From the NCBI GenBank assembly GCA_017453065.1, contig JAFTKW010000018.1, positions 46,901 to 110,900 on the forward strand: a stretch of 64,000 nt of DNA. The letters run 5' to 3'. This document shows, piece after piece, positions 1 to 64,000 of this stretch. The notes under the pieces were generated by a model. That model was not told the origin of the DNA. It was given only the letters and a program-made list of their open reading frames with translations, and did not search any database. Both the position numbers and the translations under genes were made by a program. How positions within the stretch are numbered: the first letter of the stretch is position 1; each line of letters begins with the position of its first letter. The stretch comes from Lachnospiraceae bacterium (lineage in GTDB: Bacteria > Bacillota > Clostridia > Lachnospirales > Lachnospiraceae).

Positions 1-1
1 T

Positions 2-1222
2 GCCATGGGGTTGGAGACAGACCTTGACGCTGAGGAAGATGTTGAGGTAGAAGGCGAGGAATCCTTAAATGCAGAAGGCGAGCTTCGAGCAGTAGTACTA
101 AGATGTGATAACAAAGGTGAGGTGACTGTAGGAAAGCAGTATGCCGGTGGAATTGTTGGCTGGATTCAAATAGGACTTGTTAAAGATTGCTATAACAGTG
201 GAAAGATAGATGCACAGGATGCGGATTACGTGGGTGGTATTGCAGGATCTAGTGAAGGCTTTATCAGACATTGCAACGTGAAATGTGAGCTTGCAGGAGA
301 CACTTATGTAGGCGGTATTGCTGGATGTGCGAAAATTGTAACAGACTGTCATAGCATGGTTTCTATCTTTGCCTATACCGAAAAAACTGGTGCCTTGATT
401 GGATCGGTGGAGGAATGGGATGAGATAGCAAGAAACTTTTATATGGTGTCAGGCAAAGATATAGGGGCGGTGGACGGAATCAGCTATGATGCGGCTGCCA
501 GACCACTTAAACTTGAGGCCTTTTTGGCATTAGAAAGCCTTCCAGAGGATTTTGAGAAAATAAAGGTAGAATTTCTTTTTGAGGACGGCACTCAAAAGAC
601 AGTGCTTCTTACGCCAGGAGAGCCACTTCTTGAAAAAGATATTCCAAGTATTCCTGACAAAGAAGGATATGTGGCTTCATGGGATGGACTTAATAGTTTA
701 CATATCGATTTTGATCAGGTATTTACCGTGGTGTATTCTGCCATTGACACAATCATTCAGAGTGAAGAAATGGGAGAAAATGGAAGACCTCTGTTTTTGA
801 TAGAAGGCACATTAACCAAAGATGCCAAGGTGCATACAAGCAAAAGTAAAGTGGATTGCTTCCCACAGGAAAGACAAACCCTAGTAGAACACCTTCATTT
901 GGAAGTAGAGGGCAGTGAAGGACCTATCACAGTGCGCCTCCAAATTCCAATTGACCAAGATAAGGAAAACCTCAAACTGTTTGTCGCAAAAGAGAGCGAA
1001 TGGCAGCAGGTGGACGCAGTCATAGATGGAAGCTATATGGTATTTGATTTAGATAGGAGCAAGGCAGACTTGGCTTTAATCTCTATAACTCCACTTCCAA
1101 TCTTAGAGTGTGTGGTTATCGCAGTGGTAATTCTACTGGTTGTGGTTGTATTGATTGGTAGAATCCGCAAAAAGCGTAAGAGTAAAGGGTCTAATTCTGC
1201 CAGTGAATCGAACCCTGCATAA
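2..1222 (+). CDS. GLUG-repeat surface protein, 5' end outside window
   Basis: The reading frame is open to the first codon of the window, so the protein starts upstream and only its C-terminal ~406 residues are seen. Residues 45-140 hold three or four GLUG-type repeats, recognisable by the recurring YVGGIAG and YAGGIVG cores with Cys and Asn-Ser turns between them. A beta-rich region follows, then one hydrophobic segment close to the C-terminus (ECVVIAVVILLVVVVLIG) and a basic tail RIRKKRK, which is a membrane anchor without an LPXTG motif. GLUG repeats are known from secreted and cell-surface proteins and adhesins; a surface role is inferred. Its 3' end overlaps the oppositely oriented hydrolase gene by 32 bases. 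Confidence 0.8.
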   Translation, partial: AMGLETDLDAEEDVEVEGEESLNAEGELRAVVLRCDNKGEVTVGKQYAGGIVGWIQIGLVKDCYNSGKIDAQDADYVGGIAGSSEGFIRHCNVKCELAGDTYVGGIAGCAKIVTDCHSMVSIFAYTEKTGALIGSVEEWDEIARNFYMVSGKDIGAVDGISYDAAARPLKLEAFLALESLPEDFEKIKVEFLFEDGTQKTVLLTPGEPLLEKDIPSIPDKEGYVASWDGLNSLHIDFDQVFTVVYSAIDTIIQSEEMGENGRPLFLIEGTLTKDAKVHTSKSKVDCFPQERQTLVEHLHLEVEGSEGPITVRLQIPIDQDKENLKLFVAKESEWQQVDAVIDGSYMVFDLDRSKADLALISITPLPILECVVIAVVILLVVVVLIGRIRKKRKSKGSNSASESNPA

Positions 1223-2198
1223 GGAGAGGATAACGGAATAAAGTATCCATATTTAAGTCCACATGATGCATGTTTATTCCTTGGATCTGTGCATTGTCAT
1301 AGGTTGTGTAATAGTAGATGCCAAGGTCTGTGTTGCAGCAGGAGGAATAGATGGTATATTGATACTTTTCGGACCCCACATCCACGCAACCTTTCGGGGT
1401 AGCGACACTGGAAAGTATATGAAAGAATTGGCTGAGAGAATCTTCGCTAAAGGCTTTAGGCGAGATGCTTTCAGCCATTTTGTTTTGGTAAGTCTGGCAA
1501 CAGCTTCGAACAAAAGCAGCCTTTACAAATCTAGACTGGGAGGAGTAATCCCCAGGCAGACCCAAAGCGCCTAATCCTCTGCTATAAAGGGATAGCGGAT
1601 GAGAAAAGGGAGACGGATTGCTGGGCTGTTTAGGGGACAGTCCCATATAGTTGTTGAGGGTAAACAGTTGAAAGTCAAAGGTGGGATTGTTGGTAAGAAC
1701 TTTGGTCGGATTGTCGTAGTATTTAAGCCCATCTTTGGTGGATTCCACTACCAGGCTGGATTTGGAATCGGAAATCATCCAGTGCAAAGGAGAGAGTGGC
1801 AAGGTGCTGCTAAAAGGGATGCTCACTAAATTTAAGCGATTTAGCAAAGTTGTTGCTTCTGCAACAGAACTGCACAGCCCTAAAACCCAGGGAATAAACT
1901 CAAAGGGAGTGATGTTGTCTTTGTCGGATCTGTATTCTGGATAAAACGCATTGTCGGGAAAGTTTAGACCAGCCATACTAAGACCCATTTCGTTGGTGGC
2001 ATCGTAATATAAGGGATAGTTGTCCACTACGTAGGCCATGCCTATCATGGCATAATGGGAAACAAGGCCTTTGGCTTCGCGAAATGAGAGGTGGAAATTG
2101 CGGGGAGTAATGGTGATTTCCTCATGATAACTATATTCTAAATCTAGATTTCGACCAAAGTAATGATGGTCAGATTTGTAAGATATTGCTGTACACAT
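1191..2198 (-). CDS. Choloylglycine hydrolase family (bile salt hydrolase / penicillin V acylase-like)
   Basis: A 335-residue Ntn-hydrolase of the linear amide C-N hydrolase family, which cleaves amide bonds of conjugated bile acids, penicillin V or N-acyl compounds. The nucleophile Cys2 directly follows the initiator Met (MCTAISY), as the family needs for autocatalytic exposure. The other expected active-site residues are in place: Arg16 and Asp19 (GRNLD), Asn79 (GLNF), Asn171 (LTNNPTF) and Arg223 (SQSRFVKAAF). There is no signal peptide, so it is cytoplasmic like known intestinal bile salt hydrolases. An AAAGGA ribosome site precedes the ATG. Substrate choice between bile salts and penicillin V or acyl-homoserine lactones cannot be read from the sequence. 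Confidence 0.9.
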   Translation of the reverse strand: MCTAISYKSDHHYFGRNLDLEYSYHEEITITPRNFHLSFREAKGLVSHYAMIGMAYVVDNYPLYYDATNEMGLSMAGLNFPDNAFYPEYRSDKDNITPFEFIPWVLGLCSSVAEATTLLNRLNLVSIPFSSTLPLSPLHWMISDSKSSLVVESTKDGLKYYDNPTKVLTNNPTFDFQLFTLNNYMGLSPKQPSNPSPFSHPLSLYSRGLGALGLPGDYSSQSRFVKAAFVRSCCQTYQNKMAESISPKAFSEDSLSQFFHILSSVATPKGCVDVGSEKYQYTIYSSCCNTDLGIYYYTTYDNAQIQGINMHHVDLNMDTLFRYPLLMQGSIHWQN

Positions 2199-2285
2199 GA
2201 TTTTTCCTTTCTGAAAAAGACTGGGAAGTAAGTAAATCCTTCATAGTATGCGTAAGAAAGAGAAAAATAAAAGTGAATAAAAATA

Positions 2286-2313
2286 AAAAACGCTACTTTA
2301 AAGTAGCGTTTTT
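2286..2313 (-). terminator. Palindromic terminator overlapping a stop codon
   Basis: A perfect 28-base palindrome (core ACGCTACTTTAAAGTAGCGT) ends in a T-run when read on the minus strand. The TAG stop codon of the membrane-protein gene lies inside the hairpin, so the 3' end of the coding region forms half of the terminator stem. The A/T flanks on both sides could make it bidirectional. Confidence 0.8.
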
Positions 2314-3201
2314 GTTGTCCTGCGTTAAGTCGTCCACATAACAGTGGAGCATCCATGCTTTCTTGAATGGAATTTGTAAATCTTTGATCGTCTTGGTATC
2401 TACGACTTTGTACAGCTCTAACAGTTTGGTTACATAGCGGTAATTTAGACTGGCAAGAATCTCTAACAAAAGGAGAATAATTACAACAGTCAGTGACCAG
2501 TGAACGGAGTAAGCGTAAAAGGCACCGATTCCTCCGACAAAGGTAGAAAACAGAGCAAGTGTTTCAAAAAGTAAGGTTTCTGCGCTATCCAATTGCTTTA
2601 GGAAAGAGCGTAGAATACTTGTTTTAATCACACCCGTCGCTTCATCCATTTTGCCGCGTTTGTTTTTGACAACAATGGAGCCCTGGTTTTTGACAAGGGC
2701 ATTGAAGTACAGGGTGTAAATAGTTTGTTCGTTTATAAAAGGCTTGTGGATGTTGCACAGCTGGGTGAGTACTCGGCAGGCAATCCAATAGACTTCTTTG
2801 TAGGTACGGTATCGGATGATGACATGACAAAAGATGACTCCGATGCCATACATGGCCAGGAAGGCAATCGCCTTGGCACCGTTGTGTATTTCCAAGGAAA
2901 TAACGCTAGGAATAACAAAGCCGAGAATGGTCAGATAGAATGCAATAATCTGGTCACGCTTGGATTGCTGCAGGCCAAGTTCAGCTACTGTCATATCGTA
3001 GTTGTTGTCCAAATCCATGGCACCTTCAGGATTGATGGCAAAGCGGTCTATGCCAGGTTCTACTTTTGCAGCAGCTTTTGCTGCTTCCATCTGTTGGATA
3101 AGTTCCTGAGTCTTTTTGTTTTTGTTTGGATTTTTGTGAGCATTTTTAATGGCTCTTTGTAAATTCAAATCTTTTATCTTTTTCCATAATAGGTACAGCA
3201 T
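2293..3201 (-). CDS. Unrecognised multi-pass membrane protein
   Basis: 302 residues. I do not recognise the family. The N-terminal ~95 residues are charged and lack a signal peptide (Lys/Asn/Gln-rich, with an Ala-rich EAAKAAAK stretch). Two hydrophobic helices follow around 100-145 (starting IIAFYLTILGFVIPSVI), then a polar section to about 215, then a second pair of helices around 222-265 (TLALFSTFVGGIGAFYAY and VVIILLLLEILASL). The C-terminal ~45 residues are polar, probably cytoplasmic. It sits 12 bases downstream of the inositol-monophosphatase-family gene with its own AGAGGATAA ribosome site, so the two are probably co-transcribed. Confidence 0.8.
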   Translation of the reverse strand: MLYLLWKKIKDLNLQRAIKNAHKNPNKNKKTQELIQQMEAAKAAAKVEPGIDRFAINPEGAMDLDNNYDMTVAELGLQQSKRDQIIAFYLTILGFVIPSVISLEIHNGAKAIAFLAMYGIGVIFCHVIIRYRTYKEVYWIACRVLTQLCNIHKPFINEQTIYTLYFNALVKNQGSIVVKNKRGKMDEATGVIKTSILRSFLKQLDSAETLLFETLALFSTFVGGIGAFYAYSVHWSLTVVIILLLLEILASLNYRYVTKLLELYKVVDTKTIKDLQIPFKKAWMLHCYVDDLTQDNKNATLK

Positions 3202-3213
3202 GCTTTATCCTCT

Positions 3214-3990
3214 TTAGTAAAGTTTGTTAGGTATTTCCTCATAAACGATAGTGCGGAGTTTTTCAAAGTTTTCTTGGGAGTTGGCGGCAATGATGCCGAA
3301 TGGCTCCTTCAATGGAAGCGAATCGTGGAACAAAAATTCTACGAAACCGCCTGCCTCGCGGACAATGGTTGCAGCGGCGGCAGCATCCCATGGGAAAACG
3401 CGAATTTCAAAATACAGTTCCACTCTGCCGGCAGCCAAATGCGCTAGTTCTAGTGCAGCTGAGCCAAGTCTGCGAAGGTCATCTGCTTGGGAATAGACAC
3501 GCTCAATAATATTAAAGCATGGCTTTGCAAGACTTTTGTCATATAGACTCATGGCAGAGCATAGGTGAGAGTGGGCAAAATCGCGGTCAGAGACATGGAT
3601 AGGATTGCCGTTTAGAAAAGCGCCTTCGCCTTCCTTTGCCCAAAACATCTGGTCTCTATATGGGAAGTAAATTACACCAATGTAAGGCTTGCTGTCTTTA
3701 AGGAGTGCCACAGAGATAACGCTGAGATCCAGACCGCGAATGAAGTTGGATGTGCCGTCGATAGGATCGATGACCCAAGTATATTCGCTGCCTGCAATGT
3801 CTGCGTCTTCTTCACCAATCACAGCACTGCCAGGAAGGAGCGCCTGGAGATGTTCTATTAAAAAGTTTTGTACATTTAAATCTGCACTGGTCACATAATT
3901 GGACGCATTGCCTTTTTGCTCTACGTTCACCTGTTTGGAATACATGAGCTGGCTTGCATCTCTAACTATTTCCGTAATTTTTGTAATCAT
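3214..3990 (-). CDS. Inositol monophosphatase family protein (SuhB-like)
   Basis: 258 residues, the usual length for the Li-sensitive, Mg-dependent sugar phosphatase family. The metal-binding motifs are all present: GEE at 59-61, DPIDGT at 75-80, and WDAAAAATIVREAGG near residue 200. The family hydrolyses inositol-1-phosphate, and some members act on fructose-1,6-bisphosphate, histidinol phosphate or PAP; the substrate cannot be fixed from sequence. The AGAAGGCGA ribosome site is 7 bases from the ATG. It is the first gene of a two-gene minus-strand unit with a clear promoter upstream. Confidence 0.9.
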   Translation of the reverse strand: MITKITEIVRDASQLMYSKQVNVEQKGNASNYVTSADLNVQNFLIEHLQALLPGSAVIGEEDADIAGSEYTWVIDPIDGTSNFIRGLDLSVISVALLKDSKPYIGVIYFPYRDQMFWAKEGEGAFLNGNPIHVSDRDFAHSHLCSAMSLYDKSLAKPCFNIIERVYSQADDLRRLGSAALELAHLAAGRVELYFEIRVFPWDAAAAATIVREAGGFVEFLFHDSLPLKEPFGIIAANSQENFEKLRTIVYEEIPNKLY

Positions 3991-4052
3991 AAATATTCGC
4001 CTTCTGCCCTGATGTGGGCTATAGATTTTGGGTGTAGTTTAACTACCCTTTC

Positions 4053-4080
4053 ATTATACTATGGTTTGGAAGTTCGTCAA
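4053..4080 (-). promoter_or_regulatory. Sigma-A promoter for the SuhB-like gene
   Basis: On the minus strand a TTGACG box (4075-4080) is followed after 16 bases by TATAAT (4053-4058). A small palindrome, GTAGTTTAACTAC (4034-4046), lies directly downstream, about where transcription would start, and may be an operator. Confidence 0.65.
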
Positions 4081-4192
4081 ACAGAAAAACTGTGTGTCAT
4101 CTCTTCAAAAATAGGAAGTATTGTGTTAGAATATTCATATGCTCGAAGTTGACTCGAGATACAAAAGGGTAAATTTACAAAGGAGTAAAACA

Positions 4193-5086
4193 ATGGATGC
4201 TTTTAAGAAAGTTTTAAATGTATTTGGGATTATTTTAGGAGTTATTTTTAGTTTTGCACTTATTGGTTCTTTAGTGGTAGCACCAGCACTTTCTGGTGCA
4301 AATAATTTCTTTAAGACAGAGAATTTACAGGCCGTAGTGTCAGAGATTGATTTTGCTGCGATTGTGAAAGACTCTATGGATGAGATGCCAGCAGAGGAAG
4401 CAGAAATGATGACACTTCTTTTTGAAGAAGGAATCATGGACGAATTTATCAATCTGTATGTAGAGGACTTGTTCGCAGAGTTAGACGGGGAGCCTACGGC
4501 AAAGAAATTGAATGTCGAAGCAGTTATGAAGATTTTCGAAAATCATATGGACGTTTTTGTTGACATGGCAAAGGCAGAAATGGATGAAGAAACGCTTCAG
4601 TATGTAACCGATGAAGAAATTGAGGAATTGCTTCGTGAGTCCTTGCAGCAGGAAGCTCAGGGCATGGTAGATTCCTTCCCATCTTTGTACGATATGGGCT
4701 TGGATGATGAAACCTTGAATGTTATGGGGATGTTTAGAGACGGTTTGGTTGCTACAGTAGGTATTGTACTTGTTGCAGTGTTTGCAGTGATTGTATTTGT
4801 TTGTCAGTTCCCAAGATTTAAGAGTTTTATGTGGCTTGGCGTGGACTTCATTCTTGGCGGTGGACTTACATTTGTAGTGGCAGCTAGCCTTGAAGCAATC
4901 TTTAAGGTTGCAGCAGCGTCCATTCCTTTTGGCAATATGATTATGGACCCTATTGTTGGAACTTTTGCAAGCGCAATGAAGATGGGGGCTTTGGTTGAAC
5001 TCGTTCTTGCGGTAGTATTTATTGTAATCTTTATTGTTGGACGTATTCTTTTGAAAAAGAAAACAAACAACACACAGATGGCATAA
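4193..5086 (+). CDS. Membrane protein of unknown function with acidic outer domain
   Basis: 297 residues from the ATG at 4193, chosen because AAAGGAG lies 7 bases before it; an in-frame ATG at 4139 has no such site. One hydrophobic helix lies at about 8-30 (FGIILGVIFSFALIGSLVV). A strongly acidic, helix-prone domain (about 40-180, many Glu and Met) follows, then three or four membrane helices in the C-terminal third, each hydrophobic and rich in Val/Ile/Ala. The ending is LLKKKTNNTQMA. I do not recognise the family. It is followed by a long hairpin that lies just before spoVT. Confidence 0.8.
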   Translation: MDAFKKVLNVFGIILGVIFSFALIGSLVVAPALSGANNFFKTENLQAVVSEIDFAAIVKDSMDEMPAEEAEMMTLLFEEGIMDEFINLYVEDLFAELDGEPTAKKLNVEAVMKIFENHMDVFVDMAKAEMDEETLQYVTDEEIEELLRESLQQEAQGMVDSFPSLYDMGLDDETLNVMGMFRDGLVATVGIVLVAVFAVIVFVCQFPRFKSFMWLGVDFILGGGLTFVVAASLEAIFKVAAASIPFGNMIMDPIVGTFASAMKMGALVELVLAVVFIVIFIVGRILLKKKTNNTQMA

Positions 5087-5096
5087 ACACAGGTAT

Positions 5097-5161
5097 AAAA
5101 TTCCTTCATTTACAGATACTAGATACACGAAAACTAGAAACTGTAAATGGAGGAATTTTTT
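5097..5161 (+). promoter_or_regulatory. Long hairpin enclosing the spoVT ribosome site
   Basis: Left arm 5097-5115 (AAAATTCCTTCATTTACAG) pairs with right arm 5141-5159 (begins CTGTAAATGGAGG) along about 19 bp with a single G-T wobble; the loop holds a further CTAG/CTAG pair. A run of six T follows. The spoVT Shine-Dalgarno GGAGG (5149-5153) is inside the right arm. It can act as a terminator for the upstream membrane-protein gene, as a translational block on spoVT, or both. Confidence 0.75.
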
Positions 5162-5163
5162 AT

Positions 5164-5709
5164 ATGAAAGCAACAGGTATTGTACGTCGTATAGATGATT
5201 TGGGACGAATTGTTATTCCTAAAGAAATCAGAAGAACTCTCAGAATTAGAGAAAGTGATCCACTGGAAATTTTCACAGACAGGGAAGGAGAAATTATCCT
5301 CAAGAAGTATTCTCCTATCGGTGAGATGACTACTTTTGCTAAACAGTATGCAGAAAGTTTGGCACAGGTTTCTGGCCATGCTGCCCTGATTTGTGACAGA
5401 GACCAGTTTATTGCCATCAGCGGTGGATACAAGGCGTTTATGGGAAAAGAGATTAGCAAACAGCTGGAGGATGTGATTGCGGATCGTAAGACAGTGATTG
5501 CCAGCAAGGGAGACAAGAACTTTATCTCAATTTCACAGGCCAGCGTGGAGGAATTTGCCCACGAAGCGATTACGCCTATCATCTGTGAAGGTGATGTCAT
5601 TGGTGCAGTTATTCTGATTGACAGCGAAGACAAAGCGAAAATGGGTGAGGTAGAGCATAAGCTAATCATGTCTGCGGCAGGGTTTTTAGGCAGACAGATG
5701 GAATCTTAG
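5164..5709 (+). CDS. spoVT: Stage V sporulation protein T, AbrB-type transition regulator
   Basis: 181 residues, the full family length. Residues 1-50 form the swapped-hairpin AbrB DNA-binding domain (MKATGIVRRIDDLGRIVIPK, then RRTLRI and LEIF), and residues ~55-178 the GAF-like domain ending FLGRQMES. In Bacillus SpoVT acts in the forespore to tune sigma-G genes; in Lachnospiraceae it is also found in strains without proven sporulation. The GGAGG site is 10 bases from the ATG but sits in the arm of a strong hairpin, suggesting control of its own translation or attenuation of read-through. The stop codon touches the -35 box of the ileS leader promoter. Confidence 0.95.
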   Translation: MKATGIVRRIDDLGRIVIPKEIRRTLRIRESDPLEIFTDREGEIILKKYSPIGEMTTFAKQYAESLAQVSGHAALICDRDQFIAISGGYKAFMGKEISKQLEDVIADRKTVIASKGDKNFISISQASVEEFAHEAITPIICEGDVIGAVILIDSEDKAKMGEVEHKLIMSAAGFLGRQMES

Positions 5710-5711
5710 AC

Positions 5712-5741
5712 TTGACAATACCAAAAACAGGAATATATAAT
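5712..5741 (+). promoter_or_regulatory. Sigma-A promoter of the T-box/ileS transcript
   Basis: A perfect TTGACA (5712-5717), 18-base spacer and a perfect TATAAT (5736-5741). The predicted start is near 5748, which gives a leader of about 400 bases before ileS. Confidence 0.85.
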
Positions 5742-5747
5742 GTATCC

Positions 5748-6041
5748 ATTGAAATAGACAAAGACGTTGACGAAGACAGTATCTGCTTTATCGAAAGTCG
5801 CAGCGAGTCAGGGAGGGTGTGAGCCTGATATGAGTAGCAAAGCGGAGAATATCACTTCTGAGTTGCAAGGACCAAAGGTCATCCGAGTAGTCTGCGCCGC
5901 CCATCCTGCGTTAGAGGATACCATATAATCCTTTGAATTTGCCATGTGCCACATCAGTAGGCAGGGGCAACAAAGGCCGTATGTTGTAACAGGTGGTTAA
6001 GCGAGTATGCCCTCGTCCTATTACAGGACGGGGGTTTTTTT
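5748..6041 (+). promoter_or_regulatory. Ile T-box leader of ileS
   Basis: The leader carries the ordered T-box landmarks. The Stem I distal part reads GAGTCAGGGAGGGTGTGAGC, a close fit to the conserved AG-bulge and loop. The specifier region GAATATCACTTCTGAG offers ATC, an isoleucine codon. The T-box sequence ACAGGTGGTTAAGCG sits near 5988-6002, just before the terminator. Uncharged tRNA-Ile would pair with the specifier and with the TGG of the T-box bulge, favouring antitermination and ileS expression. The match to the downstream isoleucyl-tRNA synthetase gene supports the assignment. Confidence 0.9.
6010..6041 (+). terminator. T-box-controlled intrinsic terminator
   Basis: CCCTCGTCC (6010-6018) pairs with GGACGGGGG (6026-6034) over 9 bp with one wobble; a 7-base loop separates the arms and seven T follow. 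The left arm overlaps the T-box region, as expected for the terminator/antiterminator switch. Confidence 0.9.
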
Positions 6042-6045
6042 ATTC

Positions 6046-6118
6046 GGCAGCAAGGCTGCCAAATAAAAAAACGACCGTTAATCAGAACGCGATTTGCAAA
6101 GCAAATTGCAGTTCTTTT
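6046..6118 (+). other. Two further hairpins between T-box terminator and ileS
   Basis: GGCAGCAAGGCTGCC (6046-6060) is a 6-bp GC-rich hairpin. A second stem at 6084-6115 joins AGAAC with GTTCT and ATTTGC with GCAAAT and ends in TTTT. Both lie after the regulated terminator and before the GAAAGGAAG ribosome site of ileS; their role is unknown. Confidence 0.5.
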
Positions 6119-6152
6119 CATGACAGTAGTTTAAAAAGAAAGGAAGAAAGTC

Positions 6153-9100
6153 ATGTACGAAAAAGTCACAGCGGATCTGAATTTTGTAGAACGCGAAAAG
6201 AAAGTAGAACAGTTTTGGAAAGACCAGGACATCTTCAGAAAGAGTATGGAAAACCGTAAGGAAGGCCCTACATATACTTTCTACGATGGACCTCCAACTG
6301 CAAATGGTAAGCCTCATATCGGTCACGTGCTTACACGTGTAATCAAGGATATGATTCCTAGATACCGCACTATGAAGGGATACATGGTACCTCGTAAGGC
6401 TGGTTGGGATACTCACGGTCTTCCAGTAGAAATTGAAGTAGAAAAGCTCCTTGGCTTAGATGGTAAAGATCAGATTGAAGAATATGGATTGGAGCCATTC
6501 ATTGACAAGTGTAAAGAGAGTGTTTGGAAATACAAAGGTATGTGGGAGGATTTCTCCGGCACAGTAGGTTTCTGGGCAGATATGGATGATCCATATGTAA
6601 CTTATCATGACGACTTCATTGAGTCTGAATGGTGGGCGCTTTCTGAAATCTGGAAAAAGGATTTGCTCTACAAAGGCTTTAAGATTGTACCTTACTGCCC
6701 TAGATGCGGAACCCCTCTTTCTTCTCAGGAAGTAGCACAGGGCTATAAGGATGTAAAGGAACGCTCTGCAATCGCACGTTTCAAAGTAAAAGGCGAAGAC
6801 GCTTATATCTTGGCATGGACCACCACACCTTGGACACTGCCATCTAACGTAGCACTCTGCGTGAATCCAGTAGAGAGCTATGTAAAGGTAAATGCTGCAG
6901 ACGGCTATACTTACTATATGGCAGAAGCGCTTCTGGACACTGTACTTGGCAAACTGGCTGTAAAGGCTGACCCAGAGAAGGGTGTAGAAGCGAAGGCTGC
7001 TTATGAAATCGTAGAAAAATATACAGGTAAAGACTTAGAATACAAAGAATACGAGCCACTCTTTAACTTCGCAGATGAAATCTGTGCAAAACAGGGCAAA
7101 AAGGCTCACTTTGTAACTTGTGACAGCTATGTCACATTGACAGATGGTACTGGTGTAGTTCATATTGCACCTGCATTTGGTGAAGACGACGCCAAGGTTG
7201 GACGTAACTATGACCTTCCATTTGTACAGCTAGTTGACGGCAAAGGTGAGATGACTGCAGAGACAGACTATGCAGGCGTATTTGTAAAGAAGGCAGACCC
7301 TATGGTGCTTGCAGACCTTGAGAAAAAAGGTCTTCTCTTCGATGCTCCTAAGTTTGAACATAGCTATCCTCACTGCTGGAGATGTGACACTCCACTGATC
7401 TACTATGCAAGAGAGTCTTGGTACATCAAAGAGACAGCAGTTAGAGATGATTTGATCCGCAACAACAATACTGTAAACTGGATTCCAGATTCCATCGGTA
7501 AAGGACGTTTTGGAAACTGGCTTGAGAATATTCAGGACTGGGCTATCTCTCGTAACCGTTACTGGGGAACTCCACTGAACATTTGGGAATGTGAATGTGG
7601 CTATCAGCACTGCGTAGGCAGCCGAGCTGAGTTGGCTCAGATGAGTGGCAGACCAGAGGACGAAAAAGTAGAACTTCACAGACCTTACATCGACGAAGTG
7701 CTCTTAAATTGTCCTAAGTGTGGTGGAAAGATGCACCGTGTGCCAGAAGTTATCGACTGCTGGTTTGACTCTGGAGCAATGCCATTTGCACAGCATCACT
7801 ATCCATTTGAGAACAAAGACCTCTTCGAGGCACAGTTCCCTGCACAGTTTATCTCTGAGGCAGTAGACCAGACCAGAGGATGGTTCCACTCTTTGATGGC
7901 AATCTCTACCTTGCTTTTCAACAAGTCCCCTTATGAGAACGTAATCGTATTGGGACATGTTCAGGATGAGAATGGTCAGAAGATGAGTAAGTCCAAGGGT
8001 AACGCAGTAGACCCATTTGATGCACTTCAGACTTACGGCGCAGATGCAATCAGATGGTATTTCTACATCAACTCTGCACCATGGCTTCCAAACCGTTTCC
8101 ACGGCAATGCCGTACAGGAAGGTCAGCGTAAATTCATGGGTACTTTGTGGAATACTTACGCATTCTTCGTTCTTTATGCAAACATTGACAACTTTGACGC
8201 TACCAAGTACACCTTGGAGTACGACAAACTTTCTGTTATGGATAAATGGCTTCTGTCCAAGCTCAACAGCTTGATTACAGAGGTTGACACACACCTTGAC
8301 AACTATCGCATCCCTGAGACTGCAAGAGCCCTTCAGGACTTTGTAGATGAGATGAGTAACTGGTATGTAAGACGTAGCCGTGAACGTTTCTGGGCAAAGG
8401 GAATGGAACAGGACAAGATCAATGCATACATGACTCTTTATACTGCACTGGTAACTGTTTCTAAGTTGGCTGCTCCAATGATTCCTTTCATGACAGAGGA
8501 TATCTATAGAAATCTTGTAAAGAGCATTGACGAAACAGCTCCAGAAAGTGTACATCTCTGCGACTTCCCAGTGGCAGATCCTGCTATGGTTGACAAGGAA
8601 TTGGAAGCGTCCATGGAAGAAGTTTTGAATGCGGTAGTAATGGGTCGTGCATGTAGAAATACTGCAAACATCAAGAACCGTCAGCCTATCGGAACTATGT
8701 TCATCAAGGCACAGGCACAGCTCGACGACTTCTATGTACAGATCATTGAAGAAGAACTTAATGTTAAGAGTGTAGTATTCACAGATGACGTAAGAAACTT
8801 CACAACCTATACCTTCAAGCCTCAGCTTCGCACCGTTGGTCCTAAGTACGGCAAACAGCTTGGCGGTATCCAGAAGGAATTGGCAGGTCTTGACGGCAAT
8901 GCAGCAATGGATGAACTGAATGAAAAAGGAATGCTCACTTTCCAGGTTGGTGACGTGACAGTAGAACTTACCAAGGACGATCTGCTCATCGATATGAGCC
9001 AGAAGGAAGGCTACGTATCTGAGGAAGATCACGGAATGATCGTTGTACTGGATACCAACCTTACAGAGGAGCTTCTCGAGGAAGGTTATGTGCTGGAAGT

Positions 9101-9329
9101 AATCAGTAAGATTCAGACCATGCGTAAGGACAGTGACTTTGAGGTGACAGACCACATCAAGGTTGCTCTTACAGGCAATGCAGACCTTTGGGCTATCGTT
9201 TCCAAGAATCAGGATTCTATCGCAACTAAGGTATTGGCTGATGTGATGAATGACAGTGAGACCTACGCAATTTCCAAAGAATGGAATATCAATGGCATGA
9301 ATGTGACCATTAGCGTAGAAAAGGCATAA
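6153..9329 (+). CDS. ileS: Isoleucyl-tRNA synthetase
   Basis: 1058 residues. It attaches isoleucine to tRNA-Ile in the cytoplasm. Class I signatures are HIGH at 55-58 (GKPHIGHV) and KMSKS at 610-614. The editing domain (CP1) lies between, with the AWTTTPWTLPSN motif near 210-220. It has two Cys pairs, CPRCGT near 190 and CPKCGG near 525, likely zinc sites in inserted elements. The protein is longer than the ~920-residue classical bacterial IleRS and resembles the longer, eukaryote-like type 2 enzymes. The gene is transcribed from its own promoter under the Ile T-box and ends at a clear terminator. Confidence 0.97.
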   Translation: MYEKVTADLNFVEREKKVEQFWKDQDIFRKSMENRKEGPTYTFYDGPPTANGKPHIGHVLTRVIKDMIPRYRTMKGYMVPRKAGWDTHGLPVEIEVEKLLGLDGKDQIEEYGLEPFIDKCKESVWKYKGMWEDFSGTVGFWADMDDPYVTYHDDFIESEWWALSEIWKKDLLYKGFKIVPYCPRCGTPLSSQEVAQGYKDVKERSAIARFKVKGEDAYILAWTTTPWTLPSNVALCVNPVESYVKVNAADGYTYYMAEALLDTVLGKLAVKADPEKGVEAKAAYEIVEKYTGKDLEYKEYEPLFNFADEICAKQGKKAHFVTCDSYVTLTDGTGVVHIAPAFGEDDAKVGRNYDLPFVQLVDGKGEMTAETDYAGVFVKKADPMVLADLEKKGLLFDAPKFEHSYPHCWRCDTPLIYYARESWYIKETAVRDDLIRNNNTVNWIPDSIGKGRFGNWLENIQDWAISRNRYWGTPLNIWECECGYQHCVGSRAELAQMSGRPEDEKVELHRPYIDEVLLNCPKCGGKMHRVPEVIDCWFDSGAMPFAQHHYPFENKDLFEAQFPAQFISEAVDQTRGWFHSLMAISTLLFNKSPYENVIVLGHVQDENGQKMSKSKGNAVDPFDALQTYGADAIRWYFYINSAPWLPNRFHGNAVQEGQRKFMGTLWNTYAFFVLYANIDNFDATKYTLEYDKLSVMDKWLLSKLNSLITEVDTHLDNYRIPETARALQDFVDEMSNWYVRRSRERFWAKGMEQDKINAYMTLYTALVTVSKLAAPMIPFMTEDIYRNLVKSIDETAPESVHLCDFPVADPAMVDKELEASMEEVLNAVVMGRACRNTANIKNRQPIGTMFIKAQAQLDDFYVQIIEEELNVKSVVFTDDVRNFTTYTFKPQLRTVGPKYGKQLGGIQKELAGLDGNAAMDELNEKGMLTFQVGDVTVELTKDDLLIDMSQKEGYVSEEDHGMIVVLDTNLTEELLEEGYVLEVISKIQTMRKDSDFEVTDHIKVALTGNADLWAIVSKNQDSIATKVLADVMNDSETYAISKEWNINGMNVTISVEKA

Positions 9330-9347
9330 ATTTCCAACTAAAATAGA

Positions 9348-9388
9348 GGAAGAATACTTGTTAAAATGACAGGTATTCTTCCTTTTTT
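9348..9388 (+). terminator. Terminator of ileS
   Basis: GGAAGAATACTT (9348-9359) pairs with AGGTATTCTTCC (9371-9382) with one wobble, followed by six T. Confidence 0.9.
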
Positions 9389-9456
9389 GTCATATATGTG
9401 ATAAAATAGATGAAATGTATTCAATACCACAAATATTACTTCTTAGGAGGCAAAAG

Positions 9457-11931
9457 ATGAGTACCCTGAATCAATTTGACAAAGAGTTATTTAAAAGAAG
9501 TGTTCTATATAATGTAAAGACATTGTACCGTAAGACCATTGATGAGGTTACGCCTCAGCAGTTGTTCCAGGCGGTTGGCTATGCTGTAAAGGATGCCATC
9601 GTGGACAACTGGATGGAAACACAGAAGGCTTATGAAAAGCAGGACCCTAAGACGGTTTACTACCTTTCTATGGAATTTTTGATGGGCAGAGCCTTAGGCA
9701 ACAACCTGATTAATTTGCAGGCTTATGGACAAGTGAAGGAAGCTTTGGAAGAACTGGGTCTTGACCTTAACTTGCTTGAAGACCAGGAGCCAGATGCAGC
9801 TCTTGGCAATGGCGGTCTTGGAAGACTGGCAGCATGCTTCCTTGATTCCTTGGCAACTCTTGGTTATCCAGCATACGGCTGTGGCATTCGTTATCGCTAC
9901 GGTATGTTCAAACAGGAAATCAGAGATGGTTATCAGGTAGAAGTGCCAGACAACTGGCTGGAAAATGGCAATCCATTTGAACTTCGCAGACCTGAATATA
10001 CCAAAGAAGTGAAATTTGGTGGCTACATTCATATGTACACAGATGCTGATGGAAAGAGTCATTTTGAACAGAAGAACTACCAGTCTGTAAAGGCTGTGCC
10101 ATATGACCTTCCTATCGTGGGTTATGGCAATGGCATTGTTAATACACTTCGTATCTGGGATGCGGAGCCAGTAGAGTGCTTCCAGCTTGACTCCTTTGAC
10201 AAGGGAGACTACCAGAAGGCAGTAGAGCAGGAGAACCTTGCAAGAAATATAGTGGAAGTTCTTTATCCAAACGACAATCATTATGCTGGCAAAGAGCTTC
10301 GCTTAAAACAGCAGTACTTCTTTATCTCTGCGTCCATTCAGGAGGCAGTGGCGAAGTATATGCGCCGCCACGACGACGTTCGTAAACTGCATGAAAAAGT
10401 CACCTTCCAGCTCAACGATACCCACCCAACCGTAACCATCGCTGAACTGATGCGTATTCTTATGGATGACTTTGGACTGGAGTGGGATGAGGCTTGGGAA
10501 GTAACCACCAAGACTTGTGCATATACCAACCATACTATTATGGCAGAAGCTTTGGAAAAATGGCCAATCGAACTTTTCTCCAGACTGCTTCCTAGAGTGT
10601 ATCAGATTGTAGAAGAAATCAACCGCAGATTTATCGTTGATATTGAGAATAAATACAAAAATGTGCCTGGTGTAAATGTTCAGGACAAGATTCGCAAGAT
10701 GGCTATCATTTACGATGGTCAGGTGAAGATGGCTCATTTGGCAATCGTGGCAGGCTACAGTGTAAACGGTGTTGCTAGACTTCACACAGAGATTCTCAAG
10801 AACCAGGAACTTAAGGATTTCTATGAGATGTTCCCTGAGAAGTTCAACAACAAGACCAACGGTATTACCCAGCGTAGATTCCTGCTTCATGGCAACCCAT
10901 TGCTCGCAGATTGGGTAACAGAGCACATCGGCGATGAGTGGATTACAGATTTGCCGGCCATCAACAAGCTTGCTATCTATGCAGACGATGAAAAGAGTCA
11001 GCAGGAATTCATGAACATCAAATATCGCAACAAGGTTCGCCTTGCAAAGTATATTCAGGAGCACAATGGAATCGAAGTAAATCCACGCTCTATCTTTGAT
11101 GTTCAGGTAAAGAGACTTCATGAGTACAAGCGTCAGCTGCTGAATATCCTTCATGTAATGTATCTTTACAACCAGATCAAAGACAATCCAGATATGGATT
11201 TTTATCCAAGAACCTTTATCTTTGGTGCCAAGGCGGCAGCAGGTTATCGCAATGCGAAGTTGACCATCAAACTCATCAATGCAGTTGCAGATGTGGTCAA
11301 CAATGACCCTGTGGTGAGAGATCGAATCAAGGTTGTATTTATTGAGAACTATCGTGTGTCCAATGCAGAGTGGATTTTTGCGGCAGCAGATGTATCTGAA
11401 CAGATTTCTACAGCAAGTAAAGAAGCATCTGGAACAGGAAACATGAAGTTCATGCTCAACGGCGCACTTACCATTGGAACTATGGATGGTGCCAACGTGG
11501 AAATTGTAGAGGAGGTTGGAGCAGAGCACGCCTTTATCTTTGGTCTGTCTTCCGATGAAGTAATCGCTTATGAGCAGAATGGCGGCTACTATCCAATGGA
11601 TATCTTCAACAATGATCAGGATATCCGCAGAGTGTTGATGCAGCTCATCAATGGAACCTATGGTGATCCTGAGTTGTTTAGACCTCTTTACAATTCTCTG
11701 CTCAATACACAGAGCACCGCTAAGGCAGATACCTACTTTATCCTGAAGGACTTCAAGGCCTACGCAGAAGCGCAGAAAAAAGTAGAGGAAGCCTACAAGA
11801 ATGAAAAAGGCTGGGCAAGAAGCGCAATTCTTAATGTGGCTTGCTCTGGCAAATTTACATCTGACCGTACGATTAAGCAGTACGTAGATGAAATCTGGCA
11901 TTTAGACCAGGTGACCTTAAAAAGAGGATAA
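9457..11931 (+). CDS. glgP: Glycogen/maltodextrin phosphorylase
   Basis: 824 residues from the ATG at 9457, chosen for the strong AGGAGG six bases before it. It removes terminal glucose from alpha-1,4-glucans with phosphate, giving glucose-1-phosphate. Family hallmarks: YYLSMEFLMGRALGNNL, ALGNGGLGRLAACFLDS, QLNDTHPT, VKRLHEYKRQLLN, and the pyridoxal-phosphate lysine K664 in EASGTGNMKFMLNGALT. The nearby cytosolic context gives no glycogen-synthesis operon, so it is a stand-alone degradation gene followed after 3 bases by the CapA-like gene, whose ribosome site lies in its last codons. Confidence 0.96.
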   Translation: MSTLNQFDKELFKRSVLYNVKTLYRKTIDEVTPQQLFQAVGYAVKDAIVDNWMETQKAYEKQDPKTVYYLSMEFLMGRALGNNLINLQAYGQVKEALEELGLDLNLLEDQEPDAALGNGGLGRLAACFLDSLATLGYPAYGCGIRYRYGMFKQEIRDGYQVEVPDNWLENGNPFELRRPEYTKEVKFGGYIHMYTDADGKSHFEQKNYQSVKAVPYDLPIVGYGNGIVNTLRIWDAEPVECFQLDSFDKGDYQKAVEQENLARNIVEVLYPNDNHYAGKELRLKQQYFFISASIQEAVAKYMRRHDDVRKLHEKVTFQLNDTHPTVTIAELMRILMDDFGLEWDEAWEVTTKTCAYTNHTIMAEALEKWPIELFSRLLPRVYQIVEEINRRFIVDIENKYKNVPGVNVQDKIRKMAIIYDGQVKMAHLAIVAGYSVNGVARLHTEILKNQELKDFYEMFPEKFNNKTNGITQRRFLLHGNPLLADWVTEHIGDEWITDLPAINKLAIYADDEKSQQEFMNIKYRNKVRLAKYIQEHNGIEVNPRSIFDVQVKRLHEYKRQLLNILHVMYLYNQIKDNPDMDFYPRTFIFGAKAAAGYRNAKLTIKLINAVADVVNNDPVVRDRIKVVFIENYRVSNAEWIFAAADVSEQISTASKEASGTGNMKFMLNGALTIGTMDGANVEIVEEVGAEHAFIFGLSSDEVIAYEQNGGYYPMDIFNNDQDIRRVLMQLINGTYGDPELFRPLYNSLLNTQSTAKADTYFILKDFKAYAEAQKKVEEAYKNEKGWARSAILNVACSGKFTSDRTIKQYVDEIWHLDQVTLKRG

Positions 11932-11934
11932 AAA

Positions 11935-13299
11935 ATGAAACGTTACTGGAAAATAATATCCTTTTCCCTGTTGGGTATTACATTAGGCATCGCAGTTGCA
12001 CTTGGAGCGTACCACTTTTTGCAGAAAGAGGCAGGCTCGGTAAGTGGAAGTGGCGATGCCATTTCCAATGCAGAGGGAAGTTTTGCGGATGCCAGTTCTG
12101 AGGCTGAAAGACTTGCAAAGGAAAGTATAGAAGCAGAGCGAAGGGAAGAGGAAAGACTAAATCAAATACAGGTCTGGCTGGAGAGTGGTGGTAGAGCGAC
12201 CATTCGAGAAGGACTTATCAAGGCTATGCATTTTGGCATGGAGACCTACATGGAAGCGGAGCCAGAGATTACACTGGTGATGGTAGGAGATGTATTGATG
12301 CATATGCGTGTCACAAATAGTGGCAAAAAGTCTGACGGAACCTACAATTATGACCATCTTTTTGAGCCTGTGAAGGAACTGATTTCAGAGGCAGATATAG
12401 CTTTGGTCAATCAGGAAGTGATTATGGGCGGCAAAGAGTTGGGCTATTCTGGATATCCCAGATTCAATACTGCCTATGAAGTAGGAGATGCTCTTGTGGC
12501 AGCAGGCTTTGATGTGGTGTTACATGCCACCAATCACACAGTGGACAAGGGAAAAGAAGGGGCAGTAAACTGTCTAAATTACTGGAAGGACAATCATCCG
12601 CAGATTGGAATTGTAGGTATGTACGCTTCACAGGAGGAGAGAGATACAACCTATGTTTATGAAAAGGACGGAATTCGAATTGCGATTTTAAACTATACCT
12701 ATGGAACCAACGGCTTACCTGTTCCAGAGGATATGCCATATCTGGTAAACCTGATGAAGGAAAAACTGATTAAAGAGGATATTAAGGCGGCCAAGGAAGT
12801 GGCAGACTTTGTAATCATTTGCCCTCATTGGGGAACAGAATATGTACACAAGGCAACCAAGAATCAAAGGAATTGGGCGAAATTTTTCATGGAGTGTGGG
12901 GCAGATTTGTGCATTGGTACCCACCCACATGTAATAGAGCCGGTAGAATGGATGGAGAATGAAGAAGGAGACCGAATGCTGGTCTACTATTCTCTGGGCA
13001 ATTTTGTTAATTCAACGGCCTCCACGGGGGAAGGCGTAGCCAACCGTATGCTTGGAGCCATGGCAACGGTGACTATAGCCAAAGACAGAAAAGACGGTAC
13101 GGTGTATATCAAAGAATATGGAGCAGAGCCTTTGGTGACCTATGTGCCAAACTCTGGCAAAGCCATTGCGACCATGCATTTGGATGATTTTACAGATGAA
13201 TTGGCTTTAAAGAGCATGACCTATCAAAAAGACGCAAACTTTAGTGTGGAATTCCTACAACAGTTGTGGCAGGAAGTGATGGGAAATTTGCCAAATTAG
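11935..13299 (+). CDS. CapA family metallophosphatase-like protein
   Basis: 454 residues. An N-terminal hydrophobic helix (about 7-29) works as a signal anchor, followed by a low-complexity Ser/Ala/Glu linker. The CapA (PGA_cap) domain covers about 115-400, with motifs of the calcineurin-like fold: VGDVLMH, LVNQEV, HATNHTVDKG, CPHWGTEY, GTHPHVIEP and YYSLGNFVNS. The family was named for poly-gamma-glutamate capsule synthesis, but many members occur without capBC, as here, and their role is not settled. The domain would act outside the membrane. It begins 3 bases after glgP and is probably translated from the same mRNA, although no functional link is evident. Confidence 0.9.
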   Translation: MKRYWKIISFSLLGITLGIAVALGAYHFLQKEAGSVSGSGDAISNAEGSFADASSEAERLAKESIEAERREEERLNQIQVWLESGGRATIREGLIKAMHFGMETYMEAEPEITLVMVGDVLMHMRVTNSGKKSDGTYNYDHLFEPVKELISEADIALVNQEVIMGGKELGYSGYPRFNTAYEVGDALVAAGFDVVLHATNHTVDKGKEGAVNCLNYWKDNHPQIGIVGMYASQEERDTTYVYEKDGIRIAILNYTYGTNGLPVPEDMPYLVNLMKEKLIKEDIKAAKEVADFVIICPHWGTEYVHKATKNQRNWAKFFMECGADLCIGTHPHVIEPVEWMENEEGDRMLVYYSLGNFVNSTASTGEGVANRMLGAMATVTIAKDRKDGTVYIKEYGAEPLVTYVPNSGKAIATMHLDDFTDELALKSMTYQKDANFSVEFLQQLWQEVMGNLPN

Positions 13300-13302
13300 A
13301 CA

Positions 13303-13361
13303 TTGCAAGAGCAAAAGCTTTACTATATAATAAGTCCAAATACACTTTTTGATAGTAAAGC
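13303..13361 (+). promoter_or_regulatory. Promoter with flanking 10-bp inverted repeat, before the hydratase gene
   Basis: TTGCAA (13303-13308), 17-base spacer, TATAAT (13326-13331). GCTTTACTAT (13317-13326) recurs as the exact reverse complement ATAGTAAAGC (13352-13361), so one arm overlaps the -10 box and the other lies about 15 bases into the transcript. This is the arrangement of a repressor operator or of a 5' mRNA stem. Confidence 0.65.
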
Positions 13362-13388
13362 GTTAAATTGACATAAAGGGAGGATATT

Positions 13389-15728
13389 ATGATTAAATTA
13401 CTTAACGGCGGTGCATATCTGGTAAATGGCACAGAAATCGTGGTGGACGATAGCCAGGCGGCAGCAGCACTAAAGGCGAAAACAGGTAAAGAGATTTCGA
13501 AAGAAGAGGCAAGCAAGCAGACCATTGCTTATGATATTTTGCAAAGTCATAATACCTCTGGAAATATGGAGAAACTCCGTATTCGTTTTGACAAACTGAC
13601 ATCCCATGATATTACCTTCGTAGGAATCATTCAGACGGCGAGAGCATCAGGACTTGAAAAGTTCCCAATGCCATACGTGCTTACCAACTGCCACAACTCT
13701 CTTTGTGCAGTTGGTGGAACCATCAACGAGGATGACCATCTCTTTGGATTGACCTGCGCTAAGAAATATGGCGGAGTGTATGTTCCACCTCATCAGGCTG
13801 TTATTCACCAGTTTGCAAGAGAAATGCTTGCAGGTGGTGGTAAGATGATTTTGGGTTCCGACTCTCACACCAGATATGGTGCTCTTGGCACCATGGCTAT
13901 GGGTGAAGGTGGTCCTGAACTTGTAAAGCAGCTTTTGAATCAGACCTATGACATCAATATGCCAGGCGTTGTAGCAGTCTATTTGACAGGCAAACCAGTG
14001 ATGGGTGTTGGTCCTCAGGACGTGGCACTTGCTATCATCGGTGCGGTATTCAAAAACGGCTATGTGAAGAATAAAGTGATGGAATTTGTAGGGCCAGGTG
14101 TGGCATCTCTTTCTGCCGATTTCCGTATCGGTATCGATGTTATGACTACAGAGACCACTTGTCTTTCTTCTATTTGGCAGACAGACGATGAAATCAAAGA
14201 ATTCTACGAGATTCACGGTAGAAGTGAAGAATACAAAGAACTTATGCCAGGACAGGTGGCTTACTACGATGGACTGATTGAGGTTGATTTGTCCAAGATT
14301 CGTCCTATGATTGCAATGCCATTCCACCCAAGCAATACGTATACCATTGAAGAACTCAATGCAAACTTAGAAGACATCTTGGCTGAAACAGAGAAAAAAG
14401 CCTTGGTAAGTTTGGACGGTGCGGTAGAGTATCATCTTCGCGACAAGATTAAGAACGGCAGATTCCAGGTAGATCAGGGTATCATCGCTGGATGTGCAGG
14501 TGGTGGATTTGAAAACATTTGTGCAGCAGCAGATATTTTGAAGGGCAAGTATATTGGTGCGGACGAGTTTACACTCAGCGTTTATCCTGCATCTATGCCA
14601 GTATATATGGAACTGATTAAGAATGGCTGTGCAGCAACCATCCTTGAGACAGGTGCAGTTATGAAGACTGCATTCTGCGGACCTTGCTTTGGCGCAGGAG
14701 ATACACCAGCAAACAATGCCTTTAGTATTCGCCATTCCACCAGAAACTTCCCTAACAGAGAAGGTTCTAAGCTGCAGAATGGCCAGATTTCTTCTGTGGC
14801 TCTTATGGATGCAAGATCCATCGCAGCAACAGCAGCAAATCAGGGTATCTTGACACCTGCTACTGAGTTTGATGGTCAGATGGGCAAATACAAATATCAC
14901 TTTGACAGTAACATTTATGCAAATAGAGTATTCGACTCCAAGGGAGTGGCAAATCCAGAGCAGGAAATTCATTTTGGTCCAAACATCAAGGACTGGCCAG
15001 CAATGGGAGCACTTCCGGAGAACATGGTGCTTCAGGTAGTGTCTGAGATTCATGATCCAGTTACCACAACAGATGAACTGATTCCATCTGGAGAGACTTC
15101 TTCCTATCGTTCCAACCCTCTGGGGCTTGCGGAATTTACACTGAGCCGTAAGGATCCTGAGTATGTAGGTAAAGCGAAGAAGATTCAGGCAGCACAGGCA
15201 GCCTTGATGGATGGCAAATGTCCAGGAGAGGCATGCCCAGAACTGGATTTGAAATCTGTGTTTGATGCGATTTCCAAGGAATTCCCTGAATTCCCAGGAA
15301 TGGTTGAATCATCCTACCGTCAGCAGCAGAGTGCTCTTGTGCCACGTGCGCTTGGCTTTGGTTCCACTATCTTTGCAGTGAAGCCAGGAGATGGTTCCGC
15401 GAGAGAACAGGCAGCGTCTTGCCAGAAGGTACTTGGAGGTTGGGCAAACATTGCCAATGAATATGCGACCAAGAGATATCGTTCTAATTTGATCAACTGG
15501 GGTATGCTTCCATTCCTCATTGAAGAAGGGGAGCTTCCTTTTGCAAAGGATGATTACCTCTTTATTCCAGACGTGCGTAAGGCAGTAGAGGAAAAGGCTA
15601 GCGAGATCACTGCTTATGCTGTGGGTAAGGAGGGCCTTAAAGCCTTCACTTTAAGACTGGGTGAACTGACAGATGAGGAGAGACAGATTATTCTCAAAGG
15701 CTGTCTGATTAACTACAATAGAATTTAA
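13389..15728 (+). CDS. Aconitase-family hydratase (YbhJ-like)
   Basis: 779 residues. It has the [4Fe-4S] aconitase fold with three candidate cluster cysteines, one in [13 protein letters not shown] and two in [10 protein letters not shown]. The loop [14 protein letters not shown] carries the family Asp-Ser-His. The usual SCTN motif is replaced by GCAGGG, and overall it resembles the YbhJ-type branch of putative hydratases more than AcnA, AcnB or LeuC. Citrate-to-isocitrate activity is therefore possible but not assured. A GGGAGG ribosome site precedes ATG. It is monocistronic, between a palindromic promoter and a terminator; no citrate synthase or isocitrate dehydrogenase gene is adjacent. 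Confidence 0.85.
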
Positions 15729-15831
15729 TTCTCAATAAAACTAAATATTATTTGGGAAATGCCGATATATGTTGTACAAAAGAAACTGGCCAGTGACTTT
15801 TGAGACAACAAATTAACATTTGCCATGGAAG

Positions 15832-15873
15832 GGTATGCTAGAGAACAAGAAGTTCTAGGGCATACCTTTTTTT
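15832..15873 (+). terminator. Terminator of the hydratase gene
   Basis: GGTATGC...AGAAC (15832-15846) pairs with GTTCT...GCATACC (15852-15866): two stems of 5 and 8 bp separated by a small internal loop, then seven T. Confidence 0.85.
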
Positions 15874-15895
15874 CTAAAATGTATGCTTTGCATAC

Positions 15896-16005
15896 GAGAT
15901 GCGCAGCTCGCAATGTGGAATTTAGCCGCGAAGCAGCTTTGCTCGCGCGCGTGAGTTTTCGAGGGAAACTCAATTAGATGGGTTGTGAAATGGTAAATTT
16001 AATGC
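15896..16005 (+). repeat. 110-bp hairpin-rich intergenic element, copy A
   Basis: Starts GAGATGCGCA and ends near TTTAATGC. It contains an inverted repeat GAGTTTTC/GAAACTC and a G/C-rich stretch with TCGCGCGCG, then the conserved block ATGGGTTGTGAAATGGT. A related element of 109 bases lies at 62581-62689 with the same order of blocks. A separate hairpin GTATGCTTTGCATAC (15881-15895) precedes it. No open reading frame of note lies in the 15729-16032 gap; apart from the terminator and this element I see nothing else. Confidence 0.55.
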
Positions 16006-16032
16006 ACGCTATGCGTAGAAAGAGAGGAGAAC

Positions 16033-17175
16033 TTGAAAATTGATTCCAGCACAATAGGAATGGAATCCGCTAGAAGATATCAATCTTCATCTACCAGAGT
16101 GAGTAGATTTAGCGTAATGGATTACGCACAGGCCAAGGCGACAGAGGAAGCCTTTACAGCAAATGGCGGGAATACCATGCTTGGCGAAAGTACTACAGAA
16201 GATGGCATGGATGGGCAGTCCGCCACAAAGGACGGAAATGAGGTGTTTAAATGGACCGATTTGGATACCTTACAGCAAAGATTCGGTCGCATCAGTGCAA
16301 ACAAGATTTCACTGAGGGAGCAGAGCAGCACAGTAGAAAGCTTCAGGCAACTGAGCCTGCGATTTATTTTCAACCTGATGTTTGGTAGAGAAAGAACCAA
16401 TAGCTTTTTGGGTGATGAGGGGACGACTACAACCATGGATGCAGAGGCAGACCCTACTCAGCTAGGTGTTTCCAATCTTTCGGGCAGTGAACTTGGAAGT
16501 GGAAAGGTACTGGTATATTCCAGATCAATCAGTTTTTATGAAAGTGAGCAAACTTCTTTCTGTGCGTCGGGAAGCGTAAGGACGGCAGATGGAAGGGAGA
16601 TTTCCTTCAATGTGGACGTTTCTATGAGCAGAGAATTTTCAGCCCAGTATGAGGAGGAATTTGGATTTGCCAATATTCAGACCTGTGATCCATTGGTGCT
16701 CAATTTCGATGGTGATGTGACTCAGATTACAGATCAGACTTTTTATTTTGATTTGGATCAGGATGGTCAGAAAGAGGCCATAGGCAAACTAGGTAACGGC
16801 AGTGGATACCTTTCACTGGATTTGGATGGAAATGGAGTTATTGACGATGGCTCTGAACTGTTTGGAACTAAGAGTGGTGATGGGTTTGGCGATTTGTCGG
16901 CCTATGATGAGGACGGCAACGGCTGGATTGATGAAAACGACAGCGTATGGTCTAAGCTAAAGATTTGGTGTAAATCTCCTACAGAGGATAAACTTTATAC
17001 TCTGGCAGACAAAGGAGTTGGAGCAATCTGCCTAAGCAATGCTTCCACAGATTTTACGCTGCAAACAGAGGGAAAAGCGGGTGGAATTGTACGCAAAACT
17101 GGCGTTTTTTTGTATGAAAATGGACATGCTGGAACCATCCAGCATGTAGATATGGTAAAGCAATACCTGGCATAA
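16033..17175 (+). CDS. EF-hand-like calcium-binding protein of unknown function
   Basis: 380 residues from a TTG start at 16033, supported by AGAGGAGA five bases upstream. No signal peptide. Residues 1-130 are polar and Ser/Thr-rich (MKIDSSTIGMESARRYQSS). The C-terminal half carries Asp-rich calcium-loop motifs in series: DLDQDGQKEAIG, LDLDGNGVIDDGSELFG and YDEDGNGWIDENDSVW. The same motif train is found in the C-terminal parts of large RTX-type secreted proteins. The protein could be exported by a route without a cleaved signal, but this is speculation. I do not know its function. It follows repeat element A. Confidence 0.8.
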   Translation: MKIDSSTIGMESARRYQSSSTRVSRFSVMDYAQAKATEEAFTANGGNTMLGESTTEDGMDGQSATKDGNEVFKWTDLDTLQQRFGRISANKISLREQSSTVESFRQLSLRFIFNLMFGRERTNSFLGDEGTTTTMDAEADPTQLGVSNLSGSELGSGKVLVYSRSISFYESEQTSFCASGSVRTADGREISFNVDVSMSREFSAQYEEEFGFANIQTCDPLVLNFDGDVTQITDQTFYFDLDQDGQKEAIGKLGNGSGYLSLDLDGNGVIDDGSELFGTKSGDGFGDLSAYDEDGNGWIDENDSVWSKLKIWCKSPTEDKLYTLADKGVGAICLSNASTDFTLQTEGKAGGIVRKTGVFLYENGHAGTIQHVDMVKQYLA

Positions 17176-17277
17176 TTGCGAAAGGCTCTTCTTTTTTGAA
17201 TAAAGATTCCAAAAGAGGCAAAAACTATCTTTGAAAGATTTAAGTGGAGGCAGTTTTGCACTCAGATTGGAGTAAGT

Positions 17278-18213
17278 ATGAGAAGAGATAAATATCATAA
17301 AAATTTGAAAAAAGAGAGAATTGTCATGGGTGCGTCCGCCATTTTTGTGTTGGCGGCGCTTACCATGACAGGTGTTTATGTGAAAAACAAAGGCGCCGAA
17401 GAACAAAATGATGGATATGAGATGGACTATGAGGCTCTAGAACCTTCTAAGGAGGAGATAGAGTCTTTATTTCCTACTTTTCCAAGTAATGATACAGCCG
17501 GTTTGGGGGACGATGCTTTGTTAGATAGTCTTGTAGCGGAGGATGCCCTTGACTATGCACCAGACTATGAGGAGACAGATGCAATCAATATACTGATTCC
17601 TGGACTTACGGATGTGGACCCAGAACTTAAGGCAGACGAAGCGGCAATGGAGGCAGATGCACAGGCAGAGGTGGGAACCCCTGAGGAAACGGAACCTATT
17701 GTAGTGGCAGAAGAACCTGTTTTGACCACAGGAGAAGAGATGCAGGCTACCACAGGGGAGGTACAGCCAGAACCAGTGCCTACCATTCCTGCCAGCAGCT
17801 TTGTGGCTGGAGAGGCTTTGAGTTGGCCTTTAAGCGGAACGGTGCTAATCAGCTATAGCATGGACAAGACAGTGTTTTTTGCAACGTTGCAGCAGTATAA
17901 ATACAATCCTGGTATGGTGATCTCAGCTTCTGTGGGTGATACCATTACTTCCGCAGCAGCAGGTGTGGTAGAAGAAATTGGACAAGATGCGGAGCTGGGC
18001 CAGTATGTAGTTGTAGATATAGGAAATGGCTACAAAGCGACCTATGGCCAGCTGCAGAACATCGCCGTTGTCAAGGATGGTGTAGTGGAGGTTGGAAGCG
18101 TTCTTGGTTATGTTGCAGAACCAACAAAGTATTATAGCGTGGAAGGCCCCAATGCTTATTTTGGCCTGTCAAAGGATGGTGAACCAGTAGATCCATTGGC
18201 ACCTCTTTGGTAG
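17278..18213 (+). CDS. M23-family (SpoIIQ-like) membrane protein, catalytic residues missing
   Basis: 311 residues with one N-terminal helix (about 16-33), an acidic, Pro-rich linker to about 175 and a LytM/M23 fold at about 180-311 (LSWPLSGTVLISYSMDKTVF, then GQYVVVDIGNGYKATYGQL). The zinc ligands of active M23 enzymes are absent: the H-x-G-x-D position reads YNPGM, the His before the Leu in the Tyr-x-His-Leu motif is Gln (YGQL), and H-x-H reads YFG. It is thus probably a non-catalytic scaffold, as SpoIIQ is in sporulating Firmicutes, where it links the forespore to mother-cell SpoIIIAH. The sporulation role is inferred; no spoIID or spoIIIA is adjacent. Confidence 0.82.
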   Translation: MRRDKYHKNLKKERIVMGASAIFVLAALTMTGVYVKNKGAEEQNDGYEMDYEALEPSKEEIESLFPTFPSNDTAGLGDDALLDSLVAEDALDYAPDYEETDAINILIPGLTDVDPELKADEAAMEADAQAEVGTPEETEPIVVAEEPVLTTGEEMQATTGEVQPEPVPTIPASSFVAGEALSWPLSGTVLISYSMDKTVFFATLQQYKYNPGMVISASVGDTITSAAAGVVEEIGQDAELGQYVVVDIGNGYKATYGQLQNIAVVKDGVVEVGSVLGYVAEPTKYYSVEGPNAYFGLSKDGEPVDPLAPLW

Positions 18214-18233
18214 GAATCTTTTGTAAGGACTAC

Positions 18234-18262
18234 TTTACCCTGTCTTTAAATTGAGATATAAT
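18234..18262 (+). promoter_or_regulatory. Promoter of the GH9-like/ddl/murF transcript
   Basis: TTTACC (18234-18239), 17-base spacer, TATAAT (18257-18262), about 40 bases before the TTG start of the lipoprotein gene. Confidence 0.6.
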
Positions 18263-18308
18263 CGGAGTATATGCAACTTACAGGGATAAGCGTCGGAGGA
18301 TACAATCG

Positions 18309-19718
18309 TTGAACAGCAAAATTGAGAAAACCTTGGCTGGGCTTTTGACCCTATGTGTGGTAATTGGCCTGGCAGGGTGTTCTCCTTACATAGACAATTC
18401 ACAAGTGGACAATATAGTAGTTTTTCCAGCGGCAGATGAGGACAAAGAGCCCCAACTTCTTGGCATGGAGACACAGCCTGTGATTTCCTACACAGGCAAG
18501 GAGCAGCTTCCTGGAGTTTTGGTGTCTCAGGTGGGATATTCCAAGACAGGTGACAAGTGGGTAATCTTTCGCGGCAGTAGATTGCCAGAGGAATTCCATA
18601 TTCTGGATAGAGAGACTGGAAAGGTAGTCTATACAGGTGTCATTGAAGTGGAAGCTTTGGATGAGACCGAGGAAGCAAGTGTACGAGAACTGGTGGGATA
18701 TGGAGACTTTACAGGCTTCCAGACAGAGGGAAATTATTACATTGAATGTGATTATATAGGACGTTCTTATCATTTTCAGATTAAGGACCAGCTGTATACT
18801 TCCCTGATGGAAGAACTGCTTAAAACGCTAGATGACAGGCCAATTCTGCAGGCAGAACAGGGCAAGACAGTCACAGAGGCAGAGATTATAGCGCAGTGTA
18901 GAAATATCAGCGGGCTTTTGTTGGCAGTGGAACTTTTTCCCAATGCGCAGATGAACAAAGTAAATGGACTGGAAAACAAGACACCAGATGTGCTAGAATA
19001 CGCTACGGAGCAGGTGGCAGCATTGACTGCTTTTCAGGATGCGGAAACGGGTGGACTAGGCAGTGCGTCTGCATGGTACTGTGCAACACTGGCAAAGTTC
19101 AGTTATTCTTATCAAAAATATGACAGTACTTTTGCGACCAAATGCCTTCAGGCTGCAGACAAGGCGTGGAAGTATATCGACAGCGATCCTGACGTAGTAC
19201 AGGAGGCGGAGCGTTTCTATGCAGCGGCAGAACTGTATCGAGCAACTGGAAAGTACAGGTATCACGCTGTGGCAAAGGAGCTAGGCGGCAAACTGTTGCC
19301 TGACACTCAAAATGAATCGCTGACTTACGGCGGAATCACTTATATTTCCACAAAGTGGAATTTGGACAAGAATATGTGTAATACCTTTATAAAGGATTTG
19401 ATGAATCAAGCAGAGGTGATTTCCTTAGAGTCCAAGGATGCCACATACATGTCAAAGGCTTTGGTGACAGAGGGACAGACGCAGAAACTTTTTCAGCAGA
19501 TGCTCGTAATGTCGGTAGTAGATTACATTATCACCAATCAAGAGTATGCGTACGCTATTGAGCGTCATCACCTTTATCTAGGTGGTAGAAACGAAGAAGG
19601 AAATAGTTTCCTTAACTATGAGGTATGTGATACACTGTCACAAGCGGATATACTTAGTAATCCAGAATATTTTGGAAGATATTTCCTGATGCTCAGTGAG
19701 ATTAAGAGTCACGAGTAG
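18309..19718 (+). CDS. GH9-like lipoprotein lacking the catalytic Asp motif
   Basis: 469 residues from a TTG start at 18309 (CGGAGGA eight bases upstream). The signal peptide ends in a lipobox VIGLAGC, so it is a lipid-anchored surface protein. Residues ~70-155 form the Ig-like domain found at the N-terminus of GH9 cellulases (LVSQVGYSKTGDKWVIF, FHILDRETGKVVYTG). The remainder resembles the (alpha/alpha)6 barrel of GH9 (NKTPDVLEYATEQV, AWYCATLAKFSYSYQKYD). The DAGD motif that supplies the catalytic base is not found where it is expected (about residues 195-220 read CRNISGLLLAVELF), and the C-terminal Asn-Glu is also absent. It is therefore more likely a binding protein or pseudoenzyme than a cellulase. 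Confidence 0.75.
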   Translation: MNSKIEKTLAGLLTLCVVIGLAGCSPYIDNSQVDNIVVFPAADEDKEPQLLGMETQPVISYTGKEQLPGVLVSQVGYSKTGDKWVIFRGSRLPEEFHILDRETGKVVYTGVIEVEALDETEEASVRELVGYGDFTGFQTEGNYYIECDYIGRSYHFQIKDQLYTSLMEELLKTLDDRPILQAEQGKTVTEAEIIAQCRNISGLLLAVELFPNAQMNKVNGLENKTPDVLEYATEQVAALTAFQDAETGGLGSASAWYCATLAKFSYSYQKYDSTFATKCLQAADKAWKYIDSDPDVVQEAERFYAAAELYRATGKYRYHAVAKELGGKLLPDTQNESLTYGGITYISTKWNLDKNMCNTFIKDLMNQAEVISLESKDATYMSKALVTEGQTQKLFQQMLVMSVVDYIITNQEYAYAIERHHLYLGGRNEEGNSFLNYEVCDTLSQADILSNPEYFGRYFLMLSEIKSHE

Positions 19719-19746
19719 TATTTCAGGAGAATGAGAGGATTTATAG

Positions 19747-20781
19747 ATGAAAATTGTAGTTTTAGCAGGCGGAATCAGTACAGAGAGAGATGTGTCCTTG
19801 TCTACAGGACGTATGATATACAATGCCCTGAAGAAGAACGGACACAAAGTAATTTTGCTAGATTCTTTTTTGGGATATGAAGGCGAGGATGTAGATATTG
19901 TGTTTGACCTAGACAAAGAATGGGCAACTCAGAGCGCAGGCATCGCTGAAATTAACCCTGATGTAGAGCAAGTAAAGGCTCTTCGCCCAGATTGGAAGAA
20001 GAACTTTTTTGGACCAAACGTGATTAAGCTTTGCCAGGACGCAGATGTGGTATTTATGGCACTTCATGGCGGCGATGGTGAAAATGGACGTATTCAGGCC
20101 TACTTTGATCTGATGGGTATCAAGTATACAGGAACAGACTATGTCAGCTCCGCCCTTTCTATGGACAAAGCCATTACCAAGGATATGTTCCGTGCAGGAG
20201 GTATACCAACTCCAGTGGGCTTCCATTTGAAAAAGGGAGAGACTATAGCAGAGGTTAAATTCCCATGCGTGGTAAAAGCTAGCTGTGGCGGCTCCAGTGT
20301 TGGCGTATCCATTGCTCACGATCAGGAGCAGTTTAAAGCAGCTTTAGAGGAAGGCTTTAAATACGATGAAGAAGTGGTAGTAGAACAGTATATTAAGGGA
20401 AGAGAATTCTCCGTTGGTGTGATGGCAGGTAAAGCGTTGCCAGTTATTGAGATTGCGCCTAAGGAAGGCTTCTATGACTACAAAAACAAGTATCAGGCGG
20501 GAAGCACTGTGGAAACCTGCCCAGCTGTGTTGTCCAAGGAAAAAACTGAGGAGATGCAGGAGATTGCAGAAAAAGTATTCAAAATTCTCAGACTAAAGAA
20601 TTACGCTCGTATGGACTTTTTGATGGAGGAAGGCACTGCAAATCTGTATTGCCTTGAGGCAAACACCTTGCCGGGAATGACTCCTACCTCCTTGCTTCCA
20701 CAGGAGGCTCAGGCTATCGGTATGAGTTTTGAACAACTGTGTGAAGAGATTATTCGAATTTCTTTGGAAGAAAGAGGTTAA
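19747..20781 (+). CDS. ddl: D-alanine--D-alanine ligase
   Basis: 344 residues of the ATP-grasp family, making the D-Ala-D-Ala dipeptide for peptidoglycan. Motifs: MKIVVLAGGISTERDVSLST at the N-terminus, HGGDGENGRIQAYFDLMGI, the CGGSSVGVS loop, VEQYIKGREFSVGV, and the C-terminal ARMDFLMEE and EANTLPGMTPTSLLPQ. GAGAGGA precedes the ATG. The gene is followed after 3 bases by murF, whose product uses the dipeptide. Confidence 0.96.
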   Translation: MKIVVLAGGISTERDVSLSTGRMIYNALKKNGHKVILLDSFLGYEGEDVDIVFDLDKEWATQSAGIAEINPDVEQVKALRPDWKKNFFGPNVIKLCQDADVVFMALHGGDGENGRIQAYFDLMGIKYTGTDYVSSALSMDKAITKDMFRAGGIPTPVGFHLKKGETIAEVKFPCVVKASCGGSSVGVSIAHDQEQFKAALEEGFKYDEEVVVEQYIKGREFSVGVMAGKALPVIEIAPKEGFYDYKNKYQAGSTVETCPAVLSKEKTEEMQEIAEKVFKILRLKNYARMDFLMEEGTANLYCLEANTLPGMTPTSLLPQEAQAIGMSFEQLCEEIIRISLEERG

Positions 20782-20784
20782 GCA

Positions 20785-22203
20785 ATGAGAGGGTTGACTC
20801 TAAGTGCGATTGCAAAAGCCTGTGGCGGTCAGTTGGTTTTGGGCCCTGCATGTGATCCAGAGGCAGTGAAACAGGAGATTACCTGTGCTGTTCTAGATTC
20901 CCGAAAAGTAGAAAAGGGTGGACTGTTTTTTGCAAACGAGGGTGCACAGGTGGATGGACACAAGTTCATAGGCCAAGTTTATGAAAGAGGTGCACTGTTG
21001 GTAGTGTGTGAAAAAAATCCTGAAACGGTGGAAAAGGAGCATGGTGTCTTGGCTTCCTCTTGGGGAGCGTACATCTTGGTGGACAACACATTGCAGGCAC
21101 TGAAGGATATAGCCACTTTTTATAGAGAGCAGCTTACTATCCCTGTGGTAGGGATTACTGGAAGCGTAGGAAAGACAAGTACCAAGGAATTCATTGCTTC
21201 TGTACTAGCGCAGAAATATGAAGTGCTTAAAACAGAAGGAAACTTCAACAATGAGGTGGGCTTACCCCTTACGCTGCTCCGCATTCAGGACCATCATCAG
21301 GTGGCAGTAGTGGAGATGGGTATCAGTGACTTTGGAGAGATGCATCGACTAAGTCAGATGGCGAAGCCAGATATCTGTGTGCTGACCAACATTGGCCAGT
21401 GCCATTTGGAGAATTTAGGGACCAGAGATGGTATCTTAAAGGCCAAGACAGAGATTTTTGATTTCATGGCAGAGGATGGATATGTATGTGCCTATGGCGA
21501 GGATGACAAGCTTAGCACCTTGGGTAAGGTAAAAGGCAGAGAGGTAACATTCTTCGGTATGTCCAACGAGTTTCCGGTATATGCAGACCAGATAGAGAAT
21601 AAGGGATTGTTTGGAAGTGAGGCCATCCTTCATGTGATGGGACAGATGATAGAGGTGCAGATTCCATTGCCAGGACAGCATATGGTAGTGAATGCCACTG
21701 CGGCAGCAGCGGTAGCGAATCTGTTGGGACTTGATATGGAGCAGATTGCACAGGGTATTGAGAGTGTGCAGGCGGTGGGCGGTCGAAGCCACATTATGGC
21801 GCTCAAGGACTATACTTTGATTGACGACTGCTATAATGCAAACCCAGTTTCTATGTGCGCGGCCATTGATTTACTCAAGATGGCAAATGGGCGCAAGGTT
21901 GCCGTGCTGGGAGATATGTTTGAACTTGGAACAGATTCTGACCAGATGCATGCAAGAGTAGGTGCTTACGCAAGCGAGCAGAGCGTGGATGTAATCATTT
22001 GCGTGGGAGAGAACTCAAAGCATATGTATGATGCTGCGGCCTTGGCAAAGACAGAGAATCAGCAGGTGCAGTATTTTGCTACAAGAGATGAGATGATGGC
22101 AAAACTGCCGGCAATGCTTGTAAAAGGAGATACCATTTTGGTGAAGGCATCCCACGGTATGGGATTCGATCAAGTGGTAGGTGGTTTGAGTAAAGGGAAG
22201 TAG
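20785..22203 (+). CDS. murF: UDP-N-acetylmuramoyl-tripeptide--D-Ala-D-Ala ligase
   Basis: 472 residues, normal for MurF. It adds D-Ala-D-Ala to the UDP-MurNAc-tripeptide, the last cytoplasmic peptide step. The ATP loop is GITGSVGKTSTKEF (about 127-140), with TEGNFNNEVGLPLTLL, the Mur-family HLENLGT, and the C-terminal DDCYNANPVSM and AVLGDMFELG. Start ATG lies 3 bases after the ddl stop, and the ribosome site is in the end of ddl (AAGAGG), so the two are translationally linked. Confidence 0.97.
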   Translation: MRGLTLSAIAKACGGQLVLGPACDPEAVKQEITCAVLDSRKVEKGGLFFANEGAQVDGHKFIGQVYERGALLVVCEKNPETVEKEHGVLASSWGAYILVDNTLQALKDIATFYREQLTIPVVGITGSVGKTSTKEFIASVLAQKYEVLKTEGNFNNEVGLPLTLLRIQDHHQVAVVEMGISDFGEMHRLSQMAKPDICVLTNIGQCHLENLGTRDGILKAKTEIFDFMAEDGYVCAYGEDDKLSTLGKVKGREVTFFGMSNEFPVYADQIENKGLFGSEAILHVMGQMIEVQIPLPGQHMVVNATAAAAVANLLGLDMEQIAQGIESVQAVGGRSHIMALKDYTLIDDCYNANPVSMCAAIDLLKMANGRKVAVLGDMFELGTDSDQMHARVGAYASEQSVDVIICVGENSKHMYDAAALAKTENQQVQYFATRDEMMAKLPAMLVKGDTILVKASHGMGFDQVVGGLSKGK

Positions 22204-22219
22204 TTACATTGGGGGGGAA

Positions 22220-23785
22220 ATGAATAAGACTACAAAAGTAATTTGTATGATTGCGTTGTTAGGGCTGTTCGTAGGTTTTGCTGGAGGATGCTCAAATTCT
22301 AATAAGGAATTTGAGTATACTTGTGGTGGAATCTATTTTGAACGCCCTTCTTTTCTTGAAAAAGGAAAATATCAGCTTGCGCTTACAACACAGACAGAAA
22401 ACGGTGTTTTTTATATTATCACGGATAAAGAAAAGGAAGCTGACCTCTTTGTAAATGCCCAGAATGACTTGTTAACTTATCTGGAGAAAAAGGGCGTTGA
22501 ACTAAGACCGCTTGATTATTTTGTATCAGATTATGAAGATACCTTTAGTGACAGCGCAAATGATGCTGCCTACATAGGACTTGGCGCTGCCAAAACGTAT
22601 AAACAGGTGCTTGTTACGTTGCAGGCCCTTTGGGGAGATTATACGGATTATGGTTATTTGTATGCTTTGTCAAATGCTATAGCCAAGGAACTAAAGTGGG
22701 GAGTAGATGAGATTGAAAAGATAGATGAAGCGTCAATGGATCAATTTTTTGCTGAAGACACATCTGCTCTCAATCTACTTTATCCATGCTTCTCTGTAGA
22801 TTATGCCCCGCAGGAAGTTATAGAAAATTGCAAGATGTTAAGTGCAAATCTTGTTGAGGACTTTAAGCTAAAACAAGTGCTAGCCAAATCGATAGAAGAA
22901 CAGGTACAAGATTTTCGTGAAAAAGTAGATGGCTATGCAAAAGGTTTAGGGGGCGAGTTTGTTAGGAATGAGTGTAAGTATGCATATAATGGAGAATATA
23001 TGCCACTTAAGATATTGACTACATACGCAGAATTTTTGATTGATGATAATTATGAGGACCGAGCAAGCTACCTAGGTGATGTGTATTCTAACTATAATAT
23101 TCTTTTTGAAACAATGGATAGAATAGATAAAGAGATTATAACAGCGGTCGAGAAATTTGATTTATCTGAAAAAGTAGAAATAATTCCGTTCAAATGTCTT
23201 TCGAGCGAAACTGCTAATATTCTGCGTGGAAAAGACTTGGTGAATTTCTATAATAATAGAGATAAAGCAGTGACGATGACATTTCTCAATGGATATTATC
23301 ATGAATACCACCATTACCTGTCATATGTGATAAACCCTGAACTGGTATATGGTTGGCAAGCAGAAGCATTTAGTGAATTGGGTAGGTCTTATTCTTACTA
23401 TGGACGCCTTAATGTGGAATTAGGGATGATGAATGAGCAAAAATGGCGAGATTTCTTTTTTGAGTTTACTGGGCGTCAATATTCGGGAAGTAGGGATGAT
23501 TACGTTGACTTTTATGATAGCCTGTGTTATGCGTGTGGCGATTATGAACTCCATTGGAATACTGGGCGAAATTCCATTAATTCCATTACAGGGTATTTGG
23601 TAGATTTATACGGAGAAGATACAGTCATCAATTTATACTTATATCCTGACATGGTTGCTGAGGTTACGGGGAAAGACTGGGATCGGCATATATATGAGTG
23701 GAGAGAAAACCTAATGGAAAAGTATGCAGATTGTGAAATTCCAGCGTGGATGTTGGAAGATTTAAAGACAATGAAAAAATACTGA
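22220..23785 (+). CDS. Putative zinc metallopeptidase lipoprotein (HExxH)
   Basis: 521 residues. The signal peptide ends with a lipobox FAGGC, so it is anchored outside the membrane. Residues 361-365 read HEYHH, fitting HExxH, and GWQAEAFSELG follows, with Glu382 17 residues after the second His as a likely third ligand, as in gluzincin peptidases. I do not recognise a named family. The coding sequence looks more A/T-rich than the neighbouring ddl-murF genes, and the ribosome site is a run of seven G just 3 bases from the ATG. It ends at a strong terminator. Recent acquisition is possible. Confidence 0.75.
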   Translation: MNKTTKVICMIALLGLFVGFAGGCSNSNKEFEYTCGGIYFERPSFLEKGKYQLALTTQTENGVFYIITDKEKEADLFVNAQNDLLTYLEKKGVELRPLDYFVSDYEDTFSDSANDAAYIGLGAAKTYKQVLVTLQALWGDYTDYGYLYALSNAIAKELKWGVDEIEKIDEASMDQFFAEDTSALNLLYPCFSVDYAPQEVIENCKMLSANLVEDFKLKQVLAKSIEEQVQDFREKVDGYAKGLGGEFVRNECKYAYNGEYMPLKILTTYAEFLIDDNYEDRASYLGDVYSNYNILFETMDRIDKEIITAVEKFDLSEKVEIIPFKCLSSETANILRGKDLVNFYNNRDKAVTMTFLNGYYHEYHHYLSYVINPELVYGWQAEAFSELGRSYSYYGRLNVELGMMNEQKWRDFFFEFTGRQYSGSRDDYVDFYDSLCYACGDYELHWNTGRNSINSITGYLVDLYGEDTVINLYLYPDMVAEVTGKDWDRHIYEWRENLMEKYADCEIPAWMLEDLKTMKKY

Positions 23786-23792
23786 AATATCA

Positions 23793-23828
23793 AAGCGACT
23801 TTGTTCGATGGAACGAAGTCGCTTTTTT
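23793..23828. terminator. Bidirectional terminator
   Basis: A 14-bp stem (AAGCGACTTTGTTC with GAACGAAGTCGCTT, one wobble), four-base loop, then six T. It separates the metallopeptidase gene from the convergent acyltransferase gene. Confidence 0.9.
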
Positions 23829-23847
23829 GTGTGGATATGAAAATTTT

Positions 23848-24582
23848 TTACACCAACTCTTTATTCTTGAAGTAAGTCTCTTCAATAATCTTCTGTACCT
23901 TGGCACCGATGAATTTCTTTTCTTCCTTGTCTAGTTCAGAGAGAAGAATAGGTTTGCCGTATTCAATCACTACATGGGCTTTGCGAATTTTTGGAGCCTG
24001 ATTCTCAAAAATAGCAGCGGAGTTGTTGATGGTCATAGGAACGATAGGTGCACCGGTTTTTTCAGCAATCTTGAAACTGCCTTCATGGAATGGAAGGAAA
24101 GTATCCTCTACCTTGTTGCGAGTGCCTTCTGGGAAGATACAAATGGAAACGCCCTTTTTCACCAAATCTACGCCTGCCAGAATGGTCTTAAGTCCTTCTT
24201 TAATATTGTCACGGTCGAGGAACAGACAGTTTAGTCTCTTCATCCAAATGGAGAGGAGAGGTATTTTTTCCATTTCTTTTTTGGAGATATATCCTGTAGG
24301 TCTTGGAACACGGATATATGTAAGAATGATATCAAAGTAACTGCGGTGGTTTGCAACATACAAAACAGGCTGGTCCTTTGGAACATTTTCCTCACCTATG
24401 ATGGTAACCTTGGTTCCGCAGATAAATATTACGCAGCGGAATGCCCAGTTTACGATTGCCAAACTACTACGATTTTTGAGGTCTTCATTGAATTTACCAA
24501 TAATCCATTCTATGAACATCAGTGGAGATGACAAAATTAAAAAGAATACAACAAATATCAGTACACCTGTAAAACGTAACAT
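23848..24582 (-). CDS. plsC: 1-acyl-sn-glycerol-3-phosphate acyltransferase
   Basis: 244 residues. It adds the second acyl chain to lysophosphatidate in membrane phospholipid synthesis. The NHxxxxD motif is NHRSYFD near residue 78; FPEGTR lies near 150. One or two N-terminal hydrophobic helices (about 5-26, and a weaker one about 44-60) anchor it. The AAGGAGAA ribosome site lies before the ATG. A TATAAT box on the minus strand at 24624-24629 suggests its own promoter. Confidence 0.93.
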   Translation of the reverse strand: MLRFTGVLIFVVFFLILSSPLMFIEWIIGKFNEDLKNRSSLAIVNWAFRCVIFICGTKVTIIGEENVPKDQPVLYVANHRSYFDIILTYIRVPRPTGYISKKEMEKIPLLSIWMKRLNCLFLDRDNIKEGLKTILAGVDLVKKGVSICIFPEGTRNKVEDTFLPFHEGSFKIAEKTGAPIVPMTINNSAAIFENQAPKIRKAHVVIEYGKPILLSELDKEEKKFIGAKVQKIIEETYFKNKELV

Positions 24583-24698
24583 TTTTTTCTCCTTTTTTTA
24601 CCTAAAAAACATAAAGCGGGTTTATTATAACATGGCTTTCCTAGTTTTAAAAGGGGTGTAAAAAGATAAATCTTTTCAAGAGAAAAATCTGTTATACT

Positions 24699-25142
24699 CT
24701 ATTCAAATAGAACTGTTTTGTCCAAGAACATGGTTTTTAGTACGATGTATGGATAGGAAGGCGTCTCGGTTTTTGCATCTTCTGGACCTGGGCCAAGGAG
24801 CGTTGTTCGAACCTTTATGGCATCCTCTGTGAGGTATAACTCATCTACAGCAATGCTGTAACCGCCGGTGGACTGTTTGCCATAGCCTACCACCAGATAG
24901 AGATAGTCGCCGTCGTGATAGGTAAGCTTGAAGGGCTCTTCCTTTCGCTGTTCGATGATCTCTTTCAGCTCATCGCCAAGGCGCTCTTCACTGATGACAG
25001 TGAACTCTAGATCTTTTACCTTGTCATCGCTTTGACCAATAATGCTACAACCGCAGAGCAAGGTGCAGGACAGGAGAGCGACTAACAGGGCAAGACAACT
25101 TACTTTCTTTAAATTTTTTACTACACATTTTGATTTATTCAT
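24699..25142 (-). CDS. PrcB-like lipoprotein
   Basis: 147 residues from the ATG at 25142; AAGGTGG lies 8 bases upstream, whereas a GTG 12 bases further out falls inside that site. The signal peptide ends LLCGC, a lipobox. The C-terminal part, YLVVGYGKQSTGGYSI...PYIVLKT, resembles the PrcB C-terminal domain, first noted as a partner of the PrtP protease in Treponema. The function here is unknown. It is divergent from pyrC. Confidence 0.8.
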   Translation of the reverse strand: MNKSKCVVKNLKKVSCLALLVALLSCTLLCGCSIIGQSDDKVKDLEFTVISEERLGDELKEIIEQRKEEPFKLTYHDGDYLYLVVGYGKQSTGGYSIAVDELYLTEDAIKVRTTLLGPGPEDAKTETPSYPYIVLKTMFLDKTVLFE

Positions 25143-25214
25143 TGTACACACCACCTTAATTTTGTATTATATCTATGTAAGATTAATGAAAATATGCATA
25201 AAGGAGAAACGAGT

Positions 25215-26510
25215 TTGAAGACTTATATCCAAAATGGCTATGTAATAGATCCTGCAAGCAGGACAGAAGGAAAGATGGATATCCTGATAGAGGATGGAAA
25301 GATTCTTAAGATTGGCTCTGATTTTGCAAAGGAGGAGCTGAAGGCGCAGGTAGAGATGGGAAAACTACAGGTGATTGATGCAACTGGCTTGGTGGTGGCA
25401 CCAGGTCTGGTAGACGTGCATTCACATTTTAGAGATCCTGGGTTTACCTATAAAGAAGATATTGAAAGCGGAAGTAGGAGTGCTGCCGCTGGGGGATATA
25501 CCAGCATCGTGCTGATGGCCAATACCAAGCCTACGGTGGACAGTCTGGAAACTCTGCAATATGTGTTGGACAAAGGAGCAGAGACGAATATTCATATCCA
25601 CACCTGTTGTAGTGTGACCATGGGACTAAAAGGGCAACAGTTGACAGATATGGAAAGTTTAAAGGCAGCAGGCGCGGTTGGATTTACAGACGACGGAGTT
25701 CCTCTTTTAGAGGAGGGTTTGGTTCGCACTGCTATGGAAAAAGTGGCAGCCCTAAATGTGCCAATCAGTTTCCATGAGGAGAACCCTGCTTTCATTGAGA
25801 ACAATGGTGTGAATAGAGGTAAGGCCTCTGCCTTTTATGGCATCGGAGGCTCCGATAGACAGGCGGAGATTGATTTGGTGGGTAGAGACCTTCAGATTGC
25901 ACTTGAGACAGGAGCTCACATCGATATTCAGCATATTAGTACCAAGGAAGCGGTTGAACTGGTAAGACAGGCCAAGAAGAAAGGTGACCATATTCATGCA
26001 GAGGCCTGCCCGCATCATTTTGCTTTGAATGAGGAGGCAGTGATAGAGCATGGCACTTTGGCCAAGATGAATCCGCCTCTCCGTGAAGAGGCAGACCGCC
26101 TAGCCATTATTGAAGGTCTTAAAGACGGAACGATTGATTTGATTGCTACAGACCACGCTCCACACAGTGCGGAGGAAAAGGCCAAGGCAATCACAGAAGC
26201 TCCAAGTGGAATTATTGGGCTTGAGACAGCGCTACCGATTGGTATCACATATTTAGTGGAAACAGGCAATTTAGATATGATGACTTTGTTGGAAAAACTG
26301 ACCGTAAATCCAGCCAAACTTTATCATTTGGATGCGGGCTATTTGGCAGAGGGAGGACCAGCGGATTTGGTGATTTTTGATCCAAAGGCAACCTATGTGG
26401 CAGGAAACTATGCTTCCAAATCCACCAATACACCTTTTACAGGTATGGAATTTAAAGGACTTGTGCGCTATACTATCTGTAATGGACAAGTCGTATTTAA
26501 GAGAGGATAG
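25215..26510 (+). CDS. pyrC: Dihydroorotase
   Basis: 431 residues from a TTG start at 25215, chosen because AAAGGAG lies 9 bases before it; an ATG at 25194 lies 5' of that site. It closes carbamoyl-aspartate to dihydroorotate in pyrimidine synthesis. Motifs: VDVHSHFRDPGFTYKED (metal-binding His pair), ASAFYGIGGSDRQAEI, HISTKEAVELV and TDHAPHS. The gene overlaps nothing and is followed after 4 bases by pyrK and then pyrD, so three consecutive pathway steps or subunits lie in one transcription unit. Confidence 0.96.
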   Translation: MKTYIQNGYVIDPASRTEGKMDILIEDGKILKIGSDFAKEELKAQVEMGKLQVIDATGLVVAPGLVDVHSHFRDPGFTYKEDIESGSRSAAAGGYTSIVLMANTKPTVDSLETLQYVLDKGAETNIHIHTCCSVTMGLKGQQLTDMESLKAAGAVGFTDDGVPLLEEGLVRTAMEKVAALNVPISFHEENPAFIENNGVNRGKASAFYGIGGSDRQAEIDLVGRDLQIALETGAHIDIQHISTKEAVELVRQAKKKGDHIHAEACPHHFALNEEAVIEHGTLAKMNPPLREEADRLAIIEGLKDGTIDLIATDHAPHSAEEKAKAITEAPSGIIGLETALPIGITYLVETGNLDMMTLLEKLTVNPAKLYHLDAGYLAEGGPADLVIFDPKATYVAGNYASKSTNTPFTGMEFKGLVRYTICNGQVVFKRG

Positions 26511-26514
26511 AAAT

Positions 26515-27288
26515 ATGCAAAAGAAAAAAGTCGTTGCAAAAGTAATTTCACAGGTAAAACTGAGTGAAGGCATCTATGATATGTGGATTGCCACAGAACT
26601 TGCGCTTGGTGCAAAGCCAGGTCAGTTCATTTGCCTTTATACCAAGGATGCCAGTGCGCTTCTTCCAAGACCAATCAGTATCTGTGAGGTGGACAAAGAA
26701 AAGCAGGCACTTCGCATCGTATACCGCATTGCAGGTAAGGGAACAACAGAATTTGCAACCTACCAGGCAGGAGACAGCGTAGAGATTCTGGGCACCCTGG
26801 GAAATGGATTCCCACTGGACAAAGGACAGGGCAAGAAAGTGTTCCTTATGGGCGGTGGAATTGGTATTCCTCCTATGCTTCAGCTTGCAAAGGAACTGGA
26901 TGCGGACAAACAGATTGTGGTTGGATATAGAGACAGCCAGACCTTCCTGAAAGAAGATTTGGAGAAATATGGAAAAGTATACATTGCCACAGAAGATGGT
27001 AGCGTGGGAACCAAAGGAAATGTTATGAACGCCATTACAGAAAGTGGTATTCAGGCAGATGTGATTTATGCATGTGGTCCTATGCCAATGCTCAGAGCAA
27101 TCAAAAAGTATGCCGAGGAGCAAGGTATCGAAGCTTATATTTCTCTGGAAGAGCATATGGCTTGCGGCGTGGGAGCATGTCTTGGATGCGTCGTAAAGAC
27201 CAAGGAAGTAGATCACCATTCACATGTACACAATGCCCGCATTTGTACAGATGGACCAGTATTTGAAGCAAAGGAGGTAGAAATCTAA
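26515..27288 (+). CDS. pyrK: Dihydroorotate dehydrogenase B, electron-transfer subunit
   Basis: 257 residues from the ATG at 26515 (GAGAGGA upstream). It passes electrons from dihydroorotate via FMN in PyrD to NAD. Domains in order: FAD-binding barrel (LLPRPISICEV), NAD-binding (FLMGGGIGIPPML), and a [2Fe-2S] cluster site near 220-245 (MACGVGACLGC, then a later Cys in RICTDGPVF). It overlaps pyrD by one base in TAATG, fitting the heterotetramer it forms. Confidence 0.96.
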   Translation: MQKKKVVAKVISQVKLSEGIYDMWIATELALGAKPGQFICLYTKDASALLPRPISICEVDKEKQALRIVYRIAGKGTTEFATYQAGDSVEILGTLGNGFPLDKGQGKKVFLMGGGIGIPPMLQLAKELDADKQIVVGYRDSQTFLKEDLEKYGKVYIATEDGSVGTKGNVMNAITESGIQADVIYACGPMPMLRAIKKYAEEQGIEAYISLEEHMACGVGACLGCVVKTKEVDHHSHVHNARICTDGPVFEAKEVEI

Positions 27289-28190
27289 TGAATACAAGCA
27301 TTACGATTGCAGGTGTAGAATTCAAAAATCCAGTGATGACTGCATCCGGAACCTTTGGCTCAGGTATGGAATACGGTGAGTTTGTAGATTTGAACCGTCT
27401 TGGAGCAGTGGTGACCAAGGGTGTAGCCAATGTGCCATGGCCAGGAAACCCAACTCCTAGAGTAGCAGAAGTGTATGGTGGTATGCTCAATGCGATTGGC
27501 CTTCAGAATCCAGGCATTGACGTATTTATCGAAAGAGATATTCCTTTCCTCAAACAGTACGATACCAAGATTATCGTAAACGTTTGTGGAAAAACAGTGG
27601 AAGATTATGTAGAGGTTGTGGAAAGATTGGCAGATACAGACATCGATATGATGGAAATCAATGTATCTTGTCCAAATGTCAAAGAGGGTGCCATTGCTTT
27701 TGGCCAGAAGGCAGATGCGCTCTATGGTATTACATCCGAAATCAAGAAACACGCTAAGCAGCCTATTATTATGAAGCTCAGTCCAAACGTGACAGATATC
27801 ACAGAGATGGCGAGAGCAGCAGAGGCAGCTGGAGCAGATGCGCTGTCACTGATTAACACTTTGACTGGCATGAAGATTGATATTCACCGCAGAAGCTTTG
27901 CCATTGCAAACAAGACTGGTGGTATGTCCGGCCCAGCAATTAAACCAATTGCTGTCCGCATGGTTTATCAGGTTGCTAACGCCGTAAAAGTGCCTATTAT
28001 CGGTATGGGTGGTATCGCCAATGCAGAGGATGCTATCGAGTTTATCCTGGCAGGTGCAACTGGAATCAGTGTCGGTGCCATGAACTTTGTAAATCCTTAT
28101 GTGACAGAGGAAATCGTTACAGGTATCGAAGCATACATGGAACGCTATGGTGTGAAGGACATCAAGGAACTCATTGGAGCAGTGAAATAA
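27288..28190 (+). CDS. pyrD: Dihydroorotate dehydrogenase, class 1B catalytic subunit
   Basis: 300 residues. FMN enzyme oxidising dihydroorotate to orotate. The catalytic base Cys128 sits in EINVSCPNVK, which marks class 1B and depends on PyrK. Other motifs: NPVMTASGTFG, GGMLNAIGLQNPG and PIIGMGGIANAEDA. TAATG start/stop overlap with pyrK indicates translational coupling. Confidence 0.97.
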   Translation: MNTSITIAGVEFKNPVMTASGTFGSGMEYGEFVDLNRLGAVVTKGVANVPWPGNPTPRVAEVYGGMLNAIGLQNPGIDVFIERDIPFLKQYDTKIIVNVCGKTVEDYVEVVERLADTDIDMMEINVSCPNVKEGAIAFGQKADALYGITSEIKKHAKQPIIMKLSPNVTDITEMARAAEAAGADALSLINTLTGMKIDIHRRSFAIANKTGGMSGPAIKPIAVRMVYQVANAVKVPIIGMGGIANAEDAIEFILAGATGISVGAMNFVNPYVTEEIVTGIEAYMERYGVKDIKELIGAVK

Positions 28191-28216
28191 ATAATCGAGG
28201 CTGGAATCAGTAATAG

Positions 28217-28245
28217 GAATATATATAGCCTTCTCTTCATATACT
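28217..28245 (+). promoter_or_regulatory. Candidate sigma-E-type promoter
   Basis: GAATATA (28217-28223), exactly 14 bases, then CATATACT (28238-28245). This is close to the KMATATT-N14-CATACAHT pattern of Bacillus sigma-E. The gene behind it encodes a probable spore-envelope protein, so mother-cell expression is a reasonable inference. Confidence 0.5.
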
Positions 28246-28277
28246 TCGTGTAGAAGCATCCGTATGGAGGGAAGGCT

Positions 28278-29840
28278 ATGAATTTAATTAGAAAAAATAT
28301 ACATATGGACCAGATGAGCCACAGTGCCATGACACAGGTTAGTTTGGAGGAGGATATCAATCTTTCTGACAGCAAACCTGATGTACAACGCATCATCTAT
28401 GAGAAAGGTCAAATTCAGGTAGAAGAAGTCAAACCCACAAAAGACTATGTGACAGTCCGTGGAAGGCTTCTTTTTTGCATGCTTTATACTACTTTGGAGG
28501 AGGGCGGAAGTCTTACCTGTTACGAGGGGAAAATACAGTTTGAGGAAAAAATATATGTAGAAGGGTTGCAAAACACAGATCAGGTGAAAGTCAGAGCGGA
28601 GTTGGAGCATTTGGCCATTGGAGCAATCAACAGCCGCAAATTGAGCGTGCAGGCGCTTATTGGGCTGACAGCCTGGGTGGACGATATTCGTGATGTTCCC
28701 ATGCCCATTGCTTTGGAGGCAGAGGAACTTAAAGAGGGTATGGCTTATCAAGTGCAGAAAAAGGATGTAGAATTGGCTCAATTGGTGATTCAGAAAAATG
28801 ATATTCTTCGCATCAGAGAAGAGATTCAATTGCCAGCCTCCTATCCAAATGTGTTTGATTTGCTTTGGAAGAGTGTGACCTTGGAGGATGTGGAGATTAG
28901 ACCTTTAGAAGACAAACTATCTGTACAGGGTGAGGTGCTGGTGTTTGTGCTTTATGAGGGAGAAGGAGAAGAACATAGTTTTCGCACCTATGAAAGTCGA
29001 GTGCCTTTTTCTGGGACAGTGGAATGTCCGGGCTTGCAGGATCGTATGATTCCAGATGTGCGTTTTGAAATAGGACATCAGGAATTGGATGTTCGTCCAG
29101 ATTTCGATGGAGAACAGAGAGTGTTGGGACTAGATATGGTACTGGATTTTGCTATGAAAATCTATGCGGAAGAGACGGTGGAAATGGTTTCAGATGCCTA
29201 TGGAGTGGGTTGTGAGATTTCCATGGAGCAGAAGGAATTTGCACTGAAAAAGCTGTTGATGCGTATGACTGGTAAAAGCAAATTATCTGGACGTTTGAAA
29301 TTAAAGGCTGGAGCAGAGATGGTTCTTCAGATTTTGCACTGCGAAGGAAGTGTGTCTGTGGATCATCAGGAAATTACGAAAGAAGGTCTTATGTTGCAGG
29401 GATGTGTAGATGTTCAAGTGCTTTATGTGTCAGGAGAGGATGACAGTCCTTACAACTGCATCAGACAGAGTGTTCCATTCAATTATGTGATGGAGATGCC
29501 GGGGCTTAAAGAGACAGACACCTATACGCTTCACACGACCTTGGAGCAGCTACAAGCACTGGCAATTGGAGGAGGCGAATTGGATGTGAAGGGGATGTTA
29601 TGCTTTGCGGTGACAGCATTCCAAGCCATGCCCCTACACCTGATTACGGATATTATGATGGTGCCGATGGATGGTAAAGGAGCGGAACAAAGACCTGGTA
29701 TGGTGGTTTGCGTTCCTGCAAAGGGAGATACGCTATGGAGCATAGGAAAGCGATACGGCGTATTCTTGTCACAGATTGAAGAAGTGAATCAAATTGATGG
29801 AGAGATTGCTCCGGGTGAAAAACTGCTGATAGTGAGATAA
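28278..29840 (+). CDS. DUF3794 and LysM domain protein, probable spore envelope
   Basis: 520 residues. Residues 1-465 hold SPOCS/DUF3794-type beta domains in tandem, recognisable by repeating blocks like VTVRGRLLFCMLY, LSVQGEVLVFVLYEGE and MLQGCVDVQVLYVSGE. The last ~48 residues are a LysM module (KGDTLWSIGKRYGVFLSQI) for peptidoglycan binding. This layout is known from spore coat or cortex-associated proteins of Clostridia. There is no signal peptide, fitting assembly from the mother-cell cytoplasm. GGAGGGAAGG precedes the ATG. A sigma-E-like promoter lies upstream. Confidence 0.88.
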   Translation: MNLIRKNIHMDQMSHSAMTQVSLEEDINLSDSKPDVQRIIYEKGQIQVEEVKPTKDYVTVRGRLLFCMLYTTLEEGGSLTCYEGKIQFEEKIYVEGLQNTDQVKVRAELEHLAIGAINSRKLSVQALIGLTAWVDDIRDVPMPIALEAEELKEGMAYQVQKKDVELAQLVIQKNDILRIREEIQLPASYPNVFDLLWKSVTLEDVEIRPLEDKLSVQGEVLVFVLYEGEGEEHSFRTYESRVPFSGTVECPGLQDRMIPDVRFEIGHQELDVRPDFDGEQRVLGLDMVLDFAMKIYAEETVEMVSDAYGVGCEISMEQKEFALKKLLMRMTGKSKLSGRLKLKAGAEMVLQILHCEGSVSVDHQEITKEGLMLQGCVDVQVLYVSGEDDSPYNCIRQSVPFNYVMEMPGLKETDTYTLHTTLEQLQALAIGGGELDVKGMLCFAVTAFQAMPLHLITDIMMVPMDGKGAEQRPGMVVCVPAKGDTLWSIGKRYGVFLSQIEEVNQIDGEIAPGEKLLIVR

Positions 29841-29871
29841 AGGTGTTTGAAAAGTGAATTAGGGAAAAAGG

Positions 29872-29904
29872 AAAACCCAAGGTAAGAATACTACCTTGGG
29901 TTTT
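29872..29904. terminator. Bidirectional terminator
   Basis: AAAACCCAAGGTA (29872-29884) pairs perfectly with TACCTTGGGTTTT (29892-29904), 13 bp with a 7-base loop. It separates two convergent genes and has A/T-runs suited to both directions. Confidence 0.88.
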
Positions 29905-29936
29905 GCTTCATTTATAAGGATTCATAAATATGGTAT

Positions 29937-30575
29937 TTATGCTTCAGTGCTTTCGGTCTGCTTAGCAGCTTCGGCCAGTTTGTCGAATTTCTCCATAACA
30001 GCGTCATAGGTTCGCTGTGAGATTTCAGGAAGTTTGCCGCCCCATGTTTCTTCAGCCTGCTTATAGCCCTTCTTGAATGCTTCGCGCATATCTTCAATTT
30101 TGTCAGGGTCTCCACCGGTGAGTGCGGTTGCAAAATCGATGATTCGGTCAGAAGTCTGTTCTACACCCCAGTAACCATCTTCTGCGATGTCCTTTTGGGC
30201 CTGCAGTTTGGTGGCAGGATCTACAGTATATTCGCCGCTGGCAAGGAATTTCCACATATCATTGGCTTGTCCGTAGGCGTTGCCCTGTTTCAGCATAAGC
30301 TGCTGTACAAGGCTGCGAAGCTGAGCAGTACGCGCATCTGCGTCTGCTTTGAGTTTGGCCAGAAGCTCTGTGTTTGGTGTATAAGTTTTCTTTGGTGTTG
30401 TAGTCTGAGTTGCTGCTTCAGCAGATGGCTCATATACTACGCCAGAGTCAGTACTAACATTACTGCTAGCTGTGCTTTGGTCTTTCACCGATTTGTCAGT
30501 AACCTTTTCGCTGGTTTTACCAGTGCTCTGGGCCTGATAAGTGTTGGTAATTGCGTTAATACTATTTACGCTCAT
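29937..30575 (-). CDS. Unrecognised soluble protein, possibly motility-linked
   Basis: 212 residues from the ATG at 30575, chosen because GGAGGG lies just before it. No signal peptide. Residues 1-75 are Ser/Thr-rich and probably disordered (MSVNSINAITNTYQAQS). The C-terminal ~130 residues are helical and contain EDGYWGVEQTSDRIIDFA and EETWGGKLPEISQRTYDAV, a conserved-looking block that I have seen in proteins of unknown function from flagellated bacteria but cannot name. The upstream region contains CCGATAA, which could be part of a sigma-28 promoter. Confidence 0.7.
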   Translation of the reverse strand: MSVNSINAITNTYQAQSTGKTSEKVTDKSVKDQSTASSNVSTDSGVVYEPSAEAATQTTTPKKTYTPNTELLAKLKADADARTAQLRSLVQQLMLKQGNAYGQANDMWKFLASGEYTVDPATKLQAQKDIAEDGYWGVEQTSDRIIDFATALTGGDPDKIEDMREAFKKGYKQAEETWGGKLPEISQRTYDAVMEKFDKLAEAAKQTESTEA

Positions 30576-30649
30576 GGTTCCCTCCATTTCTGCAATAAAT
30601 GCGTGTCCATCCGTGGTTTGTCCTCTTAAAGAGGATAGTTCTATATCTA

Positions 30650-30676
30650 TTATCGGAGAGCAGGAAGAGAAAGTGA
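30650..30676 (-). promoter_or_regulatory. Weak candidate sigma-28 (flagellar) promoter
   Basis: On the minus strand TCCGATAA (30650-30657) fits the -10 of sigma-28 promoters (GCCGATAA). The region 11 bases upstream (TCACTTTC) matches TAAAGTTT at only four of eight positions, so this is tentative. Confidence 0.25.
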
Positions 30677-30684
30677 AGAGTTTG

Positions 30685-30713
30685 TTGAAAAAAAATTTAA
30701 AATTGTATATAAT
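30685..30713 (+). promoter_or_regulatory. Sigma-A promoter of ispE
   Basis: TTGAAA (30685-30690), 17 bases, TATAAT (30708-30713), about 55 bases before the ispE start. Confidence 0.8.
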
Positions 30714-30770
30714 TAAGTACAATCTATGTATACAAAGTACAATGTACAAAATGCAAAAAGGAGCAATTCT

Positions 30771-31664
30771 ATGAGAGAGCATGATTTGAGTCTTCAGGCT
30801 TATGCAAAAGTGAACTTGGGTTTGGATGTAGTGAGACGTTTAGACAATGGATACCACGAAGTGAAGATGATTATGCAGACTGTAGATATTGCAGACACTC
30901 TTTATTTTAAAAAGATTATGTCAGGTATACAGGTGACGGTGGAGGGTGAATTCATCAAAGATGGTATCGTGCCAGCGGACGAGAACAACCTGATTTACAA
31001 AGCGGCAAAGCAGATGTTTGAAACCTATCAGATCAAAGGCGGTGTGGCGATCCACCTTGTGAAACGCATTCCGGTGGCAGCAGGCATGGCTGGTGGAAGT
31101 ACAGATGCGGCTGCAACTTATAGAGGCTTAAACCAATTGTTTGAAGTGGGGGCAAGCGTGGATGAATTGGAGAAACTGGCAGTAAAAGTGGGCGCAGATG
31201 TACCATATTGCATATCGGGCGGAACAGCTTTGTCAGAGGGAATTGGAGAGATTTTAACAACGCTTCCAGATGCGCCACAGTGCGTACTATTGGTAGCGAA
31301 GCCAGATATCAGTGTATCTACGAAATATGTGTATGAGAATTTGAATCTGCCAAGTATAAAAAGCCATCCAGATATTGATGGTATGGTGCAGGCCATTAAA
31401 GCAAAAGACGCAGATGGGGTATGGATGCGCATGGCAAATGTGCTGGAGACAGTTACCGTGAAAGCATACCCTATTATTGAGAAGATTAAATCAGAAATGA
31501 TGAGTGATGGCGCGATTAAGTCTCTGATGAGCGGAAGCGGCCCAACGGTGTTTGGCGTATATCATACAGAGGCACAAGCCAGGGAAGCTTTGGGAGCAAT
31601 TGTGGAAAAAGGATTGGCAAAGCAAGTCTATGTAACAAAGTTTGTCAATCCAGCAGAGGAATAA
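30771..31664 (+). CDS. ispE: 4-diphosphocytidyl-2-C-methyl-D-erythritol kinase
   Basis: 297 residues from the ATG at 30771 (AAAAAGGAG upstream). It phosphorylates CDP-methylerythritol in the MEP pathway to isoprenoids. GHMP kinase signatures: LQAYAKVNLGLDV at the N-terminus, the ATP loop PVAAGMAGGSTDAAAT near 104-118, and LMSGSGPTVFGVY near 250. The GntR-type regulator follows after 16 bases, an arrangement common in Clostridia. Confidence 0.96.
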   Translation: MREHDLSLQAYAKVNLGLDVVRRLDNGYHEVKMIMQTVDIADTLYFKKIMSGIQVTVEGEFIKDGIVPADENNLIYKAAKQMFETYQIKGGVAIHLVKRIPVAAGMAGGSTDAAATYRGLNQLFEVGASVDELEKLAVKVGADVPYCISGGTALSEGIGEILTTLPDAPQCVLLVAKPDISVSTKYVYENLNLPSIKSHPDIDGMVQAIKAKDADGVWMRMANVLETVTVKAYPIIEKIKSEMMSDGAIKSLMSGSGPTVFGVYHTEAQAREALGAIVEKGLAKQVYVTKFVNPAEE

Positions 31665-31680
31665 CAAAGGAGGAATAGCT

Positions 31681-32364
31681 ATGCATGACAATTTACAGAT
31701 TCATATGGACGATTTTTTGCCACTGAGAGATGTGGTGTTCAATACCTTGAGACAGGCTATCCTCACAGGAGAGCTTAAGCCCGGCGAGAGACTGATGGAG
31801 ATTCATCTGGCGAATCGACTTGGTGTAAGTCGTACTCCAATCCGCGAAGCTATCCGTAAATTGGAGTTGGAAGGTTTGGTTACCATGATTCCAAGACGAG
31901 GCGCTGAGGTGGCGGAGATTACAGAAAAAAGTTTGCAGGATGTGTTGGAGGTCCGCAGAGCCTTGGATGCACTCAGTGTGGAACTGGCCTGTGATAGAAT
32001 TACAGAAGAAGACCTAGAGCAGTTGGAAAAGGCCTGCAAGACCTTTGAAGAGACCATAGAAGGGAAAGATTTAAAGAAGATTGCTCAGGCGGATGTGGCT
32101 CTGCACGATATCATTGTAAAGGCTACCGGAAATACAAGACTAGTGCAGATGGTAAACAATCTTTCGGAACAAATGTACCGCTATCGCTTTGAATACATCA
32201 AAGATGAGAGCAATCATCAGCGACTGGTGGAGGAGCATCGCGTGATTTTTGAATGCTTGAAGCGTAAGGACAAAGAGACCGCATCTCAAACAGCGAAACT
32301 CCATATTGACAATCAGGAGGCTTCTGTGATGGCGCAGATTAAGCGCGAGAGAAGTCGAAGATAA
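31681..32364 (+). CDS. GntR/FadR-family transcriptional regulator
   Basis: 227 residues from the ATG at 31681 (AAAGGAGGAA upstream). Winged helix-turn-helix at about 15-75 (LRQAILTGELKPGERL, ANRLGVSRTPIREAIRKLEL) and an all-helical FCD ligand domain at about 85-215, with the metal-binding His pair in ALHDIIV and EEHRVIFECL. Its ligand is not deducible. It is co-transcribed with ispE. Confidence 0.93.
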   Translation: MHDNLQIHMDDFLPLRDVVFNTLRQAILTGELKPGERLMEIHLANRLGVSRTPIREAIRKLELEGLVTMIPRRGAEVAEITEKSLQDVLEVRRALDALSVELACDRITEEDLEQLEKACKTFEETIEGKDLKKIAQADVALHDIIVKATGNTRLVQMVNNLSEQMYRYRFEYIKDESNHQRLVEEHRVIFECLKRKDKETASQTAKLHIDNQEASVMAQIKRERSRR

Positions 32365-32433
32365 GAATAGATGAATAAAGCTTCCATACAGTGTCCATAC
32401 TCTTACTATCATAAGGATGGAGGGATATGGAGA

Positions 32434-32658
32434 GTGAAAAAGAAACAGACCGTGTGGTTTATCATAATGCTTTGCTGGTGGGGCTTTTTGTTTCCAGAAC
32501 TGACCTTTACGGAGGATAGCCTGCGCGTGGTGTATGCAAAGGAAGAAGTGGAGCTAAATCAGGACCAGTGGGAAAAATATGTTGAATTTCTAGGTGCAGA
32601 GCCGGAGCAGGTTAAGATTAAGAGCAGGCTTTTAGAATGGCTGGGAGATTTGTGGTAG
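32434..32658 (+). CDS. Small exported or membrane-anchored protein
   Basis: 74 residues from a GTG at 32434, chosen for the ATGGAGGG/ATGGAGA ribosome site ahead of it. Basic N-terminus, hydrophobic stretch WFIIMLCWWGFLFPELTF, then an acidic-to-mixed tail ending LLEWLGDLW. I do not recognise it. It lies 13 bases before the DUF1934 gene. Confidence 0.5.
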   Translation: MKKKQTVWFIIMLCWWGFLFPELTFTEDSLRVVYAKEEVELNQDQWEKYVEFLGAEPEQVKIKSRLLEWLGDLW

Positions 32659-32671
32659 GAAAGGAAATAGA

Positions 32672-33094
32672 ATGACAAAAGATGTGTTAGTGACCATCAA
32701 AGGAATGCAGTTTGATGGCGAAAGTGGTGACACGATAGAAACTGTGAATTTTGCGCAGTACTATTTGAAAAACGATGGCCATTATGTGATTTATGATGAG
32801 GTCACGGAAGGAGAGAGTCAAACGACTAAGAATATCCTGAAATTGAAAGGAAAACTCTTTGAATTGACCAAACGTGGACTTGTCAATGTACATATGATTT
32901 TTGAAGAAGGTCAAAAGACCATGACAAACTACAGCACTCCTTTTGGAGATATATTAATGGGGATGGATACTCGAAAGGTAGAGATGACCCAGGTAAATGA
33001 AAAGAAACTTCAAGTGCAGGTGGAGTATGCACTTGAAGTGAATTATGAATTCCTGGCAGATTGCCAGATTGTAATTGATATTGAAGCTAGATAG
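32672..33094 (+). CDS. DUF1934 (YwiB-like) protein
   Basis: 140 residues, a beta-barrel of the calycin-like DUF1934 family, whose function is unknown. Recognisable strands: VLVTIKGMQFDGES, YVIYDEVTEGE, LVNVHMIFEEGQKTMTNY, GDILMGMDTRKV and YEFLADCQIVIDIEAR. No signal peptide. Followed by a strong terminator. Confidence 0.88.
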   Translation: MTKDVLVTIKGMQFDGESGDTIETVNFAQYYLKNDGHYVIYDEVTEGESQTTKNILKLKGKLFELTKRGLVNVHMIFEEGQKTMTNYSTPFGDILMGMDTRKVEMTQVNEKKLQVQVEYALEVNYEFLADCQIVIDIEAR

Positions 33095-33095
33095 G

Positions 33096-33133
33096 AAAAG
33101 GAGAAGTTGCTTAGGCAATTTCTCCTTTTTTTT
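33096..33133 (+). terminator. Terminator of the ispE-DUF1934 unit
   Basis: AAAAGGAGAAGTTGC (33096-33110) pairs with GCAATTTCTCCTTTT with one wobble; the loop is four bases and T-rich sequence follows. Confidence 0.9.
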
Positions 33134-33207
33134 TATGAGGGTGACTGGTGGGAGGTCTTTTTTGCGAAAAAAGCGCAATATTTAAGCAAATGTGCACAAA
33201 TAACGAA

Positions 33208-33236
33208 TTGAAACGACACTTTTTTTGTATTAATAT
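33208..33236 (+). promoter_or_regulatory. Sigma-A promoter of first chemoreceptor
   Basis: TTGAAA (33208-33213), 17-base spacer, TAATAT (33231-33236). Confidence 0.55.
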
Positions 33237-33271
33237 ACAATTACAGGGGTTTTGCAAAGGAGGAAAGTCTT

Positions 33272-35014
33272 ATGGCAAAAGTAAAAGCAAAAAAACAAAA
33301 AACGAGAAGAATGGGAGTTCGCAGCAAAATACTTTTACCAGTGTTGGTAATTGTATTGTTAGTTAGCGTGGGACTTGGAACTGTTATGTACAATACCGGA
33401 CAAAGCGCTTACATTAGAGCGGGCGGTGAAAAAGTTCATTTGGCTGCTGACATCGCAACATCTTTGGTAGCAGGAAATGCAGTAAATAGATGTAAAGGCG
33501 ATTGCGCAGATACGATTGTATATCAGGAAACGTTAGAGGACCTTCGAGAAATCAGAGAGTCTTGTGGAATCCTTTATATGTATACAATATATGAAGAGGA
33601 TGGCAAGCTTTATTATGGTGTTGATACGGATGAATCAGAACTGCAGTGCGCACCGGGAACACCTTATGACGATGAGGCTGAGCCAATTTTTACAGCTCTT
33701 GCGGGTGAAGATTTTGTACGAGACTATGTGGTATCTAATGAATATGGCAATCTGATTTCTGCATACGTACCAATCAAAACTGTGGGTGGAGAAATTGTTG
33801 CAGTATTGGGATGTGACTATGATGCTACGGATGTAGTGGAAATGGTAGAGACACTTAAGGCATTGAGCTTGACATGCACAGCGGCTGCGCTTTTGGTTGC
33901 GGCAGTTATCATTTCTCTTTTGGTTAATAGAATTACAAACAATATCGTAACCATCAATGGCAAGATTTATAATCTTGTAAACAACGAAGGCGATTTGACC
34001 CAGAAGTTGGAAATTAAATCTGGAGATGAGCTAGAACTGATTGGTGGCAATGTTAACAATCTGCTGGAGTATATTCGTGGTATTATGATTAACATTTCCA
34101 ATAACTCTAGTAGCCTGCAGAATGCATCCAAGGTAATGCTTGAAAATGTTAGAGGTGTTGAGATGGATGTAACAGACGTATCTGCTACTATGGAAGAGAT
34201 GGCCGCAGGTATGGAAGAAACTGCAGCTAGTATGGAAGAGATTACAAGCGCTATTGGCAATGTATATGACGCTATCAATGCCATTAACGACAAGGCCGCA
34301 GATGGAGCAGCAGGCGCGTATCAGGCGATGGAAAAAGCGGTTGGAATTTATGAAGACTCTATGAAGTCTCAGGAAAAAGCAAAAGCAAAAGCAGAAGTAC
34401 TTTCCACTTTGGTTGCAGAGAGAATTGAAAGATCTAAATCTGTATCCGAAATTGAACAGTTAACAGAGAGTATTTTGGAAATTGCCGATCAGACTAATTT
34501 GCTTGCGTTAAATGCTTCTATCGAGGCAGCCAGAGCCGGAGAGGCTGGAAGAGGCTTTGCAGTGGTTGCTGGTGAAATTGGAAGATTGGCACAGGATTCC
34601 GCAGAATCCGCTTCCAGAATCAGAGAAATCAGTGAAGAAGTAATTGCTGCGGTTGGTGATTTGGCGGGTGCTTCTGAAGATATGCTTCAGTTCCTTGATG
34701 AGGTGACATTGGGCGGATTTAAACAGCTGCAGGAAACCGCATTTGGCTACAAAGAAGAGGTACATGAAATGTCCTCTACCATGCAGGATTTCACAGCTTC
34801 CTGTCAGGAATTAAAGAGCAATATGGATATGATTAAGGAAAGCATCGAAGCTGTAAATATCGCAGTAGATGAGAGTACAAAGGGCGTTAGCAATGTTTCA
34901 GAACTTGCTGTTTCTATTACAGGAAGTATTGGCGATATTGAAAGTCAGGCAGATGGCAATATGGGCATTTCAAATGACTTGAACCAGGAAGTAAATAGAT
35001 TCAAATTGAATTAG
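33272..35014 (+). CDS. Methyl-accepting chemotaxis protein
   Basis: 580 residues. Membrane helices at about 20-42 and 207-230 bracket a Cache-like sensor (about 45-205) with several Cys ([26 protein letters not shown]). HAMP follows, then a long helical signalling domain whose hairpin tip is [29 protein letters not shown] (about 408-436), the CheA/CheW contact. GCAAAGGAGGAAAG precedes the ATG. The Cys in the sensor could bind metal or form a disulfide; the ligand is unknown. Convergent with a second receptor. Confidence 0.93.
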
Positions 35015-35046
35015 TGGTGAACAGATTTTATTTGTTGGTACAATAA

Positions 35047-35075
35047 AACCTCACAGCATTTGCTGTGAGGTTTTT
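35047..35075. terminator. Bidirectional terminator between two chemoreceptor genes
   Basis: AACCTCACAGCA pairs with TGCTGTGAGGTT, 12 bp, 2-base spacer, T-run on each side. Confidence 0.9.
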
Positions 35076-35103
35076 GATTGGTTTTGTGCATTTATATCGT
35101 AGT

Positions 35104-36840
35104 CTATTTGCGTTTCAACTGGAATTTGGAAACCAAATCATGCATAGTGATGGCCTGAGCGGACAGTTCTTCGCTGGTAGCGTAGGATTCCTGTGCAGCA
35201 GCGGAGTTGGACTGAACTACTTCAGAGATGCGAGTAATACCCGCATCTGCCTGTTCTACGGCTTCTGCCTGTATCTGAGAACTTTCGGAGAGCTGTTTGG
35301 AGTTTTCTGCAATCTTCTGAATGGCATCTACTACACCGTCTAAAACTTCAGCTGTTCTATGAGCTATCTTGCTGCCTTCCTCAATCTCACTTAAGGTGTT
35401 GCTGACAAGTTCCCTTGTGTTAATAGCAGATTGAGCACTTTGATCTGCCAAGGTTCGAATTTCATCTGCAACCACTGCAAATCCTCTTCCAGCCTCGCCT
35501 GCCCTTGCGGCTTCGATGGAAGCGTTCAGAGACAATAGATTGGTCTGACTTGCAATACTTTCGATTTCGGAAATAATATCTTCAATCTTTTTGGAGGTTT
35601 CATTGATGCGGTTCATGGACTGAACCATATTGCCCATTTCGCTGTGACTGTTTTGTGCATCGCTTGCACATCTAAGAGCTTGCTGGTAAGCATCTTCTAC
35701 ACTTGCTACTGTTACTTTCAAACCGTTGGATACGGTGTCCATGGTAGCGAGCATTTCTTCTACGGAAGCGGCCTGATCTGTTGCGCCTTCTGCAAGGCTC
35801 TGAGCGGCCTCCGCCAAATTACTTGCACCACCATTTACCTGGGTAGATACTTCTTCGACTTCGCGAAGGGCATCACTTACGTTGTCGCTCATTTGGTTGA
35901 TGGCGATGAGAAGTTCTGCCAAGTCACCACAGTAAGCATCTGGACAATCAGACTGTATATCAAAATTACCACTGCTCATCTCGGAGCAAAGTCTTTCCAC
36001 GTCCATGATAATCATCTGGAGACGCTGTGCCATTTCGTGGGAAGCATTCATCAGACCTGCAATTTCATCCTCTGCGTTGGAGGTAGGGAAGTCTTGTTTG
36101 ATATCGCCTTTTGAGAAGGATTCGAATCTATCTTCCAATTCTGCTAAAGGTTTGGAGATTCCTTTGGAGATAACGGTAGCAATGCGTTTTGAAACGAAAC
36201 CAGCACTAAGTACGAGAACTACCATCAAAATGATGGCACCAACTTCAAGAGCTTCACAGAGCACTTCCATGGAGTGTTCCTTTTCGATATTGATGTTCAT
36301 CAGCTCCAATGTGGCGGCATCTAAGGCATCATATAGTGGAGTTAGTTCAGTTATGGCCATTTCTTGTGCTTGACGGCAAAGCTCTTGGTCTGTGGTTGCA
36401 CCTATGGCAATGATTTCCTTTTCCTTGGCAAAGTATGCTTCCAAAGCTGCCTCTATCTTTGCGTAGGCTTCTTTTCCTTCTTTGGAAACCATGGTGTCCT
36501 TGAAGGCGGCAAGTTTTTCATATGTATTATTAACACGGGTATCGTGCTTGGAAACCATCAAATCAATTTCAGCCTGATCTTCATATCCAATGATGCCACG
36601 AGTATTGGAACGGCATTCCGCGTATTCATTCATAAACAATGCGATATCGCCCTGAGGCAAAGCGTAATTTTCCATTGCCTTTTCGAAGTTTGCAACGACA
36701 ATCAACAAGGAAAGAATACCAGCGACGGAGCCGATAGATGCGATGGCAATGATTAGGTTGAACGCCTTTTTCAGCCTAGCTTCAATGCGCATGCCTTTAA
36801 AGTTTAAAAAGCCGTTTTTCTTATTTCCTTTTTTGTTCAT
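35104..36840 (-). CDS. Methyl-accepting chemotaxis protein with four-helix sensor
   Basis: 578 residues from the ATG at 36840 (AAAGGAG upstream; a GTG further out lies before that site). Helices at about 29-50 and 200-225. The segment between is helical, Glu-rich and without Cache motifs, fitting a 4HB-type sensor as in Tar. HAMP and signalling domain follow, with the tip [20 protein letters not shown]. It is read toward the first receptor and shares the terminator at 35047-35075. Promoter TTGAAA-17-TATAAT lies upstream. The ligand is unknown. Confidence 0.93.
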
Positions 36841-36911
36841 AAAATCTCCTTTCACTTCCTCGTAGATAGATTGTGCTGGCGGGGAAGATTTTAATGTTGT
36901 TATATAAGGTA

Positions 36912-36940
36912 ATTATAGTACTTTCGACTCAAGTTTTCAA
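36912..36940 (-). promoter_or_regulatory. Sigma-A promoter of the second chemoreceptor
   Basis: On the minus strand TTGAAA (36935-36940), 17 bases, perfect TATAAT (36912-36917). Confidence 0.8.
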
Positions 36941-36960
36941 TAAGTTGTCACACAATTTAA

Positions 36961-36990
36961 AAAAGCCCACAGTATAAACTGTGAGCTTTT
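36961..36990 (-). terminator. Terminator of the small membrane protein gene
   Basis: GCTCACAG and CTGTGGGC (minus strand) pair over 8 bp with one wobble around a 6-base loop, with T-runs on both sides. Confidence 0.8.
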
Positions 36991-37015
36991 TGTGCGCTGA
37001 TAATATTGTATGAAA

Positions 37016-37489
37016 TTACAGTGGCTTCGCGCCTGCTTTTTCCTGAAGTTTTTCAACAGAACGTTTGAAGAAGCCTTTTTTCTTTTCTTCTTTAACAGGT
37101 GCTTTGCCGTGGAGACCTTTGACCTCCAATACATAGATACCACTTACAACTGCTTTTACTTCCTTCTTTACTGGTACGGATTCAAAAATCTTCTCATCAC
37201 ATACTAAAGAAACAATCTGAGGACCAACCTTCGCCTTGATGATTGGAAGTTTGGAACGACGCATCATCTTTGGTGTCTGGTCAATTACCATCTGTGGAAG
37301 TCCTGATTCTTTGACGGGTAAGCGTTTCTTATCAATAATCAGCATAGATACAGTCTGCTTGTTCTGCTGCATCAATTCCTGTTGTTCATCCTGCTTTTTC
37401 TGAGCCTTCTTGCCAAGGAAATAAAGAACTACAAGAAGAATTGCAAATACTACTATAACAGCGAGTAAAACGATTGTCCAAGGTTTCAT
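37016..37489 (-). CDS. Single-pass membrane protein of unknown function
   Basis: 157 residues. N-terminal helix at about 4-25 (WTIVLLAVIVVFAILLVVLYF), then a basic, Lys/Gln-rich segment and a beta-rich domain (MMRRSKLPIIKAKVGPQIVS, VKAVVSGIYVLEVKG), then a Lys/Glu tail. AGGAGG lies 8 bases from the ATG. No recognised family. It is monocistronic and its promoter region abuts the divergent cardiolipin synthase gene. Confidence 0.8.
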   Translation of the reverse strand: MKPWTIVLLAVIVVFAILLVVLYFLGKKAQKKQDEQQELMQQNKQTVSMLIIDKKRLPVKESGLPQMVIDQTPKMMRRSKLPIIKAKVGPQIVSLVCDEKIFESVPVKKEVKAVVSGIYVLEVKGLHGKAPVKEEKKKGFFKRSVEKLQEKAGAKPL

Positions 37490-37617
37490 GAGTAATCCTC
37501 CTAATTAATGTTGCAACATCCATTTTAACATTCTTTTTTTTAATAGGCAATAGACGGGAGGGGTATTTTTTCCATAAATACTGTGGTATACTGAAAATAA
37601 GAAAGATGGAGAAAGAT

Positions 37618-39090
37618 ATGGAACAGGTTTTACAATTTTTGACAGATGCAATTGAATTCTTTTTCGGGCACTTGATGATTTGGAATGGCATTTTCGCTAT
37701 TATCATTGTGTTCTTTCAACGTAAAAATCCTAAAACAGTGTGGACGTGGTTGCTACTTTTGTATTTCATTCCTGTGCTAGGGTTTATCTTTTATTTGCTC
37801 ATTGGCATCGACATGCGAAAGCAAAAGATGTTTCGAGTGAAAGAGGTTGAGGATCGTCTGCATGAAATGATTCGCCAGCAGGAGCGGCAGATCAGGAACA
37901 AAGAGATGGGAGCCAGCGCACCGGATATCGCAGGATACGAAGATTTGGTGATGTACAATTTGGACACCATGGGATGTATGCTGACAGACAACAATGATAT
38001 TGATATTTTTGTGGATGGCAACGCCAAGTTTGACCAGCTCATTGAAGATATGCGCAGGGCTGAAAAATTTATTCACATTCAGTATTATATTATCAAAAAT
38101 GATGTGCTCTTTAATCGTATCAAAGATGTGCTCATTGAAAAAGCAGCTCAGGGAGTAGAGGTTCGAATCCTTTATGATGCCATGGGATGCAGATTTTTTC
38201 GCAAAAAGTATTGGAAGCAACTCAATCGCAAAGGAATTAAGACGGCGGAATTTTTTCCAGCCTTCTTTCGCTGGTTTCAGCTCCGTGTGAATTATCGAAA
38301 TCATCGCAAGATCGTTGTCATTGACAACAAGATTGGTTATGTGGGCGGTTTCAATATAGGCAAAGAGTATTTGGGTCTGGACCCCAAGTTTGGATATTGG
38401 AGAGATACTCATTTGCGCATTCGAGGAGAAGCGGTTTCTGGATTGGAACTTCGCTTTTTACTGGACTGGAACTATACCGCCAAGGAAAATCTGTTTGGAG
38501 ATGACAAATACACTACGGGCTATGTGATCGGAGAGCGCGACGGGTGCGATGTACAGATTGTTTACAGCGGACCAGACACAGCGCACCAACAGATTAGAGA
38601 CAACTATATCAGTCTGATTAACAAGGCTCAGAAGAGTATTTATATACAGACACCTTACTTTATTCCAGATGAGGCGATGCTGGCAGCACTTATGATAGCA
38701 CTGCATTCAGGAATCGAGGTAAATCTGATGATTCCATGTATGCCAGACCACCTATTTGTGTATTGGGCAACCCACTCTTACATGGGTGAGATGGTAATGA
38801 ACGGTGCGAAATGTTACATCTACGAGGAAGGCTTCTTGCACGCCAAGGGAATGATTGTAGATGAAAAAGTATTCTGTTATGGCACAGCCAATATGGACGT
38901 GCGTAGCTTTGCTCTGAATTTCGAAGTGAATGCCACAGTATATGATGAGCCGAAGGCAAAGGAAATGACCGAAATCTTCAAGGAAGACCTGAAGAGATGT
39001 ACTCATGTGACCAAAGATATGTATGCAGGCCGTAAACTGATTGTCCGATTTAAGGAGCAAATCAGTCGCCTTTTATCTCCACTTCTATGA
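37618..39090 (+). CDS. cls: Cardiolipin synthase, phospholipase D type
   Basis: 490 residues from the ATG at 37618, where GGAG lies 6 bases before; an earlier ATG at 37606 has no site. It condenses two phosphatidylglycerol molecules to cardiolipin at the inner membrane. Two N-terminal helices (about 10-30 and 40-60) precede two HKD motifs: HRKIVVIDNKIGYVGGFNIG near 220 and HAKGMIVDEKVFCYGTANMD near 405. An extended -10 (TGGTATACT) lies about 30 bases upstream. Confidence 0.94.
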   Translation: MEQVLQFLTDAIEFFFGHLMIWNGIFAIIIVFFQRKNPKTVWTWLLLLYFIPVLGFIFYLLIGIDMRKQKMFRVKEVEDRLHEMIRQQERQIRNKEMGASAPDIAGYEDLVMYNLDTMGCMLTDNNDIDIFVDGNAKFDQLIEDMRRAEKFIHIQYYIIKNDVLFNRIKDVLIEKAAQGVEVRILYDAMGCRFFRKKYWKQLNRKGIKTAEFFPAFFRWFQLRVNYRNHRKIVVIDNKIGYVGGFNIGKEYLGLDPKFGYWRDTHLRIRGEAVSGLELRFLLDWNYTAKENLFGDDKYTTGYVIGERDGCDVQIVYSGPDTAHQQIRDNYISLINKAQKSIYIQTPYFIPDEAMLAALMIALHSGIEVNLMIPCMPDHLFVYWATHSYMGEMVMNGAKCYIYEEGFLHAKGMIVDEKVFCYGTANMDVRSFALNFEVNATVYDEPKAKEMTEIFKEDLKRCTHVTKDMYAGRKLIVRFKEQISRLLSPLL

Positions 39091-39177
39091 AAAAACTGTG
39101 AAAAGTCTTTTAAAGCCCAGTTTTTTGTGGTATAAATAGGTGTTATGATTTTTTGGCTTTTTAGATTGGAGAAAGAA

Positions 39178-40335
39178 ATGAAAAAGAAAATTGCGTTATT
39201 ATTGATTGGAGCTTTGTTTACCGTGTCTCTTGTTGCATGTGGCAACGAGAATGAAACCAATACAAATGATACAGAGCCTAGTACATCTGAGGTATCTACA
39301 GAGCAGTCTAGCGAGGCAGAACCTGTAGAAACAATTACTTTGGCAGATGTAGTTGTGGAAGATTATGTGACCATAGACAATTATAAGGGTCTTGAGATTT
39401 CCTACAGTGCAAAGGAAACCTTCACACAGGAGGATGTAGATGCATTGGCTCTTTCTGCATATTCTGGATATATCACAGAAGAAGCAGGGGGTATCAAGGA
39501 TAGAGCAGCAGCTATCGGCGATATCGTAAACATTGATTATGTTGGTGTGATGGATGGTGTGGCTTTTGACGGAGGAAGTGCTTCTGGAGCAGACCTCGAA
39601 CTTGGCTCTGGCAGTTTCATCGACGGCTTTGAAGATGGGCTTGTAGGCGTGATGCCTGGAGAAACAGTGGATCTTAATATTGCCTTCCCTGATCCATATG
39701 AAAACAATCCAGACCTTGCAGGCAAACCAGTAACCTTCACCGTAACAGTAAACTTTATCTATCCTATTATTGATAGTGTAGATGATATGCAGGATGATGT
39801 GCTTGCGGCACTGAATTATGAAGAATATTCAACGGTAGAAGAGTTTAGAGCATTCTGCCTGGAATATTTCGAATATAGCACTGAAGAAAATTACAAAGTG
39901 GGCAAACAGAATGCGGCTCTCAATGCACTTTTGGCAGTGGCAACTGTTCAGGATGCACCAGCAGGTTTGGTTCAGTACTATTATGACAGTGCGTATGAGT
40001 CTATCGAAATGCAGGCTGCACAGTATGGTTTTGATGTAGAAACTTTCTGTTATTACTTCTTTGGTGGAGATGCAACAACTGTAGCAACTATGATTGCTTC
40101 TGAAAATGCAAAGAGTGCTATTTTGCTTCAGTACATTGCGAATATTGAAAATCTCAACGTAGACGATGCAGAATTGGAAGTTTTAATTGAAGAGTTTGCG
40201 AAAGAGAACAACAGTACCGTAGAAGAAGTTACAAGCAATGCAGACAGAGAACTTCTCAGAGAATATTTCATGAATGAAAAAGTATTTGACTTTATTCTTG
40301 CCAACGGCAATTGCACAGAAGTGCCAGTGGAATAA
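39178..40335 (+). CDS. Lipoprotein trigger-factor-like peptidyl-prolyl isomerase
   Basis: 385 residues from the ATG at 39178. Signal peptide with lipobox VSLVAC (Cys20), then a Thr/Ser/Glu linker. Residues ~95-195 hold an FKBP-type isomerase domain (GDIVNIDYVGVMDGVAFDGG, SFIDGFEDGLVGVMPGETVDL). The C-terminal half is the helical trigger-factor chaperone arm (QYYYDSAYESIEMQAAQYGF, LREYFMNEKVFDFI). The ribosome-binding domain of cytosolic trigger factor is absent. It likely assists folding of exported proteins at the cell surface; this is inference. Confidence 0.88.
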   Translation: MKKKIALLLIGALFTVSLVACGNENETNTNDTEPSTSEVSTEQSSEAEPVETITLADVVVEDYVTIDNYKGLEISYSAKETFTQEDVDALALSAYSGYITEEAGGIKDRAAAIGDIVNIDYVGVMDGVAFDGGSASGADLELGSGSFIDGFEDGLVGVMPGETVDLNIAFPDPYENNPDLAGKPVTFTVTVNFIYPIIDSVDDMQDDVLAALNYEEYSTVEEFRAFCLEYFEYSTEENYKVGKQNAALNALLAVATVQDAPAGLVQYYYDSAYESIEMQAAQYGFDVETFCYYFFGGDATTVATMIASENAKSAILLQYIANIENLNVDDAELEVLIEEFAKENNSTVEEVTSNADRELLREYFMNEKVFDFILANGNCTEVPVE

Positions 40336-40411
40336 ACACTAGAGCAGTAAGACCGAATGAAGGAAGTATAAAAAGAGTATATAGATGACATACATCGGAA
40401 AGAGGTTTGAA

Positions 40412-41803
40412 ATGGATTTGACAGATATCAGGGATTTATACCGTGACAGAGAAAAATACATTGGACAGAAAGTGACTGTAGGCGGATGGGTAAGAAGCAA
40501 CCGTGACTCCAAGACATTTGGTTTCATGGTTCTCAACGATGGTACATTTTTCGAGACACTGCAGGTAGTTTATGGCGACCAGCTGGAAAACTTCCCAGTG
40601 CTTGCAAAACTCAACGTTGGTTCTGCAGTAGTTGTTACTGGTACTATTGTTGCTACACCACAGGCAAAGCAGCCATTTGAAATGCAGGCAGAGGAAGTAT
40701 TGATTGAAGGTTACTCCACTGCAGATTATCCTTTGCAGAAGAAGCGTCATAGCTTTGAATATTTGAGAACCATTTCTCATCTGCGTCCTAGAACAAACAC
40801 GTTCCAGGCTGTGTTCCGTGTTCGCTCTTTGATTGCCTATGCTATTCATACCTTCTTTATGGAAAAAGGTTTTGTATATGTTCACACACCACTGATTACA
40901 GGAAGTGACTGTGAAGGTGCAGGAGAGATGTTCCAGGTTACAACCATGGATTTAAACAACCTTCCAATGACAGAAGATGGAAAGATAGATTATTCCCAAG
41001 ACTTTTTTGGAAAAACTACCAATCTTACTGTAAGTGGACAGCTCAACGTAGAAACATACGCATTTGCGTTTAAGAATGTATATACCTTCGGACCAACCTT
41101 CCGCGCAGAGAATTCCAATACAACTCGTCATGCAGCAGAGTTCTGGATGATTGAGCCAGAGATGGCATTTGCTGATCTGAAGGATGACATGATTTTGGCA
41201 GAGTCTATGCTGAAATATGTAATTCGCTTTGTTCTTGAGCACGCACCAGAGGAGATGAAGTTCTTTAACGAGTTTATCGACAAGGGACTGATTGAGAGAC
41301 TGGAGCATGTAGTAAATTCTGACTTTGGACACGTAACATATACAGATGCAATTAAAATCTTGGAAAAACACAACGATCAGTTCGATTACAAAGTATTCTG
41401 GGGTTGCGATTTGCAGACAGAGCACGAGAGATTCCTTACAGAACAGGAATTCAAGCGTCCTGTATTTGTTACAGACTATCCAAAGGAAATTAAAGCATTC
41501 TACATGAAATTGAATGAGGATGGAAAGACAGTGGCGGCTATGGACTGTCTGGTACCAGGTATCGGTGAAATCATCGGTGGTAGCCAGAGAGAAGACAAGT
41601 TGGAAGTTTTGGAAGCCCGTATGGAAGAGATGGGGCTGAACAAGGAAGACTATGACTTCTACCTTGACCTTCGCAGATATGGTTCCGTTCGCCATGCAGG
41701 ATTTGGCCTTGGCTTCGAAAGATGCGTAATGTATCTGACAGGCATGGGCAATATCCGTGACGTCATTCCTTTCCCAAGAACTGTAAACAATTGTGAACTC
41801 TAA
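40412..41803 (+). CDS. asnS: Asparaginyl-tRNA synthetase
   Basis: 463 residues from the ATG at 40412. Class IIb synthetase: an N-terminal OB fold ([20 protein letters not shown]), then the catalytic domain with [19 protein letters not shown], motif 2 at [21 protein letters not shown] and motif 3 at [15 protein letters not shown]. The [10 protein letters not shown] segment and the motif 2 loop fit AsnRS rather than AspRS. No T-box is seen before it. Followed 32 bases later by the NlpC/P60 gene. Confidence 0.95.
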
Positions 41804-41835
41804 TTCACAGCTCTTAGAAAAAAGGATGAGGCCAA

Positions 41836-43026
41836 ATGAGAAAATGTAACCACCCATTTCGAGGGTTACTAACGTGTTTGGTAGCACTGACGACAGCCTT
41901 CAGTTTGGCTGTTCCAGCGTCTGCCACCACGATTTCCCAAATTAAGGCGCTGATTAAAAAGCAGCAGGCTCAGATCAATCAAATAAATACAGAGATATCT
42001 GATATGGAAGATGCGCAGGATCTTCTGGAAGAAGAGATTGCGGACTTGGATTCAGAGATTTTGAATACCATGGTCAGCGTTGGGCTTTTAGAGGATGAAA
42101 TTGCTGCCAACCAAATCGAGATAGACAAAGCGCAGGCCCAGTACGATGAGGCCAAAGCAGTGGAGGAAAAGCAGTATGAAGATATGAAGCTTCACATTCA
42201 GCTGATGTATGAGGCTGGTAATTCCTCCTATCTGGAAGCATTCCTGGCTTCCTCTGGTTTCGGAGCCATGATGAATCAGGCTGATTATATTGAAGCATTT
42301 TATGCTTATGATCAGAAACTGCTTCAAGAGTATAAGGCACAGAAGGAATATGTGGAAACACTTAGACTGGAACTGGAAGCGCAAAAAAGCATCTTAGAAG
42401 CAGACAAGCAGGTTATGGAAGAGGAGATAGCCAGACTGGAAACTCTTTTGGCAGAGAAAAAAGAGAAGTCAGAAAGCTATGATGCTCAGATAGCCAAAGC
42501 AAAACAGGAAGCGGCTGCTTACAAGGCTAAGATTCAACAGGAAGAAAAAGAAATAAAGAAGTTGGAAGAAGAAGCCCGTAAAAAGGCAGAAGAGGAGGCC
42601 CGCAAGAAAGCGGAGGCTGCCGCCAACGGAAACTATAATGTAACAAAAATTGATGTTTCTATCATAGACAATGCCAATGGCAGTGAGCTGGGCAAGAAGA
42701 TAGCCAAGTATGCCTGCCAATATATCGGCAATCCATATGTCTATGGAGGCACAAGCTTAACAAAGGGAACGGATTGCTCTGGATTTACTTATCGAGTGTA
42801 CAAGGATTTTGGATATTCTTTGTCCAGAACGTCAGCCGCTCAGCGAAACAACGGAAAGGCTGTGGAGTATAAGGATGCTCAGCCTGGGGATTTGATTTGC
42901 TATGACGGGCATGTAGGACTTTACATTGGTGGAGGCTATATTGTTCACGCCAGCAATCCGAAAAGTGGTATCAAGGTTAGCAAGGCGACCTATCGTACCA
43001 TCCTCGCAGTTAGAAGAATCATTTAA
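41836..43026 (+). CDS. NlpC/P60 cell-wall hydrolase with coiled-coil domain
   Basis: 396 residues. A signal peptide (to about 31, PASAT) is followed by a long coiled coil (about 32-270, rich in Glu/Lys/Ala/Gln), as in the regulatory half of PcsB/CwlO-type hydrolases. The catalytic NlpC/P60 domain occupies about 285-396 with Cys314 (DCSGF), His359 (GHVGLYIG) and His371 (IVHASN) as its triad. It cleaves peptide stems of peptidoglycan outside the cell; the coiled coil probably holds it inactive until FtsEX-like activation, which is inferred from family behaviour. Confidence 0.92.
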   Translation: MRKCNHPFRGLLTCLVALTTAFSLAVPASATTISQIKALIKKQQAQINQINTEISDMEDAQDLLEEEIADLDSEILNTMVSVGLLEDEIAANQIEIDKAQAQYDEAKAVEEKQYEDMKLHIQLMYEAGNSSYLEAFLASSGFGAMMNQADYIEAFYAYDQKLLQEYKAQKEYVETLRLELEAQKSILEADKQVMEEEIARLETLLAEKKEKSESYDAQIAKAKQEAAAYKAKIQQEEKEIKKLEEEARKKAEEEARKKAEAAANGNYNVTKIDVSIIDNANGSELGKKIAKYACQYIGNPYVYGGTSLTKGTDCSGFTYRVYKDFGYSLSRTSAAQRNNGKAVEYKDAQPGDLICYDGHVGLYIGGGYIVHASNPKSGIKVSKATYRTILAVRRII

Positions 43027-43047
43027 TTTATACAACTAAGAAATAGA

Positions 43048-43078
43048 AAACCCTTCAGTGATGAACTGAAGGGTTTTT
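43048..43078. terminator. Bidirectional terminator
   Basis: ACCCTTCAGT (43050-43059) pairs perfectly with ACTGAAGGGT (43065-43074); A-run before and T-run after. It ends both the NlpC/P60 gene and the minus-strand pilus-like cluster. Confidence 0.9.
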
Positions 43079-43082
43079 GGTA

Positions 43083-44147
43083 TTAAAAAACAAGTTTCTT
43101 TTTCATCATTTCAGGGTTGGTAGCAAAGGAAAGAGCTGTGTCTGCTGTAATGCGTCCATCCTGATACAGTTTTAGTAAACTGGAGTCCATAGAAATCAGC
43201 CCTTCGCTGTTGGAGGAATAGAGAATACCTTCCAACTGTGGGGTCTTATTCTCACGAATAATGTTTCGAATCGCAGGATTTACAACCATGATCTCAAAGG
43301 CAGGAACCATTTCGCCATCAACAGTAGGAACAAGCTGCTGGGATACAACTGCGGACAGTACCATGGAAAGCTGAATTGCGATTTGACGTTGCTGGTTTGC
43401 GGGGAACACGTCGATGATACGGTCGATGGTGTTCGCAGCACCAATGGTGTGCAATGTTGAGAAGAGCAGATGGCCTGTCTCAGCTGCCGTCATAGCTACT
43501 TCGATGGTTTCATAGTCTCGCATTTCACCGAGGAGAATGACATCTGGACTTTGGCGAAGTGCTGCTCGAAGTGCAGAAACATAATTTTCGGTATCTACGT
43601 TGATTTCTCGCTGGCTTACGATGCTCTGTTCATGCTTGTGAAGGAACTCCAAAGGGTCTTCCAAGGTAATGATGTGGCCTTTGCGAGTTTTGTTAATGTG
43701 ATCAATGATACAAGCCAAGGTGGTGGATTTACCACTGCCGGCAGCTCCTGTGATGAGTACCATGCCCTTTTTGCGGTCACCAAGTTCAATGATCTGCTGA
43801 GGAATAGAAAGCTCAGATGGATTAGGCAAAGAGAAGGTAATAACACGGATAACAGCAGAATAAGAACCTCTCTGTTTGTAGGCACTGACACGGAAACGGG
43901 ATACTCCTTGTAGTGCGAAGGAGAAATCGTCATCGCCTACCTGCTCTAAAATTTGAATGCTCCGGCTGGCCAAGTTGTAGATTTCATGAAGTAAAATCTG
44001 TGTGTCGCCAGGAAGCAGTCTGGTGTCGGACTCCTGAAGAACAGATCCATTCTTTCGTATGGAGACTGGAAGACCAGCCACGATAAATACGTCAGAAGCT
44101 CCTTCTTCTACTGCTCTTTTAAGAATGTCTTGAATTGTATTGCTCAT
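43083..44147 (-). CDS. pilT: PilT-type retraction ATPase
   Basis: 354 residues from the ATG at 44147, chosen because GAAAGGTGA lies 8 bases upstream. It is a hexameric GspE-family ATPase that powers pilus retraction. Walker A is GAAGSGKST (134-142), the Asp box is LEDPLEF, Walker B is VILLGEMRD, and HTIGAANTIDRII the His box. The C-terminal AIRNIIRE (292-299) is the signature of PilT rather than PilB. It is the last gene of the minus-strand cluster, and ends at the shared terminator. Confidence 0.94.
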   Translation of the reverse strand: MSNTIQDILKRAVEEGASDVFIVAGLPVSIRKNGSVLQESDTRLLPGDTQILLHEIYNLASRSIQILEQVGDDDFSFALQGVSRFRVSAYKQRGSYSAVIRVITFSLPNPSELSIPQQIIELGDRKKGMVLITGAAGSGKSTTLACIIDHINKTRKGHIITLEDPLEFLHKHEQSIVSQREINVDTENYVSALRAALRQSPDVILLGEMRDYETIEVAMTAAETGHLLFSTLHTIGAANTIDRIIDVFPANQQRQIAIQLSMVLSAVVSQQLVPTVDGEMVPAFEIMVVNPAIRNIIRENKTPQLEGILYSSNSEGLISMDSSLLKLYQDGRITADTALSFATNPEMMKKKLVF

Positions 44148-44157
44148 ATATATTGTT

Positions 44158-44637
44158 TCACCTTTCTGATTCATCAAAGGTCACGGTTTGCCATGCAATG
44201 ATTTGATAATAATGGTCTGTGTCCATATTGGCTGTCGAAGGAATTTCGATTACGACGGACAGCATTCGAGTTTCACTAAATGGAAGTTGCCAAGAGAGGG
44301 TCAGATGATCTTCCGCTACTTGACTTTCAATGGTAACATTTTCTATTTCATTATCTAAGGAACTTAGTGTTTTGTCAAAGTATTCTTGCACATTCTGGCT
44401 ATTGGATGCGTGCTTTGCCAGAATAGCGTCCAGATGAGCCAATACAACCTCGGATTGATTGCAGACTTCGTAATAGGCCTGTTTTTGCTGGGATAGCTGT
44501 CTGCTGAAATCAATGTCGTTTTTGGCACTGGAGAGAGCGAGAGTTGCAAAGATAGCAATGCTCAAAACCAAAAAGATAACCAGTAAAGAAGAGGTACCCA
44601 TATTTAAAAAGGAGATAGGATCTTTTTTGGATTTCAT
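44158..44637 (-). CDS. Single-pass pilus-cluster protein
   Basis: 159 residues. N-terminal helix at about 14-36 (SLLVIFLVLSIAIFATLALS) and an outer helical-to-beta domain (SRQLSQQKQAYYEVC, LTLSWQLPFSETRMLSVVIE). There is no typical G-FTLIE cleavage site. The ATG overlaps the stop of the preceding gene (ATGA), AGGAGG is 7 bases upstream, so translation is coupled. It looks like a minor pilin-like or assembly protein; no family recognised. Confidence 0.75.
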   Translation of the reverse strand: MKSKKDPISFLNMGTSSLLVIFLVLSIAIFATLALSSAKNDIDFSRQLSQQKQAYYEVCNQSEVVLAHLDAILAKHASNSQNVQEYFDKTLSSLDNEIENVTIESQVAEDHLTLSWQLPFSETRMLSVVIEIPSTANMDTDHYYQIIAWQTVTFDESER

Positions 44638-45119
44638 CGCTGCACCTCCTGTGGAAAATGATGCTTGATGTCAAGCGCATATATTTGCTCATGAGTAGTC
44701 AAATTCTCAAAAGAAATCTGTGCCTCAATGGTACGGAAAGGGTCTGCGTTTGAGGAGACATCTTGAGAAATATCCTGAAGAGTGAAGGCCAATTGAAAAC
44801 TGGCTTGTGACTGTGTACAGGATTCAAAATTGCCGTCATAATAAAGGGCTACCTCTGGAAAAGTGGTCTGAAGTGCCATGGGATACAAGATTTCCAGCCG
44901 TTTTTTTATCTCTTCTAAATCGTCAGCAGTAGTGAGAATCTCTGCAATGCCACTACACTCGCTGACAGCAAAATTGAGTGCCTGAGAAGATTCACTCATA
45001 GTATGGGCTTTCACAAAGATTTGCACGCAAACAGCACTTGCTACGGAAAAGAACAAAATAGCAAGAATAAGTTCTAATAAAAATATGCTAGAAGACTTGA
45101 CCTGTTTTTGCTGACTCAT
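44634..45119 (-). CDS. Pilin-like minor protein
   Basis: 161 residues. N-terminal segment SSSIFLLELILAILFFSVAS resembles a prepilin helix including a Glu near position 5 of the helix, but the Gly of the prepilin peptidase site is missing. The outer domain is mixed alpha/beta and has two Cys (SECSGI, ESCTQS). It lies 4 bases after the preceding gene and overlaps the next by 4 bases. Function inferred only from the neighbouring pilC and pilT. Confidence 0.7.
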   Translation of the reverse strand: MSQQKQVKSSSIFLLELILAILFFSVASAVCVQIFVKAHTMSESSQALNFAVSECSGIAEILTTADDLEEIKKRLEILYPMALQTTFPEVALYYDGNFESCTQSQASFQLAFTLQDISQDVSSNADPFRTIEAQISFENLTTHEQIYALDIKHHFPQEVQR

Positions 45120-45123
45120 TGGA

Positions 45124-45615
45124 TTACCTTTCTGTATAACTGTGTAAGCCTACAACTGTAGATACGCTTCGGCCGTTGGCATCTATGCAAGAGAGACGAT
45201 ATAAATCTGGCTCAATCTGCTCCACCAGGAAATCAGACACTACTGCAATAGCATTTCCCATGTTGAGAGCAGGCTCGATTTGATTTTTGATGAACAGCTC
45301 TTTGAGCGCACCATCGTGGTAGTAAATGTATGTGGTATAGCCTTCCTTGTCGTCCTGATGATAGAGAGCAAGTGCATCTGTGCCTTCTATTTCAGTGACT
45401 GAGACAAAGGCTTTACAGTCACTGTGATGTATTTTTTCGCTGACATAAGAAAGAGAAGTTCGGGAAACGTTGTTCAGCGAGGACGCGGTAGTGGTGGATT
45501 CGTAGATTCTGGTTGCCAATAAAATAACCACTACAGCGGAAATCGTAAATACAAAAAACAGTATGATAGGAAAGAGGAAATCTATGATGTGGTTGTGGGC
45601 TTTGGTCTGTTTCAT
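45124..45615 (-). CDS. DUF4860-like membrane protein of the pilus cluster
   Basis: 163 residues. N-terminal helix at about 12-35 (LFPIILFFVFTISAVVVILL), then an extracytoplasmic beta-rich domain (LSYVSEKIHHSDCKAF, LALYHQDDKEGYTTYIYYH). It resembles DUF4860, an unknown domain that accompanies pilus-like genes in Clostridia. Its GAGGAGG ribosome site lies in the last codons of the preceding gene, with a gap of one base. Confidence 0.72.
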   Translation of the reverse strand: MKQTKAHNHIIDFLFPIILFFVFTISAVVVILLATRIYESTTTASSLNNVSRTSLSYVSEKIHHSDCKAFVSVTEIEGTDALALYHQDDKEGYTTYIYYHDGALKELFIKNQIEPALNMGNAIAVVSDFLVEQIEPDLYRLSCIDANGRSVSTVVGLHSYTER

Positions 45616-45616
45616 A

Positions 45617-45952
45617 TCACTGTTCCTCCTCTATGATAGTTACATCTGGATAAATATTGTCCCCAAGGAAGCGATAGTCTACATAGAACAGCTCCTGATT
45701 GTAGGTGAGTCCATATTGCTTGTGGAGTACCTCCAAAGAATCTGGATATTTGCCCTCCAAAGAGTAGTAGTGGACGATGTTTCGAGTAAGTGCGTTGTCC
45801 AAACTTTCACGTTGACGTTCTCTAGTGCTTTCAGAGATAGAGCCAAAACCAGCTACAAAGAAAAAGATAATCACGGCAAATAAGCCTACAGATAAAAGAG
45901 GCTTAAGAGATATCTTGTCTTTTTGACCCATTTTAAAACGGTTGTGACTCAT
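45617..45952 (-). CDS. Small pseudopilin-like membrane protein
   Basis: 111 residues. Helix at about 17-37 (LLSVGLFAVIIFFFVAGFG) and a short outer domain with NIVHYYSLEGKYPDSLEVL, which resembles the repeated Tyr-Pro-x-Ser-Leu segment of GspG-type pseudopilins. No prepilin peptidase motif. AAAGGAG lies 8 bases upstream. Function inferred from context. Confidence 0.7.
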   Translation of the reverse strand: MSHNRFKMGQKDKISLKPLLSVGLFAVIIFFFVAGFGSISESTRERQRESLDNALTRNIVHYYSLEGKYPDSLEVLHKQYGLTYNQELFYVDYRFLGDNIYPDVTIIEEEQ

Positions 45953-45985
45953 ACAAAACTCCTTTGTTAGTAAGAGATATTACAG

Positions 45986-47038
45986 TTAGATACTGGACAT
46001 GATTCCAATCAGTGGAAGCATGACGGAGAGCAGAATAATGCCAACAAATAGGGAAAGGCTGACAACTAAGGTAGGCTCTAAAATGGAAAGTAGATTGTTG
46101 ATACGACGGTCCACTTCCTCCTGATAGAGGGAAGCCACATTGTCCATAACCTGATCCATGGTTCCAGTGCGGGCACCTAAGGAAATCATTCGAGCGTATA
46201 CACCAGAGAAGATACCGCATTGGTGCATTGCTTCATAATAATCCATACCCTCTTCAATTTTGGCAAAGCATAAATCCAGTTTTTGCTGGAAGAAAGGGTC
46301 CGAATTCAAACTGCCTGCTAGGTGGAGGCTCTGTGTGGTGTCAATACCACTCTTTAGTGTAAGAGAAAGACCACTGGCGAATCTGCAGGCGGCAGTATTT
46401 TCAAAAATGGTACGAACAAAAGGAATTTTGTAGCCAATTTTGTGGAATAGGTTTTGACCAGATTTGGTTTTGCATCCGTAGATGATGATACCCACCACAA
46501 CTACAAGCAAAGCAATAAACACAACAGAATATCGATTAATGATATTGCCGATGTCCATCAAAGTTCTGGAGAAACCGGTCATCTCTGTTCCTAACTGAAC
46601 AAAGACCTGATTGAAGATAGGCATAACCTTTACAAGAAGAACTACTATTACTACAATCATCATTCCAGCCATAATCATAGGGTATGTGATAGCGTTGCGA
46701 ATGCTGACAGAGATAGAATCTTCACGTTCATAGTGGATGGTAAGCTGCTGCATAACTTCATCTAAAGTACCAGTTTTTTCACCGATGTCTGTCATGCGGA
46801 GCATATAAGTTGGGAAGAGACCACAAGATTCAACGGCCTGATAGAAACTGCCAGTTTCTAAAAGGGTATCATAAATGGTCTGCAACAATTCTTTGTCTCC
46901 CTCAGATTGGGCATCTTCCAGCATAATAGAAATTCCCTCAATGGAAGAGATGCCTGATTTCAGTATCAAGGCAATCTGTCCACAGAAGCTGGAGACTTCT
47001 GAATTTGTAAGTGGGGTCCTGTCGGTATGTTTGCTCAT
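45986..47038 (-). CDS. pilC: PilC/GspF-type inner-membrane platform protein
   Basis: 350 residues from the ATG at 47038 (CGGAGG upstream). Two tandem T2SSF domains with the repeated pattern: first about 20-140 (ISSIEGISIMLEDAQSEGD, YMLRMTDIGEKTGTLDEVM), second about 220-345 (GIDTTQSLHLAGS, YARMISLGARTGTMDQVM). Three membrane helices at about 145-170, 190-210 and 320-345. It is the membrane platform of pilus or type II machines and couples to the cytoplasmic ATPase; here the partner in the window is PilT. Confidence 0.92.
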   Translation of the reverse strand: MSKHTDRTPLTNSEVSSFCGQIALILKSGISSIEGISIMLEDAQSEGDKELLQTIYDTLLETGSFYQAVESCGLFPTYMLRMTDIGEKTGTLDEVMQQLTIHYEREDSISVSIRNAITYPMIMAGMMIVVIVVLLVKVMPIFNQVFVQLGTEMTGFSRTLMDIGNIINRYSVVFIALLVVVVGIIIYGCKTKSGQNLFHKIGYKIPFVRTIFENTAACRFASGLSLTLKSGIDTTQSLHLAGSLNSDPFFQQKLDLCFAKIEEGMDYYEAMHQCGIFSGVYARMISLGARTGTMDQVMDNVASLYQEEVDRRINNLLSILEPTLVVSLSLFVGIILLSVMLPLIGIMSSI

Positions 47039-47063
47039 GTTAATCCTCCGTTGTATCAAGACA

Positions 47064-48005
47064 TCAATAGGAATATTTCACAGTGTAATTGGAGCCGTCG
47101 CCAATATATTTGGCAACTGCCTTGCTACTGTTTCCAGCAGCTAAAGTTGGGTCCATGAGGGACCAGCTTTTGCCATCAAATTGGATGATGCCATCTACCC
47201 AGCCAGTTTCCTCCAGATAGACACTAATCCATGCGTGATATACTTTGCCAGAGTATCCAACTTCCAACTTTGTAGGAATGCCCTGCGAGCGAAGCAGAGT
47301 TGTCATCAGTGCTGCGTAGTCAAAGCAGATTCCTTTTTTGGTAAGTAACGTTTTGTCTGCATCTGGAACGTAATCCACAGGAGCAGAAGCAGCCAGTTCT
47401 TCGTCATAAATGATATTGGTAATGACATAATCGTAAACTTGACAGAGGTAGTCTAAGTTGTTGGTAGATTGCTCCGAAATACTGATGCCTAAAGCCACTG
47501 CTGCGGACTCTGCGGTGTACCAGGAGTAAACATTGGGGTAGAGGAAAGGTCTGAATTCATCTGCCAAAGTCACATCCAGCACATGAGAGCAAACCATAGC
47601 ATACATGTCGTCGGATACATTCTCGTAGATATTAATTTGATAACTGCCATCTCCGCTGGAGAGAGGGAAGGTTCGATATTCATTGGTAAACAGCGTGTAG
47701 GTGTAGGTAACGCCAGAAGGCACCTTGATCTGTACCTTGGCTTTGGCCGCATCACCCAAATAGCGTGCCATGACATAGCCTTCGCTGGCGTTTGTAGTGT
47801 CGATGGCAGCCAAATCATTACTATATACTTCTGTCCCAACAGATTCGGGGTTTAAAAAGGCGCGAATAGTATCTCTGGGAGGGGCATCTGGATCGTGATA
47901 TTGCGAATATCCACCGTTGCCACCACTAGATCCACAGGCGGCGGTAAAGGAGCATAGTCCAAGCACAAGAGAAAGTATGATTGCAAGATGTAATTTTCGT
48001 TTCAT
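47064..48005 (-). CDS. Transglutaminase-like lipoprotein
   Basis: 313 residues. Signal peptide with lipobox FTAAC (Cys24), so it is anchored on the outside. The transglutaminase-like core lies at about 185-300 with the papain-type triad Cys227 (KKGICFDYAAL), His257 (YHAWISV) and Asp285 (WSLMDPTLAA). The first 180 residues form a beta-rich domain. Such proteins act as proteases or cross-linkers on surface targets; a substrate among the neighbouring pilus proteins is possible but unproven. It lies between pilC and the ECF-sigma pair. Confidence 0.88.
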   Translation of the reverse strand: MKRKLHLAIILSLVLGLCSFTAACGSSGGNGGYSQYHDPDAPPRDTIRAFLNPESVGTEVYSNDLAAIDTTNASEGYVMARYLGDAAKAKVQIKVPSGVTYTYTLFTNEYRTFPLSSGDGSYQINIYENVSDDMYAMVCSHVLDVTLADEFRPFLYPNVYSWYTAESAAVALGISISEQSTNNLDYLCQVYDYVITNIIYDEELAASAPVDYVPDADKTLLTKKGICFDYAALMTTLLRSQGIPTKLEVGYSGKVYHAWISVYLEETGWVDGIIQFDGKSWSLMDPTLAAGNSSKAVAKYIGDGSNYTVKYSY

Positions 48006-48040
48006 ACCTGGATACTCCTTTCGTAGAATTTAATCGTGAA

Positions 48041-48781
48041 CTAATTGTTTGGTGTAAGAACTAGTAACAGTTCATTGCCTGCCATATCAGGAATACATAC
48101 GTTGATTGAAGAAGCAGGGCTTTCAAAAACCACGCAGCCATTTTCTGCGTCATAGGAAATAGGAGAGATGATATCCCCATTTGCGTCATTTGCATAAATG
48201 GATGCATAATCAATACCACTTTCAGAGTCACTCACATATAGATACACTAATTTGTTGGAAACCTGACTACTGATAAAGGAAGGAGCCGTAGTGTCCATTT
48301 GAGTGACCATAATAGTATGGTGTATTTCCTGCTGATTAAAAAAGGTAATACAAATATCCATCATGCCATTTTTGGTTGGCTCTATGGAGAAGGTTCGTAT
48401 TCCGGTATCGTAGACAGGGACATGCAAGCCGTTTTGGGTAGCACTTACCTGCACAGGGAAAATACCTGTTACATGAACTTCGTAGACTGGACTTTGTGCA
48501 TCTCCAGTTTTGTCTGTGACAGAATAGTTTCCTCTTACAAATAAAAGAGGAGAAAGAAGCAAAAGAATGATTACAATTACCAGAATAGAACGAATGGTAA
48601 TGAATCGTTCCTTTTTGTAGTTGGCATAGTCTTCAATAACAGCCAGGGGAACTGCATTGGAAGAGGTCCCCACGACAGTAAATACGTTTTGAAGCATTTG
48701 ATCTGCGGCAAGAGGTGACAGGGTAGCACCTTTGCTCAATTTCTTTGATTTAAAATTGGAAAATCTATTGTTTTTTTTCAT
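48041..48781 (-). CDS. Single-pass membrane protein, possible partner of the ECF sigma factor
   Basis: 246 residues. Cytoplasmic N-terminal ~62 residues, a helix at about 64-82 (ILVIVIILLLLSPLLF), and an extracytoplasmic beta-sandwich-like domain (VYEVHVTGIFPVQVS, MDTTAPSFISSQVS, LYVSDSESGIDY). It follows the sigma-factor gene by 15 bases, the usual place of an anti-sigma factor, but no zinc-finger HxxxCxxC motif is present. The anti-sigma role is an inference. Confidence 0.7.
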   Translation of the reverse strand: MKKNNRFSNFKSKKLSKGATLSPLAADQMLQNVFTVVGTSSNAVPLAVIEDYANYKKERFITIRSILVIVIILLLLSPLLFVRGNYSVTDKTGDAQSPVYEVHVTGIFPVQVSATQNGLHVPVYDTGIRTFSIEPTKNGMMDICITFFNQQEIHHTIMVTQMDTTAPSFISSQVSNKLVYLYVSDSESGIDYASIYANDANGDIISPISYDAENGCVVFESPASSINVCIPDMAGNELLLVLTPNN

Positions 48782-48796
48782 GAAAAATCTCCATTA

Positions 48797-49357
48797 TTAT
48801 ACAGCAATCATTTTGCGTAGCTTACTAAGACCGCTATTAAGCAGTCGTTTTACGGTACTTTTGCTGGTGTGAAGCATGCTAGCAATATCATCAATTCTCA
48901 TATTGTTGTAGTATCGGTAGATGAGAGCCAATGACTCGTTGTCTGGCAGAGACATAATCTGGTCGAAAATATACCTGCGCTCATCGATGACAACCACTTG
49001 ACTTTCAGGGGTGTCGTCACTGACAGGCTGGATGGAAGGGTCGTCATCCAGGGAAAGTACATTTTCGGAGAAGGTTTTGCCTTGCCTTTCCTGCATGTTA
49101 AAGCAAACGCGAAAACTAATCTGATTTAGCCAGGAGATAAAAACCATAGGATCTTTCAGAGTGGCTAAATTTTTGTATACTAATATGTAAATTTCCTGCA
49201 GTGCATCCTGCGCCAGATAATTGTCCTTGAGATAATTGCAGGCGTAAGCATACTGCTTTTGGTAGGTGGCGGCATATAACTCCGCAAAGGCGTCACTGTC
49301 ACCTTGCTGGGCGGACCGAACCACCTTGGACAAGTATTTATAATCTAAATTAGACAT
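48797..49357 (-). CDS. ECF-type RNA polymerase sigma factor
   Basis: 186 residues. Sigma region 2 at about 14-80 (FAELYAATYQKQYAYACNYL, AQDALQEIYILVYKNL) and region 4 at about 130-183 (LPDNESLALIYRYYNNM, IDDIASMLHTSKSTVKRLL). No region 1.1 or 3. It is followed by the possible anti-sigma gene and then by the pilus-like genes, which could be its regulon. Confidence 0.92.
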   Translation of the reverse strand: MSNLDYKYLSKVVRSAQQGDSDAFAELYAATYQKQYAYACNYLKDNYLAQDALQEIYILVYKNLATLKDPMVFISWLNQISFRVCFNMQERQGKTFSENVLSLDDDPSIQPVSDDTPESQVVVIDERRYIFDQIMSLPDNESLALIYRYYNNMRIDDIASMLHTSKSTVKRLLNSGLSKLRKMIAV

Positions 49358-49408
49358 GACATTCTTCTTTCGGTGTGAGAGTGGTCTTACTGGAGCAAAT
49401 TCAAGGGC

Positions 49409-50092
49409 TTATTCGCTAAGTCTTGCGTTGGCCAAAGAGATAAGGCCGTTGATGCTTTCAGCATCGTCAGAGCCACTAAAACTGGAGCCAAGACGATATG
49501 CGATAGCATGATGACTGGAGTCGGAATTGTACTGTTTTATTTTGCTCTCAACACGCTCTGTAAAGATGTCCATGTGACTTTCAGAACTGTTTTCAAAAAT
49601 AGCAAGATATTTATTTCCATCGTTACGACCTACAAAGCACAGGTCTACAGAAGACAGTTTCAATATATTAGAGAAACTTTTGATTAGGATGTCACCCTGT
49701 GCACGATCGTACAATTTGTTGGTTTCATCCAAGTTAGTTAGTTCAAGCATGATACAGCCTAGGTTGGATGGAAGCGTTTTGCCTTTGTATTTTTCAATAA
49801 GGGAATCACAGCTATAGCGATTGGCGATACCAGCCAGTGGATCTGAATGCACGGCATAACCTAAATCGTGATAATCTTTTTTGAAGGTGGCATGGAAAGT
49901 GAAATCTAGAAACATAAAAATGTAAGACAAAAGAAAATAAAGCCACAAAATGGCACAAAGAATCGTGATTCGTGTATTGTTAGATACCATGCGATAAATT
50001 TCCGCATTGGTCAGCACAGTTAACAAGGCAACAACTGTCAAAACCAGGTATAAGATTAATTGAAGTGTTTTGTACAATTTGAAATGTTTCAT
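49409..50092 (-). CDS. Degenerate GGDEF-domain membrane protein
   Basis: 227 residues. Two membrane helices at about 9-30 and 42-64, then a GGDEF fold (SDPLAGIANRYSCDSLIEKY, MLELTNLDETNKLYDRAQGD). The active-site loop at 158-162 reads DGNKY rather than GGDEF, and the usual D.LTGL start reads DPLAGI. It is thus unlikely to make cyclic di-GMP but may bind a nucleotide or partner. It is first in the cluster with its own TTGGAA-17-TATAAT promoter; an ACGGGGGA ribosome site precedes it. Confidence 0.85.
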   Translation of the reverse strand: MKHFKLYKTLQLILYLVLTVVALLTVLTNAEIYRMVSNNTRITILCAILWLYFLLSYIFMFLDFTFHATFKKDYHDLGYAVHSDPLAGIANRYSCDSLIEKYKGKTLPSNLGCIMLELTNLDETNKLYDRAQGDILIKSFSNILKLSSVDLCFVGRNDGNKYLAIFENSSESHMDIFTERVESKIKQYNSDSSHHAIAYRLGSSFSGSDDAESINGLISLANARLSE

Positions 50093-50146
50093 TATTTTAT
50101 AATCCCCCGTAAGTTGTCTAAAAACATAAAAGAATATTTAAAGTTT

Positions 50147-50175
50147 ATTATACCAAAAACGACACTATATTCCAA
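50147..50175 (-). promoter_or_regulatory. Sigma-A promoter of the sigma/pilus-like cluster
   Basis: On the minus strand TTGGAA (50170-50175), 17 bases, perfect TATAAT (50147-50152), about 55 bases before the GGDEF-like gene. Confidence 0.8.
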
Positions 50176-50321
50176 TGAAAAATGCTGTGAAAAAGACTTT
50201 TGCAAAAAAAATAATTTTTTTTTAAATTTTTCTGGACCTTTTTTCCTATATGGAGTGTCTTTACTTATGAAAGCGTCAAATAGACGTAAAGAAAAACTAG
50301 AATTAGGAAGAGGATAAAATT

Positions 50322-53294
50322 ATGAGAAAGACTTGGAAAAAGACACTTGCTTCATTGTTGGCATTGGCTTTGATTGTGGGAACATGGTCAGAGGGATTTG
50401 TAAATGTTAAAGCTAACGAAGAAGAGAACACCACAGCAGTGGTTACTGTTACTGCAAACAGTATTGCAGATCCTATCGTGTATGATGGACAGGAGCATTC
50501 TGCGGGTGTATCTGTTACAGTGGAAAACGCAACAAACGTGAAGTCTGCGGTGGACTTCTGGGGAAATACAACATATTCCTTCCAGGCAAATGGAGAGAAA
50601 TATCGTGTTGTAATCAATGGATGGGATGAAAAGAGCTTGGCAAAAAGAGTTGTCAATGTTGGAGATACAGAACTCATCCCTAACGCAGTAACTGTTGAAA
50701 AGCAGGGTAGCAGGGGATCATGGTCTTCTACTTCTGAAGTTGCAGTGACTTACCAGAATGGTTCTGCAACAGTGGTTCCAGCAACTCGTGCGATGGATTT
50801 CTTCGTGGCCAATCCAAATGGATGGGGATATATCGCTGTTGGATCTGGTAGCATTACAGGTAGCGTACTTGAGGCTTGGAGAGCACACGGCTTGCTTGGA
50901 ACAGAAATCATTCGCTTTGCAGATGGCTATAGCACATTGCCAGGCGCATATTCTATTTCTTATCCAGCTAGCTACCCAAGCATTGAAGTAAACAATGTGA
51001 CATATACATACGATCCAGCTTGCAATAGAGCAAATACTTATTCTATTCAGTGGACAAATGTGAAGGCTGTAAAAGAAACATTTAGTAATTTTATCTACCA
51101 TTGCAATGGTACAGTTAGACTTCAGGATGAAAATATCTGGAATGTAGTATTTAATGTTGCTGAGCCAGGTGCGGATCTTGCAGCAGTAAGCACAGCTTCT
51201 TTGGTGGAAGGTACTTCCATTTCCGCGCCAGCAGTTGCTGAGACAAAAGAAGTAAACGGCAAAAAATATGTATTTACTGGATGGTGCACTGATGCAGCAT
51301 GCACAACACCAGCATCTATCAGCACTCTTTCCACAGATACAAATTACTATGGTAAATATGTAGAAGTTCAGACTCTTACATTGACACCAGCATTCACAAC
51401 AGCTACATATGATGGATATACACATGTAGTTAACAGCTTTGTTACAACAGAAGTGAACGGACTTACAGTATCTGGTCTTAGCGTATATGCGGAAGGCAGA
51501 GATGCAGGTTCTTATGATATTGCAGTAGAGGGTAGCGCAGTAGTAACAGATGCAGCAGGCAACGATGTAACAAAGTATTACGACGTAGTAGTTGCAGATG
51601 TTGATTTGGTAATCGCTAAGAAGGCAGCAACCATTACTTCCGGTTCTGCTACTTCCGAATACACAGGTGACATTCTTACAAATCATGCAGTTGAAATGGA
51701 AGGATTCTTGGAAGGTGAAGAACCAACCGTTACAGTTACTGGATCTCAGAAGATGATTGGTTCTAGTGACAATACATTCGAAGTTGCGAACTTGAGCGAC
51801 AACTACAATGTAACTTATACCTATGGTAAGTTGACAGTTACTGCCATTGATGGATTGGTAGTTAGCTTCGCAGATATTACAAAGACTTATGACGGAAAAG
51901 CAATTACTGGTTCTTATACAGTAAATGAAAAACTTCTTCCAGGTCATGCTGTAGAAGTAGAAATACCAAGCATCACAGATGTAGATACAGTTGTATATGG
52001 CGAGACAATTAAGATTGTAAACGCTGCAGGTGCTGATGTTACAGATCATTATGCAAATCCTACAGTGGTTCCTGGCACACTTACTGTAAATCCAATCGAA
52101 GGTCTTGTAATCACATTTGCAGATTACACTAAGACATACGATGGAAATACATATGTAGGTGAATATACTGTAGAAGGCCTTCTTGAAGGACACACTATCA
52201 TCATCAAAGCTCCTTCTATCAAAGAAGTTGGTACAGTAACAAATACAGCTTCTTATGAGATTTTTGAAGGCACAAAGAATGTTACAGATTTCTACAAAGA
52301 CGTAACAGTTAATGAAGGTACACTTACCGTTAACAAGATTACAGGAGCATCTATCACATTCGCTAATATTACAAAGGACTATGATGCACAGGAACTTGTT
52401 GGTACATTTAAGGCAGAAGGTTTCCTTGATGCGCACAATGTTGTAGTGGCTACTCCAGCTAGCATTACAAATGCGGGCGATGTAACAAACACAGGTGCTT
52501 ATGAAATTCAGGACGCTGAAGGAAATGACGTATCCAAATACTATGATACAATCACAGTTACAGATGGTAAGCTTACTGTAAATCCACTTAAGGTAACAGT
52601 AAAAGTTCAGGGTAATGTAGTTAATGTATACTACACAGGATATGAACTTGCTTCCAGAGGATATGATGTAACATCTATCAGCAGTGATCTTTATACTGAT
52701 GCATACTTTACTTTCAGCGGAGATGCAGAAGTTACTGCAACAGCAGACAGCTACTATGCATACGCTATGGGACTGAAAGCAGATCAGTTCACAAACAACA
52801 ACGGAAACTTTGACGTTACATTCGAAGTAACAGATGGCTATTTGAAGATTTACTACTTAGAAGGTGTTTCTCCAGCACGTGAAGATGGTACTGACACTCC
52901 AGCTGCAAATGAACCAGAAGTTCAAGAACCAGAGGTAACAGAACCTGAAGTTCAAGAACCAGAGGTTCAGGAGCCAGAGGTTGAAGAGCCAGTAGTAGAA
53001 GAGCCAGTAGTAGAGGAACCAGTAGTAGAAGAACCTGTTGCTGACGAAGTGGATCAGAACACAGAGCCAGAGGTTGATGTTGAAGTAGTAGGTGATGACA
53101 CAACTACAGAAGCAAATGACAACCTGGTACAGATCGAAGATGAAGAGACACCACTCGCTAACATGGATTTGGATGGAGATGGAAATGGTCCTATCTTCTG
53201 GATCCTTCTTGCAGGTGTACTCGCAACAGTTACATTGTTTATCTTCTTCGTAATCGCTCGTCGTAAGAAAGAAGAAGAGGAAGAACAGGCTTAA
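50322..53294 (+). CDS. Large repeat-built cell-surface protein
   Basis: 990 residues. Signal peptide to about 32 (VGTWSEGFVNVKA). Residues 33-290 are an unrecognised domain; 290-345 resemble an InlB B-repeat (YVFTGWCTDAACTTPAS). Residues ~345-760 carry four to five MBG-like repeats, each beginning near TYDG/DYDA (KTYDGKAITGSYTVNE, KTYDGNTYVGEYTVEG, KDYDAQELVGTFKAEG) and ending LTVN. A nine-unit Pro-Glu stalk (EPEVQ/EPVVE) and a C-terminal helix with tail RRKKEEEEEQA follow. No LPXTG is present; DEETPLA lies before the helix. The gene sits opposite the pilus-like cluster with divergent transcription. Confidence 0.88.
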   Translation: MRKTWKKTLASLLALALIVGTWSEGFVNVKANEEENTTAVVTVTANSIADPIVYDGQEHSAGVSVTVENATNVKSAVDFWGNTTYSFQANGEKYRVVINGWDEKSLAKRVVNVGDTELIPNAVTVEKQGSRGSWSSTSEVAVTYQNGSATVVPATRAMDFFVANPNGWGYIAVGSGSITGSVLEAWRAHGLLGTEIIRFADGYSTLPGAYSISYPASYPSIEVNNVTYTYDPACNRANTYSIQWTNVKAVKETFSNFIYHCNGTVRLQDENIWNVVFNVAEPGADLAAVSTASLVEGTSISAPAVAETKEVNGKKYVFTGWCTDAACTTPASISTLSTDTNYYGKYVEVQTLTLTPAFTTATYDGYTHVVNSFVTTEVNGLTVSGLSVYAEGRDAGSYDIAVEGSAVVTDAAGNDVTKYYDVVVADVDLVIAKKAATITSGSATSEYTGDILTNHAVEMEGFLEGEEPTVTVTGSQKMIGSSDNTFEVANLSDNYNVTYTYGKLTVTAIDGLVVSFADITKTYDGKAITGSYTVNEKLLPGHAVEVEIPSITDVDTVVYGETIKIVNAAGADVTDHYANPTVVPGTLTVNPIEGLVITFADYTKTYDGNTYVGEYTVEGLLEGHTIIIKAPSIKEVGTVTNTASYEIFEGTKNVTDFYKDVTVNEGTLTVNKITGASITFANITKDYDAQELVGTFKAEGFLDAHNVVVATPASITNAGDVTNTGAYEIQDAEGNDVSKYYDTITVTDGKLTVNPLKVTVKVQGNVVNVYYTGYELASRGYDVTSISSDLYTDAYFTFSGDAEVTATADSYYAYAMGLKADQFTNNNGNFDVTFEVTDGYLKIYYLEGVSPAREDGTDTPAANEPEVQEPEVTEPEVQEPEVQEPEVEEPVVEEPVVEEPVVEEPVADEVDQNTEPEVDVEVVGDDTTTEANDNLVQIEDEETPLANMDLDGDGNGPIFWILLAGVLATVTLFIFFVIARRKKEEEEEQA
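52911..53045 (+). repeat. Nine 15-base tandem repeats coding for a Pro-Glu stalk
   Basis: In-frame units encode EPEVQ, EPEVT, EPEVE, EPVVE and EPVAD. DNA identity between units is high enough (GAGCCAGTAGTAGAA recurs) that copy number could vary by slippage, changing stalk length. It is coding, not a CRISPR. Confidence 0.9.
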
Positions 53295-53337
53295 GGATAA
53301 CTGGAGAAATTCGCAATTAAGTGAATAAAGTTTATTT

Positions 53338-53370
53338 AGGGCTTCGCACCAATGGCGCGGGGCCCTTTTT
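53338..53370 (+). terminator. Terminator of the surface-protein gene
   Basis: GGGC and GCG arms (GGGCTTCGC with GCGCGGGGCCC) form an imperfect GC-rich stem followed by TTTTT. Confidence 0.65.
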
Positions 53371-53460
53371 ATTTGCCTTGGTTTAGTAGAAACAGACAAA
53401 AACGGATAATCAATTTTGGCGAATTTAGAGAATGGAATTTTAGGAATGATAAGACTATAA

Positions 53461-53498
53461 TGGAAACTAGGAAACCGAAATGAGTTTCCGAGTTTCCA
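53461..53498. promoter_or_regulatory. TetR-type operator overlapping the start region
   Basis: TGGAAACTAGGAAAC (53461-53475) and GTTTCCGAGTTTCCA (53484-53498) are inverted copies, 14 of 15 positions matching, with an 8-base spacer. Each arm contains two direct GGAAAC half sites. The left arm begins at the last base of TATAAT (53456-53461). This fits autoregulation of the adjacent TetR gene and control of the galactoside genes behind it. Confidence 0.65.
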
Positions 53499-53562
53499 AT
53501 AAGAGTAACCAAGTCAAGACAAATATTCATATAAGCAAAACTGCAGGAAAGGAACAGAACCT

Positions 53563-54120
53563 ATGGAACAGAGAGAAAGGATTATTAATGCAGCGATTGA
53601 TGAGTTTGAGAGTAAGGGGCTTAAATTTACCATGGATGATGTGGCGAAGCGTTTGTATATGAGCAAGAAAACTCTCTATACCGTATTTAAGGATAAAGAA
53701 GAAATGCTCCTGGCTGTAGCAGACTACTGTTTTGCAGAGATTAAGAGAAGCGAACAGGAAGTGCTGAACAATTCCGATTTGGATACGGTCGATAAGATTA
53801 GACAGATTATTGTAGTAATGCCAGAGAGGTACCAAAACATAGGTCTTAACAACCTTTACCAGCTTAAAGACAAATACCCTGGTATTTACAAAAGAGTAGA
53901 AAATTATTTAGAAACGGATTGGGATGCAACTATTTATTTGCTTGAAAAGGGAATGGAAGAGGGAAAAATTCGCAAGGCTTCGATTCCAGTTATCAAGGGG
54001 ATGGTGGAGAGCACAATCGCTCATTTCATGTCTTCTGGTGTTTTGGTTGACAACGGGCTCTCTTATGAAGAAGGACTTAATGAAATGATCGATATCATTA
54101 TGAAAGGACTGGTGGTATAG
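53563..54120 (+). CDS. TetR-family regulator of the galactoside operon
   Basis: 185 residues. Helix-turn-helix at about 5-50 (MDDVAKRLYMSKKTLYTVFKDKEEM); the rest is the helical ligand domain, without a recognisable family. AAAGGAAC is the ribosome site. It lies 1 base before the GH2 gene, so all four genes are one operon. The operator at 53461-53498 is upstream. Control of galactosidase genes by a TetR rather than a LacI or AraC regulator is unusual. Confidence 0.9.
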   Translation: MEQRERIINAAIDEFESKGLKFTMDDVAKRLYMSKKTLYTVFKDKEEMLLAVADYCFAEIKRSEQEVLNNSDLDTVDKIRQIIVVMPERYQNIGLNNLYQLKDKYPGIYKRVENYLETDWDATIYLLEKGMEEGKIRKASIPVIKGMVESTIAHFMSSGVLVDNGLSYEEGLNEMIDIIMKGLVV

Positions 54121-54121
54121 C

Positions 54122-56647
54122 ATGAAGGGAAACAGAATTTATCTGAACAATGATTGGCTGTTTGGGGAAACCACAGGCCAGCAGTCTAAGCTGGTGAGAT
54201 TACCTCATACGACAGTAATCACTCCTCTTCATTATTTTGATGAAGGAGTTTATCAAAAAGACACCACTTATACGAGAATGATTGAGCCGTCCGAGTCATG
54301 GAGGGGGCAGCATGTATTACTTACTGTGGAGGGCGCAGCACATCTTTCTTATGTTTACTTAAATGATGAACTTTTATATACACACAATTGCGGCTATACA
54401 GCATACACCGTAGATTTGGCTTCTTATCTTAAGTGGGGGCAACCAAATAAACTGTCCATTCGTGTGGATAGCAGTGAAAAAATCAATCAGCCTCCTTTTG
54501 GCAGAGTGATTGATTACATGACTTACGGTGGGTTGTACAGAGAAGTCTATTTGGAAATCAAGCCTAGAGGATATATAAAGGATGTTTTCTTTCAGACAGG
54601 GAAATTAGAACTAAGCAAAGAGACACAGAAAGACTTTGAGCATGATAATTATTGTGCGCAGTGGTCGGCACAGGTGACTCTGGAGCAGAGGGCGGATGGA
54701 GAGGACAGCAGAGAGATTAGGCTAAAACAATTTCTGGTAGACCAGGAGGGGCAGAAGATTGATTTAACTGCCTTAAAAGAGAGCACGAAGCAATGCCAAG
54801 ATATGAGAGAACTGACGGCAAATGTAAAAGCGGGGGATGGACAGAGCGAAGAGATTCGTTTGATAGAGTATGAGACTGCGGGGGTTCACGCATGGCAAAT
54901 TGAAAATCCATCTTTGTACATACTGCATACACAGATTTGGGCTGGAGAAGAACTGCTGGACGAACGAGTAGACAGAGTGGGATTTCGAACAGTTGATTTT
55001 ACCGCAGATGGCTTTTTCCTAAATGGGCAGAAGGTAAAACTTCGAGGTTTGAACAGACATCAAAGTTATCCTTATGTGGGATATGCGATGCCTCAGTCTA
55101 TGCAGGAAAATGATGCGGAAATCTTAAAATGGGAGCTTAAGGTAAATGCAGTTAGAACCTCGCACTATCCACAGTCACATCATTTCCTGAATAGATGCGA
55201 TGAATTAGGTCTTTTGGTGTTTACGGAGATCCCAGGGTGGCAGCATATCGGAGATGAAGAGTGGAAGAAGCAGGCGGTGATAAATACCGAAGATATGGTA
55301 CTTCAATATCGAAATCATCCATCTATCTTTATGTGGGGTGTCAGGATCAATGAGTCTGCAGACGATGATGATTTTTACACAAAGACCAATGAAGTGGCGC
55401 ATAGGCTGGACGATACAAGACCTACCAGTGGCGTAAGATTTATTCAAAAGAGCCATTTGCTGGAGGACGTATATTCCTACAATGATTTTAGCCATGATGG
55501 AACAACCGCAGGATGCCTTGAACCAAAGCAGGTGACTACAGACTTAAAGAAAGGATATATGATTTCGGAGTTCAACGGACACATGTATCCGACCAAGGCA
55601 TTTGATTGTGAAGACCACAGAGTTGAACATTTCTTAAGACACGCAAGAGTAATGGATGGCTACTATGGGCAAGACGGAATTGCGGGAGGCTTTGGCTGGT
55701 GTATGTTTGATTACAACACACACAAGGACTTTGGAAGTGGCGACCGCATCTGCTATCACGGTGTGATGGATATGTTCCGAAATCCGAAACTGGCGGCTTA
55801 TTTGTACGCAGCACAAGGCGATGTGAGCCAGACCAATGCAGCCCAGGGCGGTGAAATTCAAAGTGGCGTAGAGGATGTGATTCTGGAAGTGTCTTCAGCC
55901 ATGGATATTGGCGAGCATCCAGCTTGTCTGATGAAAGATGTGTATGTCATCACCAACGCAGATCAAGTGAAGGCATACAAAAATGGTCAGTACATTGGAA
56001 CCTTTGATAGAAAGGACAGCCCATTCAAGAATTTGCCAAATGGCCCAATTTTGATAGATGATTTCATTGGAGATCTGATTGAAAAAGGAGAGGGCTTTAG
56101 CAAAAAGAAAGCCGCTGATATCAAAAAGGTACTTATGGCGGCAAACAAATATGGCTTGTCTCATCTACCGGTTTATGCTCTAGCATTGGCAGCAAAATGT
56201 ATTCTGTTTTATAGCATGAATATGGCAGAGGCAGTGGAGCTTTATAATAAATATGTTGGCAACTGGGGTGGCGAAGTGACTTCCTATCGCTTTGAGGCAA
56301 TCAAAGACGGAAAGGTTGTGAAGGTAGTAGAGCGCACACCAGTGAAGAAGGTAAGGCTTGAAGTGTCAACATCACATGCGCATTTAGTGGAAAAAGATAC
56401 CTATGATGTGGCGGCAATTCGAATTCAGGCGGTTAGCGAAAGTGGAATGAATCTTCCATTTTTCCAGGAGCCTCTTGTGCTGGAAACTACAGGAGATATT
56501 GAAATTGTTGGGCCAAGTATCATAGCTTTGTCTGGCGGTATGGGTGGTACATATATTAAGACAAAAAATGGCGCTGCAGGAGAAGGTACTCTTACAATCA
56601 GAGGACAGCAGACAGAGCCGGTAACAATCAGATTTGAACTGAATTAA
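54122..56647 (+). CDS. Glycoside hydrolase family 2, probable beta-galactosidase
   Basis: 841 residues. GH2 layout: sugar-binding jelly roll (about 5-155), Ig-like (about 190-300), TIM barrel (about 300-590), and C-terminal beta domains. Acid/base Glu411 in GVRINESADD and nucleophile Glu483 in MISEFNGH. Other marks: GLNRHQSYPYVGYA and NAVRTSHYPQS. No signal peptide, so it acts in the cytoplasm on imported sugars. Beta-galactosidase is the best guess, but beta-glucuronidase or beta-mannosidase cannot be excluded. It is immediately after tetR and before the transporter. Confidence 0.9.
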   Translation: MKGNRIYLNNDWLFGETTGQQSKLVRLPHTTVITPLHYFDEGVYQKDTTYTRMIEPSESWRGQHVLLTVEGAAHLSYVYLNDELLYTHNCGYTAYTVDLASYLKWGQPNKLSIRVDSSEKINQPPFGRVIDYMTYGGLYREVYLEIKPRGYIKDVFFQTGKLELSKETQKDFEHDNYCAQWSAQVTLEQRADGEDSREIRLKQFLVDQEGQKIDLTALKESTKQCQDMRELTANVKAGDGQSEEIRLIEYETAGVHAWQIENPSLYILHTQIWAGEELLDERVDRVGFRTVDFTADGFFLNGQKVKLRGLNRHQSYPYVGYAMPQSMQENDAEILKWELKVNAVRTSHYPQSHHFLNRCDELGLLVFTEIPGWQHIGDEEWKKQAVINTEDMVLQYRNHPSIFMWGVRINESADDDDFYTKTNEVAHRLDDTRPTSGVRFIQKSHLLEDVYSYNDFSHDGTTAGCLEPKQVTTDLKKGYMISEFNGHMYPTKAFDCEDHRVEHFLRHARVMDGYYGQDGIAGGFGWCMFDYNTHKDFGSGDRICYHGVMDMFRNPKLAAYLYAAQGDVSQTNAAQGGEIQSGVEDVILEVSSAMDIGEHPACLMKDVYVITNADQVKAYKNGQYIGTFDRKDSPFKNLPNGPILIDDFIGDLIEKGEGFSKKKAADIKKVLMAANKYGLSHLPVYALALAAKCILFYSMNMAEAVELYNKYVGNWGGEVTSYRFEAIKDGKVVKVVERTPVKKVRLEVSTSHAHLVEKDTYDVAAIRIQAVSESGMNLPFFQEPLVLETTGDIEIVGPSIIALSGGMGGTYIKTKNGAAGEGTLTIRGQQTEPVTIRFELN

Positions 56648-56679
56648 GAAAAGGTATTGATAAAGGGAAGGAAACGATT

Positions 56680-58047
56680 ATGAGATTAACAGGTAAGGAA
56701 AAAGCGGCTTATGGAATTGGAGCTGTGGGTAAGGATATGGTATATATGCTCACAGCAGGTTATGTATTGTATTATTTTCAGGATGTAATGGGCATCAGTG
56801 CGATTTTCACAGGAATGTTACTTATGGTGGCGCGTGTGTTTGATGCTCTCAATGACCCTATTATGGGTGTGATTGTAGCAAAAACCAAGACAAGATTTGG
56901 CAAATTTAGACCATGGCTTTTGATTGGAACTTTGATTAATGCAGTGGTCCTCTATCTGATGTTTGCCATTCCAGAAGGACTTACCGGGAATGCCTTGATG
57001 GCCTATGCGGCACTTTCTTATATCATGTGGGGAACAACTTATACCATGATGGATATCCCCTACTGGTCCATGATTCCAGCGTTCACTGCAGATGGAAAGG
57101 ACAGAGAAAGCCTTTCTACTCTGGGAAGAACCTGCGCAGGCGTTGGCTCAGCCATCATTACCGTTTTGACAGTAAAAGCAGTAGATATTCTGGGCGGTGG
57201 AGATGAAAGAGAAGGCTTTCGTCTGTTTGCCCTGATTGTAGCAGTTATCTTTTCTTTGACAGCGATTATTATGTGTGTGTGCATCAAGGAAAAATCTACT
57301 GTGGATATGGAGACAACCTCCATTGGAGAAATGTTTAAGGCGCTTTTCAGAAACGATCAGGCTGTAACAGTAGTAATCGCAATTGTATTAATCAACTGTT
57401 CCATTTACTTAACCAGTAACCTGGTTATTTATTTCTTTAAATATGATATCGGTGGCGCAGACTGGCAGAATGCTTATACCCTGTTTAACACCTTTGGCGG
57501 TGGAATACAGATTTTGTCTATGATGTTGTTTTACCCACTGCTTAGAAAGAAACTTTCAACTACGAATACTTTCAAATTCGGGCTTGGCGCAGCAGTAGTA
57601 GGTTATATCGTCCTTTTGGGACTTGCATGTACCGGTACGAAAAATATTGTGTTACTTTTGATACCTGGCTTCTTTATTTTTGCAGCAAATGGTATACTTA
57701 CTGTACTTACAACTGTGTTCTTAGCGAATAGCGTAGATTACGGTCAGTGGAAAAATGGTAGAAGAGAAGAAAGCGTGATTTTCTCTATGCAGACCTTCGT
57801 GGTGCAGCTTGCATCCGGTATTTCTGCTTTGCTTGCATCTATCTGCTTAGCAGTATTCAATATCAGTGACAATACAGAAATAGACGCTGTTTTGTCTACA
57901 CAGTCAGTGCTTGGCCTTAGATTTACCATGTCTATGGTGCCTGTAGTTGGACTGGTGATTGCATTCTTCTATTTTTCCAAGAAGTTCATCTTGACAGATG
58001 AAAAGGTAGCGGAAATTGCAGATTCATTGAAAGGAAAAGAATCATGA
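56680..58047 (+). CDS. GPH-family sugar cation symporter
   Basis: 455 residues, twelve membrane helices, of the glycoside-pentoside-hexuronide family (MelB/GusB). Family marks: RVFDALNDPIMGVIVAKTKT near the start, then FGKFRPWLLIGT and YIMWGTTYTMMDIPYWSMIP. Likely imports galactosides such as melibiose or raffinose-type sugars with Na+ or H+. Its stop codon overlaps the ATG of the alpha-galactosidase by four bases (ATGA), which implies coupled translation. Confidence 0.93.
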   Translation: MRLTGKEKAAYGIGAVGKDMVYMLTAGYVLYYFQDVMGISAIFTGMLLMVARVFDALNDPIMGVIVAKTKTRFGKFRPWLLIGTLINAVVLYLMFAIPEGLTGNALMAYAALSYIMWGTTYTMMDIPYWSMIPAFTADGKDRESLSTLGRTCAGVGSAIITVLTVKAVDILGGGDEREGFRLFALIVAVIFSLTAIIMCVCIKEKSTVDMETTSIGEMFKALFRNDQAVTVVIAIVLINCSIYLTSNLVIYFFKYDIGGADWQNAYTLFNTFGGGIQILSMMLFYPLLRKKLSTTNTFKFGLGAAVVGYIVLLGLACTGTKNIVLLLIPGFFIFAANGILTVLTTVFLANSVDYGQWKNGRREESVIFSMQTFVVQLASGISALLASICLAVFNISDNTEIDAVLSTQSVLGLRFTMSMVPVVGLVIAFFYFSKKFILTDEKVAEIADSLKGKES

Positions 58048-60473
58048 TTAGACAGGTAGATAAAGTCTTTCTACTAGAAACAGATCATACTTCTTATGTA
58101 ATGCAGATTGCGGATACAGGGCATGTGGAGCATCTATACTATGGTGCGAAACTGGGCCTTGGTCTGGAACTAGCAGGTGCAGACCAGCAGCTGGAGGACC
58201 AGATTTGGAATAGCAGTATTAGAGCGCTTACTCAAAAGCGCAGTAATAACAATGGATGCTCCATCGCCTATGATTTGGAGCATCCTGCCCTCTCCACCAA
58301 TGACATGAGTTTGGAAGTGTCGGCATTGGGCACGGGGGATTATAGACAGCCTTTCTTACAGATTGTCTGGGAAGATGGTAGCAGAACCAGCGACTTCGTG
58401 TTTGAAAAAGCACAGATCGTGGATGGGAAACCAGCCATAGAGGGATTGCCATCTGCGTATGATCAGACTGGCAAAGCGCAGACCTTGATTTTGACTTTGA
58501 AGGAAAAATACAAGCCAGTTCGCTTAGAGTTGGCCTACGGTGTATTCCCAGAATGTGATGCCATTACTAGAAGTGCCAAACTTTACAACGATGGAGCGCA
58601 GCCAATTGAAATTGCCAAAATCATGAGTATGCAGTTGGATTTGGATGGTCAGAATTTTGTGATGACCAGCTTCAGAGGCGACTGGGCGAGAGAGATGAAT
58701 CGCGTGGATGTGGAAGCACTGAGTATGGTTGTGAATACCACTAGAACAGGAAATTCCTCCAATCATGCCAATCCTTTTGTCATGCTTTGTGCAAAGGGAA
58801 CAGGTGAGACCAGCGGTGAGGGCTATGGATTTAACTTGATTTATTCTGGAAATCACTATGAGGCTGCAGAAGCCAGCAGTCAGGGCAAAACTCGATTTGT
58901 GGCAGGAATCAGCCCAGAGGACTTTGGCTGGATACTAGACCCAGGTGAAAGTTTCCAAACCCCAGAAGCAGTGATGACATATACAGGACATGGATATAGA
59001 GAACTGTCAGAGCATATGCATGGCTTTGTCAGAGAACATATTGTGCGCGGACACTGGAAAAACAAGGTGCGCCCGATTCTTTTGAATTCCTGGGAGGCTT
59101 CTTACTTTAAGTTTACAGAAAGTAAGCTTCTGAGTCTTGCCAAAGCAGGAAAGGAAGCTGGCATAGAACTGTTTGTCATGGATGATGGATGGTTTGGAGA
59201 GCGCAACGACGATACCAGTTCCCTAGGTGACTGGGTGGAAAACCGCAAGAAACTTCCGGACGGTGTCAAAGGTCTTGCAGACAAGATCAATGCGATGGGC
59301 ATGGATTTTGGTATCTGGGTAGAGCCAGAGATGGTAAATGAAAATTCAAATCTCTATAGAGAGCATCCAGACTGGGCGGTGCGTATCCCAGACAGAAACC
59401 ATGGATTGGGAAGAAACCAGATGATTTTGGATTTGACCAGGACAGAGGTTCAGGATTACTTGATCGAGTCTATGACAAAGGTATTCTCCCTGGGCAATAT
59501 CGCTTATGTGAAGTGGGATATGAATCGCAACTTCTCCGATGTATATTCACTGGCACTTCCTAAGGAAAGACAGGCGGAGTTTATCCACAGATATATGCTT
59601 GGACTATATAGAGTGATGGATACCTTATGCAAGGCATTTCCACAGATTTTGTTTGAAGGATGTGCATCTGGAGGAAATCGCTTCGACTTAGGTATGCTTT
59701 GCTATATGCCTCAGATTTGGGGAAGTGATGATACCGATGCAATCTGCAGAGCCTATATCCAAAATGGGTACAGCTATGGCTACCCGCAGACGGTGTTTGG
59801 AGCGCATGTGTCAGAATGCCCAAATCATCAAACCTTGAGAGAAACTCCTTTGGAGACCAGATTTGCAGTTGCCTCTTTCGGAGTGCTTGGCTATGAGTGT
59901 AACTTAGGTGAGATGCACAAAGAGGATTTGCAGGAAATCAAAGTGCAGATTGAGATATATAAAAAGTGGAGAGAGACCTTGTTCTTTGGGCAGTGGTATC
60001 GTATCGGTGGTAGTCTTGTTGGAGATATGGCACAGGTGGACAAGACACCAAATCGCAATTTGATTGAATGGCAGATTGTTTCACCTGACAAATCAAAATC
60101 CGTGGCCATGATGGTACAGGAAACTGTGAAGCCTCATACTAGCCATTTGAAACTGCGATTGACAGGGCTGGATGACAAGAAACTTTATCATGTAACAGGT
60201 AGAACCATAAAGCTGGATATCAAGAAATTCGGTGGCTTGGTGAATATGATAGCACCTATTCATATTAAGCAAGATTCTCTGATGCACAATGCCATTGCTA
60301 AATTTGTGAAACTAGATGGGGAAACTGAGGACTACACATTAAGCGGCAGTCTGCTAAATCGTGCAGGACTGGAATTGGCACAGAGCTTTGCAGGAACAGG
60401 TCTTGGAGAGAATACTAGAGTATATCAGGATTTTGATTCCAGGATGTATTTCCTAGAGGAAGTAAAGGCTTGA
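58044..60473 (+). CDS. Alpha-galactosidase, GH36
   Basis: 809 residues, cytoplasmic. It removes alpha-linked galactose from melibiose and raffinose-type oligosaccharides. The N-terminal beta-sandwich (about 1-330) precedes the TIM barrel with nucleophile Asp492 (YVKWDMNRNFSD) and acid/base Asp562 (GSDDTDA). DDGWFGERNDD near 378 is the substrate-binding loop. The usual Asn of SDNTD is Asp here. Last gene of the tetR-GH2-GPH operon. Confidence 0.95.
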   Translation: MIRQVDKVFLLETDHTSYVMQIADTGHVEHLYYGAKLGLGLELAGADQQLEDQIWNSSIRALTQKRSNNNGCSIAYDLEHPALSTNDMSLEVSALGTGDYRQPFLQIVWEDGSRTSDFVFEKAQIVDGKPAIEGLPSAYDQTGKAQTLILTLKEKYKPVRLELAYGVFPECDAITRSAKLYNDGAQPIEIAKIMSMQLDLDGQNFVMTSFRGDWAREMNRVDVEALSMVVNTTRTGNSSNHANPFVMLCAKGTGETSGEGYGFNLIYSGNHYEAAEASSQGKTRFVAGISPEDFGWILDPGESFQTPEAVMTYTGHGYRELSEHMHGFVREHIVRGHWKNKVRPILLNSWEASYFKFTESKLLSLAKAGKEAGIELFVMDDGWFGERNDDTSSLGDWVENRKKLPDGVKGLADKINAMGMDFGIWVEPEMVNENSNLYREHPDWAVRIPDRNHGLGRNQMILDLTRTEVQDYLIESMTKVFSLGNIAYVKWDMNRNFSDVYSLALPKERQAEFIHRYMLGLYRVMDTLCKAFPQILFEGCASGGNRFDLGMLCYMPQIWGSDDTDAICRAYIQNGYSYGYPQTVFGAHVSECPNHQTLRETPLETRFAVASFGVLGYECNLGEMHKEDLQEIKVQIEIYKKWRETLFFGQWYRIGGSLVGDMAQVDKTPNRNLIEWQIVSPDKSKSVAMMVQETVKPHTSHLKLRLTGLDDKKLYHVTGRTIKLDIKKFGGLVNMIAPIHIKQDSLMHNAIAKFVKLDGETEDYTLSGSLLNRAGLELAQSFAGTGLGENTRVYQDFDSRMYFLEEVKA

Positions 60474-60543
60474 TTTTGCTACGAAAATCTCTTAAGTAAC
60501 TTGTTAAGTAAAGTGTCACAATCAAACAATTTTAACTGCTTAG

Positions 60544-60589
60544 AATAATTAGGCAAATTTACAGAAAAAATGTAGATTTGCCTATTATT
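60544..60589 (+). other. Long hairpin downstream of the galactoside operon
   Basis: AATAATTAGGCAAATTTACA (60544-60563) pairs with TGTAGATTTGCCTATTATT (60571-60589) over 19 bp with one wobble and one bulge; the loop is GAAAAAA. Only a short T-poor sequence follows, so as a terminator it is weak. The 60474-60659 gap holds nothing else recognised. Confidence 0.6.
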
Positions 60590-60659
60590 ATGGAAAAATT
60601 TATGGGAATATGGTACTATAAATAAGAGATTATGGAATAAATGTTGGGGGTTTGTGACC

Positions 60660-62480
60660 ATGATGAAGCTGAAATTACCAAAGACAGAAAAAGTGAAGGA
60701 ACCTAAGGCACCAAAAGCAACAAAAGAGAAAAAGGTAAAAGTGGATAAGAAGGGGGTTCCTAAAGAGACAAAGGGAAGATTTAACCTACACTCTGTAGCA
60801 GCCAAAATGATGATGCTGACAGAGATTCCTATATTGTTCATTTGTTTGATCCTGGCCGTGTTTAGCATCAGCAAATTACAGGCTAGTATAGAAGAACAGA
60901 TTGAAAAATCACTTAAGATTGTGGCATCCAGTGTAAATGAGACTTATACCAGCCTATATGAAGGCGATTACGCGATGGAACAAGGTGGCACGGTGACCAA
61001 AGGTGGTGTGACGCTGACAGGAGAAACCCAGCTCATTGATGCGCTGAAGGAGAAGACAGATTTTGATGTATCTTTCATCTTCGAACGCTCTAGAATGATT
61101 ACAACACTTCGCAGAGATGGTGGACCTCGTATCAACGGAACATCAGCAGATAAGTCTGTATATGCCAAAACAGAGACTGGCGAGGAAGTGTTCTTAAAAG
61201 GCATCGATATTTCGGGAACAAACTATTACGCATATTATCAGCCAATCTATAATTCAGATGGCTCTGTAATTGGTACGATTGAGGTGTGCACCCGAAGTGC
61301 AGAGGTAAAAAGTTTAATTGGCGGACAGACTGTGCAGATTGCACTGGTAAGTGTGGTGCTGGCAGTTCTAGCTGGCGCTTTGGTTTGGATTATGTCCCAG
61401 CGTATGGTAGTAACCATGAAGTCCACGAAGCATTTCTTGCAGAAGATTATGAATGGTAAGTTGGACAATGAGGCCAAGGCGAAACATGTGGGTCGTAGAG
61501 ATGAACTTGGCGATATCTATCGTATTGTTGTGAAATTGCAGGATACCTTGCGTATCATCATGGACGATATCAAGGAATCCTCTGAAAACATGATTCAGTC
61601 TGCAGACAAACTAACCAATGTAGCACAGACCACAGGAGCCAATATGGAAGATGTAAATCGCGCTATGTTGGATATCACAGAAGGAGCCAAGAGTCAAGCG
61701 GTTAGTGTAAATGAAGCAGATGACAATATTCAGAGTATGGATCAGCAAATCAGACTGATTACCGAAGAAGTGGAACAGCTTGCGGACTATGCAGAGGAAA
61801 TGGCGGATGCAGAAAAAGCATCTGAAGCGATTACAGAAGAATTAGCACAGCAGGGACTTCGAACGAAGGACGCAGTAGGTAGAGTAGCAAAACAGATTCA
61901 GGAGATGAATCAATCTGTACAGAGCATCATAGAAGCAGTTACGATCATCCAGACCATCGCAGACGAGACTGATTTGTTGTCCCTCAATGCAAGCATTGAG
62001 GCTGCGAGAGCAGGAGAGGCTGGAAGAGGTTTTGCAGTTGTTGCAGAGCAAATCTCCAAGCTGGCAGACCAGTCCAATCGTTCTGCACAGGATATTGAAA
62101 ATCTGCTTACCAGCGTAGGTGCTCTTTCTGACCAAGTGACAGAGATTATGTCTCAGCTGGAAGAAAGTGTAGAAGTACAACAGCAGAAATTGGATGAAAC
62201 CAAGGTGAAGTATGCGGCAGTTGCTTCCGGTGTAGAAAATTCCTTAACCAATATCGAAACTATCAAGGGTAAGATGGAGATGCTTCGTGAGTCTGGCGAA
62301 GCTATCCTGGATATCATGAGAGGTTTGGCTGCTATTTCAGAAGAGAACGCTGCATCAGCAGACAATACCCTTGAAGTATTTGGTGAAGTCAACGAGACCA
62401 TGGGAGAATTGAACACCTCCTCTATGGATCTAGTAGAACTTGCAGATAAGTTGCAAGAAGCGGTGGCGGTATTTAAATAA
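60660..62480 (+). CDS. Methyl-accepting chemotaxis protein with basic N-terminus
   Basis: 606 residues from the ATG at 60660 (GGGGG 8-10 bases upstream; a GTG 6 bases earlier is possible). The first 45 residues are Lys-rich and cytoplasmic. Helices at about 55-75 and 219-242 bracket a single Cache-like sensor (FDVSFIFERSRMITTLRR, YYAYYQPIYNSDGSVIGTIE). HAMP and the signalling domain follow, tip [20 protein letters not shown] near 437. ADETDLL replaces the ADQTNLL of the first receptor. Ligand unknown. Confidence 0.93.
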   Translation: MMKLKLPKTEKVKEPKAPKATKEKKVKVDKKGVPKETKGRFNLHSVAAKMMMLTEIPILFICLILAVFSISKLQASIEEQIEKSLKIVASSVNETYTSLYEGDYAMEQGGTVTKGGVTLTGETQLIDALKEKTDFDVSFIFERSRMITTLRRDGGPRINGTSADKSVYAKTETGEEVFLKGIDISGTNYYAYYQPIYNSDGSVIGTIEVCTRSAEVKSLIGGQTVQIALVSVVLAVLAGALVWIMSQRMVVTMKSTKHFLQKIMNGKLDNEAKAKHVGRRDELGDIYRIVVKLQDTLRIIMDDIKESSENMIQSADKLTNVAQTTGANMEDVNRAMLDITEGAKSQAVSVNEADDNIQSMDQQIRLITEEVEQLADYAEEMADAEKASEAITEELAQQGLRTKDAVGRVAKQIQEMNQSVQSIIEAVTIIQTIADETDLLSLNASIEAARAGEAGRGFAVVAEQISKLADQSNRSAQDIENLLTSVGALSDQVTEIMSQLEESVEVQQQKLDETKVKYAAVASGVENSLTNIETIKGKMEMLRESGEAILDIMRGLAAISEENAASADNTLEVFGEVNETMGELNTSSMDLVELADKLQEAVAVFK

Positions 62481-62521
62481 TCCAAATTATTTTCATAATG
62501 AAAAAGGTGTGATAATATGAA

Positions 62522-62551
62522 GAGGTCGACTGATGAGTCGGCCTCTTTCTT
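62522..62551 (+). terminator. Terminator of the third chemoreceptor
   Basis: GAGGTCGACT pairs with AGTCGGCCTC with one wobble, loop GATG, then TTTCTT. Confidence 0.85.
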
Positions 62552-62580
62552 GCTGACAAGTCAACAAGAAAGCACTCCGT

Positions 62581-62689
62581 GAGATGCGCACTCGTGCGAG
62601 AAGAAGGTTTGTCGCAAGCGACCGCACTCGGCGCAAGAGTTCTGCAAGCAGAACTCTATATTTATGGGCTGTGAAAAGGTGGTTTTTGC
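62581..62689 (+). repeat. 109-bp hairpin-rich intergenic element, copy B
   Basis: Starts GAGATGCGCA; contains GTCGCAAGCGAC and the perfect stem GAGTTCTGC/GCAGAACTC, then ATGGGCTGTGAAAAGGT and TTTTTGC. The order and spacing match copy A (15896-16005). A hairpin CTTTCTTG/CAAGAAAG (62544-62572) lies just before. The remaining gap to 62812 contains an AGTTGC/GCAACT pair and GTCCCACGGGGAG but nothing I can name. Confidence 0.55.
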
Positions 62690-62812
62690 TGAGTTGCAAC
62701 CGTCAGTTGACAAAGTTCCAAGGGAAGTTGGTAGTACGCAACTGTAAAGAAGGGTATGGTTGAGGTACAAAAACAAACACGTCCCACGGGGAGTAAGATA
62801 AGGAGAATAAAA

Positions 62813-63802
62813 ATGATTTTAGCAGAAAAAATTATGGCACTAAGAAAAAAGAACGGATGGTCTCAGGAGGAACTGGCAGAGAAAGTTGGAGTATCCAGAC
62901 AGTCCGTAAGTAAATGGGAAAGCATGCAGTCTATTCCAGATTTAGACAAGATTCTTTTGTTGGCTCAGGTTTTTGGCGTAAGCACCGATTACTTATTAAA
63001 AGAAGAGATGGGAGAAGAGGAAAGAGTTGTTTATCCTGATAAACCAGAAGAAGGAAGCGCAAGAAGAGTTTCCATGGAAGAAGCTAATGAATTTATCAAA
63101 GTAAAGAAAGAAACTTCCAATAAGATTGCATTTGGAGTAATGCTTTGCATCCTGTCTCCAATGTGTATCATCCTGATGCCTGAACTTGCACTGGCAGGTA
63201 TCTGGGCAGTTCCAGAACATGTGGCAGAAGCATTGGCACTTGGATTTTTACTTATCTTGATTGCCACAGCGGTAGCAATCTTTATTGCTTGCGGTATGAA
63301 GACCAACAAGTTTGAGTACTTAGACACAGAAGTGATTGATACAGAGTATGGTGTGGCTAGCATGGTAAAGGAAAAGAAGAATGCTCTTCAGCCAGCTTTT
63401 ACAAGAAACGTGGTACTTGGCGTAAGCCTTTGTATCTTGGCAGTGATTCCACTGATTACCGTTTCCTGCATTACTGAAAATGAAGTAGTCATCGTATGTA
63501 TGGTAGATTTACTTCTTTTGTTGGTAGCGACTGCAGTATTCTTGTTCATTAGTGTTGGTATTGAGTGGGAAAGCTACAAGAAACTTCTTCAGGAAGATGA
63601 TTACAGCCCAGCGGCAAAGACACAGAGCAAAAAGAACCAGCCTTATGTGACAGTATATTGGTTGCTCGCAACAACAATCTTTTTGGCTTGGAGCTTTATT
63701 ACCAATGACTGGGGACGCACTTGGATTGTGTGGCCTATCGCTGGAGTGCTTTTTGGTGTAGTAATTACAATCGTAAATATATTTGCGAAGAAAAATGACT
63801 AA
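62813..63802 (+). CDS. XRE-type regulator fused to a membrane domain
   Basis: 329 residues from the ATG at 62813 (AAGGAGAA upstream; an ATG at 62756 lacks a site). The N-terminal ~65 residues are a Cro/C1 helix-turn-helix ([40 protein letters not shown]). After a charged linker come two helix pairs (about 122-142 and 153-182, 215-235 and 242-265) and two more near 290 and 308-323. Such fusions in Firmicutes are thought to sense membrane state and act on nearby genes; target and signal are unknown. Confidence 0.9.
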
Positions 63803-63830
63803 TAGAAATGAATGAAGCGAGGCATCTAGA

Positions 63831-63854
63831 AGGGCTCATCAGCAGATGGGCCCT
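63831..63854 (+). terminator. Probable terminator of the XRE gene
   Basis: AGGGCTCATC pairs with GATGGGCCCT with one wobble, loop AGCA. Only a weak T-run follows. Confidence 0.6.
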
Positions 63855-63878
63855 CCTTATCGCTAACACAAAAATAGT

Positions 63879-63907
63879 TTGACAACCCAAGCAAATTGTG
63901 GTTAAAT
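63879..63907 (+). promoter_or_regulatory. Sigma-A promoter at the window edge
   Basis: Perfect TTGACA (63879-63884), 17 bases, TTAAAT (63902-63907). It drives the leader that runs out of the window. Confidence 0.75.
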
Positions 63908-63914
63908 AAACACA

Positions 63915-64000
63915 ACTTGAGGGAGTAGGTGACGTGTAAAAGCGGGGCTTATCAACACACTGATCGAAGGATCTGGTTTGTCTTAAATACCGAGACTTGA
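63915..64000 (+). promoter_or_regulatory. Candidate yybP-ykoY (manganese) riboswitch, cut by the window end
   Basis: CTTGAGGGAGTAGGTGACG is close to the conserved 5' part (GGGGAGUAG) of this aptamer. GTGT...ACAC with AAGC/GCTT inside forms the next stem, GATCGAAGGATC a hairpin, and TACCGAGACTTGA resembles the conserved 3' strand that closes P1. The family senses Mn2+ and precedes metal transporters or P-type ATPases; the controlled gene is outside the window. Confidence 0.5.

Follow-up and report, generated by a model that had tools for sequence, protein, structure and literature searches.

Type IVa pili of monoderms are made by PilB, PilT, PilC, PilD, and PilMNO, and the Com pilus is encoded by the comGA-GG operon with comC. 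In the cited papers, the Com pilus is described as having one ATPase and one platform protein, with a main pilin that is short and a number of minor pilins, all encoded in one operon (PMC7212644), the Tad pilus as being driven by a single motor, with many single-motor systems both extending and retracting (PMC12019362), and the MSHA pilus of Vibrio cholerae as needing PilT for extension as well as retraction (PMC9815625). Among the papers listed by our literature searches, no earlier account of a PilT-only cluster appeared.

Here, we analyzed a 64,000-nucleotide stretch of DNA of a Lachnospiraceae bacterium (the window), which contains an operon of ten genes, all encoded on the minus strand at positions 43083-50092 (Table 1). 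The first-pass annotation of this DNA spoke of nine genes, but its own list comprised ten, all of which were found where it had placed them, and its identifications of a degenerate GGDEF protein, an ECF sigma factor, a transglutaminase-like protein, PilC, and PilT were borne out by Pfam and TIGR family matches. The promoter (50147-50175) and the terminator (43048) that it proposed were both recovered by a pattern scan, but the promoter-like matches (22 against a chance mean of 16.8) barely exceed chance; for terminator-like matches the corresponding values were 9 and 4.9.

Table 1. Features of the operon and its upstream region in the window.
Feature	Position	Strand	Remarks
Intrinsic-terminator-like hairpin	43047..43077	-	13 pairs; operon end; pattern scan
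PilT, only motor ATPase of the cluster	43083..44177	-	TIGR01420 423.7 bits
Predicted minor pilin K (GspK/PilX/ComGG-like)	44158..44637	-	Gly before hydrophobic stretch kept
Predicted minor pilin I	44634..45119	-	Glu at +5, Ser at -1
Predicted minor pilin J (DUF4860)	45124..45615	-	PF16152 8.6e-25
Pilin-like protein G, putative main subunit	45617..45952	-	Without prepilin site; in 61/61 loci
PilC/GspF-type platform protein	45986..47059	-	Pfam T2SSF 1.5e-41
Transglutaminase-like lipoprotein	47064..48005	-	Pfam Transglut_core 6.2e-19
Single-pass partner of sigma gene	48041..48781	-	No Pfam/NCBIfam family over cut-off
ECF sigma factor	48797..49357	-	TIGR02937 64.9 bits, cut-off 42.9
Degenerate-GGDEF membrane protein	49409..50092	-	First gene of operon; Pfam GGDEF 2.3e-10; two hydrophobic stretches by eye
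Promoter-like site upstream of operon	50175-50147	-	Pattern scan
ECF-like promoter TGGACC-N-GTCTTTA	50233..50263	+	Faces divergent surface-protein gene; putative function
Divergent 990-aa secreted repeat protein	50322..53294	+	C-terminal IEDEETPLA-helix-basic tail

The product of the last gene of the operon scored well above the cut-off of the PilT model TIGR01420 (319.1), compared with 138.5 bits against the ComGA model NF041000 (cut-off 300), 122.1 bits against PilB, and 50.2 bits against a TadA-family model (cut-off 373.15); it also matched Pfam T2SSE (1.1e-43). It carries Walker A (GAAGSGKST) and Walker B (GEMRD) motifs as well as AIRNIIRE, and the TIGR01420 score together with this AIRNLIRE-type motif assigns it to the PilT/PilU family. 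The pairing of a PilT/VirB11-type ATPase with a PilC/GspF platform, which marks type IV filament systems, is found in the window cluster; one relative, G465, has no such ATPase.

We regard the cluster as probably a minimal Com-like machine of the type IV filament type with PilT as its sole motor, for which we infer filament formation, the direction of movement, and the cargo. It resembles the Com pilus in having one motor, one platform, and pilins encoded in one operon of a single-membrane host, and in weak sequence matches of its proteins to ComGC, ComGF, and ComGG, but its motor belongs to the PilT and not the ComGA family (423.7 vs. 138.5 bits), its prepilin sites are eroded, a peptidase gene lies within the cluster only in the divergent relative L104, and a transglutaminase-like lipoprotein is added. 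With the type IVa pilus of monoderms it shares PilT and PilC homologs and, in L104, the class III signal on J and I; it differs in giving no PilB-like match in its own genome and in 29 of 52 cluster genomes and in lacking canonical pilins in 24 PilB-less ones, and Pfam and NCBIfam scans recognized no PilM, PilN, or PilO among the ten window genes. As in the Tad pilus (CpaF/TadA), where a single motor performs both strokes, one motor is proposed for both here, but motor and platform are PilT with one full-length PilC and not TadA with TadB/TadC, and the Tad-like locus of the genome is separate. PilT promotes extension as well as retraction of the MSHA pilus; that pilus, however, has a separate ATPase for extension, and its pilins are processed.

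The genome from which the window derives (84.7% complete) contains three T2SSE matches over the cut-off, i.e., the cluster PilT, a PilT paralog with altered Walker motifs, and an ATPase which, judging by its size and neighbors and not by a Tad model, is probably TadA. Neither in this genome nor in 23 near-complete cluster-bearing relatives was a PilB-like ATPase matched, in line with the previously noted absence of an extension ATPase. As canonical pilins were not found in them either, we found no pil operon elsewhere that misses only these genes, an arrangement that the first-pass annotation had named as contrary to its reading. PilB is present in 23 of the 52 DUF4860-bearing genomes of the family (the other 29 giving no match of PilB strength), as well as in six of 13 further genomes that did not belong to the first sample. 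An association between DUF4860 and PilB was sought but not found, the two being independent in 150 family genomes (23/29/46/52, p=0.86). PilT is co-retained with the cluster: among 81 PilB-less genomes, it was found in 28 of 29 with DUF4860 vs. five of 52 without (p=1.4e-15, uncorrected for kinship).

Six PilB-less genomes of the family have a PilT-free cluster, and five of these carry an intact PilT elsewhere; the window's own genome and G096 have PilT in the cluster, and their copy at that other site has lost catalytic residues. Eight PilT copies outside the cluster are intact with GEMRD, and six more deviate, three of them retaining the GE pair. In a tree test, a common clade comprising every cluster PilT was not rejected (p-AU 0.36); in the quick tree, the L104 PilT fell outside. 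No PilT over the cut-off was found in G137 (81% complete), in which the cluster is present, and G465 (100% complete) has PilC-G-J-I-K with neither a T2SSE ATPase nor an A24 peptidase found, so the cluster either can work without a motor or is decaying there.

The retraction half of a pilus could also explain PilT, with extension being spontaneous or powered by the Tad ATPase (TadA/CpaF) and with Tad-type peptidases cutting the pilins. The own genome does encode, besides the Tad-like ATPase, two peptidase A24 copies over the cut-off, whose short ORFs (140 and 161 aa) both lie close to the TadA-like gene, and A24 matches occur in 51 of 52 DUF4860-bearing family genomes and in 10 of 13 other genomes. 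However, G369, G485, and G381 gave no T2SSE match over the cut-off other than their cluster PilT, and hence no TadA was found there; G381 has a peptidase, whereas in G369 and G485, which have the whole cluster with PilT, no A24 peptidase was found either. We consider this reading quite unlikely. The missing peptidase noted in the first-pass annotation holds for the cluster itself but not for the genome, and pilins I and K might remain substrates of the A24 peptidases encoded elsewhere.

We identify the four small proteins as type IV pilins with an eroded peptidase site, the pilin fold of G and J being predicted from sequence. The earlier remark that none has a clear prepilin peptidase site stands, while the view that a pilin is missing is not supported. 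Pilin I has Glu at +5 in all 61 loci compared, and its -1 position is occupied by S in 19 loci and by G in another 12; pilin K keeps Gly before the hydrophobic stretch in 60 of 61. In the alignments read, a class III signal was seen neither in G nor, L104 apart, in J, and it appears that in most of the lineages read the subunits have lost this signal, which prepilin peptidase cuts. L104 retains canonical prepilin sites, GYTLVE on J and GFTLVE on I: its I matches N_methyl over the cut-off, and its J, with KGYTLVELL, reaches 16.1 bits, below the cut-off. It also encodes a full-length PilD inside the cluster operon, the only locus to do so, and has no PilB-like match.

Protein G is characterized by invariant Tyr/Glu-Gly/Tyr-Pro positions. 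Its L104 member matches ComGC at E=6.6e-4 (19.8 bits, below the cut-off of 75); for the 41 G sequences in alignment A1, from which L104 is absent, ComGC was not one of the 25 families listed out of 37. Weak matches to ComGG and PilX_N were given by five and two of 38 pilin K members, respectively. Apart from DUF4860, Pfam and NCBIfam scans of the small proteins of the window gave nothing useful; scans of alignment members gave, among the families listed, only scattered weak pilin matches amid many chance ones. PDB sequence searches found nothing relevant with the G and J profiles, nothing with L104 G, and geopilin only at E 0.12-0.19 with L104 I and J. A search of the own genome for pilins of the GFTLIE type, as the first-pass annotation had advised, detected no canonical N_methyl pilin at E 0.01; such pilins are absent from all 24 PilB-less cluster genomes vs. 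present in all four PilB-bearing controls.

Eroded prepilin sites and the motorless cluster of G465 would also be expected of a type IVa pilus operon decaying after the loss of PilB. This is highly improbable, since the catalytic residues persist across several families: the cluster PilTs have Walker A GxxGxGK and GEMRD in 52 of 52 cases, and the transglutaminase triad, intact in the window copy as Cys227-His257-Asp285, is kept in 54 of the 55 rows in the alignment, with a gap in the remaining one, while non-cluster PilT copies of the own genome and G096 lost such residues. Of 61 loci, 55 contain the lipoprotein gene itself (a contig edge cuts off some of the others) and 60 contain PilC, the remaining locus being cut by a contig end.

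In the machine that we favor, hexameric PilT would dock on the PilC platform through the AIRNxIRE motif and rotate PilC using ATP. The rotation would shift the helices of the pilins, with G as main subunit, out of and into the membrane, so that a short wall-spanning pseudopilus or piston arises, and PilT would perform both strokes or the power stroke only. The minor pilins J, I, and K would form a tip-like complex capping the pseudopilus, and the extracellular lipoprotein with its transglutaminase fold may act on, or link, whatever the machine contacts at the surface. We think that its most probable function is to handle a substrate at the surface, either protein or DNA, through the wall, rather than twitching.

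Alternatively, the cluster could be the Clostridia counterpart of ComG, a DNA-uptake pseudopilus in which PilT replaces ComGA and DNA is passed to ComEC. The Com-like composition, the weak ComGC, ComGF, and ComGG matches, and the presence of ComEC in 149 of 150 family genomes agree with this, and in G031, G037, and G041, three of the five PilB-less genomes with an intact PilT elsewhere but none in the cluster, this PilT adjoins genes which we take, from sequence features, to be comM (yifB) and dprA. On the other hand, ComEC is equally common without the cluster and is thus not discriminating, the comM-like gene of G080 lies several genes off, the contig of G128 is too short to show comM, and a literature search on competence and comEC in Lachnospiraceae listed a single paper. 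We consider DNA uptake possible, though doubtful.

The head of the operon is variable. The sigma gene was found in eight of 61 loci (window included), and GGDEF, sigma, and partner genes all pass thresholds in seven; upstream of the 80 loci nearest to the window by PilC, all three occur in 33, and the partner gene adjoins the GGDEF and/or sigma gene in 36 of 37 loci having it. The GGDEF gene accompanies the sigma and partner genes in relatives; its motif is DGNKY in the window protein and GGNKF, GGNEF, GSNEF, or GGNDF in nine relatives with the gene beside the cluster. The single-pass partner, which in two relatives matched no family at E 0.01, is possibly a membrane-bound regulator of sigma. 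Another regulator family is carried by eight of 61 loci (the one member scanned has BTAD and GGDEF domains), including L052, which also has the sigma head.

Such neighbors raise the prospect of a signaling or membrane complex, in which uncut pilins pulled by PilT-PilC sense surface contact and feed the GGDEF protein and the ECF sigma factor. The eroded peptidase sites, the two full-cluster genomes without a peptidase found, the GGDEF or BTAD-GGDEF proteins near several loci, and the sigma gene within the operon fit this idea, but the core persists while the sigma gene is found in only eight of 61 loci, and L104 has processed-type pilins and PilD; we think it unlikely.

The first-pass annotation proposed an ECF-controlled machine with PilT as its only motor. 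PilT is indeed the only visible motor, but ECF control fits in part: beyond the rarity of the sigma gene, the only recurrent ECF-like promoter found faces the divergent gene, away from the pil genes. Counting the window, 16 cluster loci have this element, in each case 63-266 bases from the start of the GGDEF gene and pointing away from it; the first version of the pattern gave two matches, and it was widened after viewing the sequences. The conserved upstream element was rejected as the operon's own promoter, because it reads as this divergent ECF-like promoter. ECF control is lineage-specific and may target the divergent surface-protein gene, the 990-aa repeat protein being a possible target of the sigma factor. 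By a simple pattern, a shared anchor motif was found in divergent proteins of only five of 45 heads, and some of these ORFs are probably not genes.

More broadly, the cluster may represent, as we suggest tentatively, a class of type IV filament-type machines of Clostridia with a PilT-family motor alone and pilin homologs never cut by a peptidase, which, if true, would break two rules of the superfamily, i.e., an extension-type motor and peptidase-matured subunits. For the questions of motor direction, whether PilT builds as well as dismantles and whether pilins move uncut, natural tests are offered by genomes whose one ATPase of this class is PilT, by genomes without a found prepilin peptidase, and by one relative of seemingly ancestral form. 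A role is also offered for DUF4860 and for PilT genes of gut bacteria likely annotated as retraction motors. Many gut Lachnospiraceae and related Clostridia have this conserved pilus-like gene set with a PilT-type ATPase as the sole recognizable motor: roughly one in three of the Lachnospiraceae sampled carries its core (transglutaminase-like lipoprotein, PilC, pilins G-J-I-K, and PilT), which other Clostridia have as well, and the core gene order is alike in most of the 60 relative loci, which span several families. Named loci include those of Blautia, Dorea, and Faecalicatena.

Ten genes run head to tail on the minus strand of the window; the first-pass annotation had the strand right but counted nine. 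The last product is a clear PilT/PilU family member (423.7 bits against a cut-off of 319.1), and the small protein J belongs to DUF4860 (8.6e-25). The DUF4860 family is present in 52 of 150 genomes of the same bacterial family and in 14 of 398 genomes phylum-wide, including the window's own (one of the 14, G465, is under the cut-off). We read 60 loci of relatives (40 from 39 genomes, plus 13 and 7), i.e., 61 with the window, leaving unread the cluster of five of the 52 genomes (G006, G039, G052, G075, and G092). As loci were picked via DUF4860, J is found in every one by construction; G, I, and K were also present in 61/61, PilC in 60 (the remaining locus ends at a contig edge), the transglutaminase-like lipoprotein (TG) in 55, PilT in 52, and the sigma factor in 8. 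The usual order is TG-PilC-G-J-I-K-PilT, with TG displaced, inverted, or unseen in some loci, and PilT reversed in L072, separate in L048, and first in L104. In a second sample, the best 80 of 232 loci from a PilC scan of named genomes (including Faecalicatena, Blautia, Dorea, Extibacter, and Lactonifactor), this order was found in 36, the full ggdef-sigma-partner head together with PilT in 19, and the full head with no PilT within the stretch covered in 12.

Coordinates of the features discussed
Feature	Location	Strand	Remarks
Operon: degenerate-GGDEF membrane protein, ECF sigma, single-pass partner, TG, PilC, G, J, I, K, PilT	window 50092-43083	minus	order given 5' to 3'
Sigma-70-like site	window 50175-50147		ahead of the operon; pattern scan only
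Terminator-like hairpin	window 43047		13 pairs, operon end; pattern scan only
Divergent surface protein gene	window 50322-53294		990 aa
Tad-like locus	own genome, contig C21, 10552-17559		two separate short A24 peptidase genes
Second PilT gene	own genome, contig C11, 103659-104564 (L003:1396-2322)		altered Walker A/B (GSGRTT, GDLNN); 308-aa open frame retained; lepA-to-dprA block
Operon PilT-PilC-G-J-I-K-PilD-TG	L104:6758-12736		J and I with canonical prepilin sites
Prepilin peptidase gene	L104:11004-11810		268 aa, directly after K

In the window's own genome (2.73 Mb in 45 contigs; completeness 84.7%), three motor ATPase (T2SSE) matches exceed the cut-off: a TadA-like ATPase, so named from its size and neighbours, the window PilT, and a PilT paralogue carrying GIGGSGRTT and IMIGDLNN in place of the Walker A and GEMRD motifs of intact copies. 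Thus, neither PilB nor canonical pilins (N_methyl matches) were seen in this incomplete genome. The peptidase said to be lacking is indeed not in the window cluster, but two short A24 prepilin-type peptidases, the only ones above the cut-off, are encoded close to the TadA-like gene.

Because this genome is incomplete, relatives were brought in for the PilB and pilin question, PilB being called from the best T2SSE match below 1e-100 and PilT from the TIGR01420 model below 1e-60. Among the 150 family genomes, PilB was present in 23 and absent from 29 of those with DUF4860, and present in 46 and absent from 52 of the others (Fisher p=0.86). Within the 81 PilB-less genomes, PilT occurred in 28/29 with DUF4860 versus 5/52 without (p=1.4e-15, a value that ignores kinship), while three of the 150 genomes bear PilB without PilT. 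Of the 29 PilB-less DUF4860 genomes, 23 have a completeness of 90% or more and a contamination of 5% or less, and each of them had its cluster read; N_methyl pilins were found neither in these 23 nor in the window's own genome (0/24), and four of four PilB-bearing controls were positive. In the phylum-wide search, a PilB-strength match was present in 6 and absent in 7 of 13 genomes. PilT as the only motor is well supported at the genome level.

The five PilB-less genomes with PilT but no DUF4860 were followed up. No cluster genes were found on the stretches examined in G001, G008, G022, and G143 (two being short contigs), and all four PilTs deviate from GEMRD; in the fifth (G147), a fragment resembling PilB lies where a contig stops. 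Besides the paralogue of the window's genome, GEMRD-deviating copies were seen in G022, G008, G096, G001, and G143. Conversely, nine of the 61 loci carry the cluster without PilT. An intact PilT lies elsewhere in G031, G037, G041, G080, and G128; G149 has PilB and a second cluster with PilT, G291 has PilB and further T2SSE genes, and in G137 no PilT was found above the cut-off. Evidence against a PilT-driven machine comes from G465 (100% complete), in which PilC-G-J-I-K are present, and TG, a T2SSE ATPase, and an A24 peptidase were all not found; the cluster either has a motor-free role there or is decaying.

All 52 cluster PilTs keep GxxGxGK and GEMRD, and the AIRN motif, in its nine most frequent forms (43/52), retains an AIR-type pattern with single-position changes. 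A quick tree put 51 of the cluster PilTs into one group (SH-aLRT 92) and 14 non-cluster copies into another (90), with the L104 cluster PilT and the non-cluster copies L089 and L090 outside both; a single clade of all cluster PilTs was not rejected (p-AU 0.36). The PilT found elsewhere in the genome sits in a block that we read as lepA, hemW, in some genomes a sigma and an HD-GYP-like gene, then PilT, followed by presumed yifB/comM and dprA in G031, G037, G041, the window's genome, G096, and G100 (farther away in G087). In the window's genome and G096 (cluster PilT, no PilB), the block copy shows GSGRT as its Walker A and a changed GEMRD; in G100 and G087 (cluster PilT and PilB) it is intact.

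The four small single-pass proteins, among which the first-pass annotation recognized no canonical pilin, look different in the light of L104, a locus of another family (genome G356). There, J starts with KGYTLVELL (DUF4860 54.4 bits; N_methyl 16.1 bits, under the cut-off) and I with KGFTLVEVM (N_methyl 26.7 bits, above it), while G matches ComGC under the cut-off (E=6.6e-4). The motifs of J and I and the N_methyl match of I speak against a cluster without pilins. G356 has no PilB-strength match (top match 2.7e-53), and the L104 operon is a likely ancestral form. Across the 61 loci, I has Glu at +5 of the prepilin peptidase site in all, with Ser at -1 in 19 and Gly in 12, and K keeps the Gly in 60; in the alignments read, no site was seen at the membrane helix of G, nor of J outside L104. 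Judging from these sequences, we regard G, J, I, and K as pilins whose site is eroded outside L104. The I profile also recovered a PilB-locus pilin with G-1 and E+5 (L091).

By position, no A24 match besides that of L104 lies within 10 kb of the cluster in the family and phylum-wide genomes. Since an A24 match occurs in 51 of the 52 DUF4860 family genomes, I and K are possibly cut by a peptidase encoded elsewhere. That pilins can serve uncut is hinted at most strongly by G369 and G485, a pair of species from a single genus with genomes 98% and 92% complete; both have the full cluster, its PilT as the sole T2SSE above the cut-off, and no A24 match at E 0.01.

The proposed ECF control is supported only in part: the ggdef-sigma-partner head accompanies the cluster in many loci, yet not in all. 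Another regulator family occurs in 8/61 loci (BTAD, winged-helix, and GGDEF domains were found in the one member scanned), and L052 carries both this regulator type and the sigma head. The element TGAACC-N-GTCTTA, in a relaxed version, gave 17 matches in 2.21 Mb of loci (4, 1, and 3 in three mononucleotide-shuffled controls), a count which is no independent test as the pattern was derived from the same loci. Sixteen matches, fewer than half the number of ggdef heads (45), lie 63-266 bases off the ggdef start and are directed away from it; in this direction the element resembles an ECF promoter. That of the window is directed at the divergent surface protein gene. An IEDEETPLA-like motif right before a membrane helix is common to its product and the divergent proteins of L045, L192, L195, and L196, and this anchor could be a sorting signal. 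In some relatives, a divergent protein of about 110 aa is apparently the anchor part alone.

A PilT-only system was not seen in the parts consulted of Denise et al. 2019 (PMC6668835), which cover T4aP, T4bP, MSH, T2SS, ComM, Tad, and archaeal systems. Pilins, PilMNO, and PilT retraction mark monoderm Tfpa (Pelicic 2019, PMC6916266). Most systems are stated to have just one motor gene, and PilT is predicted to touch PilC via AIRNLIRE, unlike extension ATPases (Yen et al. 2025, PMC12019362). PilT is reported to promote extension (Hughes et al. 2022, PMC9815625), and ComGC is described by Sheppard et al. 2020 (PMC7212644). No published account of DUF4860 or the cluster in Lachnospiraceae or Blautia was found in a search mostly outside the subscription literature. 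Filaments, direction of movement, cargo, and mechanism are what we infer, and in its presumed working the cluster most resembles the Com pilus; unlike the latter, it gave a negative ComGA test and has a peptidase gene only in L104, and it was therefore placed as a conserved, apparently undescribed variant of type IV filament machines.

The PilT-less clusters L043, L047, L110, and L116, as well as L045, adjoin genes that are presumably rpoB/rpoC and rpsL/rpsG/fusA, an unusual site for a pilus cluster.
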